Below, piece after piece: positions 1 to 64,000 of a stretch of 64,000 bases of DNA. The stretch comes from Zychaea mexicana. Taxonomy: Eukaryota; Mucoromycota; Mucoromycetes; Mucorales; Lichtheimiaceae. How positions within the stretch are numbered: position 1 is the stretch's first letter; the number at the start of each line of letters is the position of its first letter. The notes below the pieces were generated by a model. It saw nothing but the letters and a program-made list of their open reading frames with translations, searched no databases and was not told the DNA's origin. The translations under genes and the position numbers were made by a program. The DNA is taken from positions 186,001 to 250,000 of the forward strand of contig NW_026516695.1 of the NCBI RefSeq assembly GCF_025766255.1, in the 5' to 3' direction.

Positions 1-12
1 GTGTAACAATAG

Positions 13-1056
13 CAATCACGGGTCACGGCCAGTTTTAGAATCGAGGTTTTTGACTGGAATCAGTTCCTCGGTGATACGCCGCTTGGCTCGGGCGGTATCT
101 CCATTCGTGGCGACTTTGTCGAGAGCTTTGTTGCCAAGCAGGTCAGAATTCCCCTGGATGGCGTTGCCGGGGTGAGCGGTCATGTGCGCGTGCGGTTCTT
201 ATGGCAACCCCAGCTGCTTATCCGCAAGAAGACACATACTTCGATCCTTGGCACTACCACTGTGAATATGAACACGTCAACAAACAGCAGCAGCAATATG
301 CTCTCTCCTACATCTGCAGCAACCATGCGACCCTCTCCTACATCCGGTCTGAGGCCGCCACAGGCAGCACCACCTTCGGTGTCCCGATCGGCCTCATTGG
401 CCCCCGCTCCTCCACTACAACCAGCACCGGCTGCTGCACTGTCTCGCAACGGCACTCATGCAAGTTCCCATGTCCGATCCCCATCGCAAGCATCCTCCAT
501 AGTGTCCATGCAGGACCGAAGGAGCATTGACACCATGTCGATAAACGAAGACGCACTGGCAACACAGCAAGGTGATGGCACTGCCACGGGAATGGACGGT
601 ACGGCGACAGTACAGCTGATCGAAGCACGCAACCTCCGAGGGGTCGATCGCTCGGGGACGAGTGATCCGTTTGTCCGACTGCGTGTGGGAAAGAAAGTAC
701 ACAAAACGAAGCATATCAAGAAGACGCTTACGCCGCAATGGTAAACACTTTTCACTACTCATTCAACGTATTTACCCTCACGCACAAAAAAGGAACTTCT
801 TTCATCTTACACAAGCCTTGCCATCCATTGTAGGAACGAATCTTTCGAAAGCAGCGTATCTGCGCAGCCAACGCCGCTAAATATCAAGGTTAAAGACTAT
901 AACCGATTCAGCACATCGGTTGAACTTGGACAGTGCCAGTGGAACCTGTGGGACCTGCTGCGACCACAAGATCAAGTGACGAGCGTCGACCGCTGGTTGC
1001 CCCTCTATCCCACAGGACACGGCGAAATCCACGTCAGGATTGATTTTTCGCAATGA
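13..1056 (+). CDS. Tricalbin-like C2-domain protein, 3' end (partial)
   Basis: Partial gene running in from the left edge. Bases 1-12 look like the end of an intron (stops in frame, acceptor AG at 11-12). Exons are 13-740 and 834-1056; the intron 741-833 (gtaaac...tgtag) rejoins the W codon and keeps the frame to TGA 1054-1056. The first part (IEVFDWNQFLGDTPLGSG) is the end of one C2 domain. A Ser/Pro/Ala-rich linker follows, then a second C2 domain starting TATVQLIEARNLRGVDRSG with SDPFVRL and, after the intron, an NESFESSV strand and a VDRWLPL terminus. This order (C2, linker, C-terminal C2) resembles fungal tricalbins/extended synaptotagmins, which tether ER to plasma membrane and bind lipid with calcium. 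The SMP domain that would prove this lies outside the window, so another multi-C2 protein is possible. Confidence 0.8.
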
Positions 1057-1765
1057 TGAAATACACACCTTTTTTTCTCTCTTTTCAATCTCCTCGCTCA
1101 GGGGAGCAATGGATGGTGTGGGCAAAGTTTGGGTCTGGTAAATAACTCCACCTTTTTCCATTTGTGCTCGACCTCTCGGAGATGAAGGTGAGGCAAAACA
1201 CCGCAAACGAAGCATTTTCATAGCAAGGTTTGATGACCCGACACAACGGCCGTCATCGACCCCCATTCACTTGCACAATTCACTACAATTCAAGACCATT
1301 GGCTTTAGCACATGCACGAGCTACAATGCCCACAGTCAGGGCAAAGACTTCTACTAGAAGGCCTCTTTCAGTTGCATTCTTTGTTTTAGCCGTCGCACCG
1401 ACGCATATGATACACCTTGTTTGCGCTCTCGCTCTCTCTCGGATCAGAAAGTCCGCTGTATGTTAAACCGCATTAGAGAAAAAGGCTGCTGGAAAGAGAG
1501 AACAGAGCAAAGAAAAACCTGCCCTTCTCCCATTCATAAAGTTTTTCTTCTTCCTTTCTCTTTACAAACCTCTCATAACTCTATTTCCGCTTAATCTTCT
1601 TTTCGCTCTACTTTTGGTCCTCTTCATTACCACCCTTTTATATACCCTTGGTAGCCGTACCTGTCAAAGCACCAGTACGATTTAGAAAGCAGAGAACCCG
1701 GCTTCACACACACACACACACACGTACAGTAACTACATTTCACCTCGACAACGTATCAAAGAAGA
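1057..1765. other. Intergenic: C2 gene 3' UTR and PHD gene 5' region
   Basis: No convincing gene. The second half is pyrimidine-rich with TATA-like ttttatatac near 1636 and a CA microsatellite at about 1707-1723, just ahead of the PHD gene start. These are plausible promoter features, not proven. Confidence 0.5.
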
Positions 1766-3829
1766 ATGAGTAAGTTTTCTCAATATCTGTAAGGCGGCGC
1801 AAGAAAGAACCCTTGATTTGAACAAATTCACAAACTTGTCATTTAGCACCTGCGCGCCGAAGTGGACGTACTCAAGCTGCTAATGGCAGGAAACCCACCA
1901 CACGATCGTTGAGTTTGCCGCAACAACGACATGAGCCAGTACCGCCCTCGCCACGGCAAACGCGGGCAAACGATGCAATAACACGAGAAGACGAGGAAGA
2001 AGACGAGGAGGAGGATGAGGAGGACGAAGAAGCAGAAGAAAGCTCGGACGGGGCTTCTGTCACCCGTTGTCTATGCGGCGAGCAGCGTGAGTATTCACTT
2101 CAACTCCCATCCTTACGCGCGTTTTAGCCACGGCTTATGGATTGACTGATATCGCTCATGACGTATGATAGATAATGTTGGTCTTATGGTTCAATGCGAC
2201 AAGTGTGAAGTATGGCAACATTGTGATTGCGTTGGGCTGACGGAACAGGATGTGCCTGAACTGTATTACTGCGACCATTGCCAGCCAGATAATCATGTCG
2301 TGTACAAAGCGCATGGCCGGTAAGCATCGTGCTAGTGAAAAGAGAGGATGAAAGGGTGGGGACGTGCGCAACATGCAAAGAAAGGGAGAAACATGGTTCT
2401 TATCTAAAACTGATCGAGGTAGGTACAAGCGGGCGTATAACCCGAGCGGAAGCAACAACAACAACAACAACAACAACAAAATTGAAGGCAGTCATCATGA
2501 CCATCACCATCATCACAGTAAGTCGTCAGCGGAATGGGGCTTATCGAACATGCAGTTGTTGCATATCTGTCTTCTTTTTCCGTCTTTGTTTATTTACTTA
2601 CGTGTTGTGCCCCGCCTTTCGCCGCCCCTTTTTTCCTTTTTCCTTTTTCCTCTTCCATCAACAAACCAGCTAATAATGGCACCACAGAAAAGCAAACGGA
2701 GGAGCCCGAGGCTCGTGCGGCGAAACGACGGAAACGAGAAACCAACGGCAACCGAAGATCTACAACTAACAACGCTAACAAGGTTTCTCGAAGGCAGCCC
2801 ACAACGTCCACACCTATGGCGACGCGCACGCACAAAAACGGAACGGACAAGCAGGACGAAGAGTTGGCAGACTCAGACATGCATAATGAAGATTGCCAAT
2901 CGCTTTCGGACGAAGCAAATCACAACCATCAAGAAGAGCAGCAGGCAGCACCACCGCAAGCACCACCACCACCACCACCCCCATCACAGCCAGAACAACA
3001 AGTGCAGGTGCAGCAACAGGATCAACAGCAACAATCTACACCCCGAAGGACGCGTCGCAAGAGTGGCGATGACAACAACAACCCATTACTATCACCACTC
3101 CCTGAAGAAGCATTAGCGTCACCACCAACATCGCGTGGACGCAAGCAGACGAAATCGGGAGGACGGCGGAACAACCATCAGCACGGATCACCGCAGCGGC
3201 AGAGCAACGGCAGACATAAGGAATCACCGAGGCAATCCACTCCGCTCCTCGCACAAGATGACATTCCTTCTGTCAATGGATCCATAGCCACGCCACAGAT
3301 GTACTGGGATGAAGATGGACTGCCTGCTCGAGAGCCATCGCCTCCAGCCAAAGTAAAGTATCCGAACCCGAAAATGTCGATATCTGACATGAACAAGCGC
3401 GCAAAACAGATCATGGACTATGTCAGCAAGCTGCAGGTGGATCTTACAAAAGACAGCAAGAAGTCCAAGGCTGCTACTGATGCTGCTAAAGGAGGCGGCG
3501 TGAAGCGACAACGTGCACGGTCGGATTCGACATCCTCATCTTCGTCTACACTAAGCAGCGCATCGACGTTACCTTTGGCTGAGGATGATGAGCATCATCA
3601 TCTCATGCAACAGCAACAACAGCAACAGAAATATTCTCCGTTGGGAGCAATGACAAGCCCGACAACCCCTATTCCCGTAGTAGCGGTTCAGCAGCAGGAA
3701 ACGGCCATGGATATCATGGATCGCATTACGCGTGACTTGGTACAGTTTCAACGCAAGTTTGGTGGATTCCCTTCACCCAACCCGATAGTGTCATCATCGC
3801 CTCGTGTCAAAAAGCTTTGCCGTCACTAG
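1766..3829 (+). CDS. PHD-finger protein, Cti6-like (Rpd3L-type complex)
   Basis: Five exons join in one frame: 1766-1769, 1847-2086, 2172-2319, 2423-2517, 2670-3829 (548 aa). The first coding exon is only ATGA. The small fourth exon ([10 protein letters not shown] then Asn and His runs) is needed to keep frame; its acceptor follows a CTGAT branch-like site and its donor is GTAAGT. Residues 76-118 form a PHD finger: [20 protein letters not shown]-x-C, YYCDHC, the Cys4-His-Cys3 pattern of a histone H3-tail reader. An acidic run precedes it. The C-terminal half is Q/H/P/S-rich but keeps two conserved-looking helices, [19 protein letters not shown] and [21 protein letters not shown], as in fungal Cti6-type proteins. 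Cti6 recruits or stabilises the Rpd3L histone deacetylase complex; that role here is inferred. Full-length similarity is limited by low complexity. Confidence 0.82.
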
Positions 3830-6800
3830 ATAAGCCAAGTAATAATCCAGAAGCACCCGCTCAGCTCCTTGTTCATCTGTTTGATATACCTTATGTTTTA
3901 TTTTCTTCCTTTCTCTCTTTCTGTCCAAACCATCACGACACACTCTTGCACACGCACACTCAACACGTCTTCGACATCTTATCTAAAGTACAAGTATATA
4001 CGCCACACACACACACACACTCTTACGGATTCACAACGCACACTGTAAAAAAAAGTCTTTTGTTCCCAGAGTAAATAAACCCGTCTGCTTTTCTTTTGCT
4101 TTCTGTTACATAGCAAGTTTGATTGTCCTTAAATAGGCACCTTCTGTTAGTAGTTTTATTTTGTATACGTCGAGTACAGTCTATATTAGCTAGACCCTCG
4201 AGAATAAACCATTATCACCCGTTTTCTTCTTGACCACCTTGAGCCAAGTCCCTTTTACATAGTGTAAAAAGATAGTTCATGCACAAAAGTGCCAAGACTC
4301 GTCTTAGTCTAATAACTTACATTATGAATCTAGTAATAGACTTTAACCAAGTCTAGTTAATATCGCCTAAATTTATGTGTGACATAGTTAACTGTTGTGA
4401 TAATACGCACATACGCGACTATTTAGTGTATAAGTCATTCTATGTGTAACTTCACAAGTCATGAGTATCTTTTGCCAATTACACTTGCTGAGCTTTTATC
4501 TGATCCATTTTATTCAAGTCGTCCTTTGACGCAATGGCAATCTTTATAAGCAGTAGTCGCCACTTGATCTATTATGAGTGCTGCTACTGTTGTCATAATG
4601 AACCTGTAAGGAAATAGGTAGTAAATCGGCTTAGCTGGCAAAAGCCAAGGAATGTTTTATCACGATAGAACACGCTTGATGAAGTCATCGTTGTTTATTT
4701 GTCATGCACCCTTGATCACCACTATTTCCCACCGCCGAGAGTGCGTCTCAAATTAATTAATTGTTCTACGTAGAGTACAGATTAATTTTCTTTTTGCTTC
4801 CGAGCTTCTGTGCGGAGAACTCGGTTTTGGCCTTCGTCGAAAATGATATACTATAACCCGTCGTTTGTGTGAATATCTTGATATCCGATTCTGGACGGCG
4901 CTGCTTTTGAAAGAAAGAGAGAGAGAAAAACGTTTCCCGCATTCGTTATCGACCCCAGCCATCATAATAACAATCAGCGGCCTAGAAAAAAAAGCGAAAA
5001 ACGCATATGATCCGGTACTATACTGAATGAAGCACGACCTTTTATGCGCGTAGTTGGAGCTCGTTGAGAAAAGAAAGGGATTATAATATTCCAATAGATC
5101 GTCGCAGCGGTCGTGATTAGAGTGGAACCGATTCCACTGTCGACAGCGACATATTAAATTCGCTATGTTTCTGCATATGATCTCAACTGCTTAACGCTTC
5201 GTATATTTACTTTCAAAACATTCACAGACTTGTTTGGATTAATCATAGCAGCAGCAATCATCTAGCTGAGACACATCCAATAACGATGGGTTGCCGGAGT
5301 GTGTATGTATGTGAAAAGGTAAATCAAAAGAAATACGAGGCGAAGGAGGAGGAGGAGTTCAATGCAGTATGCATTATAATCATTGCTTGGTAAACCAAGC
5401 AGCTGCATGTTGAGTAACCCTGTCTCATATAAAAAGTAGCAATTATGTAAGATATATGGTGCGCGTCACCAAATATCGAAAATTTTTACCTATTTTTTTA
5501 GTGTCTGTGTACAAGATAACAATGAACTATGATACTCGGGATTATTGCTGCACATATTGCCTCGGACAAGCGGGTTTATAAGTAGTGTACCTCGTCCGAC
5601 ACCCGGATCTCTCGGTATGCATCAAATTGTGGAAGCTAATAATAGCTTCTTTAATTATGGTTTCTTTCATTATGGTTTAAGTAGAAGCAAAAGAGACAAT
5701 CAACACGCTCATATCATCAGTAAGAGTGCATTATACAGTAGTAGAGATAACGACAAGTCAGGATCCGTCATCACGAATGACGATACAAGGAACAATAAAT
5801 ACGATGAACTAGTTGTCGTTTATTCATTGTGTGTGTAATGATATGCAGTAAAACAATGAGCACAAGTATCTTTTGGTGAAGGACATGTTGATTGATGGCG
5901 CACGAGAAATATCGTGACGAACACTCTTTCAAACGCGCTCATTATTTGTCTTTGGAAACTGTCGCGCATTTAGCAGCGGTCAAACCATAGATATTGATCG
6001 ATACAATTTGAAACAAGTAGCATACTGCACATTATAATAAAATCCATGAATTAGTGTTTGCAGTGAAATTGCTTCCCTTCATGCACAATTCCCCACTCCT
6101 TGTTTTCTGGTCTTTGCATTGGCAGTGGCGAAAGACAAAGTGCGGCCCTCCTGGTGAGAGGGTGAGTTTCATGTGGCATCATTCTTGTGTATGCAGCAAG
6201 CGTATTAGTATTAGCCTTGCTCTAAAATGCAGGTCCACTGTGATGACGGGTGATGATCCCTTTTCACGAAAGCCTGATATCATCTCCTTTCTCCATAAGT
6301 GTTGTATTTTAGGAACGATACTGTTCGGGACTAGCGATATTTGTTGCAGAAATTTTAGCGTCATTTGACGGGGCGTGCTATGCAAACAAAGGGAAAAGTA
6401 GTAGTGCAGTAGAATGATCGTCGTGTGTTTCTTTTGTATCAATATCAAACCTTAATCAAGGTAAGAAGAGAGGGAAAAAAGCGACACGCATAATTATCAC
6501 ACTGCGTGGCACGAATACCATTTTACTTTTATTACTGCATTCACCAATTCCATACTGATGTACTGTACATGCCACAACAATAGCAACCAGACGAACCGGC
6601 TCCGTATACACATGATAGCAGAACCAAGTGCTCGATAGATCCTCTGTGCACTAGTAAGCCTTGGGCAAAGCCGTCGTTTTTTTTTTTTCCTCTGCAGGGC
6701 CCCACCGAAATCGAAAGCGGCTGTTTTGGGGGGGGGTGGGGGTGATGGGGGACTCAATGACATCGTCCTTTCAAGTGGCGATCTCCCCGACCCAAATTCC

Positions 6801-7870
6801 AATTTATTGTCCAGCATGTGCTGCGCATGCTGTATTGTTGCACACATCACCATGGCAACTGTGATCACGACGATCTTTTTTGGTATTGCCAGGGAACGCA
6901 AAAAAACTTTTCTCCGAGGATAATTTACACGAGTCTGGACCCACATTTAAGAAAAAAAAAACTGATAAAAAAAGAAAATATGCACTTTTCCGGTCCGCGT
7001 CCGCGCTCAGCTTTTTCTTTACCAGTTGTACAATCTTTTTACAGGGCAAAAAAAGACTAAAGAAATCCAGAGATGATGGATGATTGAGAACTGTTTTCAA
7101 AGCCCGAATATGAGTAATGATAATAAGCACTTGGTTGCCATGTGCCAACATCATGTTTGAACATTTTAGATCTCTCGGATTAATCCTTCCAAGAAGAGTC
7201 AGGGCGGATTTACTAGCAGAAAGAAAGAAAAGAAAAATATTGAGCACACACACAGAGAGAGTGCAGACACTACGAGAAAGAAGGGAAAAGAAATGTCAGG
7301 TTGGATTTCTAATTATAGGGCCTAGCCAAGAAGCGCCAGCGTTTTAGCGCTGGTAGAGCAAATCGCACTAGTTTCAGTCTGTCTGATTCGGGCGTACAAA
7401 ATCAAATATTCAAGTCCCTGGACAAAGGCCATCATCATCTTCATCGATAATAAATAAACCAAATAGGCTGATTTTTAGCTGGGAAAAGGTAGAGGTATTT
7501 TACCAGAAATGGAACGGTAGATCCTTATGGAGTTTGAAAGTCGACTCGTTCAAAGTTGCTAAATCTGGTTCTTTTTTATTTTTAAGCTCTGTGCACCGTT
7601 GTCGGGAAAGAGAGAGAGAGGAAGGAGCGCAGGAAGAAAGGAAGGAAGAAAGAGGAGGGGGTGCGCGAGCGTCTGCTAAATTTATATATATACACATATA
7701 GACATATATATATATATATACATATATTAGCCTGATGGGCCTGAAAGAAATAAACCGACCCCTTTTCTTTCTTTACTTCCAGTTGCCTCGCGTTTCTTTT
7801 TCTTTTTTTAACTCTCTTCTTCTTCATCTTCTTCTTCAAACTACGTTCCTTTATCTCCTCTGCGACTCGC
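3830..7870. other. Gene-poor interval of about 4 kb
   Basis: AT-rich, stops frequent in all frames. Open frames are short, overlapping and mostly homopolymer-driven. A CA repeat (about 4004-4020) and an aataaa at about 4072 probably belong to the PHD gene 3' UTR. An AT dinucleotide tract lies near 7683-7727. A 6-bp stem hairpin (CCAGCG, loop, CGCTGG) sits at 7337-7354. I see no protein domain and no reliable RNA gene. Confidence 0.55.
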
Positions 7871-7902
7871 TCACACACACACACACTCTCTCTCTCTCTC
7901 TC
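7871..7902. repeat. CA/CT microsatellite before the chitin deacetylase
   Basis: A CA run passes directly into a CT run that ends about 20 nt before the start codon at 7923. Pyrimidine-rich leaders are common before highly expressed fungal genes, so it may be core-promoter or 5' UTR sequence. Confidence 0.7.
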
Positions 7903-7922
7903 ACCTCTCACTATCTTCGACT

Positions 7923-9337
7923 ATGCCTTCTTGGAAAGTAGCACTCGTCGCCGCGACCGCAGCCTTGGGAGCAAACGCTGCAACCACCAACTACACCAGC
8001 ACCACGAATCCCACAGAGATCAGCATCCCTGATATCCCCCAGACAACATCGTACGATGTCAACACCGAGTGCCAGTACTACAATTCAGAGTACTCCAACT
8101 ACGATAAAACTCTGTGGCCTAACTCCTGGGAGATTGCTACCTCTAACAATATGAACACCAGCAAGGAGTTCCAGGATTTGTATAACTCCATCGACTGGAC
8201 AAAGGCGCCGAAAAACATCCTGCCTAGAAAGTTGGGTGCCGGTGGTGGCCTCGACATGACCAGCTACAACACCGCTGAAGATCCTGACTGTTGGTGGAGT
8301 GCCAGTGGCTGTATGACGCCCAAGGCCTCTGGCATCAATGCTGACATCTATGAGTGCCCTGAGCCCGAAACCCTCGGTCTTGTAAGTTGTTCTCTCTCTC
8401 TCTCTCTATCCACACGTCCCATAATTAAGAGAACCCAGCATTTTTGCTAATAAGCTTGAGATTATAGACTTTCGATGACGGTCCCAATTGCTCGCACAAT
8501 GCTTTCTATGATTACCTCTTACAAAACAAGCAAAAGGCATCCATGTTCTACATTGGCTCTAACGTCTTGTCCTGGCCCTATGGCGCTCTCCGTGGTGTCA
8601 AGGACGGCCATCATCTTGCTGGTCACACCTGGTCTCACCAGCTCATGACCACCTTGTCCGACAAAGAAGTCCTTGCCGAACTTTACTTTACCACCAAGGC
8701 CATCAAGTATGTAACCGGCTTGACTCCTCTTTACTGGCGACCTGTAAGTTGTGTTCAATTCTTTGTGCAACTCCCTCTCTTCCACTTTCTCCCTCTCTAA
8801 CCTAACCTTGCATACCTCTTTCGCGAAATATAGGCCCAAGGTGATTTGGATGATCGTGTCCGATGGATCGCTACCCAGCTCAACTTGACCGCTATCCTCT
8901 GGAACATTGATACCGATGACTGGGCTGCTGGTACCATGCCTGGCATTACTGCCGAGACTGTCGACCAGAACTACAAGAACTTCATTGAGATGGGCAAGAA
9001 CGGCACTTTTGCCAACAGTGGTGCTTTGATTCTTTCTCACGAGATTAACAACCAGACCATGGAGTTTGCTATCCAGCACTATCCCGCTCTCAAGGAAGCC
9101 TACACTCACGTTATTGATGTGGCTACCTGCATGAACATCACCCACCCCTACGTTGAAGAAAGCATTACCTTCCCCACCTTTGAGCAGTTTGCCAAGTCGG
9201 GTGCTGGTAGCGCTACTGGCTCCGGTGTTGAGCCCGCAGCCTCGGGCACGGCTGACAGCGCTGGCTTCTCAATCCACTCGCTCACCAACGGTCCATTGTT
9301 CATTGCTGCCTTGTTTGCTGTTCTTGTCTTTGCTTAA
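7923..9337 (+). CDS. Chitin deacetylase, secreted, probable GPI anchor
   Basis: Three exons (7923-8381, 8468-8743, 8834-9337), 412 aa. It removes acetyl groups from chitin to make chitosan, the main structural polymer of Mucorales walls. A signal peptide (WKVALVAATAALGANA) starts the protein. The NodB/polysaccharide deacetylase (CE4) domain begins at exon 2 with TFDDGP (residues 154-159: catalytic base and metal Asp) and HTWSH (206-210: metal His). A later LILSHE motif supplies the catalytic His region. A Ser/Gly/Ala linker and hydrophobic C-terminus (GPLFIAALFAVLVFA) look like a GPI signal. Several NxT/NxS sequons fit a wall mannoprotein. Motif 3, usually RPPYGD, reads RPAQGD across the exon 2/3 junction, which is unusual. 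Length matches the roughly 400-430 aa Mucor-type enzymes. Confidence 0.95.
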
Positions 9338-9912
9338 ATGTAATCTAATATATATGTTCCTAGTAACTCTTCTATCTCTCTTCCTATTTTTTTCTCCCAT
9401 CATACAAAATCAAACTCTCTCACTCTCTCCTTATATAACCTCATCTCTCTCATATATATATTATGCATCTTGTCTTGTTTCTACAACTATACATGCTTTG
9501 TTGTGTTGAGCAAGTGGACGACTGGTGTGAAAATTATTAATAATAATCTAGAATAACACACGGACATCCAACAAGTGCACGCAGATTACCACCTGCATAG
9601 CAATGACCCTACCTTATTGGAATATTTAATACTGTAAAAGTGCACAAGGTGGTGATAGATAGCGCTTAAAGTCTATAACGTATGCAGTATCTATGACATC
9701 AATCCTTAATTTTGCTTTTTGCTCTTGTTACTGCATACTGCTATGGGCGCCACGCACATACCCGCAAACCCCACTCTTCAGCTGGAGCAATCTGATTGGA
9801 TCAAATCTTATCACATATTGTCCCCGCTCTTGTACCGCTGTATCAAGAAAGAAACGCGTGAAGTCTTCCTAGTTCTACCCCCAGTCTTCCCTTTTGTTTT
9901 ATTCTTGTAGCC
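9338..9912. other. Intergenic: deacetylase 3' UTR and SEC61 promoter
   Basis: Starts with a CT-rich 3' UTR with short TATA runs (about 9350 and 9451). No gene seen. The stretch before 9913 is pyrimidine-rich and probably carries the SEC61 promoter and leader. Confidence 0.5.
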
Positions 9913-11738
9913 ATGGGTTGTATGTACAAGCTTCTACCTTAGAAAAGAACCTTTGACTTTCTACTTGTATACTAACTTTCATGGTTTAGTCAGGGCTCTC
10001 CATCTTGTCCGGCCATTCTTGGCTCTTCTTCCGGAAATTGACTCTCCCGTCTACAAGGTTAAATCAAAGTTTTTTTCTTTTTCGATTCTCATTTTAACCT
10101 CTTTTTGGAAATTGAAAGTCTATTATTTGTTATTAACACGTGTGGGATGGCTGTGAATAATAACATCTAGGTTGATTTCAATGAAAGAATCATGTGGACT
10201 GTGGGATCGCTCATCATCTTTATGGTCATGTCGCAAGTTCCCTTATATGGTATTGTTTCGTCCGACTCGTCTGATCCTCTGTACTGGATGCGTGCTATTT
10301 CGGCTTCCAACCGTGGTACGCTGATGGAACTCGGTATCATCCCTATTGTTACTTCGGGTATGATTTTGCAATTGCTGTCGGGTGCCCGTATCTTGCACGT
10401 CGATTACAGTTTGAAGGAAGATCGTGCTCTCTTTAGCGGTGCCCAAAAGTGTAAGTCGTTGATTTTTGTTCTTTATAGAAACAGTAGCAAGATCGGAAGG
10501 TTGCAGAACTTGGGAGGAGGGGGGAAAGAAAAAGAGCAAAAGAAACTGAACAACAGCTGTGGATGTACTAGTGTTTGCGATCGTGATTGCCGTGATTCAT
10601 GCTACAATCACTGTGCTCAATGGCTTGTACGGCAACCCCAAGGAGATTGGCACCACCGTGTGCGTTTTGCTTGTCGGTCAGATCGTTGCCGCTTCGTTCG
10701 TCACGATGCTCTTGGACGAGATTTTGCAAAAGGGATATGGATTCGGCTCGGGTATCAACCTGTTCACTGCTGTCAGCACTGCAGTGAACATCTTTTGGAA
10801 GGTCCTGTCGCCCACGACTGTCGATGTTGGCCGTGGTCCAGAGTCTGAAGGCGCTCTCATTGCTCTTTTCCAATTGCTTACCAAGCGCAGCGACAAGGCC
10901 CGCGCTCTGATTGATGCCTTCTACCGCCCCCATCTGCCCAACGTCATGGGTGTCTTGAGCTTGCTTGCCGTCTTTGCCGTCGTCGTTTATCTCCAAGGCT
11001 TCCGCGTCGAATTGTCGATCAAGTCCAACCGCATGCGTGGCCAGCGTGCCCAGTACCCCATCCGTCTCTTGTACACCTCGAGCATGCCCATCATGCTCTT
11101 CTCTACCATGACCTCTAACATCTTGATGATCTCGCACATGCTGTACCAGCGCTTCGGTACCAACCCCGTAGTCCAACTCTTGGGTGTGTGGGAGCCCTTG
11201 GAAGGCTCGAACCAGCTTTTTGCCAAGAGCGGTATCGTCTATTATCTCTCGCCTCCACGCTCCATTCTTGAAGCTATACTTGATCCCGTGCATACGCTTG
11301 TGTACGCTCTTATCATCATTACCGTTTCGGCCTTGTTGTCTAAGACGTGGATGGAGATCTCGGGCTCTTCTGTGCGTGATGTCGCTAACGAACTCAAGGA
11401 GCAACAATTGGTTATTGTCGGATACCGTGAGTCGTCCATGTACAAGGAATTGAAGCGCGTCATCCCCGTTGCTGCATCGTTTGGCGGTGCCATCTTGGGC
11501 GCCGTTTCGGTCGTTGCTGATATCTCTGGCGCTGTTGGATCTGGCACAGGCATTCTTTTGTGTGTCTGCATTATCTACCAGGTAAAGTATCTTTTGCAAG
11601 AGGATGCGACTGTTGATGGATAGAAGACTTATTAACCTTTTGCTTTCATATTTCCCATAGTACTTTGAAATGATTGTCAGAGAACAGATGGAGAGTGGTG
11701 CCTCGTTGGACTCTATGATGTCGGGCAAGCTCCAGTAA
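9913..11738 (+). CDS. SEC61: Sec61 alpha, ER translocon channel
   Basis: Five exons: 9913-9919, 9990-10057, 10171-10450, 10557-11581, 11661-11738 (485 aa). The 7-nt first exon (ATGGGTT) is chosen because GTATGT is a strong donor, a perfect TACTAAC branch site sits at 9970-9976, and splicing yields [12 protein letters not shown], the family N-terminus. Sec61 alpha/SecY is a ten-helix channel that moves secretory proteins across, and membrane proteins into, the ER membrane. Visible hallmarks are [20 protein letters not shown] (plug region), [25 protein letters not shown], and [15 protein letters not shown]. The C-terminus is YFEMIVREQ...SGKLQ. The donor of exon 2 is GTTAAA, weaker than the others but supported by frame (VYK-VDFNER). 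An essential single-copy housekeeping gene in most fungi; a long open frame on the opposite strand here is a shadow. Confidence 0.97.
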
Positions 11739-12039
11739 ACATATTTGGAGCTGGACGTGTGTATTCGTGATGTGTTTTTTTTCGGTGTATTTAAAGAAAA
11801 ACAAAAGCAAGTTTTTTTCCCTTTTGCCTTTCCTGTATAATAGATAATATAATCGTTTCCATCATTTTTAATTTAAAGAAGCAAAAAAAAAAAAAAGAGA
11901 ATGTTACGCGAGTGTTTTTGAAATCACGAAACGGGCTTTCTACTAGACGAGGGCGCATAAAAAGATGAAAGATTGACAAAGCGACTGCGCATTAAAATTA
12001 AACGGCCTTTTTTCCACTACTTTCGCTTCCGATGAACAA
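11739..12039. other. SEC61 3' UTR, no gene
   Basis: A/T-rich with poly-T and poly-A runs and an aataga/aatata region near 11840. Nothing coding is supported. Confidence 0.5.
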
Positions 12040-14188
12040 TGGCAGGCATAGATTCAAGCTCTGCTTTCAGCAACATTATATCTAACCATTCCATCCTGAC
12101 GAGATACCTTCCGCGTCCACCGGTTTTCTTCATGCATGCGATCAGGACGGTCTTGCTTGTGACAGCTTTAATCGCGCACGCGACGCGTTTACCGACAAGC
12201 AGTTTGAAGATTAAACGATTTTGACAGCGCTGGCCTGCACGACATTGTCAAAAAGTACTCTGCACTGCTCGATCTTCGCTCAGCAATCCGCGTTAAAATG
12301 ACCAACTTTTAGATGGGTCTACGGGATGCTTTTGAAATGATTCACCGAGCACCATCATCACCTTTAGGTTATTTCCGAGCAAACGCGTTGAACTTGATGC
12401 GATTTAATCACCTGGAAGCATTGGACGTCTGCCTTCAAGGAATCAAAAACACGCCCAAAGTATATCCCCAAGTGTTTCAGCAATGCTACGAAGCAGCCAA
12501 AACAAAGCACGAGACAGCCTTTGCCCTCGTTGCATTACTGCCCTATGAAACTGTAACGCTCATTGTCGGATACTTGCGCTTTAAGGACCGTCTGAACCTA
12601 CTTGGTGTGTCAAACACTTGGCGAAACAAGCTCATAGAATGTCCACAGATCTGGAACACGCTACTGTTCTCGCCTCTGAAAGACTCACGGTAGATGATAT
12701 CTTGGCGATTCAATACATCAGCTTCTTTCGGTACTTGTACGACGCGAAGCTCTGTGAATTTATCTCCTATTCTTAAGCACAAAGCGTTTTCTCAACTTTG
12801 AAAAAGCTTACCATCAGAAGAACGTATAGTTTTAACTGTTTACCATATGATCTGCTGCACACCACTGTTATATATTGGCTATTTTTTATTTTGTCGAACA
12901 TGTGACATAAATGTATGTCTACTTCTTTAGGCTGTGCATACCAAAGCAACGCAGGCCTTTTCGTTGCACTCTCACTGATTACACAGTCATTGGCAGGACT
13001 TGATATCGAACCGCCAAGCATTGAAGATGACAGCACAGTTCTTTGCCTTTCAAAACATTGCTGTCGACTTGTACTCGCCTTGGCAAGCTGCGATATCACA
13101 ATATGTCGGCGAGAGCTGCTGGAGAAGCAACAGGCTTCCTACATCCCACTTGCAACTCTGCTTTTAACATCTCGATGGGGAAGCTCAAAACATACGACGC
13201 GGAAGAAATTCTACAAGCCTGTCATTCAACCATTGGGAATCTGCCGTGGTGGACCTCGTTAGCAAGCACTGCAAGAAACTCAATCGCTTTATCTTGGACA
13301 GTAGAATGTATGACGAGATCGGCGACGCCTACAAATTCGAAAGGGTCGAGAAATTCATGGATGAGGTTGAGGATGACGATGAGGAAAACTCTCAAACAGA
13401 AACCGTGTCATCATCACCAACAGACATCCGAGATATTGCAGTATATATGGATAGGCCAATTTACCTTGTTTCATTACTCGTGGACAATTGTAGAACATTG
13501 CGAGCTCTAAAGTTGCGTTATGGGAGCCAGAGATTATCAATTGGACTGTACTAACAAATACCCGTCACTTTACCGTCTTGCAGACGCTTACCATCTGCAT
13601 ACGCGACCCAAGACTATGCCCTATCCTTGCACAGCTATTACGCAACGCTCCCAGTCTTCACTGCCTTCGTTTCTCATGGAACACTGTTTGGATCAGAAAT
13701 TATTGATGCAATTACAAAGTTGAGTCGCAAAAAAATGCTTGAGATTGCAGACTGTACAGCAAACGACCACGAGATGCGCGAACTATTCCAGACGTTATCT
13801 AGCAATGAAGAAAACATACCGAGGTTGGAACGATTCAAACTATCCGGTAACAAAGGGTATCGTATAGATGCATTTGTGAAAGTGCCTTCCAGATATTCGT
13901 AAGCTGTAACATATTGACTGTGCTGGATGGAAGGACCTCAAGCTGGAAGCATGATGTTCTTCTGTGACAAGTTGCAATCCACCCCTGTATCGAATCAATC
14001 GGATTTGCAGGTATTGACTGCATGGACGATACAATGCTCACTAAACTAGCTAAGATATCCGATGGTCAAAGAGCTTGTATCTTTCTAGCTCGTACAGGAT
14101 CACTCTGTTCAATTACAAATGAGAACATATGGAGCACCCTGCATATTCAAATCAAGCCCGAATTTCGCAGCAGCCGGACTTTCTGAAG
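12040..14188 (+). pseudogene. TPR/F-box/LRR protein gene, decayed
   Basis: Pieces of one protein appear in order but in changing frames. Around 12160-12215 is a TPR start (SFNRARDAFTDKQFED) ending in a stop; from about 12229 FDSAGLHDIVKKYSALLDLRSAIRVKM continues in another frame to an in-frame TAG just before 12313. From 12313 a TPR (DAFEMIHRAPSSPLGYFRAN) leads into an F-box (about 12526-12660: LLPYETVTLIVGYLRFKD, then VSNTWRNKL and CPQIWNTL). Leucine-rich remnants follow in at least three frames (12690-12775, 13246-13554, 13627-13902, 13980-14188). F-box proteins of this plan are substrate adaptors of SCF ubiquitin ligases and form large families in Mucorales. Multiple stops and frameshifts make this a pseudogene; missed introns could explain some breaks but not the in-frame TAG. 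Confidence 0.75.
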
Positions 14189-14251
14189 GGATTTGCTTTG
14201 ACTGCAAGCGATCCACAGACCACAGCCATTGATTTGAAGCAATTCTCGATA

Positions 14252-17200
14252 ATGGAACCAGAAAACGCTCAATCGCCTATTGAGCAACAAGAACAACCAG
14301 TGGTATCAAAAGAATCGGGCATGAATGTCGATGATCAGGGAAATGCTGCACCAGGTGTTTGGGAAGTGACAAAAGGATCGCGTAACAAAGCTCAGGAAGA
14401 CGACAAGCCTGCAGAATTGACGGAGGAACAACAGAATGAACAGACATTAAACACATTAGATGAAATGACCAAAATCATGGAAGAGGTAATGTTTTGTAGA
14501 TTGAGACAGCAAAGGAGCTGCTTGTAAGATCTTGGTTTTTTTAATTTGGCTTATGCTAACGCAGGTTATACACAATAGCTTGACCAGGATAAAGGTCGAT
14601 ACGATCTACACGTCCGACTGATTGAATTGCTTCAGCAAATGAGTATGGAGGACGAACTTGAACGTGCTCGTGAACAAATGCATGAGGTTTACCCGTTAAG
14701 CGAAGGTAACGCTTGATGACTACCATATACGTTTTATGCATATATACATTTTTGCGAGTGACACTAACAGTTGGTGTGTTCTGTTTCTCTATGGAAAAAA
14801 GACATGTGGCTCGATTGGATTAACGACCTCAAGAAGAAGGAAAACACAGAAGAGAAGCAGGAGAGATTACGGTGGCTGTACGTGGAAGCGACTCGCGATT
14901 ACTTTTGTAAGATTTTCTTGTTCCTGGGTGGGGGAAGGAGGTGAAGGCTGTTAGAGTAGTTGATAATGAGTAAGCTTATCGGCTTTTCTCTTCGCTTTAG
15001 CGATACCAATTTGGGAGTCTTTTGTTGACTATACGCTCGAGCAATTCGACAACAAGTGGGAGGACAAGCAGGTAGTTGAAGATACGCGAGAAAATCTAGT
15101 ACGAGCGGTTCGAGCAACCGAACATCACATATCTCAAGTAAGTTACACACAAGAGAAAAAATCAGCTGTACCTATTAGTGGCATATGTTGGTGATGCTCA
15201 TAAACTACATGATTTATAGAGCCAACGAATTTGGATAAAATTCATCGAGTTTGAAACCCAAGCTTTAAAGGTAAAGGATAGTATTTTTTTAGTGATGAAC
15301 TATGTTATGGCGAAATTTTACTGACTTTTATGATAAGCCAAATGATAGGTAAAACGAATTATAGATTTATTTTTTGTTTAGGAGGGACACGAGTTTTGCT
15401 AATACAGTTGTAGTGAGGAAAGCATGCAGCAGGACTTTGATCCAAAGCAACTCGAACGGGTAAAACAGCTATATCGTGATCGACTAGACACACTTCACAC
15501 ATGTAAGCTGTTATTTATGGCTTAAATGTTTAGGGAGAGGGGAGGATATGATGCAACGTGTATACTGATTTGAAACGATCTTTGGTCTGGATTTTAGCTT
15601 CCGAAGAAACTTTTAACAAGTATTCAACTTTCAACACAAATTTCGATAATCAAAACTACGAACAAAGCATGCTCAAAGCCAACAAAATCTATTCAAAAGT
15701 CAAGGAAGCTGCTGAAGTTCGAGACCAATTTGAGCTGCAACTGGTAAGAATAAAGGAAATGAAAATTTAATTTTGCATAAAATTGCTGATCTTTGAACTA
15801 CAGAAACAAACAAACAATGCCTTGGATACGTTTTACGAGTACATTAGTAATGAAAGTATCAATAAGGACAAGTACTCGTTAAATAACATCCGTAATCTAT
15901 ATGAGCGTGCAGTAGCTATATACTGTACAGATGTAACCTTATGGGATAACTACGTCACTTTTCTGGTAAGTAAAAAAAAAAACTTGCCGTATCCGGTCAG
16001 CGGTTATTATCAAACTTGTTAAACTGAATATATGTAGCTTGAACGTGTCCGTGTCCCGGTATTCATGGAATCGATAACACATCGGGCTATCCGAAACTGC
16101 CCATGGTCAGGAATCCTATGGGGCCATCATGCTCGAAGCCTAGAGGCTAATAAGAAAACCAAAGAAGAAATCATTGGTACTAAACAAGGATATACACTTT
16201 GAAAATTGATGAGATTGCAAGATTAATGCTGGTATTTCTCTCTATGTAGCAATCTTCGATACTGCACTCGGCAACCAAATCTTGTTATCAAGCCTCGAGG
16301 ATTTGGTGAATTTGTTCCGTGCTAAATGTGATTATTTGCGGCGTCGTATTGACTGGACCGATCGTAAGTGTTAAAGATAAAAAGAATAAGATCATTTCTA
16401 TCTAAAGACGGCGATGCATGGGTTACTAACTTCATAATTTTTACAAAAAATAGCGTCTGAAGATGATACGGTGGATTTACGCGTCGCATTTGAAGAAGCC
16501 CTTGTATATCTGGATGAGAGTAAGAGTCTAATAAGTACTAGTGATGTAGGTCTTTCCTTTTTTTTTGCTGATTCCGACAAATATCTACTTTTTCATTATA
16601 GAATTCCCGAAAACACCAGATCCATACTTTCGTATTGAACGCTACTATGCATTTGTTGAAGTAAGTACTTTTTATTGGGATTTGACATGGCTATCTACTT
16701 ATAATTTACTGTTGGCGTTTCTCATATTTAATCAGAACGAGCTATTGGATAATGAAGACAAGGCTCGAGAAATATGGGAAAATCGTGTTAGCAAGCGACA
16801 CGGCCGATGCACAGATGCATGGCTATCCTATATTGAATTCGAACGGTAAGGAAATACCACAAAGTGAACCTACAATGTTTCTCCATAGAGGCTGAAGCTA
16901 ATATTCTGGGTTTACTCTAGCTCTTGTGGTAACTTATTAAAATGCCAGAGCCTGTACAAACAAGCAATCGTAAAGAACTTAGACGATCCACAGCGCTTGA
17001 TCAATGCATGGTTGAACATGACACACGAAATTGGAACTCTGGATATGTTGGAAGATGCACTTGTCAAAGTGAAACAAAAGGAGGGCGCTCTTCTCCATCA
17101 GTGGCAGGTAATAAAAGAGAAGGAAAGGTTTAGTGTCCAATAACGTGTCTATGCTTAATATACTCACATGGTCTATGCGTCATGATTTATAGGGCCAAGC

Positions 17201-17839
17201 TGTTGAATTGGAAGCTGAGAAGCAAAGAGAAGAGGAGAAGAAAATCAAACAAAAGGTAGTTTATTGGACAGATGGTACAAACGAATAAAAATACATAGAA
17301 CTAACCACTCATTTTACCTTTGACTTTAAAAGAAATTAAAAGCGCAGCGCCGGGCCCAAACTCGGACAAATAAGAGGGACCAACGTGATCTAGAAGAAGA
17401 CGTATTAAAAGAAGAAAAGGAGGAAGAAGCGCAGAAAGATAGTGATGGATTCAAAATCCCGGCCCCACCAAGGAAACGTCAAGCTTCTTCACAAAGCGAT
17501 GAACCCATTGATGCACCAACACTAAAAAAGACAAAGATTGATCACGTCGATCCTGAAGAAAACCGACGAGACCAAACTGACCGAGGCCGAGGAAGATCAC
17601 TTGGGCGAGGAAGAGGAAGAGGTCGTGGTGGCAGCCGAGGCCGGGGGAGAGTAGGCCTTGGATTTAACGCCAGAAAATCGACAACAGCAGCAGAAGGAAG
17701 CAACAGCAGCAACGACGACAACAGTGAACAACAAAAACAACAGGATAGCACAAAGCAAAAAGCAGGACCCAGTCTCCCAGCCGACGCAAAACCAAAGACT
17801 CAAGATGATTTTCGTGCCATGTTACTGGGCAAAAAATAA
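14252..17839 (+). CDS. SART3/Prp24-like snRNP recycling factor, HAT-only form
   Basis: Sixteen exons join in frame: 14252-14485, 14579-14705, 14802-14906, 15001-15137, 15220-15270, 15418-15502, 15598-15743, 15804-15965, 16038-16176, 16250-16363, 16454-16519, 16602-16660, 16736-16845, 16921-17107, 17193-17255, 17333-17839 (763 aa). SART3/Prp24 re-anneals U4 and U6 snRNA after splicing. Residues about 85-580 are half-a-TPR (HAT) repeats with spaced W and E/R-rich helices (DMWLDWINDLKKKE, PIWESFVDYTLEQFD, QRIWIKFIEFE, DAWLSYIEFE). A charged nuclear-localisation linker follows, then a Gly-Arg box near 17580-17655, and the extreme C-terminus DDFRAMLLGKK, which matches the LSm-binding tail of Prp24/SART3. 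The two or more RRMs normally between HAT and tail are absent. The short exon 6 start (acceptor at 15416-15417) is the least certain junction. Start at 14252 avoids overlap with the F-box relic; an upstream in-frame ATG at 14129 exists. Confidence 0.88.
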
Positions 17840-17927
17840 ACCGAATATTATGACCAAAGAGCACATTTGATGGATCAAAAGAACTACGTTGGGAGTGATT
17901 GTTTTATTATTGCATTGTCGAAATCCG

Positions 17928-18182
17928 TTAGAAGGGGTTGGCAGAGTCATTATCGCCACCTTCGCAGAGGGGAACGGAGCAGCCAGTACCGCATTCGTTG
18001 ATTCCAGAACTGCTTGTACAATAACTCTTGGTCTTGTGGGCATTTCTACATCTTTTGTATCTGTTAACGGCCTCAAGATAACAGTTACACTCGCAGCGGA
18101 AAGCAGCTGCCTGGGTTGGGGGAACCATGGAAAGGATCACGGCCAGAACGGAGACCACCAAGAGGACCAAGCTGGACTTCAT
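17928..18182 (-). CDS. Small secreted cysteine-rich protein
   Basis: Single exon, 84 aa, convergent with the SART3-like gene and only 88 bp from its stop. Residues 1-25 are a textbook signal peptide (MKSSLVLLVVSVLAVILS... ending TQA). The mature part has eight cysteines, beginning FRCECNCYLE and ending GTGCSVPLC, enough for four disulfides. Upstream on the minus strand a TTTATAACC-type TATA element lies about 15-25 nt before the ATG. I do not recognise the family. Small secreted Cys-rich proteins in fungi include antimicrobial peptides, effector-like proteins and surface proteins; none can be assigned. Start, signal peptide and Cys spacing argue for a real gene, but expression evidence is needed. 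Confidence 0.68.
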   Translation of the reverse strand: MKSSLVLLVVSVLAVILSMVPPTQAAAFRCECNCYLEAVNRYKRCRNAHKTKSYCTSSSGINECGTGCSVPLCEGGDNDSANPF

Positions 18183-20603
18183 ATTTGATTGTTGGTTTTA
18201 GGTTATAAAAGAGTTGTTAAATGTGTTAGAAACCCGGGTTATGTGATTTCTCCTTGATACTTTTATACAGGATTTCTTCTTTCTTTTCGCGGTTGTACAA
18301 ACAAAGCCTCAAATTACAACTCTCACCCTTTCTCTTTAGAATGCTTGATGTGTGATCTAACCGTATTCTGTCGAAATATTTGGTGGGAAACAGCGCCTGC
18401 AGCAACAGACGACAAGAAGTGCCTGAGTAGATAAAAATAAGAAGTTTTGGAAGGCTGCGCCACAATATAGGTATTAGTTGCTACTTTCCATGTTTTCCTT
18501 TTGCGCAACCAATCGTCATATCCAAGAGTCAAGTATACCTATGCACAAAGCAATCAGATGTATATATAATGGAATTACCCACGAGTGGATGCGCTTTGAT
18601 AGAATCAATAGGAGCTCAGTGTTATTAGTCGAAGTCTTGCCTCTGTCGTCGATCATGCTGGTGGTGTAGCACATATGTGGTTGTGTACTTAGTAGCCTAT
18701 GTCTGTTGTAACCTTAATACAGTATGCTTCGTATAGATTGATTAAAGTTGTATTTATTATCTTATTGGATCTCCTTGCTGTTCCACATTGTCACATCTTC
18801 GTACAGTAACTTGACACATTGAATATTACGCAAAACAGTCTCACTATGTACAAAAAATCAGTACAATAGTCATATAACTCGGTATAATTATTTCTATCTT
18901 TCTTATTTACTATTTCTGAAAGGAAGGCATAAAGAAATTTATCTATAGATACTTGCAAATAATACAAAGAAATCAAATGAAATACCTTTCGTCTATATAG
19001 TCGAGTTCCGCAATGACTCGATCAGCTTGTTTGCAAGGCAGGGGCTCTTGTATAAGCTATACCTGTAATGGCAGATCCAAACCAAAAGGCCGGATGGCTG
19101 TGAACACAGTGAGTTTGTAAGATGCTGTGGCTAAGCTCCCTTTTATTGCCAAATGTGTTAGTATCGAGTGATGAAACCAGTTTATCGACTTTATTTAACA
19201 AAGTGATACAATCAAAAGCCCTCCTACTACTAGCGTACACTACAGAAGTATAGTACAGTTTAAATGTAATACATTGCTACGGGTTCGACGTACGTCACAG
19301 ACTATACGTAGTAGAGAGAACGCTTCAGAATCCTCACCCTGTTCAAGCGAAAAGAAAGAGAACGTCCAACTCTGTAGGGGCATGGGGGTGGTACAACGAC
19401 ATCATGCATGCATTTAAATTAGGCCCATAGTGTCGTTCTCCAAGTTCACCACTCTGAATGCAAAGTGTATGCCAGTCAGTCTATGTGAGTTATGTTGCGT
19501 AACTACATGATGCTACAGTGAACCTCGCTGATGTTGATCCATAGGGCGCATATATCTGAAGCGATCAACACTATTGAGGGTTGACCCATTGCGAAGATCT
19601 CGGATAATTTTGTGTAAAAGATGCTTCTTGTTAATGCTGTCGAGAGTTAACGCTAACGAGGTTGACCTTGACGGTGATCGACCTGTGTATATCAGTACGA
19701 CCCTAAGTCTTTATGTGAATCCAATCGTGCTGATGGCCAGCATATGGTGCTAACTGCGTCTGTGCGTATTACATAGCAAGGAAGCAAGCCGTAAATCTTG
19801 TGTCCCTGCTGGTATTTTCTATGGGCAGTTATTATGGACATGTTCTCTTTCAGCCGCTACTTTTGAAATCCAAATCAATGATAGGATTACATCCAGGTGA
19901 AATCAATATTTTCGCTGTTATGATATAAATACAAGAGCGGCGCTGAATCGTCTTTTAATTCGAACAGACCCATTGCTTTTTAAAAAGTAGAAGATTGACC
20001 GAACCAAATCTTGAAAGCTGCTAAATAATAGGCTAAGAAGCCATGCGAAAACGTGGAGATAAACTTTAACAATGTTTTATCGGAGGAAATGCTATTGTGA
20101 CAAATAAAAGATTGTGAAGATCGATACAAGGAATATGCAAATGACATTGAAACAAACACAAATAAAAGTACATTGAAAGGATGAAGAGAAGGAGAGGAAG
20201 TACAGAAAAATAAGTTGATGTGTGGAATGGAAGCGGCTGTCGTCTCTATAAAAAGAAGAGTGATGAATAGATGTGTGGTTAGTATAAGCTGGTGCCTTCT
20301 TAATATGGCTTTGGTTAGCCCGTATTTGCCAGCATGGCAGCCCAAGATTCAATCCAGCAGTGTACATACATCAGATATATATCGGCAAGGCGATGCGGCA
20401 ACATCTTGTTCAGGAACAGTCGTTTAAATAGCCATGGCTGGCGTACCAAGCACGTTGACGGCGTGTGCTTCCTTGGCGAACACTAAATAGTTAGAACAAA
20501 CAAAAAGGCCTATGTTTGAGTGTGTGAGTGTGCATGGTTGAGAGTAATATACTATTTCAGCAGTCCTCGTTGCCACAAAAGACAAAACACGTCGAAGGGT
20601 ACA
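18183..20603. other. Gene-poor interval
   Basis: About 2.4 kb with stops in all frames. The left end holds the promoter of the Cys-rich gene. No domain, repeat family or RNA gene could be supported; open frames here (under 125 codons) have no recognisable features. Confidence 0.5.
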
Positions 20604-21605
20604 CGTCGAAGGATGGGAAGCCTAAGTTGGAGGTGGAGACAAGAAGGATCGACTCTATAAGATGAGTAGAAAGTGAGATAACAGATCTATTGGGTGAATC
20701 AAGATAATTTGTACTTACAGGAAGGCGTGTCCAGCAGCCATGTTTAGCGACGGTCGGTTTCGGCCGTGCATCAAGACAGCTTCGAACGAAGTTCCATAAT
20801 GATGCACGCCTAGCCCATAGCAGAGCATTCCTACCCAAGACTGCCTTAGTCTTATGCCGGCAGGTCCGTCTCTCTCAAGGTTCCCTGAATCATTGTTTGG
20901 GGCCACCTCTTCATGGGCTAAGATATTGTTACCAGGAAGCCCGTAGCAGAGATCTCCCTACTTCTCACTACAATTGCATTGCAGCGATGCCGGTAGGAAT
21001 GTCTCTCTCATGGTTCATCCAAAAGCAGTCAACAAACCGCACGGTTGACGTTGACCACAAATGGAGCACCAATACGGGCTATACCATTGTAAAGCCGTAC
21101 CGTCGCAGGGTGGGAAGCCAAAGTTGGAGGTGGAGACAAGAAGGATCGACTCTATAAGATGAGTAGAAAGTGAGATAACAGATCTATTGGGTGAATCAAG
21201 ATAATTTGTACTTACAGGAAGGCGTGTCCAGCAGCCATGTTTAGCGACGGTCGGTTTCGGCCGTGCATCAAGACAGCATCGGACGATGTTCCATAATGAT
21301 GCACGCCTAGCCCATAGCAGAGCATTCCTACCCAAGACTGCCTTAGTCTTATGCCGGCAGGTCCGTCTCTCTCAAGGTTCCCTGAATCATTGTTTGGGGC
21401 CACCTCTTCATGGGCTAAGATATTGTTACCAGGAAGCCCGTAGCAGAGATCTCCCTACTTCTCACTACAATTGCATTGCAGCGATGCCGGTAGGAATGTC
21501 TCTCTCATGGTTCATCCAAAAGCAGTCAACAAACCGCACGGTTGACGTTGACCACAAATGGAGCACCAATACGGGCTATACCATTGTAAAGCCGTACCGT
21601 CGCAG
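20604..21605. repeat. Tandem duplication, two 497-bp units
   Basis: Unit 1 is 20614-21110 and unit 2 is 21111-21605, with the offset exactly 497. By eye there are only four substitutions between them: one at 20622/21119 and three inside a 12-nt inverted repeat (20780-20791 and 21277-21288). The junction carries a short cgtcg-like similarity, present before unit 1, at the unit boundary and at the end of unit 2, which would fit unequal exchange or replication slippage. Within each unit two related sub-repeats occur (ATGCCGG-AGG...GTCTCTCTCA-GGTTC). On the minus strand each unit has a GTAAGT donor and a TTATAG acceptor about 60 nt apart, so it may be a transcribed or exon-bearing piece, but no known protein is recognised. 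Confidence 0.9.
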
Positions 21606-22302
21606 CATAGTCTATATCAAAAAACAGCGTCATCCAGACAAAAAGTTAAGAATGATTGCACCCTACAGAGAGATTCAACGTTTCTTAAAGAGAGGTCCGT
21701 AAAGTACAATACTTACACTGTAGAAAACGTGACTTTGCACGTTGATCTTGCCATACATTAGAGCCCTCTAAGAAAAGAAAATAGATTGAGAGCGGGTATC
21801 AAGCTTTAAAAGAATAAAAGCGGGAGGATGAAGAGGGGGAGGGTAACTGGCATTCCGCGTTACGAATTGAATTTACCTTGCCATGTGGATTATGTGGGTT
21901 GGGTGAAGAGATCTTGGTCTGGCACCGCGTACCATACTGGCGGTGGAGCGCTATCTTAAATGGGACTTGTTTTATATGAGGCGCCTAATTAGGGCTTTTA
22001 GGTTACACAAAACAGAAAAAAATATTACGAGCTGGTATGTTACGCCGATGGGTCTCGCTCTTTCTTTACAGAATCGTACGCGCACGGCATGGATCGCCTA
22101 GCTCATCATATACAGCTGACTCACTCCTCCAAACGACACTTTTTTCAACGAATCTCACAAATAAAAAGAAGCATGGCAGAAGCGAGAATCGAGCTTTGCT
22201 GATACGGAAGCAGCTTCCAAAACCACAAAGACGAAAGCTTTTGCGGATGCTCAGAAATCTCATTCGAAAATTATGCAGACATTAGCTACTCCGACACCTT
22301 AA
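21606..22302. other. Left flank of the KDZ element
   Basis: No confirmed gene. The last ~140 nt (about 22165-22301) read open as a Lys/Ala-rich stretch (KAFADAQKSHSKIMQTL) to a TAA at 22299-22301, directly before the transposon target site. It could be the tail of a small or disrupted gene; too little to name. Confidence 0.4.
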
Positions 22303-22310
22303 TCTAACTG
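22303..22310. repeat. Left 8-bp target-site duplication (TCTAACTG)
   Basis: Directly abuts the left inverted repeat and is identical to 28298-28305. Eight-base duplications are the reported hallmark of Zisupton/KDZ insertions. Confidence 0.92.
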
Positions 22311-22539
22311 CACCCCAGACCCAAATTATTTGCCCATATTCGGACGCCGTACGGGCCTCTACAAGCTCTACGGAACATACCCTGTGGCCTCTGCGGTGTC
22401 ACGCCGTGCACACCGTAGAAATTATAGTATGCTCAGCCTACCATAGCACCAGCTTTCTCCCTTCTTTTTCTCAGAATAATTCTCACTACATTGCGTCCTC
22501 CATTTCGACAATAAGCAACCAGGAACCCCAACCAGAGCA
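22311..22539 (+). repeat. Left terminal inverted repeat of KDZ element
   Basis: 229 nt that match the reverse complement of 28080-28297. Differences seen: C/T at about 22335, A/G at 22513, and an 11-nt extra block (22451-22461, AGCTTTCTCCC). Contains an internal CGGTGT...ACACCG inverted repeat near 22400-22422 that could be a transposase-binding site. Confidence 0.95.
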
Positions 22540-22764
22540 TCTTTTTCCGGTAGCATACAGTATTATATATATGTATCTGATTTAAATTATGAGGATTAAC
22601 GCTCAACGCAGTATTGAGAAAATAAGTAACAGAATAGGTGCTTATTACACATAATAAAAAATCATATCCGCAAAACAGGTCTAATAACATACAATGTATA
22701 AGTAAGCATAATAAGGATTATAAAAGAGCTCTTGATTTACAACGGCGTATATACATTGCTGGCT

Positions 22765-25700
22765 CTATAGTGTTTCTTCTGAAAGTACTGCATCTGGCAG
22801 AGAAATATCTTCGTCAGGCATAGTATAATCTACTGGCGGCATATACTCATACATCAGCTCGTCATGTTCCTTCTCAATATCCTCATATGTCTCAGCATGG
22901 ACAAAGTAAACGTCTTCGTCATATTCATCGTCCGCATCGTCACCGTATTGTTCGTCGTTGTCGATCTGTGAAATTTCACCAACAGTACGCGGTTTGCTGC
23001 TTCTGATATTACATTCGAGACGTTCAGCTTGTTCCAAAAGATCACCAAGAATAGCTTGCCACCCATCGTCATGCGTCGCCTCTATGGCATCTTGAATGGC
23101 GCTATAACGTGCTGCAGCGTATGCTTCCAGATTCTTTTCTTCGTCCTAAGTGGAAAGTTGAGATCACAGTATGGAGTTTCAATGAAGTACCATAGCACTA
23201 ACCTCGATCATTATCAGCTCTTCCTCGGCGCGCTTAATGTTTATAATACCTCTGAGAACGTCGACGTCGTTGCTTTCTGCTATATGGTGCTGTTCCCAAA
23301 ATCGTGTCTCCAGATGACAGACATCCTCCCACTGGACTTCAGGCTCCAACAACAGATGGCAAGCAGCATTGTATAGCTTCAATTGCTTTTCAGCTGCAGT
23401 GCTTTGTTTCTTGATTGCGCTTCTAACTTTCGTGCTTACTCTTTCGCCTGTTTCATAATTAATTAATTATATCCATCAGCAGCGCTTTCTCATTTTTACA
23501 CTTCAAAAAACAGATATACAATACCTATTTTGCCCTCTCGATTACGCAGCTGATCATACATCATCTTACGCGAGATTATATGTGATTTTAGTTTATACAG
23601 GCTATCTTCCTTTTCTCGCTTTGCTTTTGCTTCTTTTGCGCTTGCGTATTCTGTGCTATTTATCTGCCATCTTCGTTCAGGCTTTAGCACCCTTTCAAAT
23701 TCTGGTAACATTGTCTTCAGCGATCTCGAGCTTTCTTGAGAGCTTTCGAAGCAATCTAAATTTCTCGTCTATTGATGATAGCAATAGCTTAATACGCATA
23801 AACGAAAGGGAGTAGAAATCGTTATACATACCTGCTTCCGCCATAGTCATATTGGCACATTTATCTGGATCTTGAAGCTCCCTCGATAAAGTAATGCGCT
23901 CCGCTCTAATGATGTTTTCCGAATGGTTTAGTTGTCTAAGTATTTTACAGTACTCTACAGAAACACTTTGTAAACTCACTCAACCGCGTAAAAATGTTCT
24001 AGTTCTTCATAATACTGTATTTTTACTGATAGAGGTTTGATACCAGTGAATATAGTACGATCTTTCGATTTTTTATGGACGGTATCTTTGTACGTCTTCC
24101 ATTCTTCTTCGAATCTGAGCTCATCTATCTTCCCGTCCTCGTTTCACCACCAGCATGGCGTACCGCCGGAAGCTACAAGGGTAGCTCTGTGTCGCAAGTA
24201 TGCAGACGCTTGTTCGATGATTGCCTTTGCCCTTTTCGTCCGTTTTTTAAGCGCGTAACCTATCGGTACTATTATGAGTATCACGCAATCATTTATAACT
24301 TCATTTAAAATCATGCATACACATATTGATTATAGTCTTGGCTTTCGAATGACCAATCGCATGCTGTAAAACGAACAGACGTCTCTTGGCGCTCATTTGT
24401 CTAGTCATTGAGACAAATCCTCCAAGGTAGGACCAAAGACGCTCAAGTCCTTCTCCATCTGTCAGTCCAAAGCCGCTTATGAATCGTGGATGATAATCGA
24501 CCTGGCAAGACATTGAATGGGCGTATGCATGGAAAACGGAGACGGCCATCTGTGATCCAGCTTGAGCAAAATTGGGAAATGCTTGCTAATGGTGCATAAG
24601 TAATTAAAGATCAGTTTGTTTACCGGATGCGATGATATTCTTAGACACGGCAAAATACCTTAAATGATGGTTCAAAGCGACAACCAAGATCATACAAAAT
24701 ATTGACATCTTTGTATCCCTTAGTGGCAACAGCAAGCACAGATAGAGCATATTTGTACCTATACAAAGCTCAACATGTAAGTGCATATTATACGCTAGGG
24801 ATTATAGACTGCATGCATGTAAAAAGTATTAAAATTACTTTTCACCAGAAGCAAAGATATTCGTAAACTGAAGTGGAACATTGTGTCTGCCGCATACACA
24901 GCCTACTATTCCACTTTCATAGAACTTCTCGACAGCATCAGAAACGGACGTAACAGCTTTGAGCTCACTCTCGCAACGCTTATTGACGGCATTGGTGACT
25001 TCATGCTTTTCGTAAACGTCATGCATGTTATCAGCCGAGAAAAACGTCGCTGCTTCAGCTTTTTTTGTATCATTTGCATGTGCTTTGCGTCGTCGCAATT
25101 GCATGTTGCCATCGACTGCGACGAACAGTTTTCCTTCCTGTGTAAATTGTATATTGAGTCATTAGCTCATCAAAATATCATGACAGCACTAAATTATAAA
25201 ACGAGAAGGAGACCTTGGGACAAGCCAGACACGCATCTCGCTCCATTGGAGTATTATTGCTGAGCTCGTTAACCATTTCATCCGTCACTTTTTCTTTCAG
25301 CTCCATGTATGCTGTATGTGCATTTCCTAAAGTCTTTCGAATTCTATCAGGATTCTTTATTCCATAAAATTCAAATGTATATACAATACATTAGAATAAC
25401 TGTTATGATAAGTGATTTCGCTCCATTGTGTTATCATCTGATTATTATATTAGCAGTAACAGTACCTCAAACTTGTGCACATAAGAGCAAGCATTTCCAA
25501 AGGCTTGTGCTGCTAAATGACCTTCAGCCAAAAGCGCAGAATAGAAATCAAGCAATGGGAGATGAAATGCTGTCCTCGGCGAGGCGGGAGATGACGGAAA
25601 CAAGTGATGGTAAAGCAAGGTTGAGGCGTCTGATTTACATTCACAGAATGGTATTTTATAACTTTTAATGCCTGTTTCGTATTGTTTTGGACGGCATTTA

Positions 25701-26298
25701 TAGGAATGTTTTAGCAGTTGTCCATATCACAGTATGTTTGGTAATTATTAATGCAACGTAATGCGTTACCGGTAATGAAAACGCAAAGGATCTCCCGTTC
25801 CTTTGTTTTATCGCATGTAGTGCAGCGCGCGTCGAAAAACGGAGTCGTATCGGCCAGACTATAGTCGCTACTTCCCTTGCACTTTACATAGTCTTTCGGT
25901 AGCACCTTAAAAACCTCGGACCAGTTTTCATCAAGAGCTTCCAATTTCCTTTTATGTTCTTCGATGTCATGGTCATTCAGACGAAACACTGTCAAGCCTT
26001 CATTAAAAGCGCTACCAGGACCGTCATAGTCGAGATCATCGGTTTCTCCGTGATCTTCGCGTTACAAAGTATATGTTATCATAAGCAAAGATTTAGTGTG
26101 CTTATAAGCGAATCAGTTACCTAATTGATCATGCTGTGAATTTTGACGCGTATCTCTTATAGTGGGAGCAGAAGCTACAACTGCATCGTCACCAGCATAC
26201 ACTTTGCGGCTTTTCGTTCTCGTTTTCCCATCGCTCAACATCGTGGATTCCACTAGGTCCATGGCGTCGTCTTCGTTGAACCGATCGTTAAAACTCAT
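22765..26298 (-). CDS. KDZ-family transposase with CxC cysteine motifs
   Basis: Minus-strand gene; first seven exons (descending) 26298-26121, 26054-25770, 25671-25466, 25354-25214, 25137-24839, 24758-24659, 24585-about 24316 join in frame. C-terminal exons lie within 24300-22765 but their exact borders were not all resolved; the last ends at TAG 22767-22765. The N-terminus is acidic and Ser-rich. Cys motifs follow: CTTCDKTKE, FCECKSDASTLLYHHLFP and CLACPK. The RNase H-like core shows FVAVDGNMQLRR (first Asp), GIVGCVCGRHNVPLQF, NILYDLGCRF (Asp), VFHAYAHSMSCQ and GFGLTDGEGLERLWSYLGG (acidic). These are the defining KDZ motifs. The C-terminal part is charged and coiled-coil-like (LKPERRWQ..., EEELIMIEV) and ends with an acidic tail. 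It should cut and paste the element. All resolved junctions are canonical GT-AG, so the gene may be functional. Confidence 0.9.
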
Positions 26299-26940
26299 GA
26301 TCTAGTGCTAATAAGATGGTGCGGTCTGTTGTTTGTTACTTTGTAGCTAAGAACCTTCAAAAGATTATTTTTCATTTCAGTTCTCTATATTTATATTGCA
26401 ACACATATTAAGTTGATCACTTCTGTTTATTGCTCAGTAAACGTGCAAGTTGACAAAAAAGTACCACGCGCTTGAGGAAAGCTTCTTTTCCTGTAGTTTT
26501 TTTATGACGATCCCCTAATCCACAATTTATTTTTGTACACAGAAGTACGTTATGTAATAGGGTAAAAATGCTTGGATGCTAGGAACTGTTTCAAATTTCC
26601 TTGCTTTCTAAGAGTATTACTGTGGTTATTTCCAAATTGCACGAAGAAATCCTCCTAATAATTTCATCATTCTCGCTCCACCTCTACCCATCTACCACCA
26701 CACCGTCTAACTCTTTTTGTTCTATGCGGTTTTTTTCAGTTATGGACTCATATTCTTTGTATATGTATAGTATCCTTGTCCATGTCAAGGAACGACCACA
26801 TGTCCCCTAGCGCAGATCACTCTGTCTTCCACAGTAAAATCATGATCTGTAATTTATTAAATGAACTAACATACCTATTGGATGCTAATATGTCGCTTTT
26901 ATCAATAGCAACTTTTTAAAATGTGCTAAACCATTTAATT
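26299..26940. other. Spacer between the two element genes
   Basis: AT-rich, no long frame, inside the KDZ element. Probably the transposase promoter plus the 3' UTR of the upstream gene. Confidence 0.5.
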
Positions 26941-28108
26941 TAAAACTTTTCAAAACTAATTTGGCCATTGATAAGGGCATCATACAGCTCTGACCATCTC
27001 TTATACGGCATGTCACTCGGGCACAAAGCAGTATCTGCCTTTTCGCCAAAATCAAAACCCGTGAATTCGCACCCCAATGTTTCATTTCTGTAGCGAATTA
27101 TGCCACCGTCTGACACCCTCTTGAAACCTTTCCACGGAAACTTTGTCGACTTCGTTGTCTACATACATTCCTTAACAAGTATTGATACATTGATAACTGC
27201 AATGCAGGCACTGCTTGTAACATACTACAGAGTTCAACCATGAGGTCCTTAACCGTGCTTTTCTTTTTGGTAGGCTTTCTGGTCAAACGAGGGCCTGGCG
27301 AAAACGAATAATATACATTAGTAGCTCCTTTTAACAATGCTATGGTGTGTTAGCGATAGTTGCCGCCTGTTGTTCCTATAGTGACAGATTGTTGTTAAGA
27401 AAAGCTAATAAATAGATAATCCTTTTTCTCGATAACGTGTTACTATCACAGTGTATGATAGTATTAACCTTGACAATGTCGATGGAAGTTTGGACGCCCT
27501 CCCATCTTATTCAATGCGTTCTGAGCTTTCTCTTAATAGTTGGTATTAGAACCTTGAATATGAGCATTTCTAAGAAACAGATTTACTACTTTACATACTA
27601 TATGAGACTATAGGTGTAGTAAGCATCCAATCGGTCTCAAACTGGGGAGACATGAGCGTGCCGACATTCCATCCTATGGCCACGCTAGCACGGTGGTTAA
27701 CCGACATGATCTCGCGTCTGAAAGCTCTCCCAAGCTGCTGACGAACATCTAGATCCATAGGAGCCGGTTGCTCCATCATATGGTTTATGCGCTTGACCTT
27801 CTCTTCAAGCTTTTTCTGGTGCTCCTCGTTCATGCGAGCACAGATCGCAGCCAGTTGAGCAGTTGTCGTTGTCAACTCTCCATCGTTATACTGTCTGATA
27901 ATATCTTCCCATTATATATACTAGATAAGTAAAAATTCTCATTTTACCTATATACAAAATAGCAAACCTTCTCGCTCTTCGTCAGTGCTATCTTGAGAAA
28001 GGAAGTGAGTTAACGCGTCCAAGTGGACCACTTTTTGGTTCCCTTAGGGCGGTAATATTTGTCGCTGGAAGCATTTGACTGCTCTGGTTGGGGTTCCTGG
28101 TTGCTCAT
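26941..28108 (-). pseudogene. KDZ-element second gene, unknown function, apparent frameshift
   Basis: Starts with ATG at 28108-28106 inside the right inverted repeat (MSNQEPQPEQSNASSDKYYRPKG). The frame then breaks near 28030: one base shift is needed to continue as VVHLDALTHFLSQDSTDEERE, which is spliced (acceptor at 27906-27905) to DIIRQYNDGELTTTT and a helical block (EEHQKKLEEKVKRINHMMEQ, down to about 27591). Further coding-like pieces are GPRLTRKPTKKKSTVKDLMVEL (27310-27165) and KGFKRVSDGGIIRYRNETLG to QISFEKF, stop at 26943-26941. I do not know this family; basic and helical content could fit a DNA-binding partner of the transposase. The frame break may be a real mutation in this copy or a sequencing error. 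Confidence 0.55.
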
Positions 28109-28297
28109 TGTCGAAATGGAGGACGCAATGTAGTGAGAATTATTCTGAGAAAAAGAAGGTGCTATGGTAGGCTGAGCATACTATAATTTCTACGGTGTGC
28201 ACGGCGTGACACCGCAGAGGCCACAGGGTATGTTCCGTAGAGCTTGTAGAGGCCCGTACGGCGTCCGAATATAGGCAAATAATTTGGGTCTGGGGTG
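28080..28297 (-). repeat. Right terminal inverted repeat of KDZ element
   Basis: 218 nt, reverse complement of the left repeat without the 11-nt block. It includes the ATG (28106-28108) of the upstream element gene; in the left repeat the same codon is ATA. Promoter and leader of that gene must therefore lie in the repeat. Confidence 0.95.
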
Positions 28298-28305
28298 TCT
28301 AACTG
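28298..28305. repeat. Right 8-bp target-site duplication (TCTAACTG)
   Basis: Identical to 22303-22310, confirming the element boundaries. Confidence 0.92.
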
Positions 28306-28489
28306 TTTTAGCTGGCTGGGTGCAAAGGTGACGATAAGGCGTGTTTTTTCGAGGGGAGAATTTAGTGTGTTGTCACACAGGAGAACTTGTCAAAACGAAT
28401 GTCGAACACTTTGTTCGCTTATATTTGATGGGACAGGGCAAGTAGTTTCATCATATACAACACTGTCACACAATTTCTCTAGTGATACG

Positions 28490-29074
28490 ATCCTTGCTTG
28501 AGAGCTCCCTCTAGATGGTGTTGTTGGTACCGATGCAGTTTCTCGAGGAGAAAAAAAAAAGCAAAAAATAAACAATGAACCCAAATACTTGCCAAATCCA
28601 TCAAGTCAAAGATCTTTTGAACTCGTTTCTCGGGAGTATCCTCGTCCTCAGGCAATTTTACCATGCTACCAACCATCTTGTACAGACTTCCACAATACGA
28701 AGCATCTCGTCATGAGCTATACGGCTATCATTGTCTATATCATACAGCTGTTGTTGTTGTTGTTTTTGATGCAAGACAGATAAAAGTTATTAAAACCTTT
28801 ACTCTGATTAGATGACATTCTTTGCTATCAATCTTATATACAATACCTGAAAAGCCCCTGGATATGATACATTTTGTTTAAAATGTTTATTCTTTGGGAT
28901 TAATCGCGCTAACCACGAATGATTGTAAAAATGTGAATGAAGAAACTTACAGAGGAGCTTCTCACCTATCCGTCCACGACTAGTAACGCACAAGGCGCAG
29001 ATGACTGAGAGAATCCTCCTTTACAGATATGATTTGACAGCAGCTTGCTTGGGGATTCATGGAAAAAGTATACC
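28490..29074 (-). pseudogene. NCS-1/frequenin calcium sensor, pseudogene
   Basis: Conserved blocks of neuronal calcium sensor 1 appear in order on the minus strand: YFFHESPSKLLSNHI (about 29072-29030), VTSRGRIGEKLL (about 28985-28945), [20 protein letters not shown] (third EF-hand, 28752-28692) and [21 protein letters not shown] to KIFDLMDL (28685-28607), then a weak EGALKQGS (near 28510). Functional NCS-1 is a myristoylated EF-hand protein that regulates phosphatidylinositol 4-kinase. Here a one-base loss after RIVE shifts frame, the segment carrying the second EF-hand is largely missing, the third loop has lost its usual Gly (DNDS), and the last EF-hand is unrecognisable. The KDZ element sits about 190 bp from its 3' end. 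A functional copy presumably exists elsewhere. Confidence 0.8.
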
Positions 29075-32050
29075 TATTTAACATGCTCGCTACTTGTACA
29101 TATTATGAGCAAGATGTCATAAAAGTGGCACTATTAAGCGGCTCTAGATATCACTATGCATGTTAATGATATGCGGATGTTCTATGCTCTTACGCAAAAG
29201 TGCCGATGCGGCCTTTTAACAGCGAACTCGCAAAAGACAGCCAGATTGTACTACTGTATTGTTCTATGAAATACATCCGGTCACTGTATAGATCATATGT
29301 CTTCTAGATTAAAAAGTCAGTGCAGAAACAATGCAACGGTGTATTGAACAGCACCAGTGACCACCAATAGGAAGATGCATTGTATGTCGTTCTGAGGGTG
29401 GTCTTGTTGGACTATCACTACTCGAACGCTCTAATGCATATAATAATTATACTTGATGATATTACAAATCACAATTAACATCATACAGTGTTATTATCAT
29501 CAAAAAAGGTTGTATATGTAAAGTGAATGTGCCCTATCTGGCGAAAACTTCACTCAAGTTAATAGTTACGAATTCATTCTCACCAACAGAATTGAAGGAG
29601 ATTTTGTATGTTATGGCCGAACACATTATGTACAACATGACTACTACTGTACTGAAGAGAATGTTATGATAAGTAACTAGCCTAACTTAGAGCAACCAAA
29701 ATCATTAGTCGGGTTGAAGTGGTTGGACCTACAGGTTGGGTAGTAGTTTTCAAAACATTCTAAGAGGTAGCGATATTCGTAGACTAATATTACCATAGTA
29801 GAGAGCCATCACTCGTTTCATAACGCAATGCCTCACCTGACTCTTACTGTCACATTACACTTGCATGTATTATATGATCCATTGGCATGTAATCTTCCTC
29901 ACATTGACGGTTATCTTGCATATACATAAGTATGATAAGCTTTTCTTTTTCCAATGCAAACATAACTCAATGGCGACATTATACTGTCGCCCCCTGTTAG
30001 TTTCGCATTAATATGCCTCTTGACTCTTTTGTTTTTAAATTTTTATTCAGACGTGGCGTAGGATTCTCAAAGCCGACTCCAAGTACGACTCAAGTCAAAG
30101 GCTCATGAAATGTTCCCAAGTATGTATTGTTAAGCCAGCAACTCAGTTTGCATTGATAATTTCCTTGTCGTTCTACCGCTTCGTAACTTATTACTACATT
30201 AGTACGACCTGATTTTGATGATTCATAGTAAAAAGCGAGCCTATCAATTTCAAGATTTAAGTAGAAAGTTTAAGATTACCGAAATCATACCAGATTGGAA
30301 AAGTGTTTTATGCTATCTTGTTGACATTTACGTGCATTATAATGATGATGCGTACCATATACTAAACTGAACTTGAAGTGCTTTTATTTTACTGGAGTAG
30401 ACCTGAGCCCCTGAGGAACTTGAAGTGCTTAGTCCTAGTGCGTTTGCGTAATCATCGGATGCTAGACATCTTCTTCAGGTTACAGTATCAAAGGCGCTCG
30501 ATGCTATCTTCAAGAGCGACATGCAATATAAAGAGCTTCATGAAACCATTGGGACAGGCAGCTTGCAGAACATAGGTCTAAGCCATTTCTCTGGTGTTTG
30601 TAGCCTAGTTGATTAAATAACCACCAAATTGTTGGAGGGCGTTATTCTGGGGAGCAAGACAAGGGTGTAGAACACACAGCTCAACGCACTTGTCCATGCC
30701 GTTGCAGACGAAGACGAAGACGGCTGCGCTCGGCCCAGCGAAGGACTCTTAAAAACAGGTAACGATCAGGGATTTCAAATTTAGATTGACCGTACGATAT
30801 CCACATGTAGGTATATGTCGTTGAGAGACAGAGAGAAAGCTAATACATAGACGCCACTATCGATGACGCTAAACGCACATCCGCTTTCCTCTATGATGGC
30901 CATCTTGATGTTCCTGGTGTGTGCACATGCATTATGAGACCTTACGGACTGCGTGTAACCCGGTCGAGCATCTATGTTTTAATGCGAGCTGCTCTGTGCT
31001 ATTTAAACAAGAAAAGAGAGACTTGATTTATATTGCTTCCCGATCAAAACCACTCTCTTCCGTCTCTTCTCCTCGTCCACATAAAGCACTTCTTTTCTCA
31101 CTCCCACTTCTCTTTTAGGGAACGAACGTCTGAGCAAAGGCAATGACAAGCACTAGCGGACGCGTGACGAAGGTGACACGTAGATAAGCAATGCATCAAC
31201 AACACCACCAGAACAATGGCCGTACATAGCGTCAACAGCAGCAATAGCAACCACGATGAACTGCAGCAGCCTCAACAGCAACAAGAATGAAGCCATAATG
31301 GTTTCGAGGCCCAGCATCAGACGCTTCTGTGAAAGGACGAGGAGACCAATAATCGCCGGTATAGATTTTTCGAAAGACAAGAATGCCCCCGTCATGCGCC
31401 ATTATCGATAGTCTAGGCCTTGTGTAACCTCAGTGTCGAGTAGAAGAAAAGCGTGTCAATCAAGTAGAGACACTTCAAAAGAGCCGTGTAGAAAGACGAG
31501 ACTAGTGTGTACGTGTAGCCTGGAGTGTGCATTTTGCAAGGCGGGAATGTCATTGAGGTTGCATTCCCAATGCCTCGGGAGATGACAGACCCATAGTACG
31601 GTGTGTCCAGAGTGTGCTTGTCGGTGTAACATGGCATCACCTGGGCTGGCAAGTGACGCTGTCAACTCTCTTTCTTTCCTTGGAAGTCACCAGACATGCG
31701 AATGGGCCTAAGAGAATTATGGGGACTCGGGCAAAAGATATGGTTATCAGACGCTAAAGTCGCTTCCCAACTGTTGTGACGTGCTGACTAAAGCATTACT
31801 GGTGATGAAGACAGTTAGAGTGTCCGATGGATACAAGGGGTTCTCGCGTATATACGTTGGTTCGGCCTCGTTGCGGCCAGTAGTAGATGCATCACTCGAG
31901 AAATCATCCGAAATGCACAAAAGGATGGCAAATTACGCGCTAAAGGGTCGAAAGATGTAGTAAGTCATCGTTCATAGTGCTGTTTTTTAATCGTCCAATT
32001 GATCCTGAACGCTTCTCAAAAAGAACGTAGGACCACTCAAAAACAAACGA
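29075..32050. other. Gene-poor interval
   Basis: About 3 kb with dense stops. Two short stretches look weakly protein-like but have no recognisable motif: KALDAIFKSDMQYKELHETIG (+, about 30490-30550) and MKTVRVSDGYKGF (+, about 31805-31960). They may be gene relics. Confidence 0.4.
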
Positions 32051-32051
32051 T

Positions 32052-32258
32052 CCGAGTTACTTTATTAGCAGGATTGAAAAGCAATGAAGGACGAGTCAAC
32101 TTTACTAGCGGCAGTGTATACGTATCATGAGCGGGTCAACTTATCAGCAGCAGCACATACTCGCGATGGAGGATGGTACTTTACCAGCACCAGCATACAC
32201 TCGGGATGGAGGATTATCATCTACCAGAAGTAGCATATACTGGGAATGAGCTGGTTTG
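32052..32258. repeat. Degenerate ~40-bp tandem repeat, about five units
   Basis: Successive units follow the pattern TTTAC(C)AGCA-CAGCATA-ACTCG-GATGGAG(C)A--. They diverge from left to right (gacgagtcaac, gagcgggtcaac, gatggaggatggtac, gatggaggattatca, aatgagctgg). No coding frame runs through them. A decayed minisatellite. Confidence 0.65.
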
Positions 32259-33537
32259 TAATGGTAAGGCCAGTCAGCAGAGCCACTGTGCTGGGCAAGA
32301 GAGGAGCTTTCTCAAGTGGGAAAATCTGTCAAGCGCTTAGTTCTTCATATTGCTTTTCTTTCGATTACTCTTGAAGCAGCTATTGCTATCGATGTAATAA
32401 AAACAACAATACAATTCAACACGGCAGATCCTCAGAGGAAGGTCTACTCAATGTTTAACTCGAATGAGTATTGGTCAGATGGGTAAGGGAAACTGGAGAA
32501 AGGCTTTTCTTCAAGCTAGTCAATTGCAAACCCACTGCATACGGCGTCGTTGGGAGAGCTGTTGGCAGATAACAGCAGTTGAGGAGCACAGTTCAGTTAA
32601 AAAAGATAAAGGGTCTTCTTTATATACTGCAATTATGGGGTCAAGCGTGTTGTATCTATGTCCGCGCATACACAACATTATGCACCACACATATAGTCGA
32701 AAGACATAGATAATAATAAATTAGAAAGGTCCGTGTGCTATACACAAGCTGTCTGACTTGTTGGATGAAGGAAAGGAATGGAAGCGGTTATTGGGAGGAT
32801 CGTGTTATGATAAGATACTAATGTTGGACCAGGGGCAATGGATGCCAGGGAAAAAAACCACGTACTACCAGCGCCACTAACATCTTACCAAGAAAACGAA
32901 AAGATCGTCCCATCACCAGACAATCTGCATAATAAAATTCGGTTACTTATATACATATCATAGTTTGACACCATGAGAGATACCACGGTACAGGAAGGCT
33001 AATAGATAGGATTGTGCTATACAGTGTGTGCTGCCAGCGTAGGCTGCTGTTCATCTCGGTCGTTCATAGAACCCGGACATGCAAGGACACTACTACTTTG
33101 CCAGCTAAATACATCTCAGTCTATCAGCGCACGCTGATTGTATTCTGTATACTAGCTCGATGAAAAGCGTTTCTTCCGTAAATCTACATGCTCATTCGCA
33201 TTCGTGTCTTTGATTTCCCTTGACACAGTGCCGTGCACGGACCACCCCCAAACAAGCGGCGACATTATCGGAGGGTGGTGTATACTGGACCACTAGTGCC
33301 AAAGGGCGGTTTTTCATTTTTTCAAGAGTCGGTTTCTTTTCGTTTTTTTTCTTAATAAGATGGCTACTCGTTTTTATTATGAAGATGATTAAGGTCGAAC
33401 AGTTGATGAGCAAGGAAATGATGCTATGGACTGGGATGAGGAAGTCACTCCTTTCCATTATTTAAGAACATTGACCTGCTCTTACAGCATTTTTGACCTG
33501 CTCTTACAGCGTTGCTGTTTCAGTGAGCGCAGTAGTG

Positions 33538-34539
33538 GGCAAATAACACAGTAGACAAGTGGGAATTAGGGGTATTCATTGACGGATCCGAATCGGATCG
33601 ACTTCAATCCGAATCCGTTTCTGCCATGTTTCCTGTACTAATGCTATCGCTTCTGTACGGTAACGGCCCCAGTTCTCGTCTTCCCACCATTCGTACTTAG
33701 GGCGCGGGTTCATAGCAGTAACACCAGCATATACGTGTCCTTCAGCCTTGAACCAACTCAGGCCAGCTTCTATAGTATCTAGCGTATTGTGTAAGTATGA
33801 TATATCAAGCATGATCCAGGTATACAGTATCATAGTTTATGGCTTATTGTACTTACTCTTTTCATGTGCGCTTGTAACATTTAAGCTTCTCCAACAAACG
33901 ATTGTAGGTTAGTAGCACTGGAATGTGTTAGACTGTGTAACTACTTTATGAGATTATCGTCAAAGCTACTTTTTATTGCTCTTGTAGGCCCTTTACCGCG
34001 GTGTTTAGCTTGCAGGTATGCTTCGTACCATTTTACCTTTCCACATCCGCTTCCAATCTACCTCTTTAATTCTGGCTCTGGCCCTGGCCATTTACATCCA
34101 CAAGCTTCCTCCTCTTATTGGATCCATCCCCGCTGCTAGTAGTCCCCTCCATACCATAGCATTAGCCTTAGACTCAGTATTAGCCGTTATTATTGCTACT
34201 GTCGCTATCAAAGATACATAATGGATGACTTAAATAAGATCCTTTATTATTGTTGTTGTCACTATGAATTACTGCTGCAATCCATATACGCACATTATCG
34301 CTAATTAATCAAATACACGGAGTACCCAGACCCTTCTGCAATGCAATGTATGATACTATCGTCCGCATATAAAGAGTTGAGACATGGGGTGTTACGCTGT
34401 TCATACTTGAATTACGCGAATACCTAGTGTATTCCCAGGAATCTCACTTTTAGATGTCGAATAAACTACTGGGTTATTTGCTGTGTTATCTTTAAAAATA
34501 CTATAGCAAATAACCCACTTTTTAGCTGTGTTATTTGCC
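33538..34539. mobile_element. Candidate ~1-kb inverted-repeat (MITE-like) element
   Basis: GGCAAATAACACAG at 33538-33551 is repeated in inverse at 34526-34539, and similarity continues inward (AGTGGG at matching distance). A second, perfect 13-bp inverted repeat (TGGGTTATTTGCT 34470-34482 and AGCAAATAACCCA 34505-34517) uses the same motif near the right end. No clear target-site duplication was found, so borders are uncertain. Inside are an 85-codon minus frame (33833-33576; SWFKAEGHVYAGVTAMNPRP...EWWEDENWGRYR) of unknown family and a 67-codon hydrophobic plus frame (34018-34221). Could instead be chance or nested decayed repeats. Confidence 0.4.
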
Positions 34540-34940
34540 TTCTGCTGTGCAGTGATATCCTCTGATGCTATTACAATACCGGACTCAAACTAATCGTGAA
34601 AGAAAAAATAACTCCCGCTATATTTTCAGAAACCAAGAGCATTTGTTTGCTTTAAAAATTTGTGTTTATTATGTGGTGGAGTGAACAAGTAATATCTTCA
34701 TATCTCTATCTTCTACCATCGTCTTTCCGAAATATCACACGCTATGCCAAAGATATTTTTTCGACCTTTGTAGTACTTTTCCGTAACCATGCCAGAGGTG
34801 TCTTATCTTGCGTTTCTCTTCCCTAGATTTCGATTTACATGGCATTCTTTCACAGCCTGTGCAACTTTCAGTGTTAGAGCCTATCAGCCAAAAAAACAAA
34901 GTGAATGATTGGTCTTTTGCATGTATCAGGAAATGTCTCA

Positions 34941-36410
34941 TCATACCCGTAGGCGCATCATGTCGTCGAAGAAGTAAGGGAAAAGTGGTTGTTGTCCGAA
35001 GGAAAGACAAAGGTCTGCTTTGGACAACTTAATCAAACGATAAACACCATTGTAGGACAAATCCATTACAAACGTTTCGCATTTTGATCCTAGCAAATGA
35101 AAGAAATGTTTAATTATGCTTATCGTCTGTGTCAATTTCAGGCATACCTTTTACTTACAATTATGGACTGCAATATGGCCAGTAGACCGCGACAAGAGTG
35201 GGAGTGGGATCCCATTCCATGTCTCTTTCATCGCCCGTCTCCCATTCCATGTCTACTGCTTCCTCAACAACATCCATCTCAACATCCTCAAAATCCTGCA
35301 AAAATGCTGGAATGTAAGGAGGAGAGAGAAGCTGTTGTTGCTGTTGCTGCTGAAGAAATGTATCAAAATCCCACAAGCAATAGGTTGATCCACACCACGA
35401 TGTATCAATTAATGCAGCACCAACTTCATTTTTTTTGCCAGCTTCACATAATCTGGCACACGCCCAGGATTTTGTTTATATGTTACCTTCAATTCTAAGG
35501 TACCAATCACAGTAATCACCGGGTTACCATTTGCAAATACCGCACAACCTGGTTTGCGCAACCACAGACACACCATCCGCGACATTGTTCTCTACCAAGA
35601 ACGTAATGAGCCGAGGAAGGCCAGCGATCACCTTATATGTAGTAAACTCGTCGCAGTAGACCGAGAAAGTGGCCGACGGTTGGTCAATCAAGACTTCTCC
35701 AACCATGCGCTGTCGGGATCGGTAAACGGTACCCCGAGTAACAACGCCTTTAACGACGATAGTTGCAACCATCTAAAGGAAAGGTAGAGAAAGTTTGAGG
35801 CAAAACAACAAGGTAAAGGCAGACTTACTTTGAGAAAGAGGAAAAGATGTAGAGAGGCTTGAGGTACTCATTAGAACCAAAAATAGTTTCCAAGATGGGA
35901 TCCAATACTGATGCGCGAAGCTATCTTCTAGCATGCATTCCCCATGGTTGTTTTTGATCAACCGGCCCGATCTATAAATGATATGTTTAGATAAAAGTGA
36001 ACTAATAGACATGTTTGATTCGGTGAGCTTACAATGCATGAAGAATTTCGGCAGCCAGAAGATCATCATCGTTGTCCGTATCTTCTGCTGCGCAAATGCA
36101 TTTAGCGGTGGCCAGTTTGACGTTTCTCCAACATGGGGTATCCATCTGCGTTTACAGTTGAATGAATAAAATTCATAAGCAAACTGTATAACAGTCATTC
36201 TTGGCGATCTGCACCCGAGCATTGTCATCCCTTCATCTCTTGCAACTTTGCGTCGCATTGCTAGTTTTCTGGACTACCCGGATCGTTTGCGCAAATATGT
36301 TCTTGCTCCCGCTGCCATACGTTATATCTTCAGAGCGACCCAAACTACCGTATAGCATGCACCAACAACGACATCCGTCACAGTAATTTGTGCGGCCATT
36401 CAGATCACTT
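34941..36410 (-). pseudogene. Decayed multi-exon gene of unknown family
   Basis: Minus-strand pieces look protein-coding but switch frames. In order: KNIFAQTIRVVQKTSN (about 36305-36250), a block ending DDLLAAEILHAL before a GTAAGC donor (36140-36032), HGECMLEDSF with a frame switch to DPILETIFGSNEYLKPLYIF (35950-35830), MVATIVVKGVVTRGTVYRSRQ to a stop at 35524 while another frame continues GCAVFANGNPVITVIGTLELKV (35545-35460), a Q-run with EMDVVEEAVDMEWETGDE (35376-35161), and KCETFVMDLSYNGVYRLIKLSK (about 35080-35015). Short intron-like gaps separate them. The composition resembles repeat-family hypothetical proteins of Mucorales, but I cannot name it. Several frame breaks suggest a pseudogene. 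Confidence 0.45.
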
Positions 36411-38149
36411 CAATCTTGATATCGTATGCACAAGTGCGGCGGTTATGATTATCGATCTATGAAAAAGAATTTAAACACTCACCCTTTCTTTCAGGTAAAC
36501 CAACTTACCACTGTCGTAATAACATGATCACTTTCATTGTGCTTTTTTAAACACTGTTTCATGGTCGAAAGACTTCTTACAGAAGCAGAAGCAGCAACCG
36601 AGAGCAGGTTCGTGGATTTGCTGTTGGTTCCGTCACAAAGGTGATTTCTTTTGTCGCTTTACGCCGCTCACTTGTGAAATTACGTCTCAAAGTATTTTCA
36701 AGGTGATCTTATAGAAGCTTTGGTCTGGTCATATTGTCAGGGCAATATGGGCAGCAGTTGCTTGCCAACATCAGTTTGGCTTGGCTGAAAGAACTGGCTT
36801 CTCCGGAAGTTGGTGGTCGATGACGTGGTAGTAAAAATAAGTGTGGTAAAGAAAAGCGAGAAGCTACACGCGGCGGAAATTGGGGTGCCTTCATGTGCAC
36901 ACGTTCAAATCCCGCTTCGCTTTAAATACCCGATCTCCACATCCACAGGTCCGTGCTAACAATGCAGGGAACAATGGGAGATCTTCTACCGTAGCGACAG
37001 TAACACGATCACAACGCGCTTTATCACACTTTTGTACGCGCTTTTCACCTTCCTTTATTTCTAGTTTTTGTGTTCGCGTAATTTTGCTCGCGAAAATAAT
37101 CGAAAGGAAAGATATTGCTCGGAGGGTACGAGGCTACCGCCCTTTATTTTTCGCATGTGTCATACGTCACCAGCACATACGCCGAGGAAGTAACACAACG
37201 TCTGATTGGCTTTATGTCACTGCTGTTGAAGGAGGTGATTGATACTGTAAAATGAGCAAACCAAGCAGCCTGTATGGATATTAGTAGTTCCAGGATGACG
37301 CGCATACTATGTCGAAAACAGCTACTGTATGCTGCTCTATAGTCTGCTTTTGACAAACCATTTTTTAAGCTGGCCACATCCATCATTGCGGGCTTGGGGA
37401 ATGATTGCTGTGGTTATATACTTGTATAAGAGAGTGTCTTTTGTTTTTGTTACATCACGTCAATACAACGGTCGAGACTTTCTAAATGTCTCACTGATAC
37501 TATAAAGACGCTGGCTACGGCATTCAGTACATATTTACTCCAAATTGAAAACTGATGTGTATCCTATCAACTCCTTGCGCGAAATATCGTTTTCATCCAA
37601 AGGTATTGTTACATCCTTTCATAGAGAAACCTTTACTCAGGCTACCACCCATTTTGTTTCCACTTGATTGTGCCTGTGTACTAAACTACGTGTTAAATTA
37701 CTTATACAGTATGCATTCAGTATATTAAACATCATAATGAAAATGTAGTTGACCTTGTTGGTGTATCGTTTGTGTATCGAACTACCACCTGTTATTACGT
37801 CGCAGTGAACGGATTTCGGGACGAAGAGGCAGTAGTATAGGTTAGTGACTTACCGATACAGACCTTGCTACTACATAACAGAAGCAACCGTGTTTAATTA
37901 TCCCATTATAACAAATCCTGTGTGTCGTCAGTCATGTTGATCCCGTTCATCATCATCTTCACCAAGTCATAACACTGATATTAGTCGTTTAAAGAAAACT
38001 GACAACTTATTATTACTACAAAGTGCATATTTTATGCAACAAAAACAAATGAATGATTTAAAGGTTTGATAATGTATGATGATACAGTATGAATATGGGG
38101 AAAGATGGAGAGATAGGGGGATTATGATGTTAAGAAATGGGCTCTTCCT
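36411..38149. other. Gene-poor interval
   Basis: No gene supported. A minus frame at 37386-37144 (MMDVASLKNGLSKADYRAAY) is mildly protein-like. The right end is the 3' region of the Pro-rich orphan gene. Confidence 0.4.
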
Positions 38150-40447
38150 TCAAAATAACATGTTTAGCAATTTTCCGGCAATCCCAGGACCAGTCGTTGC
38201 GAATGACAATCCTGGAGCGGTATCCATGTTTTCGCCTCCCTGGTTTGTGAGGGGTTGTCTCACCATGAGCTTTGACGGATCATTGTTGGGTAAACATACG
38301 ATCTCCAAACGAACGGCTTTGGATGACAAGCTCGTTCGATAATTATATCCCATGCCCATGATTGGTTGGACGATCGTCTGACCAGGCAGCTCCTTTTGAG
38401 CAGCCAAGTAAACTGTAGCATATGGATTAACTGGGGGCTGCTGATGTACCACGGCGTCAATATGAGGATCGAGGAGCTGTTGATTTCGGATATCAAAAGC
38501 AGCCCACACGATCGTTGGTGATTCTGCTAATATCGGATCCATAGGGCGGAAGCACCATATAAAAGGTCGTACCCGCAGTTGGTCCGCTTTGTTCATGATC
38601 CGCGTTGATTCCTTGCGAGATAATGTGTTGCTTCGCTTGACAGGATTTTCCGGCGGTGCTGCTGGTGGGTCAGGAAAAAGCGAGTTGAGCGGATGGCCAG
38701 CCACAAAAGATGGATGCTGTAACCCACGCGAGGTCATTACTGTGGACGTTTTTGGAGGCAGTACTGCGTCTTCAATTGGCATGACCCTAGATGGATCCCA
38801 TCGTGACATGTCATGGATGAGTCGTGTTTTGGCATTGTTGCCACCGCCGCCTAGCCAACCGCCAAACAATGATCGACTTCGTCGAAGAGGAGGATCAGCT
38901 TTAGATGGTGCAGCTGCTACTGATTCTTCCGGCTCTTCCTTTGCTTCAACAGGTGCTGGATCGCTTGCTACTGGCTCTTCAGCCGCTGGTGCCGAATCGT
39001 CACCTTTGGTTTCTTCTTTAGGTGGCTCCTCTGCTGCTGTTGGTTTCGGTTCCTCTTTTGCCGGTGACTTGCTTCTTGGCTTTGCATCCTCTTTTTTCGC
39101 TTCCTCTTTCTTGACTGCAGGCGATGCGGCTCGTGTTACTGCTCTTGTTGCTGCAGTCGATGTAGCAGCCGCCGGTGGTGGTAATGCTGGTTCTGGATCC
39201 GGCATTGGTGCGGGGTGATGCGGTGGTGGAAGAAGACCTGGTCCAGGTGGCAGAGGTGGAGGTAGGGGTGGGCCTAGACCTGGCGGCATAGGCGGTATCA
39301 TCGGTTGATGTGGGAACCCTCCTAGCACATCTGGTTGTGCAAATGGTGGGGGCACGGGCGGCATGGCTTGGGGCATCATAAACGGTAGTCGTGGCATCAT
39401 GGGCATTGAAAACTGCGTCATTGACGGCTGCATCATGGGTGCAGCAGGAGGTGGTGGTGGAGGCGGTGGGGGTCTAGCCATCATGGACAGCTGATTGTGT
39501 TGAGAATTAGGAAAGTTTTGAGCCATGACATTATTCGCCATTGGCATGGATGGTATCCATGGGGACGGCGCTGTCCCCGGTGTCATGGGAATGACTGGCT
39601 CTTGTTCAAGCATCATGGGGCTGTAAAGCATGCTTGTGCTCGGTTGCTCATATAAGGAATGCCGTCGTCTTAGCGTATGACCGTGATGATCGTCTTGTTG
39701 TTGCTGGTGTTGGGTATGGTGGAATTCTGCAGCGCCCTGGATTGTGCTTCGTCGTTGCGGGGGGATATAGGCTACCGTGTCATCAAATGGTTCGTCACTG
39801 ATAATGATATTGCTGCTAGGACTGCTCATGTTGAAATTGTTGTCAATTGCAGACTGCTGTTGTTGTGGTAATAGTGGCGAAGTGGACGTCGATTTTTTCT
39901 TTTTCTTTTTGGAAATGGATGCCTTGCGCTGAGAAGAAGAAGGGGAAGGATGATCATCATCGAGGAGAACATAATCGTCATTGTCAGCAAGGTGCGGCAT
40001 CGGTCCGTGCGGCCACGGGGTCAAGCCATAGTAATACAGGTAATCGTCATTATAGGAGTCGTGACCTTCAAACATGGGTCCCCAAGGAGGCGGAGGAGCT
40101 GTTTCGTCCTGTTGTCCTACTAGGCCCCACGGATAGTGTCCATAATAACCTTGGTGCTCATCATCATTCATCACACTTTTGGATCTTCTATTCTTGCTAC
40201 CACTGCTGCTGCTGCTGTTGCGTCGACGAGGTGTTTTTTCTCCGGACACCTTGTTTGAACGTTGTTTTGTTCGTCTCGTTGTTCCTGTTGTTGCGGTTGA
40301 TTTGCTTTTTGATGGTCGACGGCGTGCAGAAGTAGTCTCTGGTGATAAAGCATAGTAATCATAGAATGGATCGTCGTCGTAATAGTCATAATCATCGTAG
40401 TACCGTTGTTGCAAAGAAGACGAGCGATGCACCATTTTTTTAAACAA
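38150..40447 (-). CDS. Large Pro/Ala-rich orphan protein, structured C-terminus
   Basis: Single long exon, 765 aa; starts at 40447 (MFKKMVHRSS), though Met5 at 40435 is an alternative. The first ~60 residues are Tyr/Asp-rich (RYYDDYDYYDDD), followed by basic Ser/Arg stretches (nuclear-localisation-like), then Met/Pro/Gly-rich low complexity, a P-only run, and an acidic/Lys EEPK-A-rich segment. Only the last ~135 residues (from 631) look folded: WCFRPMDP, VWAAFDIRNQQLLDPHI, VYLAAQKELPGQTIVQPIMGMGYNYRT. The spaced aromatics (W...W.AFD..NQ..L) recall a WWE-type fold, but this is only a resemblance. Low complexity upstream suggests a regulator or scaffold. I do not recognise the gene; the C-terminal block argues it is genuine. 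Confidence 0.75.
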   Translation of the reverse strand: MFKKMVHRSSSLQQRYYDDYDYYDDDPFYDYYALSPETTSARRRPSKSKSTATTGTTRRTKQRSNKVSGEKTPRRRNSSSSSGSKNRRSKSVMNDDEHQGYYGHYPWGLVGQQDETAPPPPWGPMFEGHDSYNDDYLYYYGLTPWPHGPMPHLADNDDYVLLDDDHPSPSSSQRKASISKKKKKKSTSTSPLLPQQQQSAIDNNFNMSSPSSNIIISDEPFDDTVAYIPPQRRSTIQGAAEFHHTQHQQQQDDHHGHTLRRRHSLYEQPSTSMLYSPMMLEQEPVIPMTPGTAPSPWIPSMPMANNVMAQNFPNSQHNQLSMMARPPPPPPPPPAAPMMQPSMTQFSMPMMPRLPFMMPQAMPPVPPPFAQPDVLGGFPHQPMIPPMPPGLGPPLPPPLPPGPGLLPPPHHPAPMPDPEPALPPPAAATSTAATRAVTRAASPAVKKEEAKKEDAKPRSKSPAKEEPKPTAAEEPPKEETKGDDSAPAAEEPVASDPAPVEAKEEPEESVAAAPSKADPPLRRSRSLFGGWLGGGGNNAKTRLIHDMSRWDPSRVMPIEDAVLPPKTSTVMTSRGLQHPSFVAGHPLNSLFPDPPAAPPENPVKRSNTLSRKESTRIMNKADQLRVRPFIWCFRPMDPILAESPTIVWAAFDIRNQQLLDPHIDAVVHQQPPVNPYATVYLAAQKELPGQTIVQPIMGMGYNYRTSLSSKAVRLEIVCLPNNDPSKLMVRQPLTNQGGENMDTAPGLSFATTGPGIAGKLLNMLF

Positions 40448-40840
40448 AGGGTGGAGGGGTATATATATACAAGGAATACGGGGTACTTTGGAGGAAGAAA
40501 AAAAGCAAGAAGAGAAAAAAGAGAAGAAGACGGATACTTGATTTTATAACAGATGCACTGCTGCTATTGCTATTGTTGCTGCTGCTGCTGCTGTTGTTGT
40601 TGTCATGCGGTGTGTATGGAAAAGAGTAAAACAGGGCGAAACAGACGTGTGGGCGATGTTTAAAATATGTGTTTTGCAATACAAAAAGAAGCACCTTGTC
40701 ACACTGTACACACAACCTGCTTTTCTTCTTTGCATTTCGGTCCCACCCCGTAACGTACCAGCCCGCATGCGCCGGATAGCAAGGAAGTAAGAAAATTCAC
40801 ACACAGAATACTCGTCCTTCTTCTTGTAAAGCATCCCATC
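40448..40840. other. 5' region of the Pro-rich gene
   Basis: Contains a CAG/CAA-type microsatellite (about 40558-40602) and, on the minus strand, a tatatatac element roughly 10-20 nt upstream of the ATG at 40447. Likely promoter and leader. Confidence 0.4.
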
Positions 40841-41083
40841 TCATTTGATTGCCTTCTTCTTCGTCTTACCGGCCACAGTATGTGCAAAACGCCACACCAC
40901 ATTAATTGCTTCATGTACTCCTGTACGCCATATCGGTTGTTCTTGCGTACAACCTTGGTTTTTTGCCACATCCAACATGTATCCCCTCGGAAAGGCCAGC
41001 TCCACCCTGTTGTTGTCCTGCATGAACATTGCATGATGACGAGCCCTTACATAGAACTTATGCGTCGATCCAACCACAGTCTA
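40841..41083 (-). CDS. Possible terminal exon of a small unknown gene
   Basis: An open minus-strand segment of about 80 codons preceded by a good acceptor (tttcgtag at 41084-41091). Its residues are balanced and not low-complexity: FYVRARHHAMFMQDNNRVEL, AFPRGYMLDVAKNQ, VHEAINVVWRFAHTVAG, ending KTKKKAIK. An upstream exon carrying the start was not identified; a small ATG frame near 41200 could supply it. No family recognised. Confidence 0.4.
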
Positions 41084-42778
41084 CGAAAGATTGAATACAG
41101 CACCTTTTATTTTGTGTTAGTTACTATATCGGCGTCAAATCTCTGGACAACTTAGTACGGGAACGATGTGCTCTGCGCGTATAGGTGACGATCCACAGCC
41201 ACCAACATTATGTATTATGAGAACTAAGAATCAATGCATACAGAAAAAGAAACCATTAGCGGGTCAGGGTTTCCGGTGGCATGCATGCAGTGACAGCAAG
41301 AGTGCCCTTACATAGGGTCACGTATGAAAATCGGGCGAGTTTACAAGCGACATCAGATCGATTTATTCGGTTGCAAACAAGAAAATATCTAGGCAAAAAG
41401 ACGAGGAAGCATAAGGTATAAAGAAAGTTATATGCAACAATAAAATCGCGCGATACATATACAGGTAGGTCCGGCCTTGCAAACGAGAAACGGTTCAAAT
41501 GGTTACAAGGTCAGCTCTTCTACCCGGTATAGTGACGATGGCAGTGCATATCTTTATCCCAGGTACACTGATGCTTTGAAGCGGAACGAGGAACATACTT
41601 TTACAGGAAACGCCGTTCTTTCGCAAAAAGAAACCGGTTGTAACCTAGCACATTGCGAATATGTCATGCATTATACAAAGTACAGCGAGCGAACAAGGAC
41701 CACTCCGAGGGTAAAGTGGGACAACATACACAATTTCGTTTCATTAGCCACCCCTCTGGATTCTCGATGTAGTGAATTCATATACTAAGCTCTCATCGGT
41801 CACTGCCTCCTGTGTTAGCTTTCTTTCTTAAAAAAAAGATATATTCGTAGCGGATATAACTGCTGCTCATCGATATACACCAATGCGTAAACAATCTCAG
41901 ACTCGTTGATTGATATATCTGCCATATGTCGTCAGAATAGACGCTGATGAGCGATTAGAGCCTATCGTATATTATATACTAAGGATATTTTGTGACACTC
42001 GATGATGCCGGTGCCAGAAGTAGAGCAAAATGAAGAACACTTGTCTCATTTAGATGCTATTCGTGTATCATGGAAGTAATTCATACGGCGCGCACCCAAT
42101 TCGGAGTGAAACGGATGGCTCGCCGCACTCTCTTGTTGTACCCGCATTGCAAGACCTGGCCCATGTCCTTTCACCACGTGCTCTCATTTTAAGTTGCCCA
42201 TATTACATGCTGTTGTGCGATAAAACGTACGTGTCCCTTTTATCCTTGTAGCAACTTCATACAGCCCAGAGTCCGATGACTGAAATCACTCGGGTAGCGT
42301 AGTAAAACTATTTACTGATATCCGCTGCGGGAAGGCGGGCATTTATCACCGTTTATAGTCTTAAAAAGGACATGTAAACGAGAAAGAGAGAGAGAGAGAG
42401 ACAGACGTTTGTTGTCAAAAAGAAGTCTTGGCCACTCCGCCACACTGCCATCCGCAGCTTGGCTGTTCCTCGATCTCAGCAGCAGCAGCAGCAGCACGTC
42501 GATCATGCTGCAGGCCATAGTAAAAGAGACAGACAGGGGAAATGAACATGGAGGCTACACAAGGCCAGTTAATAAAAAAAAGGAACCACATAGTCAAGGC
42601 TTGGCGACATGACCCCGAACGAGACAATCACGCCAAGAATGGCTTGCTCGTTTTGTATAAAGTATAAACAATAGCAAAACCCTTTTCTTTTCTTCACTTC
42701 TCTTCTCGATCAGCACACACACACCTTTCTTTCTTTCTTTCTTTCTTTCTTTTCTTCCCGGTGTCCTTACTTTAAGAA
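41084..42778. other. Intergenic, with PB1 gene promoter at right
   Basis: No gene supported. A GA tract lies at 42383-42402, and a TTTC tandem run (42727-42752) precedes the PB1 gene start by about 27 nt, again a pyrimidine-rich leader. Confidence 0.45.
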
Positions 42779-44539
42779 ATGGCCACGGGAAAATACAACT
42801 TCAAGGTCACTATAGGAGACGAAACCCGACGATTTTCTTTGCCAGAGCAGTATACTTCATGGCATACTTTATGCGCAGTCTTGCAGTCTTCGTTCCAGCT
42901 CTCGAACCCCAATGAAACCGTACTGTACTATCGTGACAGCGACCACGACGTGATCACTCTGTCGAGCGACATGGAGCTCATCGAGTTGCTGCGTCAGCCC
43001 GAAGCTTCATCCAACATTCGTTTGTATGGCCAGCGTCATCAACAAGATAACAATTCAATGGCGTGGGTGTTTGCACCCGAAGAAGCCGACCTTCAGCAAC
43101 AACAACAAAAAGTGAATCTTGCAGACGATATAACAGATGCTGCTACGCCTTCTCCTCGATCGGCGACACCAGTTGCCGCTACCACTGCTGCTGGTGGTGG
43201 TGGCGCAAACAGTACTTTAGAAGCTTCAGCAAATGTGAACAACGGTGTCGACTTTACAGCAACATTCGAGCAGCTTGGCAAGTTGATGGACCAGTACCGT
43301 GAAGTTATCCAGCAAAATGCCGAGGTCATGCGGGTAATGAGTCAGATGGCCAGTACGATAACCAGCACCATTACCACAAACACAAAAATCGATCTGGGTC
43401 CTCTTGAATCATGGTTGGCAACACTTGTGCCTTCTACTGGCCCTTCTTATCCTACACACCATCAGGCTGCCTCCGCAGCAACCACTGCCACAGCTCAATC
43501 GAATCTACAGCGTTCACAAAGCGATGCATCATCAACATCAAGGCAGCCACCATCATCATCAGCACCGCAACAACAGCAACAACAACAACAATACTATCCT
43601 ACGGATAGTCTGTATCCACCGCCAACAGCACCCGACGCTGGTTCTTTTTCACAAGAAAAGAGAAAAGCTGACGATACAACATGGATCACACCACCAGATG
43701 AAGATGATGAAGAACGCGACCCACCAAGCTATGAAGACCAGTTCTTTTGGGATCGATCACAGCAGCAACACATGCATATGCCACCACCGCCACCGCCACC
43801 ACCAATGGCTCGTGGATACATGGAACCGTCGCTCTACCCACCGCCTCCACCATGCACAGGTCCATTGTGGACCCGCGTTTTGAAATCGGTTGGTTCATCT
43901 TTGGGAACGTCGTTCGGTTGGAACACGCCCTATGCTCACTATCACCATCATCATCGCTACTATTCGCCACCTCTTCATCATATGCATCACCCGCCACCAC
44001 CAGCTGGTATGCATCCACCACCACCGCCGCCGCCTCCACCACCAATCATGCCACCTGTGCCACCGATGCCACACTGGGGTGACCGTCATAATCACCCCCA
44101 TCATCGCCATGCCAACAATCACCATCTCCACCATCGACCGTCGTGTTCGTCATCCAATTTCGGAGCCGATCTCTTTGTAGCAAAACGTGAAGCGCTCCTC
44201 CAGGATCACCCGGATCTCCGAGATTTGAAACAAAGGCAACGTCAAGTAAAACAAAGTCAACGTCAAGTGAAGCGTGACATGCGACAACTGCGACGACAAC
44301 ACAAGCAAGAGAAACGGGCGGCGAAACGAGCGGCTCGTAAAGAGAAACGCAGGGCCAAGAGAAAGCAAAAGGAGACAGCAGAGAAGGATGGATACAGCAG
44401 TGACTCGAGCACATCCACTTGGTCTTCGTCCAGCACATCGTCATCCGCGTCTAGCACATCTGCATCGGACGCAGCGGCCCGAGACGATTTAGCTCACAGA
44501 GTCGATCGTTTACGGTTATTCAATGAGGACAAGAAATAA
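42779..44539 (+). CDS. PB1-domain protein with His/Pro-rich and basic tail regions
   Basis: Single exon, 586 aa. Residues about 5-85 form a PB1 domain: NFKVTIGDETRRFSLP (first strand, with basic residues) and the acidic OPCA motif YYRDSDHDVITLSSDMEL. PB1 domains pair head-to-tail in polarity, autophagy-receptor and kinase scaffolds. A predicted helix (FTATFEQLGKLMDQYREVI) follows, then Gln, Pro and His-rich runs (a DPPSYEDQF stretch contains a PPSY motif, possible WW/NEDD4 ligand), an extremely basic Arg/Lys/Gln helix (44218-44376) and a Ser-rich end. No ZZ, UBA or kinase domain is present, so it is not a standard p62/NBR1 or Cdc24. Function unknown; the PB1 call is secure. Confidence 0.85.
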   Translation: MATGKYNFKVTIGDETRRFSLPEQYTSWHTLCAVLQSSFQLSNPNETVLYYRDSDHDVITLSSDMELIELLRQPEASSNIRLYGQRHQQDNNSMAWVFAPEEADLQQQQQKVNLADDITDAATPSPRSATPVAATTAAGGGGANSTLEASANVNNGVDFTATFEQLGKLMDQYREVIQQNAEVMRVMSQMASTITSTITTNTKIDLGPLESWLATLVPSTGPSYPTHHQAASAATTATAQSNLQRSQSDASSTSRQPPSSSAPQQQQQQQQYYPTDSLYPPPTAPDAGSFSQEKRKADDTTWITPPDEDDEERDPPSYEDQFFWDRSQQQHMHMPPPPPPPPMARGYMEPSLYPPPPPCTGPLWTRVLKSVGSSLGTSFGWNTPYAHYHHHHRYYSPPLHHMHHPPPPAGMHPPPPPPPPPPIMPPVPPMPHWGDRHNHPHHRHANNHHLHHRPSCSSSNFGADLFVAKREALLQDHPDLRDLKQRQRQVKQSQRQVKRDMRQLRRQHKQEKRAAKRAARKEKRRAKRKQKETAEKDGYSSDSSTSTWSSSSTSSSASSTSASDAAARDDLAHRVDRLRLFNEDKK

Positions 44540-44755
44540 AAACCTTTTTTTTTTTTTTTCATATGCTTTTTTATTTTTTTTTATATCATGGAACTTGCAA
44601 TAAAACTCCGATTTGTCTTAATATGAATTGAAGATTATATCAGCTGCTTTCTTCTTTTTCGTAGTTCAATCGTCCTTTTTTTCTTTTTTCTTCTTTTTTT
44701 TTTTTTTTGGTTACTTGTCCACACGCTAAACATTGCTGCAACGACTGGTATTACT

Positions 44756-45160
44756 ATGCTCAGGTTTCCTAAAAGCGGGTCATCATCCTCATCATCATCA
44801 TGGCAACGCAGCGACTCGGTGATCGATGTGCTGTTGCCTCGTTACTACGAATACGAACTTGATTCAGATTTCCAGGAGAGCCCTTCACAGGCCAAAGAAC
44901 TCGAGCATGACGACGGTGACAGCTTGTATGCTGAGGCGCTATTGAATTCGGATTTCCTTGCATGGCTGAACAGCGATGATACCACCCATACTTCTTCTTC
45001 TGCTATAACCACTACTACCTCAACCACTACTGCGACTGCTTTGGAACGACTGCGTATGCTTGTGGCGCACGCTTCTCCATCGTCATTACCACCACCCTCA
45101 TTTTCGCCACCACCCTTCCATCATGATCCCAAGGGCAAGGGCAAGGGCAGACAAACATGA
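44756..45160 (+). CDS. Hypothetical acidic Ser/Thr-rich protein
   Basis: 134-codon single frame about 200 bp after the PB1 gene. It starts MLRFPKSGS, then a Ser run; the middle (VLLPRYYEYELDSDFQESP, ALLNSDFLAWLNSDD) is non-repetitive and acidic, with a short hydrophobic/acidic motif of activation-domain type. Thr and Pro runs follow, ending GKGKGKGRQT. No known domain. A poly-T/CT leader precedes it as in neighbouring real genes. Could be a small regulator or a spurious frame. Confidence 0.45.
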   Translation: MLRFPKSGSSSSSSSWQRSDSVIDVLLPRYYEYELDSDFQESPSQAKELEHDDGDSLYAEALLNSDFLAWLNSDDTTHTSSSAITTTTSTTTATALERLRMLVAHASPSSLPPPSFSPPPFHHDPKGKGKGRQT

Positions 45161-45545
45161 AGAAGAAAATGATCATGTGTTTAATTGTTATGTATCTGTT
45201 TTGTACTACCATCATCATGTAAGCATCATGACGGCATAAAGCAGCCCAAGCAAGCCAAGTGTCTCTCTCCCAGCAACAATAGCAGCAACAGCCGCAACAC
45301 CATCGCTCGTCCTTGTCCTATCCGTCGGTAGTTCGTCCGAAGTCGGTATTCGGGTTGCCTCGGGTGGCAAGGAAGACATTGCACCCTGGGATTCCGCCGG
45401 TCTCGTTTCGAGATAGTCCATTATACCTGTTGATTTTTTTGTTTTGTTTTTGTATATATATATATATATATATCAATCACCCGTTAAGATTTCTTCTTTT
45501 TTCCCTGACTATTCCATCATCCTATCCCAATAAAACTCATTCCAT
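45161..45545. other. Intergenic, TA microsatellite
   Basis: Contains a TA tract at about 45453-45471 and an aataaa at about 45529, likely 3' signals of the convergent genes. No gene seen. Confidence 0.45.
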
Positions 45546-46472
45546 CTATCCATTGTAAACCAACGTACCCCGGATATTGCAGGGCTGCTGAGTCTTGCTA
45601 CACTTTGCCGGGGCGGTTGTATTAAATCCCGTTTTAGGGTCCGTCATGCTGTAGTTGAAGAACGCGGTGATGTTCATGACTTCAAAAATGGCATCACTTG
45701 CGGGAGGGCCTTGGCTAAAGTTGGGATTGCCATCCGACCAGTGGTTAAACATGAGCCGTCCAGGCAAGCTGGGAATATTCGTGACCATGCGCTGCGCCTC
45801 TATGCCGTCCACATAAAAGATGCACAGGTTGGGCGTCCAGTCGAAGCGAAACTCGTGGAACTCGACCGCCGGATCAAAGCCTAGGTGATGGTTGTCGTGC
45901 GTGAGATGGCTTGCACGGCCGTTCTCCAAAAGTCCCGGATGGATCGCAAAATAGGACTGCGGCGGCGAGACGGCGCTCAAGATTTCAATATCAATCTCTT
46001 CTTGGGAATTGTAAATGTACATTGCAGCGACGGTGCCATTGACGTTGGTCGTCTTCACGTAGCTTCGAAATGAGCCGTACAGAAAGTCTTGGCGCTGGGT
46101 GCCAAAGCCGGCGCAACGTATGGTGCTGCCGCTGTCCTCGACGGTGACAGCGAGTTGCAGGCCACCGCCGGGAGCAGGATTGAGCCTGACGTTCTGGACG
46201 TCAAAGGTGCGGTCCCGTGTGTTTTCGTATTTGGCCTCAATGTTGTAGCGCGCGACGAAAATGTCGTTGATCTTTTGGGTAGTGTGCCATGGCTGGAAGT
46301 CCATGTGCCACATGTCGCTCCAGGTGTTGCCTTCATCCATGTAGCCACAGTCGCAGGAATCTGTCAAGCTGACTCCGAATTGCGCTTTCAGTGGCGGTGA
46401 CTTGCCTGCTGATGCTGATGCTGCTGCTGCTGCTATTAGGCTTGTCGTAAAGATGATCAAGTAAGGCTGCAT
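45546..46472 (-). CDS. Secreted GH16-family glycoside hydrolase/transglycosylase
   Basis: Single exon, 308 aa. An N-terminal hydrophobic segment ending in an Ala run is a signal peptide. The jelly-roll GH16 signature is EEIDIEIL: E159 nucleophile, D161, E163 acid/base in the E-x-D-x-E pattern. Supporting blocks are YGSFRSYVKTT (rim strand), HDNHHLGFDPAVEFHEFRFDW, FYVDGIEAQRM and LMFNHWSDGNPNFSQGPP. GH16 enzymes act on beta-1,3/1,4-glucans or transfer glucan to chitin (Crh type) in fungal walls; the exact substrate cannot be told. Cysteine pairs (DSCDCGY; CSKTQQPC) suggest disulfides. There is no C-terminal GPI-like hydrophobic end, so it is probably soluble. Transcribed away from the CCCH gene, sharing a ~540-bp region. 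Confidence 0.92.
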   Translation of the reverse strand: MQPYLIIFTTSLIAAAAASASAGKSPPLKAQFGVSLTDSCDCGYMDEGNTWSDMWHMDFQPWHTTQKINDIFVARYNIEAKYENTRDRTFDVQNVRLNPAPGGGLQLAVTVEDSGSTIRCAGFGTQRQDFLYGSFRSYVKTTNVNGTVAAMYIYNSQEEIDIEILSAVSPPQSYFAIHPGLLENGRASHLTHDNHHLGFDPAVEFHEFRFDWTPNLCIFYVDGIEAQRMVTNIPSLPGRLMFNHWSDGNPNFSQGPPASDAIFEVMNITAFFNYSMTDPKTGFNTTAPAKCSKTQQPCNIRGTLVYNG

Positions 46473-46805
46473 CCAGGTTATTGTTGGTATTAGTGGATGA
46501 ATAAGAGAGACGAGATCGAGTCGTTTCTTGACACTGGAAAATAAAGTTAGTTTGTATTTTCCTTTGGATTTGTTTGTTCTGAGGTTTAATCTGTGTGTGC
46601 CGATGTCTTGTTAGGGGGGGGGAATAGTCGCACGGCAAATCTATACTCCGTGCCGTGAGAGAGAGACACACACACACACACACACACAGACAGACCCGCA
46701 CAGACCACGCCTGCCGGACACAGGGCAGGACCCAACATTTGAGACACGATGATTTGCAGCAAAACCAGGCCACACACCCATTCCTTTCACGTGCTACTAC
46801 TACTA

Positions 46806-46837
<32 letters not shown>

Positions 46838-47011
46838 ACCACCACTGTTTTTCCTTCTGTAAGTCAATTGTCATTTTATTAATACACAGTAGCACCCCTC
46901 TTGCTTTAACCTTTTCCTTTTCTCTTCTCTTTCTTTCGCTCTTTCTTTCAAAATTTTCCATCGCGCCCTTTTACTTTTCCTTTTTCTTTTCTCTCCCTTT
47001 TACACGCTCTT
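46473..47011. promoter_or_regulatory. Shared divergent promoter region, GH16 / CCCH gene
   Basis: 539 bp between two opposite starts. Holds a CA tract (46669-46688), a CTA-CTG trinucleotide tract (about 46794-46836), and a long pyrimidine-rich stretch (46905-47005) before the CCCH gene. Divergent promoter is inferred from layout. Confidence 0.5.
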
Positions 47012-48494
47012 ATGCAGCAGGAGGCCGGGGACAGTCGTTCCAAAAGTGGTCAGTCCCGACCACCTCCGCAACATAATAGTCACTCACGTCGCAGCGGTCG
47101 AAAACGCTCAAGACAAAGTAAAGGTGGTATGTAGTACAATCAACCCTTGTCTAGGAAAAAAAAAGATTTTTGCGGGTGTGCTGATATTTTTTTTTTTTTT
47201 GCGGTTTAGGATCAGCAGAGTCATCATCTAATAATAAGAGCCATCAGCGTCAACAGCAACAGCAGCAGCAACAGCAGCAGCAGCAGCAGCAGCATGATAA
47301 AACCCATAACAGTAACAGCACAGGTGGCGGTGATATGTCAACACGCATGCGATCACTTTCCCTCTCTTCGCCGACATCCACAAACCTAAAAAAAACCAAC
47401 ACCAGCAGCAGCAACACCAGCAGCAGCAGCGGTGGCAGTGGCGATTATCGGCGCCATTCCGAGCCCTGCAGATCACATGTGTCGTCGACATTGTCTTCTT
47501 TGGCGGCACAGTCAATGCGCACTACTACTTCAACAGCTACGACGACGGCTACGGGCTCAGAAAAGAAGCAGCGTCTGTACAAGACTGAACTCTGTCGGAA
47601 CTGGGAGGAACTGGATCACTGCAGGTATGATAACAGCGGATTGCTTTGTTTGTATATGCATTACATATATCACAACAACAACTCCTATACTAAGCCAAGG
47701 TGTACATAAAAATAAACAAAAGGTACGGCACAAAGTGCCAGTATGCGCACGGACTAGACGATCTCCGTGACGTTGAGCGACATCCAAAGTACAAGACCCA
47801 AGTGTGTCGAACCTATTGTCAAACCGGAACGTGTCCTTACGGTGCTCGCTGCACGTTTCGTCATCAGAATGGCTCAGTCACAATCAACTCTACCGCCGTT
47901 CATGCTGCTCCTACTACTATTACTATGTCAATACCCCCGTCTGCAACAACCACAACAACCACTACTACTGCTGCTGCTGCTACTGCAGTCAATATGGCTC
48001 CACCATCCCTGTCACCCATTTTATCAGAACACCAGCAGGCTTCATCAACGTCAACAGCGGTGGCTTCTTTGACAACAACAACAACAACAACAATAACACC
48101 GACACTGACACCACGACAGCCAACTTGCTCATTCTTGCTGCAGCATCTCCAACACCAAGAACAGCAAAGACAACAAAGACAGCAATCGGCTATTGTGAGT
48201 CGACAAAGAGAGCCAAATGACGATCCACTATTATTGCCAACCGATGCAGAAAGCTTGTTGCCGCCGGGCTTGCTTGCCGATGACCCGTCTCCTCCATTAT
48301 TACCTCCACCGCCACTAGCGCCGCTACAGCCACCACCATCGTCATCGTCGTCGACAATGTCTCAACAGTTCCATCCAACGATAGTAGCATCTTCCTCCAC
48401 ATCGTCCTCCTCCAGACGGGCGTCCCTGATGCTGTTCCCGTGCTATTCATCCGCTTCTTCGTCGGGATCAAGCCTCTGGACTGCAACGCATTAA
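47012..48494 (+). CDS. Tandem CCCH zinc-finger protein, TTP/Zfs1/Cth2 type
   Basis: Exons 47012-47126, 47210-47624, 47723-48494 (433 aa). Two fingers with exact C-x8-C-x5-C-x3-H spacing: [18 protein letters not shown] (from about residue 163) and [18 protein letters not shown] (from about 201), each preceded by the (R/K)YKT(E/Q) lead-in and separated by 18 residues, as in the tristetraprolin family. These proteins bind AU-rich elements in mRNA 3' ends and promote decay. The intron at 47625-47722 splits finger 1. N-terminal part is basic then poly-Gln and Ser-rich; the C-terminus is Thr, Pro and Ser-rich with possible 14-3-3/phospho sites (RRHSEP). The first Met lies in ttATGCAG, which could itself be an acceptor, so an additional upstream exon is possible. 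Confidence 0.9.
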
Positions 48495-48905
48495 CTTTGC
48501 TTCTTTGTCTTTCTATTACTTATTTCCACACATAACTCACAATCACAATCCCATTATAACTATTGCACAGTTTGACACACATTTTTCCTCTCCTCCACTT
48601 TGCACATAACTCTATTTTACAGAACATTTGCTTGCGAATCACAACAACAATAACAGCAGCAGCAGCAGCAGCAGCAATTTGTTTCAATAAATAATCTTGA
48701 ATTTTCGCACACAGTATACACACAGCAACAACAACAATAACACGTCTTTTGCTTTGTGTAATGGATGTGTATTATGTACAGAGAGAGAGAGAGAGAGAGA
48801 GAGAGATATGCAATGCATGACGCATGGTGTCAAACTTGATCAAAAGAAAAGAAAACCCCCCCCTTTTCCTTCTCCTCACCCATCAAGAGAACAACCACCC
48901 CCCTT
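48495..48905. other. Convergent 3' regions, GA microsatellite
   Basis: Lies between the CCCH and Sds3-like stops. Contains CAG-type repeats (about 48655-48677), CAA repeats and a GA tract at 48780-48806. No gene. Confidence 0.5.
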
Positions 48906-50742
48906 TCATTGCGCTGCAGCTGTCACCCGTTTCAACCCTTTCATAAATGCAAACTCTTGATCAAGGTCCTCTTCCTCCCTCTGTGACATCGGTCCATTGA
49001 TACTGTACATGTTGCTTGGTCGAGCTACAATGCAAGTTGCATGATTAAAAAGATCTCTCAAGTCCATCATGATAGGAGCAGGGGTCCGAAAGAACTTACT
49101 CTGTCTTCTCCGCGAGTTCTCATGCCGCGAAGGAGACGCGGCACTCTGCGACCGGTAATCGAGATGTCGTTTCCGCAAGCTGCGTTTTGAGTTACTGACA
49201 CGATGATACGCGTCCCTAAAGAGCTCCTTGACATCGACTCCATTGTCGCGGTCCTCCCGGACCATTTTCCGACGGTCGTCAATCGCAGCAACAATCATAT
49301 CGTGCAGGTGCTGTCGCTCGAGGTCGTAGTCCTGCTCAGCCGCATCCACGTCGGTTTCATAACGTCGTTTAAGCCCCGACACGTGGTACTCCATCAAACA
49401 CTGGGCATTGAAGATCGCCTCTTCACGCTGCTTTTCCAAGTCCGCTATTTCTTCCATAAACGCCTCGTGGGTCCCTGTTACAGTCCATCAGTATAGCAAC
49501 ATACAACACAGGCCCCAAATTTTGTAGTCAAACGTACAACTAATGTGTTCACCTTCTTGTATGCTGCGCAGCTCTTCTTGTAGCGATTGCAGTTTGTTGT
49601 GGTAGATACTATGATTCAATACAACAATTAACACGGAACTAAAAAGATAGAAAGGGAGAGAGTAGTGACGTACACTGTGCTATGTTCGAGAAACTCATTG
49701 TTCATTGTGGTCAGCAGATCATTGCATTCGCGCAAGCTGCGCATCCTTTTGTTTTGATGTGCTTCCGACAACGACCCGCCCTGGTCATCTGTTATGGGTG
49801 TGTTATTTAATAGCCCTGTACACTGAGTACAGATAAAGGTGATTTTTTACCTTGTTGATCCCATTGTGATTCATAATGTGAGTGATACGGGTCATAGTCA
49901 TACTTGGGTTGATGCTGATGGAACGATGAAGCAGCAGCAGCAGCAGCAGCAGCAGGTGTGGTTGTTGTTGTTGATGATGAGGATGAGGATGATGCTTGTT
50001 TCTGCTGCTGCTGCTGCTGTTGTTTTGATTGTTGTACGTGTTGCTGTGATACCTGAGGCACTTGTGGCGGGGGTGGTTGTTGCTGTACAAATTGTTGCTG
50101 TGACGGCGGAGGTGGAGGCGTTGGTGCATGCCACACAGACGATGGTGCGGGAGGGGTTTGTGGTCGCTGAGGTACTGCTACTGTCGCTGCTGAGGGCGCG
50201 TGATGTTGCATCAACTGTGGCTCGTCACGCCACTTGGGAGGCAACGGACGAAACGATGCAGAAGAAGATGAGGTAGACAACGGCGGTTGATGCTGATGCT
50301 GATGCTGCTGCTGTTGTATCACTTGTTGTGGATGTGCTGATGGTGGGGGAGGTGGCGGTACTGACGTTGCAGCAGCAGGATGAGGAGGATAATACGGGCG
50401 TTGATAGTTATAGTCTGAGCCAGCATACATGTACGGAACAGGAGGAGGTAGCACAGGCGGAGGATGCGGCATGGACGACGACGACGAAGAAGGAGTAGTA
50501 TTAGTAGTATTAGTAGTAGGAGTAGTAGACGGTGGTGCTGGAGACGAGTGACGTGAATAGTATGGCCGATCGCGAGGAGGTGTGACAGACGAACCGTCAT
50601 GCCGGTACTGATTGGACATGGAGGCGATGCTCGAGTTGTGAGAAGGAGGAGGTGGAGGCAATCCCGATGGTGGACCGGCAGGAGCGGCCATTCGCGCATC
50701 AGCACCGGCCTGAGCAACGATAAAACCAAACTGTGGCAACAT
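48906..50742 (-). CDS. Sds3-like subunit of Rpd3/Sin3 histone deacetylase complex
   Basis: Exons (descending) 50742-49851, 49788-49674, 49608-49553, 49474-48906, all in frame (543 aa). Sds3/BRMS1 proteins hold the Sin3-HDAC complex together through a coiled coil. Here the family core spans exons 2-4: LRECNDLLTTMNNEFLEHST, YHNKLQSLQEELRSIQEGTH, EAFMEEIADLEKQREEAI, GLKRRYETDVDAAEQDYDLE and DDRRKMVREDRDNG, then RSLRKRH. A C-terminal APIMMDLRDLFNHATCI motif follows. Exon 1 (297 aa) is Pro/Gln/Ser/His low complexity. Start at 50742 (MLPQFGF) is tentative; Met at 50691 (MAAPAG) or an extra upstream exon ending at the CACAG near 50733 are alternatives. A GTAAGT inside the last exon (about 49100) is read through because both sides stay in frame. 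Confidence 0.86.
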
Positions 50743-51182
50743 ATAGAATATGAAAGGGTTGAAACTAGAGAGAAAGAAAGAGAGAGAGAGAGAACGAGAA
50801 AGAGAAAGAAGACAAGAAAGAAACAGAGGGTGCGCTTTCAAACGGAAGGAGTTTAGAAGAAGAAGAGAGGGAAAGGAGGGGTCTGTTCTGCTCTGTTAAG
50901 TAGCGGTACTTTTTTTTTTATTATTATTTTTCCTTTCAGTTGTCGCGGTGGGGGGGTGGGGGTGGGTGGGAGAGTGAGAGAGACACCAGCACACATCTAC
51001 ACACACACACACACACACAAGAAAACATTGGGGGGTGGGAGGGGGTGCAGGACAGAATGTTTGTGTTACGACGCAATCATCACGGACCATGGTAGTAGTG
51101 GTAGTAGTAGTAGTAGTGGCATATCTTTTCTTAGAGTAACGTGCTGCTGCTGCTGCTGCTGCTGCTGGGTAAGGCAGATCGA
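50743..51182. other. Microsatellite-rich spacer
   Basis: GA-rich tract (50766-50880, upstream of the Sds3-like start), G runs, CA tract (51001-51019), and TAGTGG/CTG trinucleotide tracts (51091-51167). Also the 3' UTR of the SPF30-like gene. No gene seen. Confidence 0.5.
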
Positions 51183-52150
51183 TCAGTCCTCTTCATCATG
51201 CTTATTTTCACTATACAAATGCTTGCCTCTTTGTTGGAACGACGTCATGCCGCGACCACTGCCAACGACGCCCACTACAGATGCACAGATGATGATGTGT
51301 CATAGACATTACACACACGCGGGGATTGCTTAGCATATCATCACAACAACAACAACAACAACAACAACGACGACGACGAATTGAGTTTGTTTTGCTAACC
51401 TTTGCCTTCGGGATTATCTGGCGTCTTGAAGATGCTCTTCTTGTTGATTGGCGTTGCTGCCATTCTCTTTTTCTTCTTTTTGCCATCGGCTCCTGACGCA
51501 AAATTAAGCCACGCGTTCTTCTTGACCTCCACCTCTGACACCTTTTTCTTCTGCTGCGACTTGTCCTTTCTGCCCCTTTTCGCCGGTGGTTGTTCTTGCT
51601 GCTCTTGCTGTTGCTGCTCTTGTAATTCCTCCTCTGCTGCTGCTGCTGCTGCTGCTGCAGCAGTACTAGATGACCCAACGCCTTCAAAAATACCTTGTCG
51701 CTTCTTGCTGTCCAGTGCCTTCACGTCCTCTGCCTTTACCATTTCGGTCTCTGCATATCCTCGAAAGGACACTGAAAATACTTGATCCGCTCCACCGATC
51801 GCTGTAATCGTCGCTCGATAAAACTGTCCATCGCCCGACCATCGTGCCATGACATCTTGACCTACTGAGAATTGATGGGTCTTTAACACGGGTGTCGGTG
51901 ACACTGTAACTGTGCTCTTCCCTCCTTGTTTTTTCTCAAGTCCTTGTTGAGATGACGACTGTGGAGAAATCGGTGTTTTTGGACTCTGTGTTGTCGATTT
52001 CTTTTGTTGCTGCTCAAGTTGTTGCGTCAATGCAATCAGCTCTTTCAGATCTTGTTGCAATTTTTTAAATTCTTCGTTTTCTGGATCTTTGGATAATGCA
52101 AGTTCAACTTGCTCCAATTGGTACAGATAGGATTCGCTGTCGTCGCTCAT
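51183..52150 (-). CDS. SPF30/SMNDC1-like Tudor splicing factor
   Basis: Two exons (52150-51400 and 51274-51183), 280 aa. SPF30 binds symmetric dimethyl-arginine on Sm proteins through a Tudor domain and is needed for tri-snRNP joining the spliceosome. An N-terminal helix (YLYQLEQVELALSKDPENEE, as in SMN/SPF30) precedes a Tudor domain at residues 93-146 (FSVGQDVMARWSGDGQFYRA, VSFRGYAETEMV) with the aromatic cage residues visible. A poly-Ala and Gln-rich insert follows, then KKNAWLNF and the family C-terminus KKSIFKTPDNPEGK that continues after the intron as VGVVGSGRGMTSF. The intron was required: without it the frame stops right after PEGKG. CTG/CAG-type tracts lie in the Ala/Gln segment and GAC/CAA repeats in the intron. 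Confidence 0.93.
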
Positions 52151-55066
52151 TGTATGAATGGGAGAGGGGCTAATTTATGGTATTATAGGGTGCAAAAGCA
52201 AAAGTTACGAAGAGAAAGGGAACTGAAAAAGACCGCCAGTAGGTGGAAATGACTTGCGTTTCAAATTTGGATTTGATGCGCTGTGCTTCGTGTGTGTGTG
52301 TGTGTGTGTGACACCCTGAGGATGATCCGCTCCTCTAGATTCGTCCCTTTGTTTGACACCAGAGGCCACCGTAACTATACAACGAACTCTAAATCACCAC
52401 CTACTATCCATACAGTAGCGCGTGCCAACGAATTATATAAAATGTGACATGTTGCCGAACATGCCATCTAAGGACCTCTTCTAGAACAGCAACATACTAC
52501 TTGGCTGTCAAAAAATGAAAGTTTGTTCGAGTATGATGTGCAAACTTAAAAGGGGTATGAGTGCTTGCATATTTATGTGAGCGATAATGGGGCTACTATT
52601 CTTGACAGATCTGCAATAATTTCAATCTCGTTTATCAAGTATAGTAAAAGCTTCGGTTACCCATTAGTAGATGAAGATTTTGGTTTTTACTGTTTCTAGA
52701 AGACTGTTGACCTACGCCAATAGACATTGCGGCCACTTTCCTTACGGTTCGTGCAGATACGTTATATATAAAGAATATATGCAAGAACTTAATAAACCCC
52801 CTCACCTGGTCAGGAGGAAAAAGTTAAGCCAGTGTAGTAGTGCATGTGTGATGAGGTCTGTGCAAGGTTCTTACAAGTAGAATAAAACAATGACAGAGGA
52901 AAGGAGGATATATAGTCGGAACACTTTGATCGTGCTCTGATGGCAATGTTACCCATACGTATCTAAACGACAACCACGAACAATGTGCCAAGCCTTTTAA
53001 AAATATATCTATCGATCTCATATGCCTGACGGATCAGGTATTTTTTGCCTACGGACCTGGACCGACAACCTATGGCGGCCCCGATAAAAATATCAGGCAC
53101 AGGAGGATATATGGAGCGTGGGCCTAAACCGTGCCACCGACCAATACAAGCGTGTATTTGGGCCATTTAAATCTGATATAGCTGTACTGTTGTTTTTGAC
53201 ATGCTAGAAAGCCATTAGTACTGGTGACGTTGAATATAAGTATTAATGATATCGAAGGTCTGCCCGGCCACTAAAAATCTCTTCTTTTTGTTAGTATAAA
53301 AGAAACATATATATATATATATATATAGCCGATTTGTGTACAGTGGTATGCTACCATCCGGCTTACTCGGCTGATCTTATATGCTTGCCAGTAATTATTG
53401 GTCTTTTGAGTCAATAACTTTGCCAACCAACGACCAATAAGACCTAAACTATGTAGGCGAGGCTCGTTGGAGCCTGGGAGAGCTGGGTGGTGCAAGACGA
53501 AGCATGATCAACCAACTTGTGGCGTTGTAGAGTGGGCTGAACATGATCACGTAAAAGATTTGCAACAGTATCTGTATCGGCTTTTTAGTATGATTAGAAA
53601 CTTCTTCGCCACTGTTGAAGCTTCCATTCAGATGCACTTTATGTTCAGTTCTTGCTTCAAAAATAGAAGCAAGAAGACTACTTGTGCGTTTCGTAATTTC
53701 ACAGATGCAGTGTCAATAACCTTATCCTCAAAGTTTTTGTTTGCGGTTATAAAGTGAATGAAATCATTAATGTTTATGCTGTTATTTTTAATAAAGCAAT
53801 CTGTAAGCTGCTTTTGTTTGCTGAGGAGATGTAGCTGCATTCTGAACAATAGTTTGGGCTCACTTGATTGTATCTACCTACAAATAGGATGACAACAATA
53901 AGATCCACATGGAACAATGGGGTTTCCTTCCACGTTTCACCATGTTGCCATATATATATACATGGACGCGTTGCTTTAGTTAAAATAACTCATGACCACC
54001 ACAATTATATGGTTTGTGGCCCGTATCCTAATTATGGGTAATGCTGCAGCATATCCGTATTGAATCGCACGTTCTTATAGCATAGCATTTTAACTTGAAA
54101 AATGGGTTTATCATATATGCAGAGCCTCATCGCTTCAGGTAGCACGACTCGACAGCTGCTTTGGATTTAGCGTTATTGAAACATTGCGACTCACTACTAC
54201 TAACCCAACTCTGCGATGGTCACCACTGTGTAAAAGAACAACATAAGTCTGACCTTGGCGACCTTTTCTTGGATCGATAATTCAACACCTATAAATATAC
54301 AACAAAGTCCATCTGGCGATGCAGTTCTTCATACATATGCTTCAACAACTGTTGTGCTGTGCATCAGCAACATCATCCAGTATAAAAAATATATAGTACC
54401 AGAACCAAGAAACTGCATTTTGGGGGGTGGGGGAAACGGAGGACAGTTTTGTTGTCATCACACCTATAGAAACGGGCTGTTTTAAAGTATCACAAGTTCC
54501 ATTTGCTAATAAACAGAAACATCATACTCGGCAAAACGTTTGAAACAACAGCTATCTATTAACGGGAAAAGACAAACTACAACTTGTTATGTATCATTTT
54601 GATTTGATGAGTAGTAGCAGCACTTCTTTGGGGCCACGAGATTGCCGTCTGTAGCGTTGTTCTCCTTGCCGTTGCTATTTTGCATGCAAGCTGTGCCCCT
54701 GTGCGATGACCTGGATCCTTTCACGTTATCAAAGACAATGCTTTGCAGTAGAAGTATGTTTTCAGGATTCTGCTGTTTGCAGCTATGTGTCTATCTTCTG
54801 TAGACATATTAAAGTATTATTTCACAGTGCTAGTCAAAGACAATCATATCAACACACTACTACTACTACTACTTCTACTACTACTTCTACTACTGCAGCA
54901 TGAATATGAGTAAGATTCCAGCTTAATTCACGTGCAATGATCCGGAAACTTTCGGCGTTTCTGCAGATTTGGCGTTTTTCCTTCTTCGTGGAACTCATCT
55001 CAAAAGACACGTACACATATCTATCCTTCCATATTGCATAAATACTCAAGTCTTTGAAACCAAGTC
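52151..55066. other. Gene-poor interval of ~2.9 kb
   Basis: GT microsatellite at 52290-52310 (upstream of SPF30), TA tract at 53310-53328, a CTA-type tract at 54856-54896. Frames are short and broken. No RNA gene or domain seen. Confidence 0.5.
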
Positions 55067-56321
55067 ATGTCAGTAGCAGTAGCAGTAGCAGCCGCGACCT
55101 TGAATGCCTTGAAGCAGTTTTCTTCTTGTGAGGTATATGAATCTCAAGCTTCTTTGGAGAAATGACCACGCGCCGAGTCAATTCGTATTGTATTCAGAAA
55201 CTCACTCTGACAATGCGGGGTGTGTTGGGTTATGCTGTACGCAAACTAGATTGCAGATGCCCTTCTCAAACTAGGACAACGACCTTGGGGAGGATACATT
55301 CCAGATATTGAAATGTGGTCTCCTCGTTACTGCGATGGCGATACTCGTATTGTTGGTCCTGCGTTTACAGTCAAAGTAAATTATTATTTGATAAAACCAA
55401 ACCAACAAAAAAAACAGAGCGAGTAATAAGTAAGAAAAATATATATGCAGATGGTTGAACGATCCAACACGACTGCTCCAAGTCCACCCGAGCACTTTGT
55501 AAGTTCTTTGATTATCACAGTAACGAGTCTTATGTTTTGTTATCATTGTGATGATCCCTTGAACGTTGTCTCTTTTTCTTTTATCACTATCTCTTGTTCT
55601 TATAAGTGGAAGTTTACTGATTGCACATTATAGGCAGATGCTGCTCCGGAAAACAGTGTTATGGTTATCTCGGCACCCAAAGGTAAAATAAGTAACCAGA
55701 GGGACAAAGGGAGGCGGCGAAAGGGCACACACACATGAAAGTAAGGAACATTAAGGATGGAAAAAACAAAGGCTAAAGATACACAACATAACAACCTGTA
55801 CATAGATGTGAAGGGTGCTTGTTGGGGAGGCCTGATGTCCGCTCGTGCAAAGGCGAAGAATGTTAAAGGGGTGGTGATTGATGGCCGCGTCCGGGACTTG
55901 CGTGAGCATCGATCGATGGAATATCCCGTAAGTCGTACTACTATCACTGTTACTATCATCCGTGCTGCGATATCTGAGCGAAAACCCCACAGTTCACAGA
56001 GCAAAGAAGAGAATAAACTCTAACGTATACTCCTAATAAACTTAGGTATTTGCTAAATCCCATTCGACATTGCCGCAGAATGCATTTGTTCGACCATCCG
56101 AGCTCCAAGTGCCCATCACCATGTCGACCTCACCTGTGGTTGTCACGCCAGGCGATATCATTGTCGCAGATCTGGATGGTGTTATCTGCATCCCCGTCAA
56201 TCTAGTGGAGGATGTGGTCCAAAGTTGCACAAAATACGTTGCAATTGATGATAAATGTATGGAAGCGTTGCAACAAGGTTACGGCGTCAAGGAGACATTT
56301 GCTAAATACAGAGGAACATGA
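55067..56321 (+). CDS. RraA-like protein (HMG/CHA-type aldolase family)
   Basis: Six exons: 55067-55132, 55250-55375, 55451-55498, 55634-55682, 55806-55927, 56046-56321 (228 aa). Acceptor at 55249 (rather than the CAG at 55256) restores SSCEIADALLKLG. The family forms a trimer; members are 4-hydroxy-4-methyl-2-oxoglutarate/oxaloacetate lyases or, in bacteria, RNase E inhibitors. Visible motifs: PWGGYIPDIEMWSP, VGPAFTVKMVE, SVMVISAPKD, GACWGGLMSARAKAKNVKG and the active-site block VVIDGRVRDLREH (D122-D127), then SPVVVTPGDIIVADLDGVICIP. In fungi the yeast YER010C-like proteins have this length. Substrate cannot be assigned. Every donor and acceptor used is GT-AG. Confidence 0.92.
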
Positions 56322-57349
56322 AGAGAGCATACACATATATAAAAAATTAAAATAACAGTAATAAAAAAAGATAGCATTCTCTTTCGGCTATTGCCATCTT
56401 TGGCAATAGCTAGAATATATTGTTAACGATACATTTTAGATCTAGAAATGCCATTGGAAGAAGATTCTGCAGGCATGCGCCGACATTGGAACGCGGAGCG
56501 AGAAGGGAGAAAACACACTAAAGAGATAGAGAAGAGAGGAACGGGACGGAGGTTGAGGAACTAGAGAACACATACGACAACGACGGGATCATAGCTGCAA
56601 TTTTTATAGCAAACAAACAAAACAACACTCTGTTATTCTATTTTTTTTCTATGGTGCATACGATACAGCTATTATGCAGGAAGACGCCGAGATCGCTCAA
56701 TGCTCCCTATATCGCATAGCACCTTGAGAGATCGACTTCTTTTCCATTTTTTAAAATACTCTCTTCTTCTACTATATATGTACCTTGCGCCGATATGAAC
56801 AACATATGTCTGTCCAATATCTATCGGAGCCGATCCTTATAAAAAACACAGAAACTCCTAATACTGGCTGGCTATTTTATGCTCAACAACAAACTACAAA
56901 CTTACATTCAACAAAACAACACTTCCCCTCTCCCCTCATGTTCTTTCTCTCTCTTTTTTCCCTGATAGCTCAAGATGATCTTGAGCTCTATGTAGGACAA
57001 CAGCACTGCTACTTGAAAAAGGTAACAAATGAAGCAAACAAGGGTCAAATTATCGGAACAACTCCTTTCTTTTTCTATTTTCCCTCCCTCCCCTCACCCC
57101 CCACCCCGAGAAAGAGGAAAATAAAAACAACTTTTCGGGATTGTGTGCATGAAATGATCACTTGTTTATACACTTGGATGACACGTTGCAGTATGTCTTT
57201 ATGTATCGTCTTTTTTTAATCACGATGATGATGATGATTGATGCTGAAACATTATCATCAGTACTTCATTGGACAATCTCGATGATGAACTTTTAAGGAT
57301 GAAGGTGTTGATGACGAGGCTGGGTGCTCCTTAAGTTTACACATTCTTT
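56322..57349. other. RraA 3' region and non-coding DNA
   Basis: Apart from the hairpin at 56387-56410 I see only CT- and A-rich DNA. The frame at 56785-57219 has no recognisable features. Confidence 0.45.
56387..56410. other. Perfect 9-bp hairpin in the RraA 3' region
   Basis: GCTATTGCC, loop ATCTTT, GGCAATAGC, starting 66 nt after the stop codon, preceded by an A-rich stretch with aataaa (about 56359-56365). Could be a 3'-end or RNA-stability structure. Confidence 0.6.
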
Positions 57350-57703
57350 ATGTTGCGTGATATATTCCAACATTATGCTACTAAGCTACTATATGCTATG
57401 TCTGAAATCTTTCAAGGTAGTACTCTATTTGGGGCTAAAATTTATATTCTATCTGATATGGCTGCATGTGTTGCCACAGCAGTTTACGGCCATATTCATC
57501 AAAGATGGAAAGACATAATAATAGGAGAGAACGAGTTCCGTGTGACATGTTTTTCTTTTTAGCTCACATGTAATTGAAGGTTGCGATAAACGTTCTAAAC
57601 TTGGCAGCAGGATACTCGATAATCGTGGACGACAGCAACGTCGTAAGATAATCGCCAATTCGGCAGAATCAGGAAATATGTTCTTTGTGTATAGATGATC
57701 AGG
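57350..57703 (+). pseudogene. Coding-like fragment, unknown family
   Basis: 57350-57562 encodes a balanced, non-repetitive 70 aa (AMSEIFQGSTLFGAKIYILS, DMAACVATAVYGHIHQRW). After a stop, a second coding-like stretch (HVIEGCDKRSKLGSRILDNR to SAESGNMFFVYR, ending near 57698) continues in another frame. Possibly a relic or two exons of a small gene; no family recognised. Confidence 0.35.
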
Positions 57704-58965
57704 ATGCCGAATTGAACTTTAGTATAATGTGTCATGGTTGGCTAGAGTATCTAATAGTAGTAGCAGATTGATTAACATAGAGAGAAGTGATTGACTTTAT
57801 ATATCATTGATGGAACAGACATGTCCGAGTTAGATAGGGTTCTGGCTGCTGTTGTTGGTGCGTTATCAAATAACAAACAGTAATAATCTTTGTTTGTTTG
57901 TTGTTGTTATTGTTGATCTAGTACAATGCTGAATGGGGAGTCAACTTTCTTTAAGGTTTCTTCTTCAGCTCCTCCCCCAAAAAACTTCCTCCTCTACTCT
58001 CTATTTTTCTCTCGTGTCATCAATCTCTTGTCCTTTCCCCCAAACAGATAGGTAATTAGAATTAAGAGTATATTACTAGATACTACACACACCAGCTCGG
58101 AACTGTATCACAAATTTGGGCAATTATACATTCTTCACACATCATGCAACTTTATATTATTCCCTAAATGTGCGTTCATGTGCGTATGCAAGAAATCATG
58201 TTACTGTAAAGACTGGAAAGGCGCAATTTTTTTTGAGTTCATTTTGTTATTGATTGAAGATCATTTGAATTGTTGCTACACGTTGCGCACACATGTACAC
58301 TCATGTATGAATATTACGAGAAAAACAATGATGTTACCCATGAAGAAGATGATTGATACGATGGTTATTGATGTTGAATCTTTGAACTTTTTTCTTTTTT
58401 TTTATATTCAAACGAGCGAAACTGGACTAAGACTGGAAATTAGTAGAAAAAGAAAATTGAGGCATAATTTTGAGTTTCTTTTTTTTGCGTAGAAAAAGAG
58501 TTGTTGTTAAATGAGAGAGTGCAGAAGAGGGATTATTAAGAGTAAATTTACATTAGATTCCATATAGACCTCTTTTGAATAAAAACAAAAAGAAAAAAAA
58601 TATGCGCTGATTACTATCTACAAGAAGCGGGTTGGGAAATAAAAACGTCAGGGTCACGGTCAACCAGACCCCAACAACATGAGAGAGAATGAAGTGGATG
58701 GATATGATAGAAGAAAAGAAATAGAGTCCCAAAAGAATGATGAATGATTATAAGAGAATTGTTAAAAGGGTTGGGGATTGAATTGCATTTGATTTGAGCG
58801 AGCGAGAGTGAGTGAATTGCAGAAGAAAGTTGAAATGAAACTATGCATGCACGTTTCATATAAAAAATAGAATAGAGGAGAACCAAGAAATGAGAGTGAT
58901 GATGAATGAATGAATGATGGATGGATGAAATGATTATAGACTGATAGAATAAGTAGAATATTAAG
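57704..58965. other. Gene-poor interval
   Basis: AT-rich with G/A-rich GATG/GAATG micro-repeats near 58890-58935, likely the 3' region of the Myb gene. No gene supported. Confidence 0.45.
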
Positions 58966-59731
58966 TTAGATTTGGTAATATGAACATGGGCGTGGCTCCA
59001 TCCACAGGGTCGATGGACGGCTTAACGAAGCAAATGCCGAAGGGGTTCGTACAAGATCATAGTCGCCATAGTAACGAGCATCGTTGTTGCTATGGTTACC
59101 AGTAGCGATGTTGTTGTTGTTAGTCGACAGTGGCGGGGTTGTCGGTAACCAAGGCGAAGAAGCAAGGGGCGGAGATGGCGATGGCGTAAAGAAGGTTCGC
59201 GTTGAGCAGGAAACGATGGATGCGCGACGCGACGAAGGAGGCGTCAATGGCTTGTACTTTGCAGATACGATGGATGATCGCTTGCGCGACTTGCGAATGC
59301 CTTGAAGTGTTCGGTATCGGTTAAAGCATGTCGCTCGCTTGCGGTGTGGCAACTGGCCAGAGATCTGGCCCCAGGTCAGGCCCCTGGCAACACCTTCACA
59401 AATAACTGCATCCTCGTATTCTGAGAAACGGCTTCGTGGTTTGCCGTAATTGTTAGCGACGGCGTTTGCATCAGAGCTGCTGCTATCACCGTAGTAATGA
59501 GGATGTTGATGTTGCTGCAGATAGTGTACGTCCTCTGCATGGAATGGCGACAAGGGCGGTGAAAGTAGTCGATGCTCTTCTTCGTAGATGGTGGGCGTAC
59601 AAGTGTTGTTGGGTGCAGTGGGATTCAAAATATCAGCGACTGTACACCAAACAAACAAAGAAACTATAAGTCAGATCGTTCTTTTCCTCGATTCCGCCTC
59701 AAGCGCATAATAGATGATACTTACTGTTCAT
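58966..59731 (-). CDS. Single-Myb/SANT-domain DNA-binding protein
   Basis: Two exons (59731-59725, 59639-58966), 226 aa. The first exon is 7 nt (ATGAACA) with donor GTAAGT; splicing to the TACAG acceptor at 59640 gives MNIADILNP. Residues 71-116 are one Myb/SANT repeat: RSRFSEYEDAVICEGVARG, LTWGQISGQLPHRKRATCF, NRYRTLQGI. The first hydrophobic position is F rather than W, and the third helix (RKRATCFNRYRTL) has the usual recognition basic residues. The flanks are Pro/Ser/Tyr-rich, with an RKSRKR basic stretch behind the repeat as a likely nuclear signal. A sequence-specific transcription regulator is inferred; targets unknown. A CA/GT tract (59732-59752) lies directly upstream of the start. 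Confidence 0.85.
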
Positions 59732-62700
59732 TGTGTGTGTGTGTGTGTGTGTTTGAGTATGTGTTTGGAAAAATAGAAAAGTGGAAAGTGTAAAGTAGTA
59801 AAGTAGTAAAGTAGTAGAGTGAGAGTGAGAGAAGAGATAATTGGAGGGAAAGATAATACTATTGTCTTTTTGTCGTCCTGAAATTGGCCTGCTTTATATA
59901 CTTTGGCTCGGAAGGGACAGGGATTGTTTTTTGGGGTACAAAATATACTTTATTTACATACATGCACAATTGTATAAATACTCTATATATCCACACACAT
60001 ACATACATACACATATAAGCACGTCCACGCACATATTCACGATGTGATAAACATAGTCTTGACATCAATTTTCCGTTTCTTCGTCTTCCGTGCAGTCGGT
60101 GGACTCTTGTCCATCAAAAGCATAAACAACAACACGCCCAATTCACCATTTGTTTTTGCTGTTTTGTTGTTGTTGTTGCCTTTCACGATATATGCTAGAG
60201 CTGCATGAGAACCCTATCACTCATTTATTTTACTTTGGTGTATGTGGGCTTGCCTGCTGCACCACAATATCTCTCCTCTTTTTCTCTCTATCTCTAATAT
60301 GTAGGGTTTGAGTGGGGGAAGGGTAAAAAAAAAAGATAATAATCATCGAGGGGGTGTGTGAAGCGGAAGAGGGGTGGGGGTGGGTGGTGGAAAAAAAGAG
60401 AATTATCGACCTCCGGAATGTTTCTGTGCGCAACAAACCGGGCTCGTTCTGCTTCACTGCATTTACTGGCTCGTTTCTACTTTTAAAGGGAGAGATCATA
60501 TGCAAAGAGAGTATAGCCTGGGAGGCGGACCGAGAGATTGAACTGGAATTATAGAGGGAGGGGTTATAGTAGAAGGGATTCGCCGGATCTACTCTAGCTA
60601 GTAGTAGGAGGTGTGCACGGAAAGGGGAGGTTTACGATTTGGTAAAAAAAAAAAACTTTGCTGTACATACAATAGTAAGGTATGTGTGATACGGGTCAAG
60701 TAGATCATCACTGCTCTACATAATCATGCTACTATTACTGCTACTACTATTATTACTAAATTATTCTACTTTATTTTTCTCTCGCTCTCCAAGATTTTCC
60801 AGATCGTGGCAAGATACAAGCATATAGTATATTAATAATAAAGGGGATTCCGATGACTCACACACTCACCTACATTATTCAATAATACCAAAACGCGCTT
60901 GGCCTTTTTTTTATGTGTTTAGGTTTTTAATAATGATGTCGCCCAAAAGAAAAAAACCCATGCGTGACACGGATGTTTGGTCAGACAAAAAAAAAGGATG
61001 CATGTAATCTACCGCCTTGCTGCTGACAAAACATGTAATGCATGTATGTACGTGTGCGTATTATGTATGGACGAGGGTCCTTTTTTTGTGTATGTTCTCT
61101 TTGTGCTCCACACATACAACGCAAAGAGCAGTTATGCAAGGAACCTGCAAAAAAGGAGTAGTATGTGGGGGTATTGCAATGTTCAATGTATTGCACACAC
61201 TGAAAGAGATAGAGACCGAGAAGGAAACGATGTGGGTGGATATAATAGCCAGTAAGAACAGATGGATCTTTAAACATGATGCTGATGACGATGCTGATGA
61301 TGTAAAGCTGTAGTACTTGTTGCTATTGCGACATTTTCCACATTAATTTCCAAACAACTTGCTCCCTTTTGAGTTCCCAAATAGCTTTTTCATAGGAGAC
61401 AAGACAGAGATTCATACGTACACCATCAGTTGTAGCAGTAGATAGAATTAGAGCAGGCGTAACACACACCATACATGATTGATATAATCTGTTATCGAGA
61501 ACCAATGTGGCATGTATGATTCTGATATTTTATTTTTGTTGCTCCATAACACAAATTAGGAGGATCTACTTATTATGGACAAGCCTTAATATGTACAACA
61601 CCACGATACAAGATTGCTCTGAAGGTTCTACAAGGTTTCATCTGCGCTTTGCTGGCATATAAACTTCTACACTGTGTGCCGTCAAGCAAGAGAGAGATAG
61701 AGGCTTCCGTCATTTATCGATGTCACTGTGCAACAAAACAGGATAAGTAACGGGATCAGAAAAAAATAATAATAGAAATAATAACGTAACGCCCTAGTCG
61801 GAATCAAAATGAAAAACAGTTTCGAATGACAATATAACCTACATGTTTACTAACTCTAAATGTTGAACAACATAGTGTTTCCGCCCGATCATATTTCAAA
61901 AGGAAAAAAACAACAAAATACAAACAGCATGCACCGTAAACACAAACAAGAAAAACTTTTGTATTTTTCAGATGAGCTTACCGCCCGTTCTAGTAGTATC
62001 ACCAGCGGATAAGCAAGTGGCTAACGACAACAACACATAGCACATTCAATACACCGCAACTGGTATGCCCTTGCGAAATAAGGCTTTTTGTGCCTCTATC
62101 CTAAAAACGGCAAAGAGGCGATATCTCTCTTTGCAGATATAGAAAATAAATGTACTGGCTATTCGGGAGCGTTTCGAATTTAGCTCATCGAGATCAATTA
62201 CGTCTCTTATGTACTATGTATGATATTGTATATAAGGTTCGGTCAGCCACTGCTAAATATTAGGCACGTTTAGCAAATGAGATCGGATGCATGTGCGCAT
62301 GCTTCTTGGCTTGCCCTCTCCTCTCTGAATATGTTGCGGTCTAGAAGAAAAAAAAACGCCTCACAACTTTATATATTACGCCGTTAGTCGTAATTGCATC
62401 ATTTAAGCAAGTGAGACTAATTCTGATAAGAGAAAGAGCGACACATACAGAATAATGGAGAAGATGGCATCTCCTACTTTTCTTTGCATCCCCCAAAAGA
62501 TCCTACATGTATATTTTTATACACACAGTACGCGTACGCACAGAAAGAGTGCTATGAGTAGTAGTGCTACTCCTCCTCCTCGTTCTCTCTATGTATTCTC
62601 ATATTGCACACTCATTGCCGATGTATACAGTATCATGAGGTAAGATGAATGTAAAGATGATGCTTGTATCCTGCTCAAAACCTGTTTTTCTTCCTATTCC

Positions 62701-64000
62701 TATTCCTATTCTTTTCATTCATTTCGGCAATATCCACGCGTCTCAGATGTACCTTTATTTCATATGCACCCATGTAATGTACGGTCAAGGGAAAAGATAC
62801 ATACCCCACACGTACCGAGGGAAAATGGGAAAAGATGTCAGCAGAGAGAAAGAGAGGAAGGCTTAGAGCAGCAACAACAATAACAACAACAGCGACATAT
62901 TTTTTTTTTTTTTGGGATGCAGTCAAGAATAAAACATCTTGCACTCCAGACAACAACAACAATAAAACACCATGACAACAACATAAGAATTGTCAAGTGA
63001 CAATGTAGGCTGCTGCGCGTAGGTAGTACATAAAAACAGAGATCTTTTTTTTTATCTCTCGATTTAGCGACTGGCGCTCTTTGTCGATGAACTTCTTTTT
63101 TCCGCCCTTTGAACCTTCGTACCCCCACACAATACATAAGCTCCCAACTCATCTCCTCGGAGATCCCCAGACTCTTTTGCTTGGCTCCAGGCGTACGCTT
63201 TTGAAGAAGGAAAACTCTATGCAAGTAATAATCGCCAATCCCATTTAGTGTGCTGATGAGGCAAAAGGAGCCCCCTTTCAAAAGGGGAAGGGTCGCAAAA
63301 GAAGAGGGCTAATAAAAGAAAGAGGATCTTATTTAGCCGACGGAAGACCGTGTATGTAGGATCAGTACGTGTTCCACTACTGCAGCTACTACATACCACC
63401 AAGTACATAGTGTAATTGCTGATGTGATGAAGAGAAGAGACAGATACCTCCCCCCCCCCCACAAATACACACACTGAAGCGCATACTCCTATAAGAAATA
63501 GGTGTACATTCTTTTGCATTATCTCTGTCAAGCAGGGAAGCAAGGAAGAAGAGGGGGGCGGGAGGTACACTTTAAATGGATAATTTGCAGCAGTGGTACT
63601 GTAGATAGCAGTAAGAGTAACACATCTTCATATGCCCCTTTCAGTATACCCTACCCCGAGAATCCATCACCACCTGCATCGGTAACTTCACCAATACGGC
63701 TAAGATCTTTCCTAATTCGCCAAAGAGTCTCTCTCCTTCCTTCAAAGAAATCCCCCAGCCCTCTCTTTTAATCTGGTATTGCGTGTGTGGGTCTTTTGCT
63801 TGCACTCCCTCTTTGGGAATATTCACACTCCTTTTAGGGCTTATTCGCTATATGCTTCACTTGAACACATCTCTCTAGCATGATGCTTCTTTAATGAGAC
63901 TGGCAAAAAACAGGTGCTCCTTACACTGCCATCAATAATGCTCGACTTTCTGATGACCAATAATACTAATAATGCAACTCTTGGCTGTGTGTAAGAATGT
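59732..64000. other. Right-end gene-poor interval with coding-like traces
   Basis: About 4.3 kb, mostly AT-rich with homopolymer runs. Two minus-strand segments near the right edge look exon-like: GWGISLKEGERLFGELGKIL to QVVMD (63760-63645) and GISEEMSWELMYCVGVRRFKGR with upstream LISTLNGIGDYYLHRVFLLQ (63270-63075). They could be exons of one unknown gene continuing past the window, but I could not connect them with splice sites and no family is recognised. Nothing else coding is supported. Confidence 0.4.

Follow-up and report, generated by a model that had tools for sequence, protein, structure and literature searches.

This locus of Zychaea mexicana (Mucorales) raises the question whether it carries a complete and young transposon of the KDZ (Kyakuja-Dileera-Zisupton) superfamily encoding an intact transposase, as had been proposed from the sequence. 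The window analysed, i.e. the whole stretch of DNA studied, comprises 64,000 nt of contig NW_026516695.1 (positions 186,001-250,000, assembly GCF_025766255.1), and all coordinates are window positions. With a probability of roughly 0.93 we consider the locus to hold a KDZ cut-and-paste transposon of low copy number that is structurally complete, was recently inserted into a dispersed repeat and was most likely mobilised in trans.

Boundaries and insertion site

The DNA transposon spans positions 22311-28297 (5,987 bp) and interrupts a repeat:

20780-22310, no strand: left part of the repeat hit by the insertion, two aligned pieces (20780-21108 and 21279-22310) matching the C190 empty site
22303-22310, no strand: left copy of the target-site duplication, 8 bp, TCTAACTG; seen in the sequence, single copy in the paralogous empty site C190
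22311-22539, plus strand: left terminal inverted repeat, 229 bp, starting CACCCCAGACCCAAATTATTTG
28080-28297, minus strand: right terminal inverted repeat, 218 bp, differing from the left arm by an 11-bp indel and two substitutions
28298-28305, no strand: right copy of the target-site duplication, 8 bp, TCTAACTG; seen in the sequence, single copy in the paralogous empty site C190
28298-29497, no strand: right part of the repeat hit by the insertion, 97.75% over 1,200 bp to the C190 empty site

Both ends and both target-site copies are present as predicted, an exact 8-bp flank match being expected by chance at about 1.7e-5 from the base composition of the window, and alignment of the arms confirms the two mismatches and the single 11-bp gap over 218 aligned bases. 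The element ends are 5'-CA..TG-3'. A search of the genome for copies, proposed as a check in the original prediction, returned eight end-to-end copies; the 8-bp duplication is exact in seven of these eight, the eighth (c55) having flanks that agree at six of eight bases. For c55 the search for an empty site returned just its own two flanks. For the window insertion, a paralogous empty site within the same genome made a second strain unnecessary: the joined flanks align to C190:258838-259017 over 180 of 180 bases with two mismatches, the element being absent and TCTAACTG being present once and not doubled. Over 2,228 bp, this site differs from the window flanks by 19 substitutions.

The copy had been called young, and a recent insertion is supported by its five private substitutions, counted solely at columns gap-free in all eight copies, together with the empty site. 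The similarity of the inverted repeats, on which the claim had been based, fails as an argument: the 11-bp indel is common to c232, c248 and c113 and is therefore older than the window insertion, so we rejected dating by inverted-repeat divergence for this copy. This is a caution of wider use, inverted-repeat similarity being no clock for DNA transposons.

Transposase gene and superfamily placement

The transposase is encoded on the minus strand with the following features:

22765-26298, minus strand: transposase gene, 12 exons, 904 codons; all introns of the window copy are GT-AG, and the other copies share the majority of the splice sites
26298-26121, 26054-25770, 25671-25466, 25354-25214, 25137-24839, 24758-24659, minus strand: exons 1-6
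24585-24321, 24259-23980, 23935-23832, 23755-23525 (or from 23768), 23447-23203, 23145-22765, minus strand: exons 7-12
25484-25836, minus strand: CxC1 zinc-cluster domain, exons 2-3, Pfam PF18802, E=6.2e-14
24349-25131, minus strand: KDZ catalytic domain, exons 5-7, Pfam PF18758, E=1.8e-47, D-D-E positions conserved
24144-24146, minus strand: exon 8, TGA stop in frame at codon 530 of 904; five of the nine copies covering the site have another codon

The proposed KDZ placement, in a host belonging to the Mucoromycota, is borne out by Pfam scores of 162 bits for PF18758 (cut-off 26.6) and 52.5 bits for PF18802 (cut-off 26.9). Residues D237, D351 and E406 of database gene model P0001 (copy c55), presumably catalytic, are at least 90% conserved and E409 is invariant among 49 aligned proteins of the 56 found in the protein search. 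This search revealed proteins with the same KDZ domain in Fennellomyces, Circinella, Absidia, Mucor, Rhizophagus and Diversispora, compared by protein alone, the best-scoring one outside Zychaea showing 37% identity with 83% of the query covered. In a quick tree made only of the window protein and the proteins from this search, Mucorales and Glomeromycotina fall on one side of a branch with an SH-aLRT of 99. The superfamily reportedly received its name from Iyer et al. 2014.

The multi-exon gene with its 12 exons, 904 codons and 11 of 11 introns being GT-AG stands as predicted, and P0001 agrees by eye with most window exons; public gene models here have to be used with caution, as they merge transposon and host exons (P0058). 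The claim of a largely open frame holds with a correction for the TGA in exon 8 and for exon 10, which has one extra base compared with c233, c66, c55, c234 and c267a. An intact transposase is contradicted, the internal stop at 24144-24146 persisting once the exons are spliced. The window copy is probably non-autonomous, since it carries this stop and none of the eight full-length copies has an unbroken transposase frame under the exon model.

We propose a model in which the KDZ transposase, with a putative RNase H-like D-D-E domain and a CxC zinc cluster, would bind the long inverted repeats, excise the element and join it to the target at positions staggered by 8 bp, the subsequent repair resulting in the 8-bp duplication. 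The window copy possesses neither a full transposase, the stop preceding the helical C-terminal part, nor an open second gene (gene 2, described below), and was for this reason most likely moved in trans by the protein of another copy.

Variation among copies and alternative readings

Variable sites in the transposase copies amount to 35, 26 and 27 of 828 each at codon positions 1, 2 and 3, exon 10 (7/231) being excluded from these counts because its frame is disputed; introns vary at 32 of 819 sites and the sequence outside the transposase at 131 of 2,453. Within the family the variable sites show no third-position excess and hence no sign of constraint on the evolution of the copies. C-to-T differences are found at 31/493 CG, 43/794 CA, 19/411 CC and 17/709 CT; repeat-induced point mutation was rejected because CA exceeds CT but not CG, leaving no clear CpA signature. 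Along the element, site patterns conflict, four sites joining c232, c248, c233 and c66 and 19 joining c232, c248, c36 and c113, which suggests mosaic copies.

An alternative reading is that the element is still autonomous, the TGA being read through or spliced around and a downstream exon-10 acceptor restoring an open frame. With this acceptor, c232 and c248 are otherwise open over the 904 codons, and the TGA-bearing copies c232, c248, c233 and c66 show the four lowest numbers of private substitutions (5, 12, 5 and 8), so that the TGA is no bar to recent spread. We nevertheless consider autonomy improbable, as exon 10 read from the upstream acceptor resembles the relatives more (P0001 and P0002, by eye and unscored) and the TGA-free copies are broken elsewhere, as decay under mobilisation in trans predicts. 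A reading with more weight, although still unlikely, is that of a dead relic, i.e. a family extinct in this strain whose window copy owes part of its young look to gene conversion among copies. The lack of an open transposase in all eight full-length copies and the apparent mosaicism both fit such a relic, but the exact duplication and the closely similar empty site date the insertion itself late, and conversion of the element creates neither of them. Duplications of 8 bp occur in Mutator-like elements too. They are usual in hAT elements according to the part of PMC12730594 available, and a structural search listed ISCth4 as its best row and no hAT row, which excludes nothing. Membership in either of these superfamilies instead of KDZ is nonetheless barely credible, given that KDZ, CxC1 and CxC2 are the only Pfam families in the window transposase at E<=0.1 and that 56 of 56 proteins found have the KDZ domain.

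A second gene within the element

26940-28108, minus strand: gene 2, an accessory gene of 4-6 exons starting within the right inverted repeat

The frame of gene 2 is broken at 28019 in the window copy, which also lacks the first-intron acceptor AG of the other copies; the gene is open over 276 codons in c55 and c234. Pfam yielded no family at cut-off, the PDB search no match of weight, and the fold prediction (P0059) was uninformative with a mean pLDDT of 40.5. Outside Zychaea, no relative appeared in protein searches relying on shared exact words, which are blind to distant relatives. Distant relatives lie at seven genomic places outside the transposon family, three of these being 1.3-1.4 kb upstream of KDZ genes. 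The remaining four (C265, C294, C64 and C143) have no nearby KDZ among the matches listed, weakening the view of gene 2 as a partner. By analogy with the second DNA-binding protein of other superfamilies, we tentatively suggest, at somewhat less than even odds, that Mucorales KDZ elements may include a two-gene class. Besides the transposase, its members would carry a conserved partner gene from a protein family not yet described, lying 1.3-1.8 kb upstream of the KDZ domain and read in the same direction, whose product would be required for transposition or would tune it. The open-licence PMC literature searched contained no two-gene KDZ element of Mucorales, and gene 2 beside a KDZ transposase is new in this analysis. 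Should its family be a true partner of the transposase, the superfamily, so far characterised chiefly through the transposase, would gain a component.

Comparison with known KDZ elements

Within the Zychaea mexicana genome, two other KDZ families gave no terminal inverted repeats: C207 and C146 match each other over 9.65 kb with 99.3% identity, as C1 and C77 do over 3.2 kb, C77 being cut by the contig end. As their ends were not found, long inverted repeats and 8-bp duplications cannot be generalised to KDZ elements of this genome. That such elements are far less described in Mucoromycota is true in relative terms, yet Zisupton_6 of Phycomyces, a KDZ-superfamily element likewise hosted by Mucorales, found by repeat-annotation software and showing new insertions, is already published (PMC11258239); the comparison with it extends to superfamily, host and new insertions. 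The available parts of PMC6416283 and PMC9297572 hold nothing further on Mucorales.

Kyakuja of Laccaria shares the KDZ transposase and the 5'-CA..TG-3' ends with the window element, but has 7-bp instead of 8-bp duplications and no inverted repeats in contrast to arms of 229 and 218 bp (PMC12730594, in part), so that of the Kyakuja features the ends alone agree. The basidiomycete Dileera/Zisupton elements share the superfamily, and 8-bp duplications are reported for Zisupton and for Zisupton-1_PGr (Dileera); according to the same partial source the characterised ones carry a TET/JBP dioxygenase gene, unlike the window element, in whose transposase and gene 2 no such domain is called. The family described here is a fully bounded one from Mucorales, for which element ends, target-site duplications and empty sites as well as the relative ages of the copies are on record, and it allows the KDZ transposition signature to be compared outside Basidiomycota. 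KDZ1 of Cryptococcus neoformans, for which transposition was observed in the laboratory, differs in size (about 11 kb compared with 6.0 kb) and the available part of its description mentions no second gene like gene 2 (PMC12810828); it shares the KDZ and CxC1 domains, long inverted repeats (241 bp compared with 229/218 bp) and the 8-bp duplication. The window transposon is a member of the known KDZ superfamily with an anatomy close to that of the active KDZ1.

Structure and copies of the element

The KDZ transposon of the window (C232, 186001-250000) was compared with the Zychaea mexicana (Mucorales) genome of 50.3 Mb in 305 contigs. The following features define it:

22311-28297: transposon, bounded by terminal inverted repeats (TIRs) and a target site duplication (TSD)
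22311-22539: left inverted-repeat arm
28080-28297: right inverted-repeat arm
~28108, minus strand: start codon of gene 2, the second (accessory) gene, inside the right inverted repeat

Alignment of the arms recovered the TIR differences of the original prediction, i.e. two substitutions and an 11-bp gap across 218 aligned bases, and the predicted 8-bp TSD, TCTAACTG, is seen at both flanks of 22311-28297. Six database proteins (P0001 and P0057-P0061), all from Zychaea mexicana and encoded on C55, C232, C280, C66 and C36, match the element.

A left-end query yielded 22 matches in the genome, 16 of which pair up as eight end-to-end copies, 5,967-6,565 bp long, which we name by contig (the window copy being c232). 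The other six comprise c280 (cut by a contig end), the truncated c267a, a pair at a rearranged locus of C267, and one short match each on C291 and C198. The two C267 loci (L016, 200291, and L017, 221899-223571), 23 kb apart, have an element end and ~1 kb of flank in common (1,284 bp at 98.4%). They represent a rearranged duplication, with inverted flank pieces at one of the two. An exact 8-bp duplication is present at seven of the eight end-to-end copies, the flanks of c55 agreeing at 6/8 positions. Nearest to the window copy is c248 (99.60% identity), followed by c113 (99.24%) and the remaining copies (98.1-98.7%).

Insertion site and age

The original prediction had named an empty site as a check, which we ran within the same genome by deleting the element and one TSD in silico and searching 180 bases of joined flank for three copies, i.e. 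the window copy, c36 and c55. The window-copy flank gave eight matches, two being its own flanks and three covering the full 180 bases: C190:258838 (99%), C57:507741 (96%) and C190:337252 (91%). Inspection of C190:258838 and C57:507741 showed 2 and 7 mismatches, respectively, and a single TCTAACTG each, the element being absent. As the match at C190:258838 extends to 2,228 bp (97.7%, 19 mismatches, 5 gap openings) without the element, the latter inserted into a single copy of a dispersed repeat, and did so once this copy and the C190 copy had diverged. The c36 flank gave four junction-spanning matches (C61, C43, C32, C68), the inspected one (C61:3221-3400) showing 4 mismatches in 180, and no empty site was detectable by this search for c55. 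Joining the flanks of c36 yields an ORF of 309 codons that matches retrotransposon gag (E=3.6e-7). The same operation on c233 yields an ORF of 245 codons with a match to the Mss51 zinc finger in its 3' part (E=3.1e-18), whereas the ORF of the joined c55 flanks has no Pfam match.

The repeat adjoining the element contains an NCS-1/frequenin-like exon at 28479-28709 (minus strand; PDB NCS-1, E=1.8e-11). This exon resembles a pseudogene fragment that belongs to the repeat, because motif scans of the window revealed no further NCS-1 exon and the C190 copy holds the same fragment. Left of the element, the ORF list has two similar ORFs ~500 bp apart within the repeat (20708-21702), suggesting a tandem duplication.

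The original prediction had also taken the TIR similarity as a sign of youth, which does not hold: the arms of a DNA transposon are inherited, hence their similarity does not date an insertion, and the 11-bp gap must predate the window insertion since c232, c248 and c113 all have it. Judged instead by the empty site and by private substitutions, i.e. those absent from every other full-length copy (5 in the window copy, against 5, 8, 12, 24, 28, 42 and 51 in the seven further copies), the window insertion is young in relative terms.

Interrupted transposase

The transposase of the window copy contains an in-frame TGA at codon 530 (24144-24146), which is also present in c248, c233 and c66; a different codon is found in c36, c55, c234, c113 and c267a. 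Of the nine copies covering exon 10, four (c232, c248, c36 and c113) have one extra base in it. A downstream acceptor would maintain the frame in this long form and an upstream acceptor in the short form of the other five; the downstream AG is absent from c233 and c66. Whichever exon-10 acceptor is used, none of the eight full-length copies has an unbroken transposase frame (the two partial copies being excluded from this count). The simplest reading is that recent family members moved in trans, and the transposase may have come from an intact copy outside the assembly, from readthrough or from another KDZ family. Four sites unite c232, c248, c233 and c66, 19 unite c232, c248, c36 and c113, and 21 unite c232, c248 and c113; the TGA thus being common to two pairs split by other sites, the pattern suggests exchange between copies. 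In c113 (L019), exon 11 is interrupted by a 610-bp insertion.

Gene 2

Gene 2 is encoded on the minus strand and is open over 276 codons in c55 and c234, with six modelled exons. In c66 it has equal length but lacks a start codon, P0059, the database model of this copy, containing four of the six exon blocks. The window copy has a frame break at 28019, and it lacks the AG that serves as first acceptor in other copies. The public gene model BDB00DRAFT_787584 (P0058, C232) joins the NCS-1-like exon to gene 2, and P0060 (c55) and P0061 (c36) are, judged by eye, similar fusions.

Gene 2 gave nothing near the cut-off in Pfam, and protein searches returned matches in Zychaea only. Beyond the family itself, a genome search with its last exon hits three loci (C297:14293, C234:265563, C41:3833; E 0.0015-0.007), all with a KDZ match 1,313-1,443 bp downstream on the same strand. 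C297 and C41 are 97-98% alike and form one family, leaving two independent gene-2/KDZ families besides that of the window element. The gene-2 relatives have an FPW..FKR...GF.FG block in common, with 17 of 93 columns invariant in an alignment of four rows, two of which are near-copies, and reverse searches from them recover the window family (E 3e-4 to 0.03). Gene-2-like sequences on C265, C294, C64 and C143 have no KDZ match nearby among the genome's exon-level matches and are solo or decayed relatives. We tentatively consider gene 2 a possible partner of the KDZ transposase in Zychaea mexicana, at slightly less than even odds.

Relation to known KDZ elements

The Zychaea mexicana genome is rich in KDZ, with 75 exon-level matches at E<=0.001; 30 loci compared at the DNA level fall into seven clusters and one singleton. 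Another KDZ gene on C207, C146, C111 and C69 (L060-L063, L047-L049) lies in a unit of at least 9.6 kb, for which C207 and C146 agree at 99.3%. A search of the C207/C146 unit for ends and inverted repeats found none; the unit may be a recent element of large size or else a segmental duplication.

A protein search scoring the 7,998 candidates with most shared words found 56 relatives, all with a KDZ domain, spanning Mucorales, Glomeromycotina, Pucciniales, Tilletia, Agaricomycetes and Cryptococcus. In a quick midpoint-rooted tree of 57 rows, with several long branches flagged, a branch with SH-aLRT 99 separates the 12 Mucoromycota rows from the others, so this set gives no pointer to transfer from Basidiomycota.

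Among published elements, KDZ1 of Cryptococcus combines TIRs of 241 bp and 8-bp TSDs with a transposase containing KDZ and CxC1, and is mobile in culture (PMC12810828). Kojima 2025 describes 8-bp TSDs in Zisupton and one Dileera, and Kyakuja with 7-bp TSDs and without TIRs (PMC12730594); in Phycomyces, Zisupton_6 made new insertions (PMC11258239). KDZ activity has thus already been reported for Mucorales, the anatomy of such elements not being found in the literature searched, and the window element is a new family within the known KDZ superfamily.
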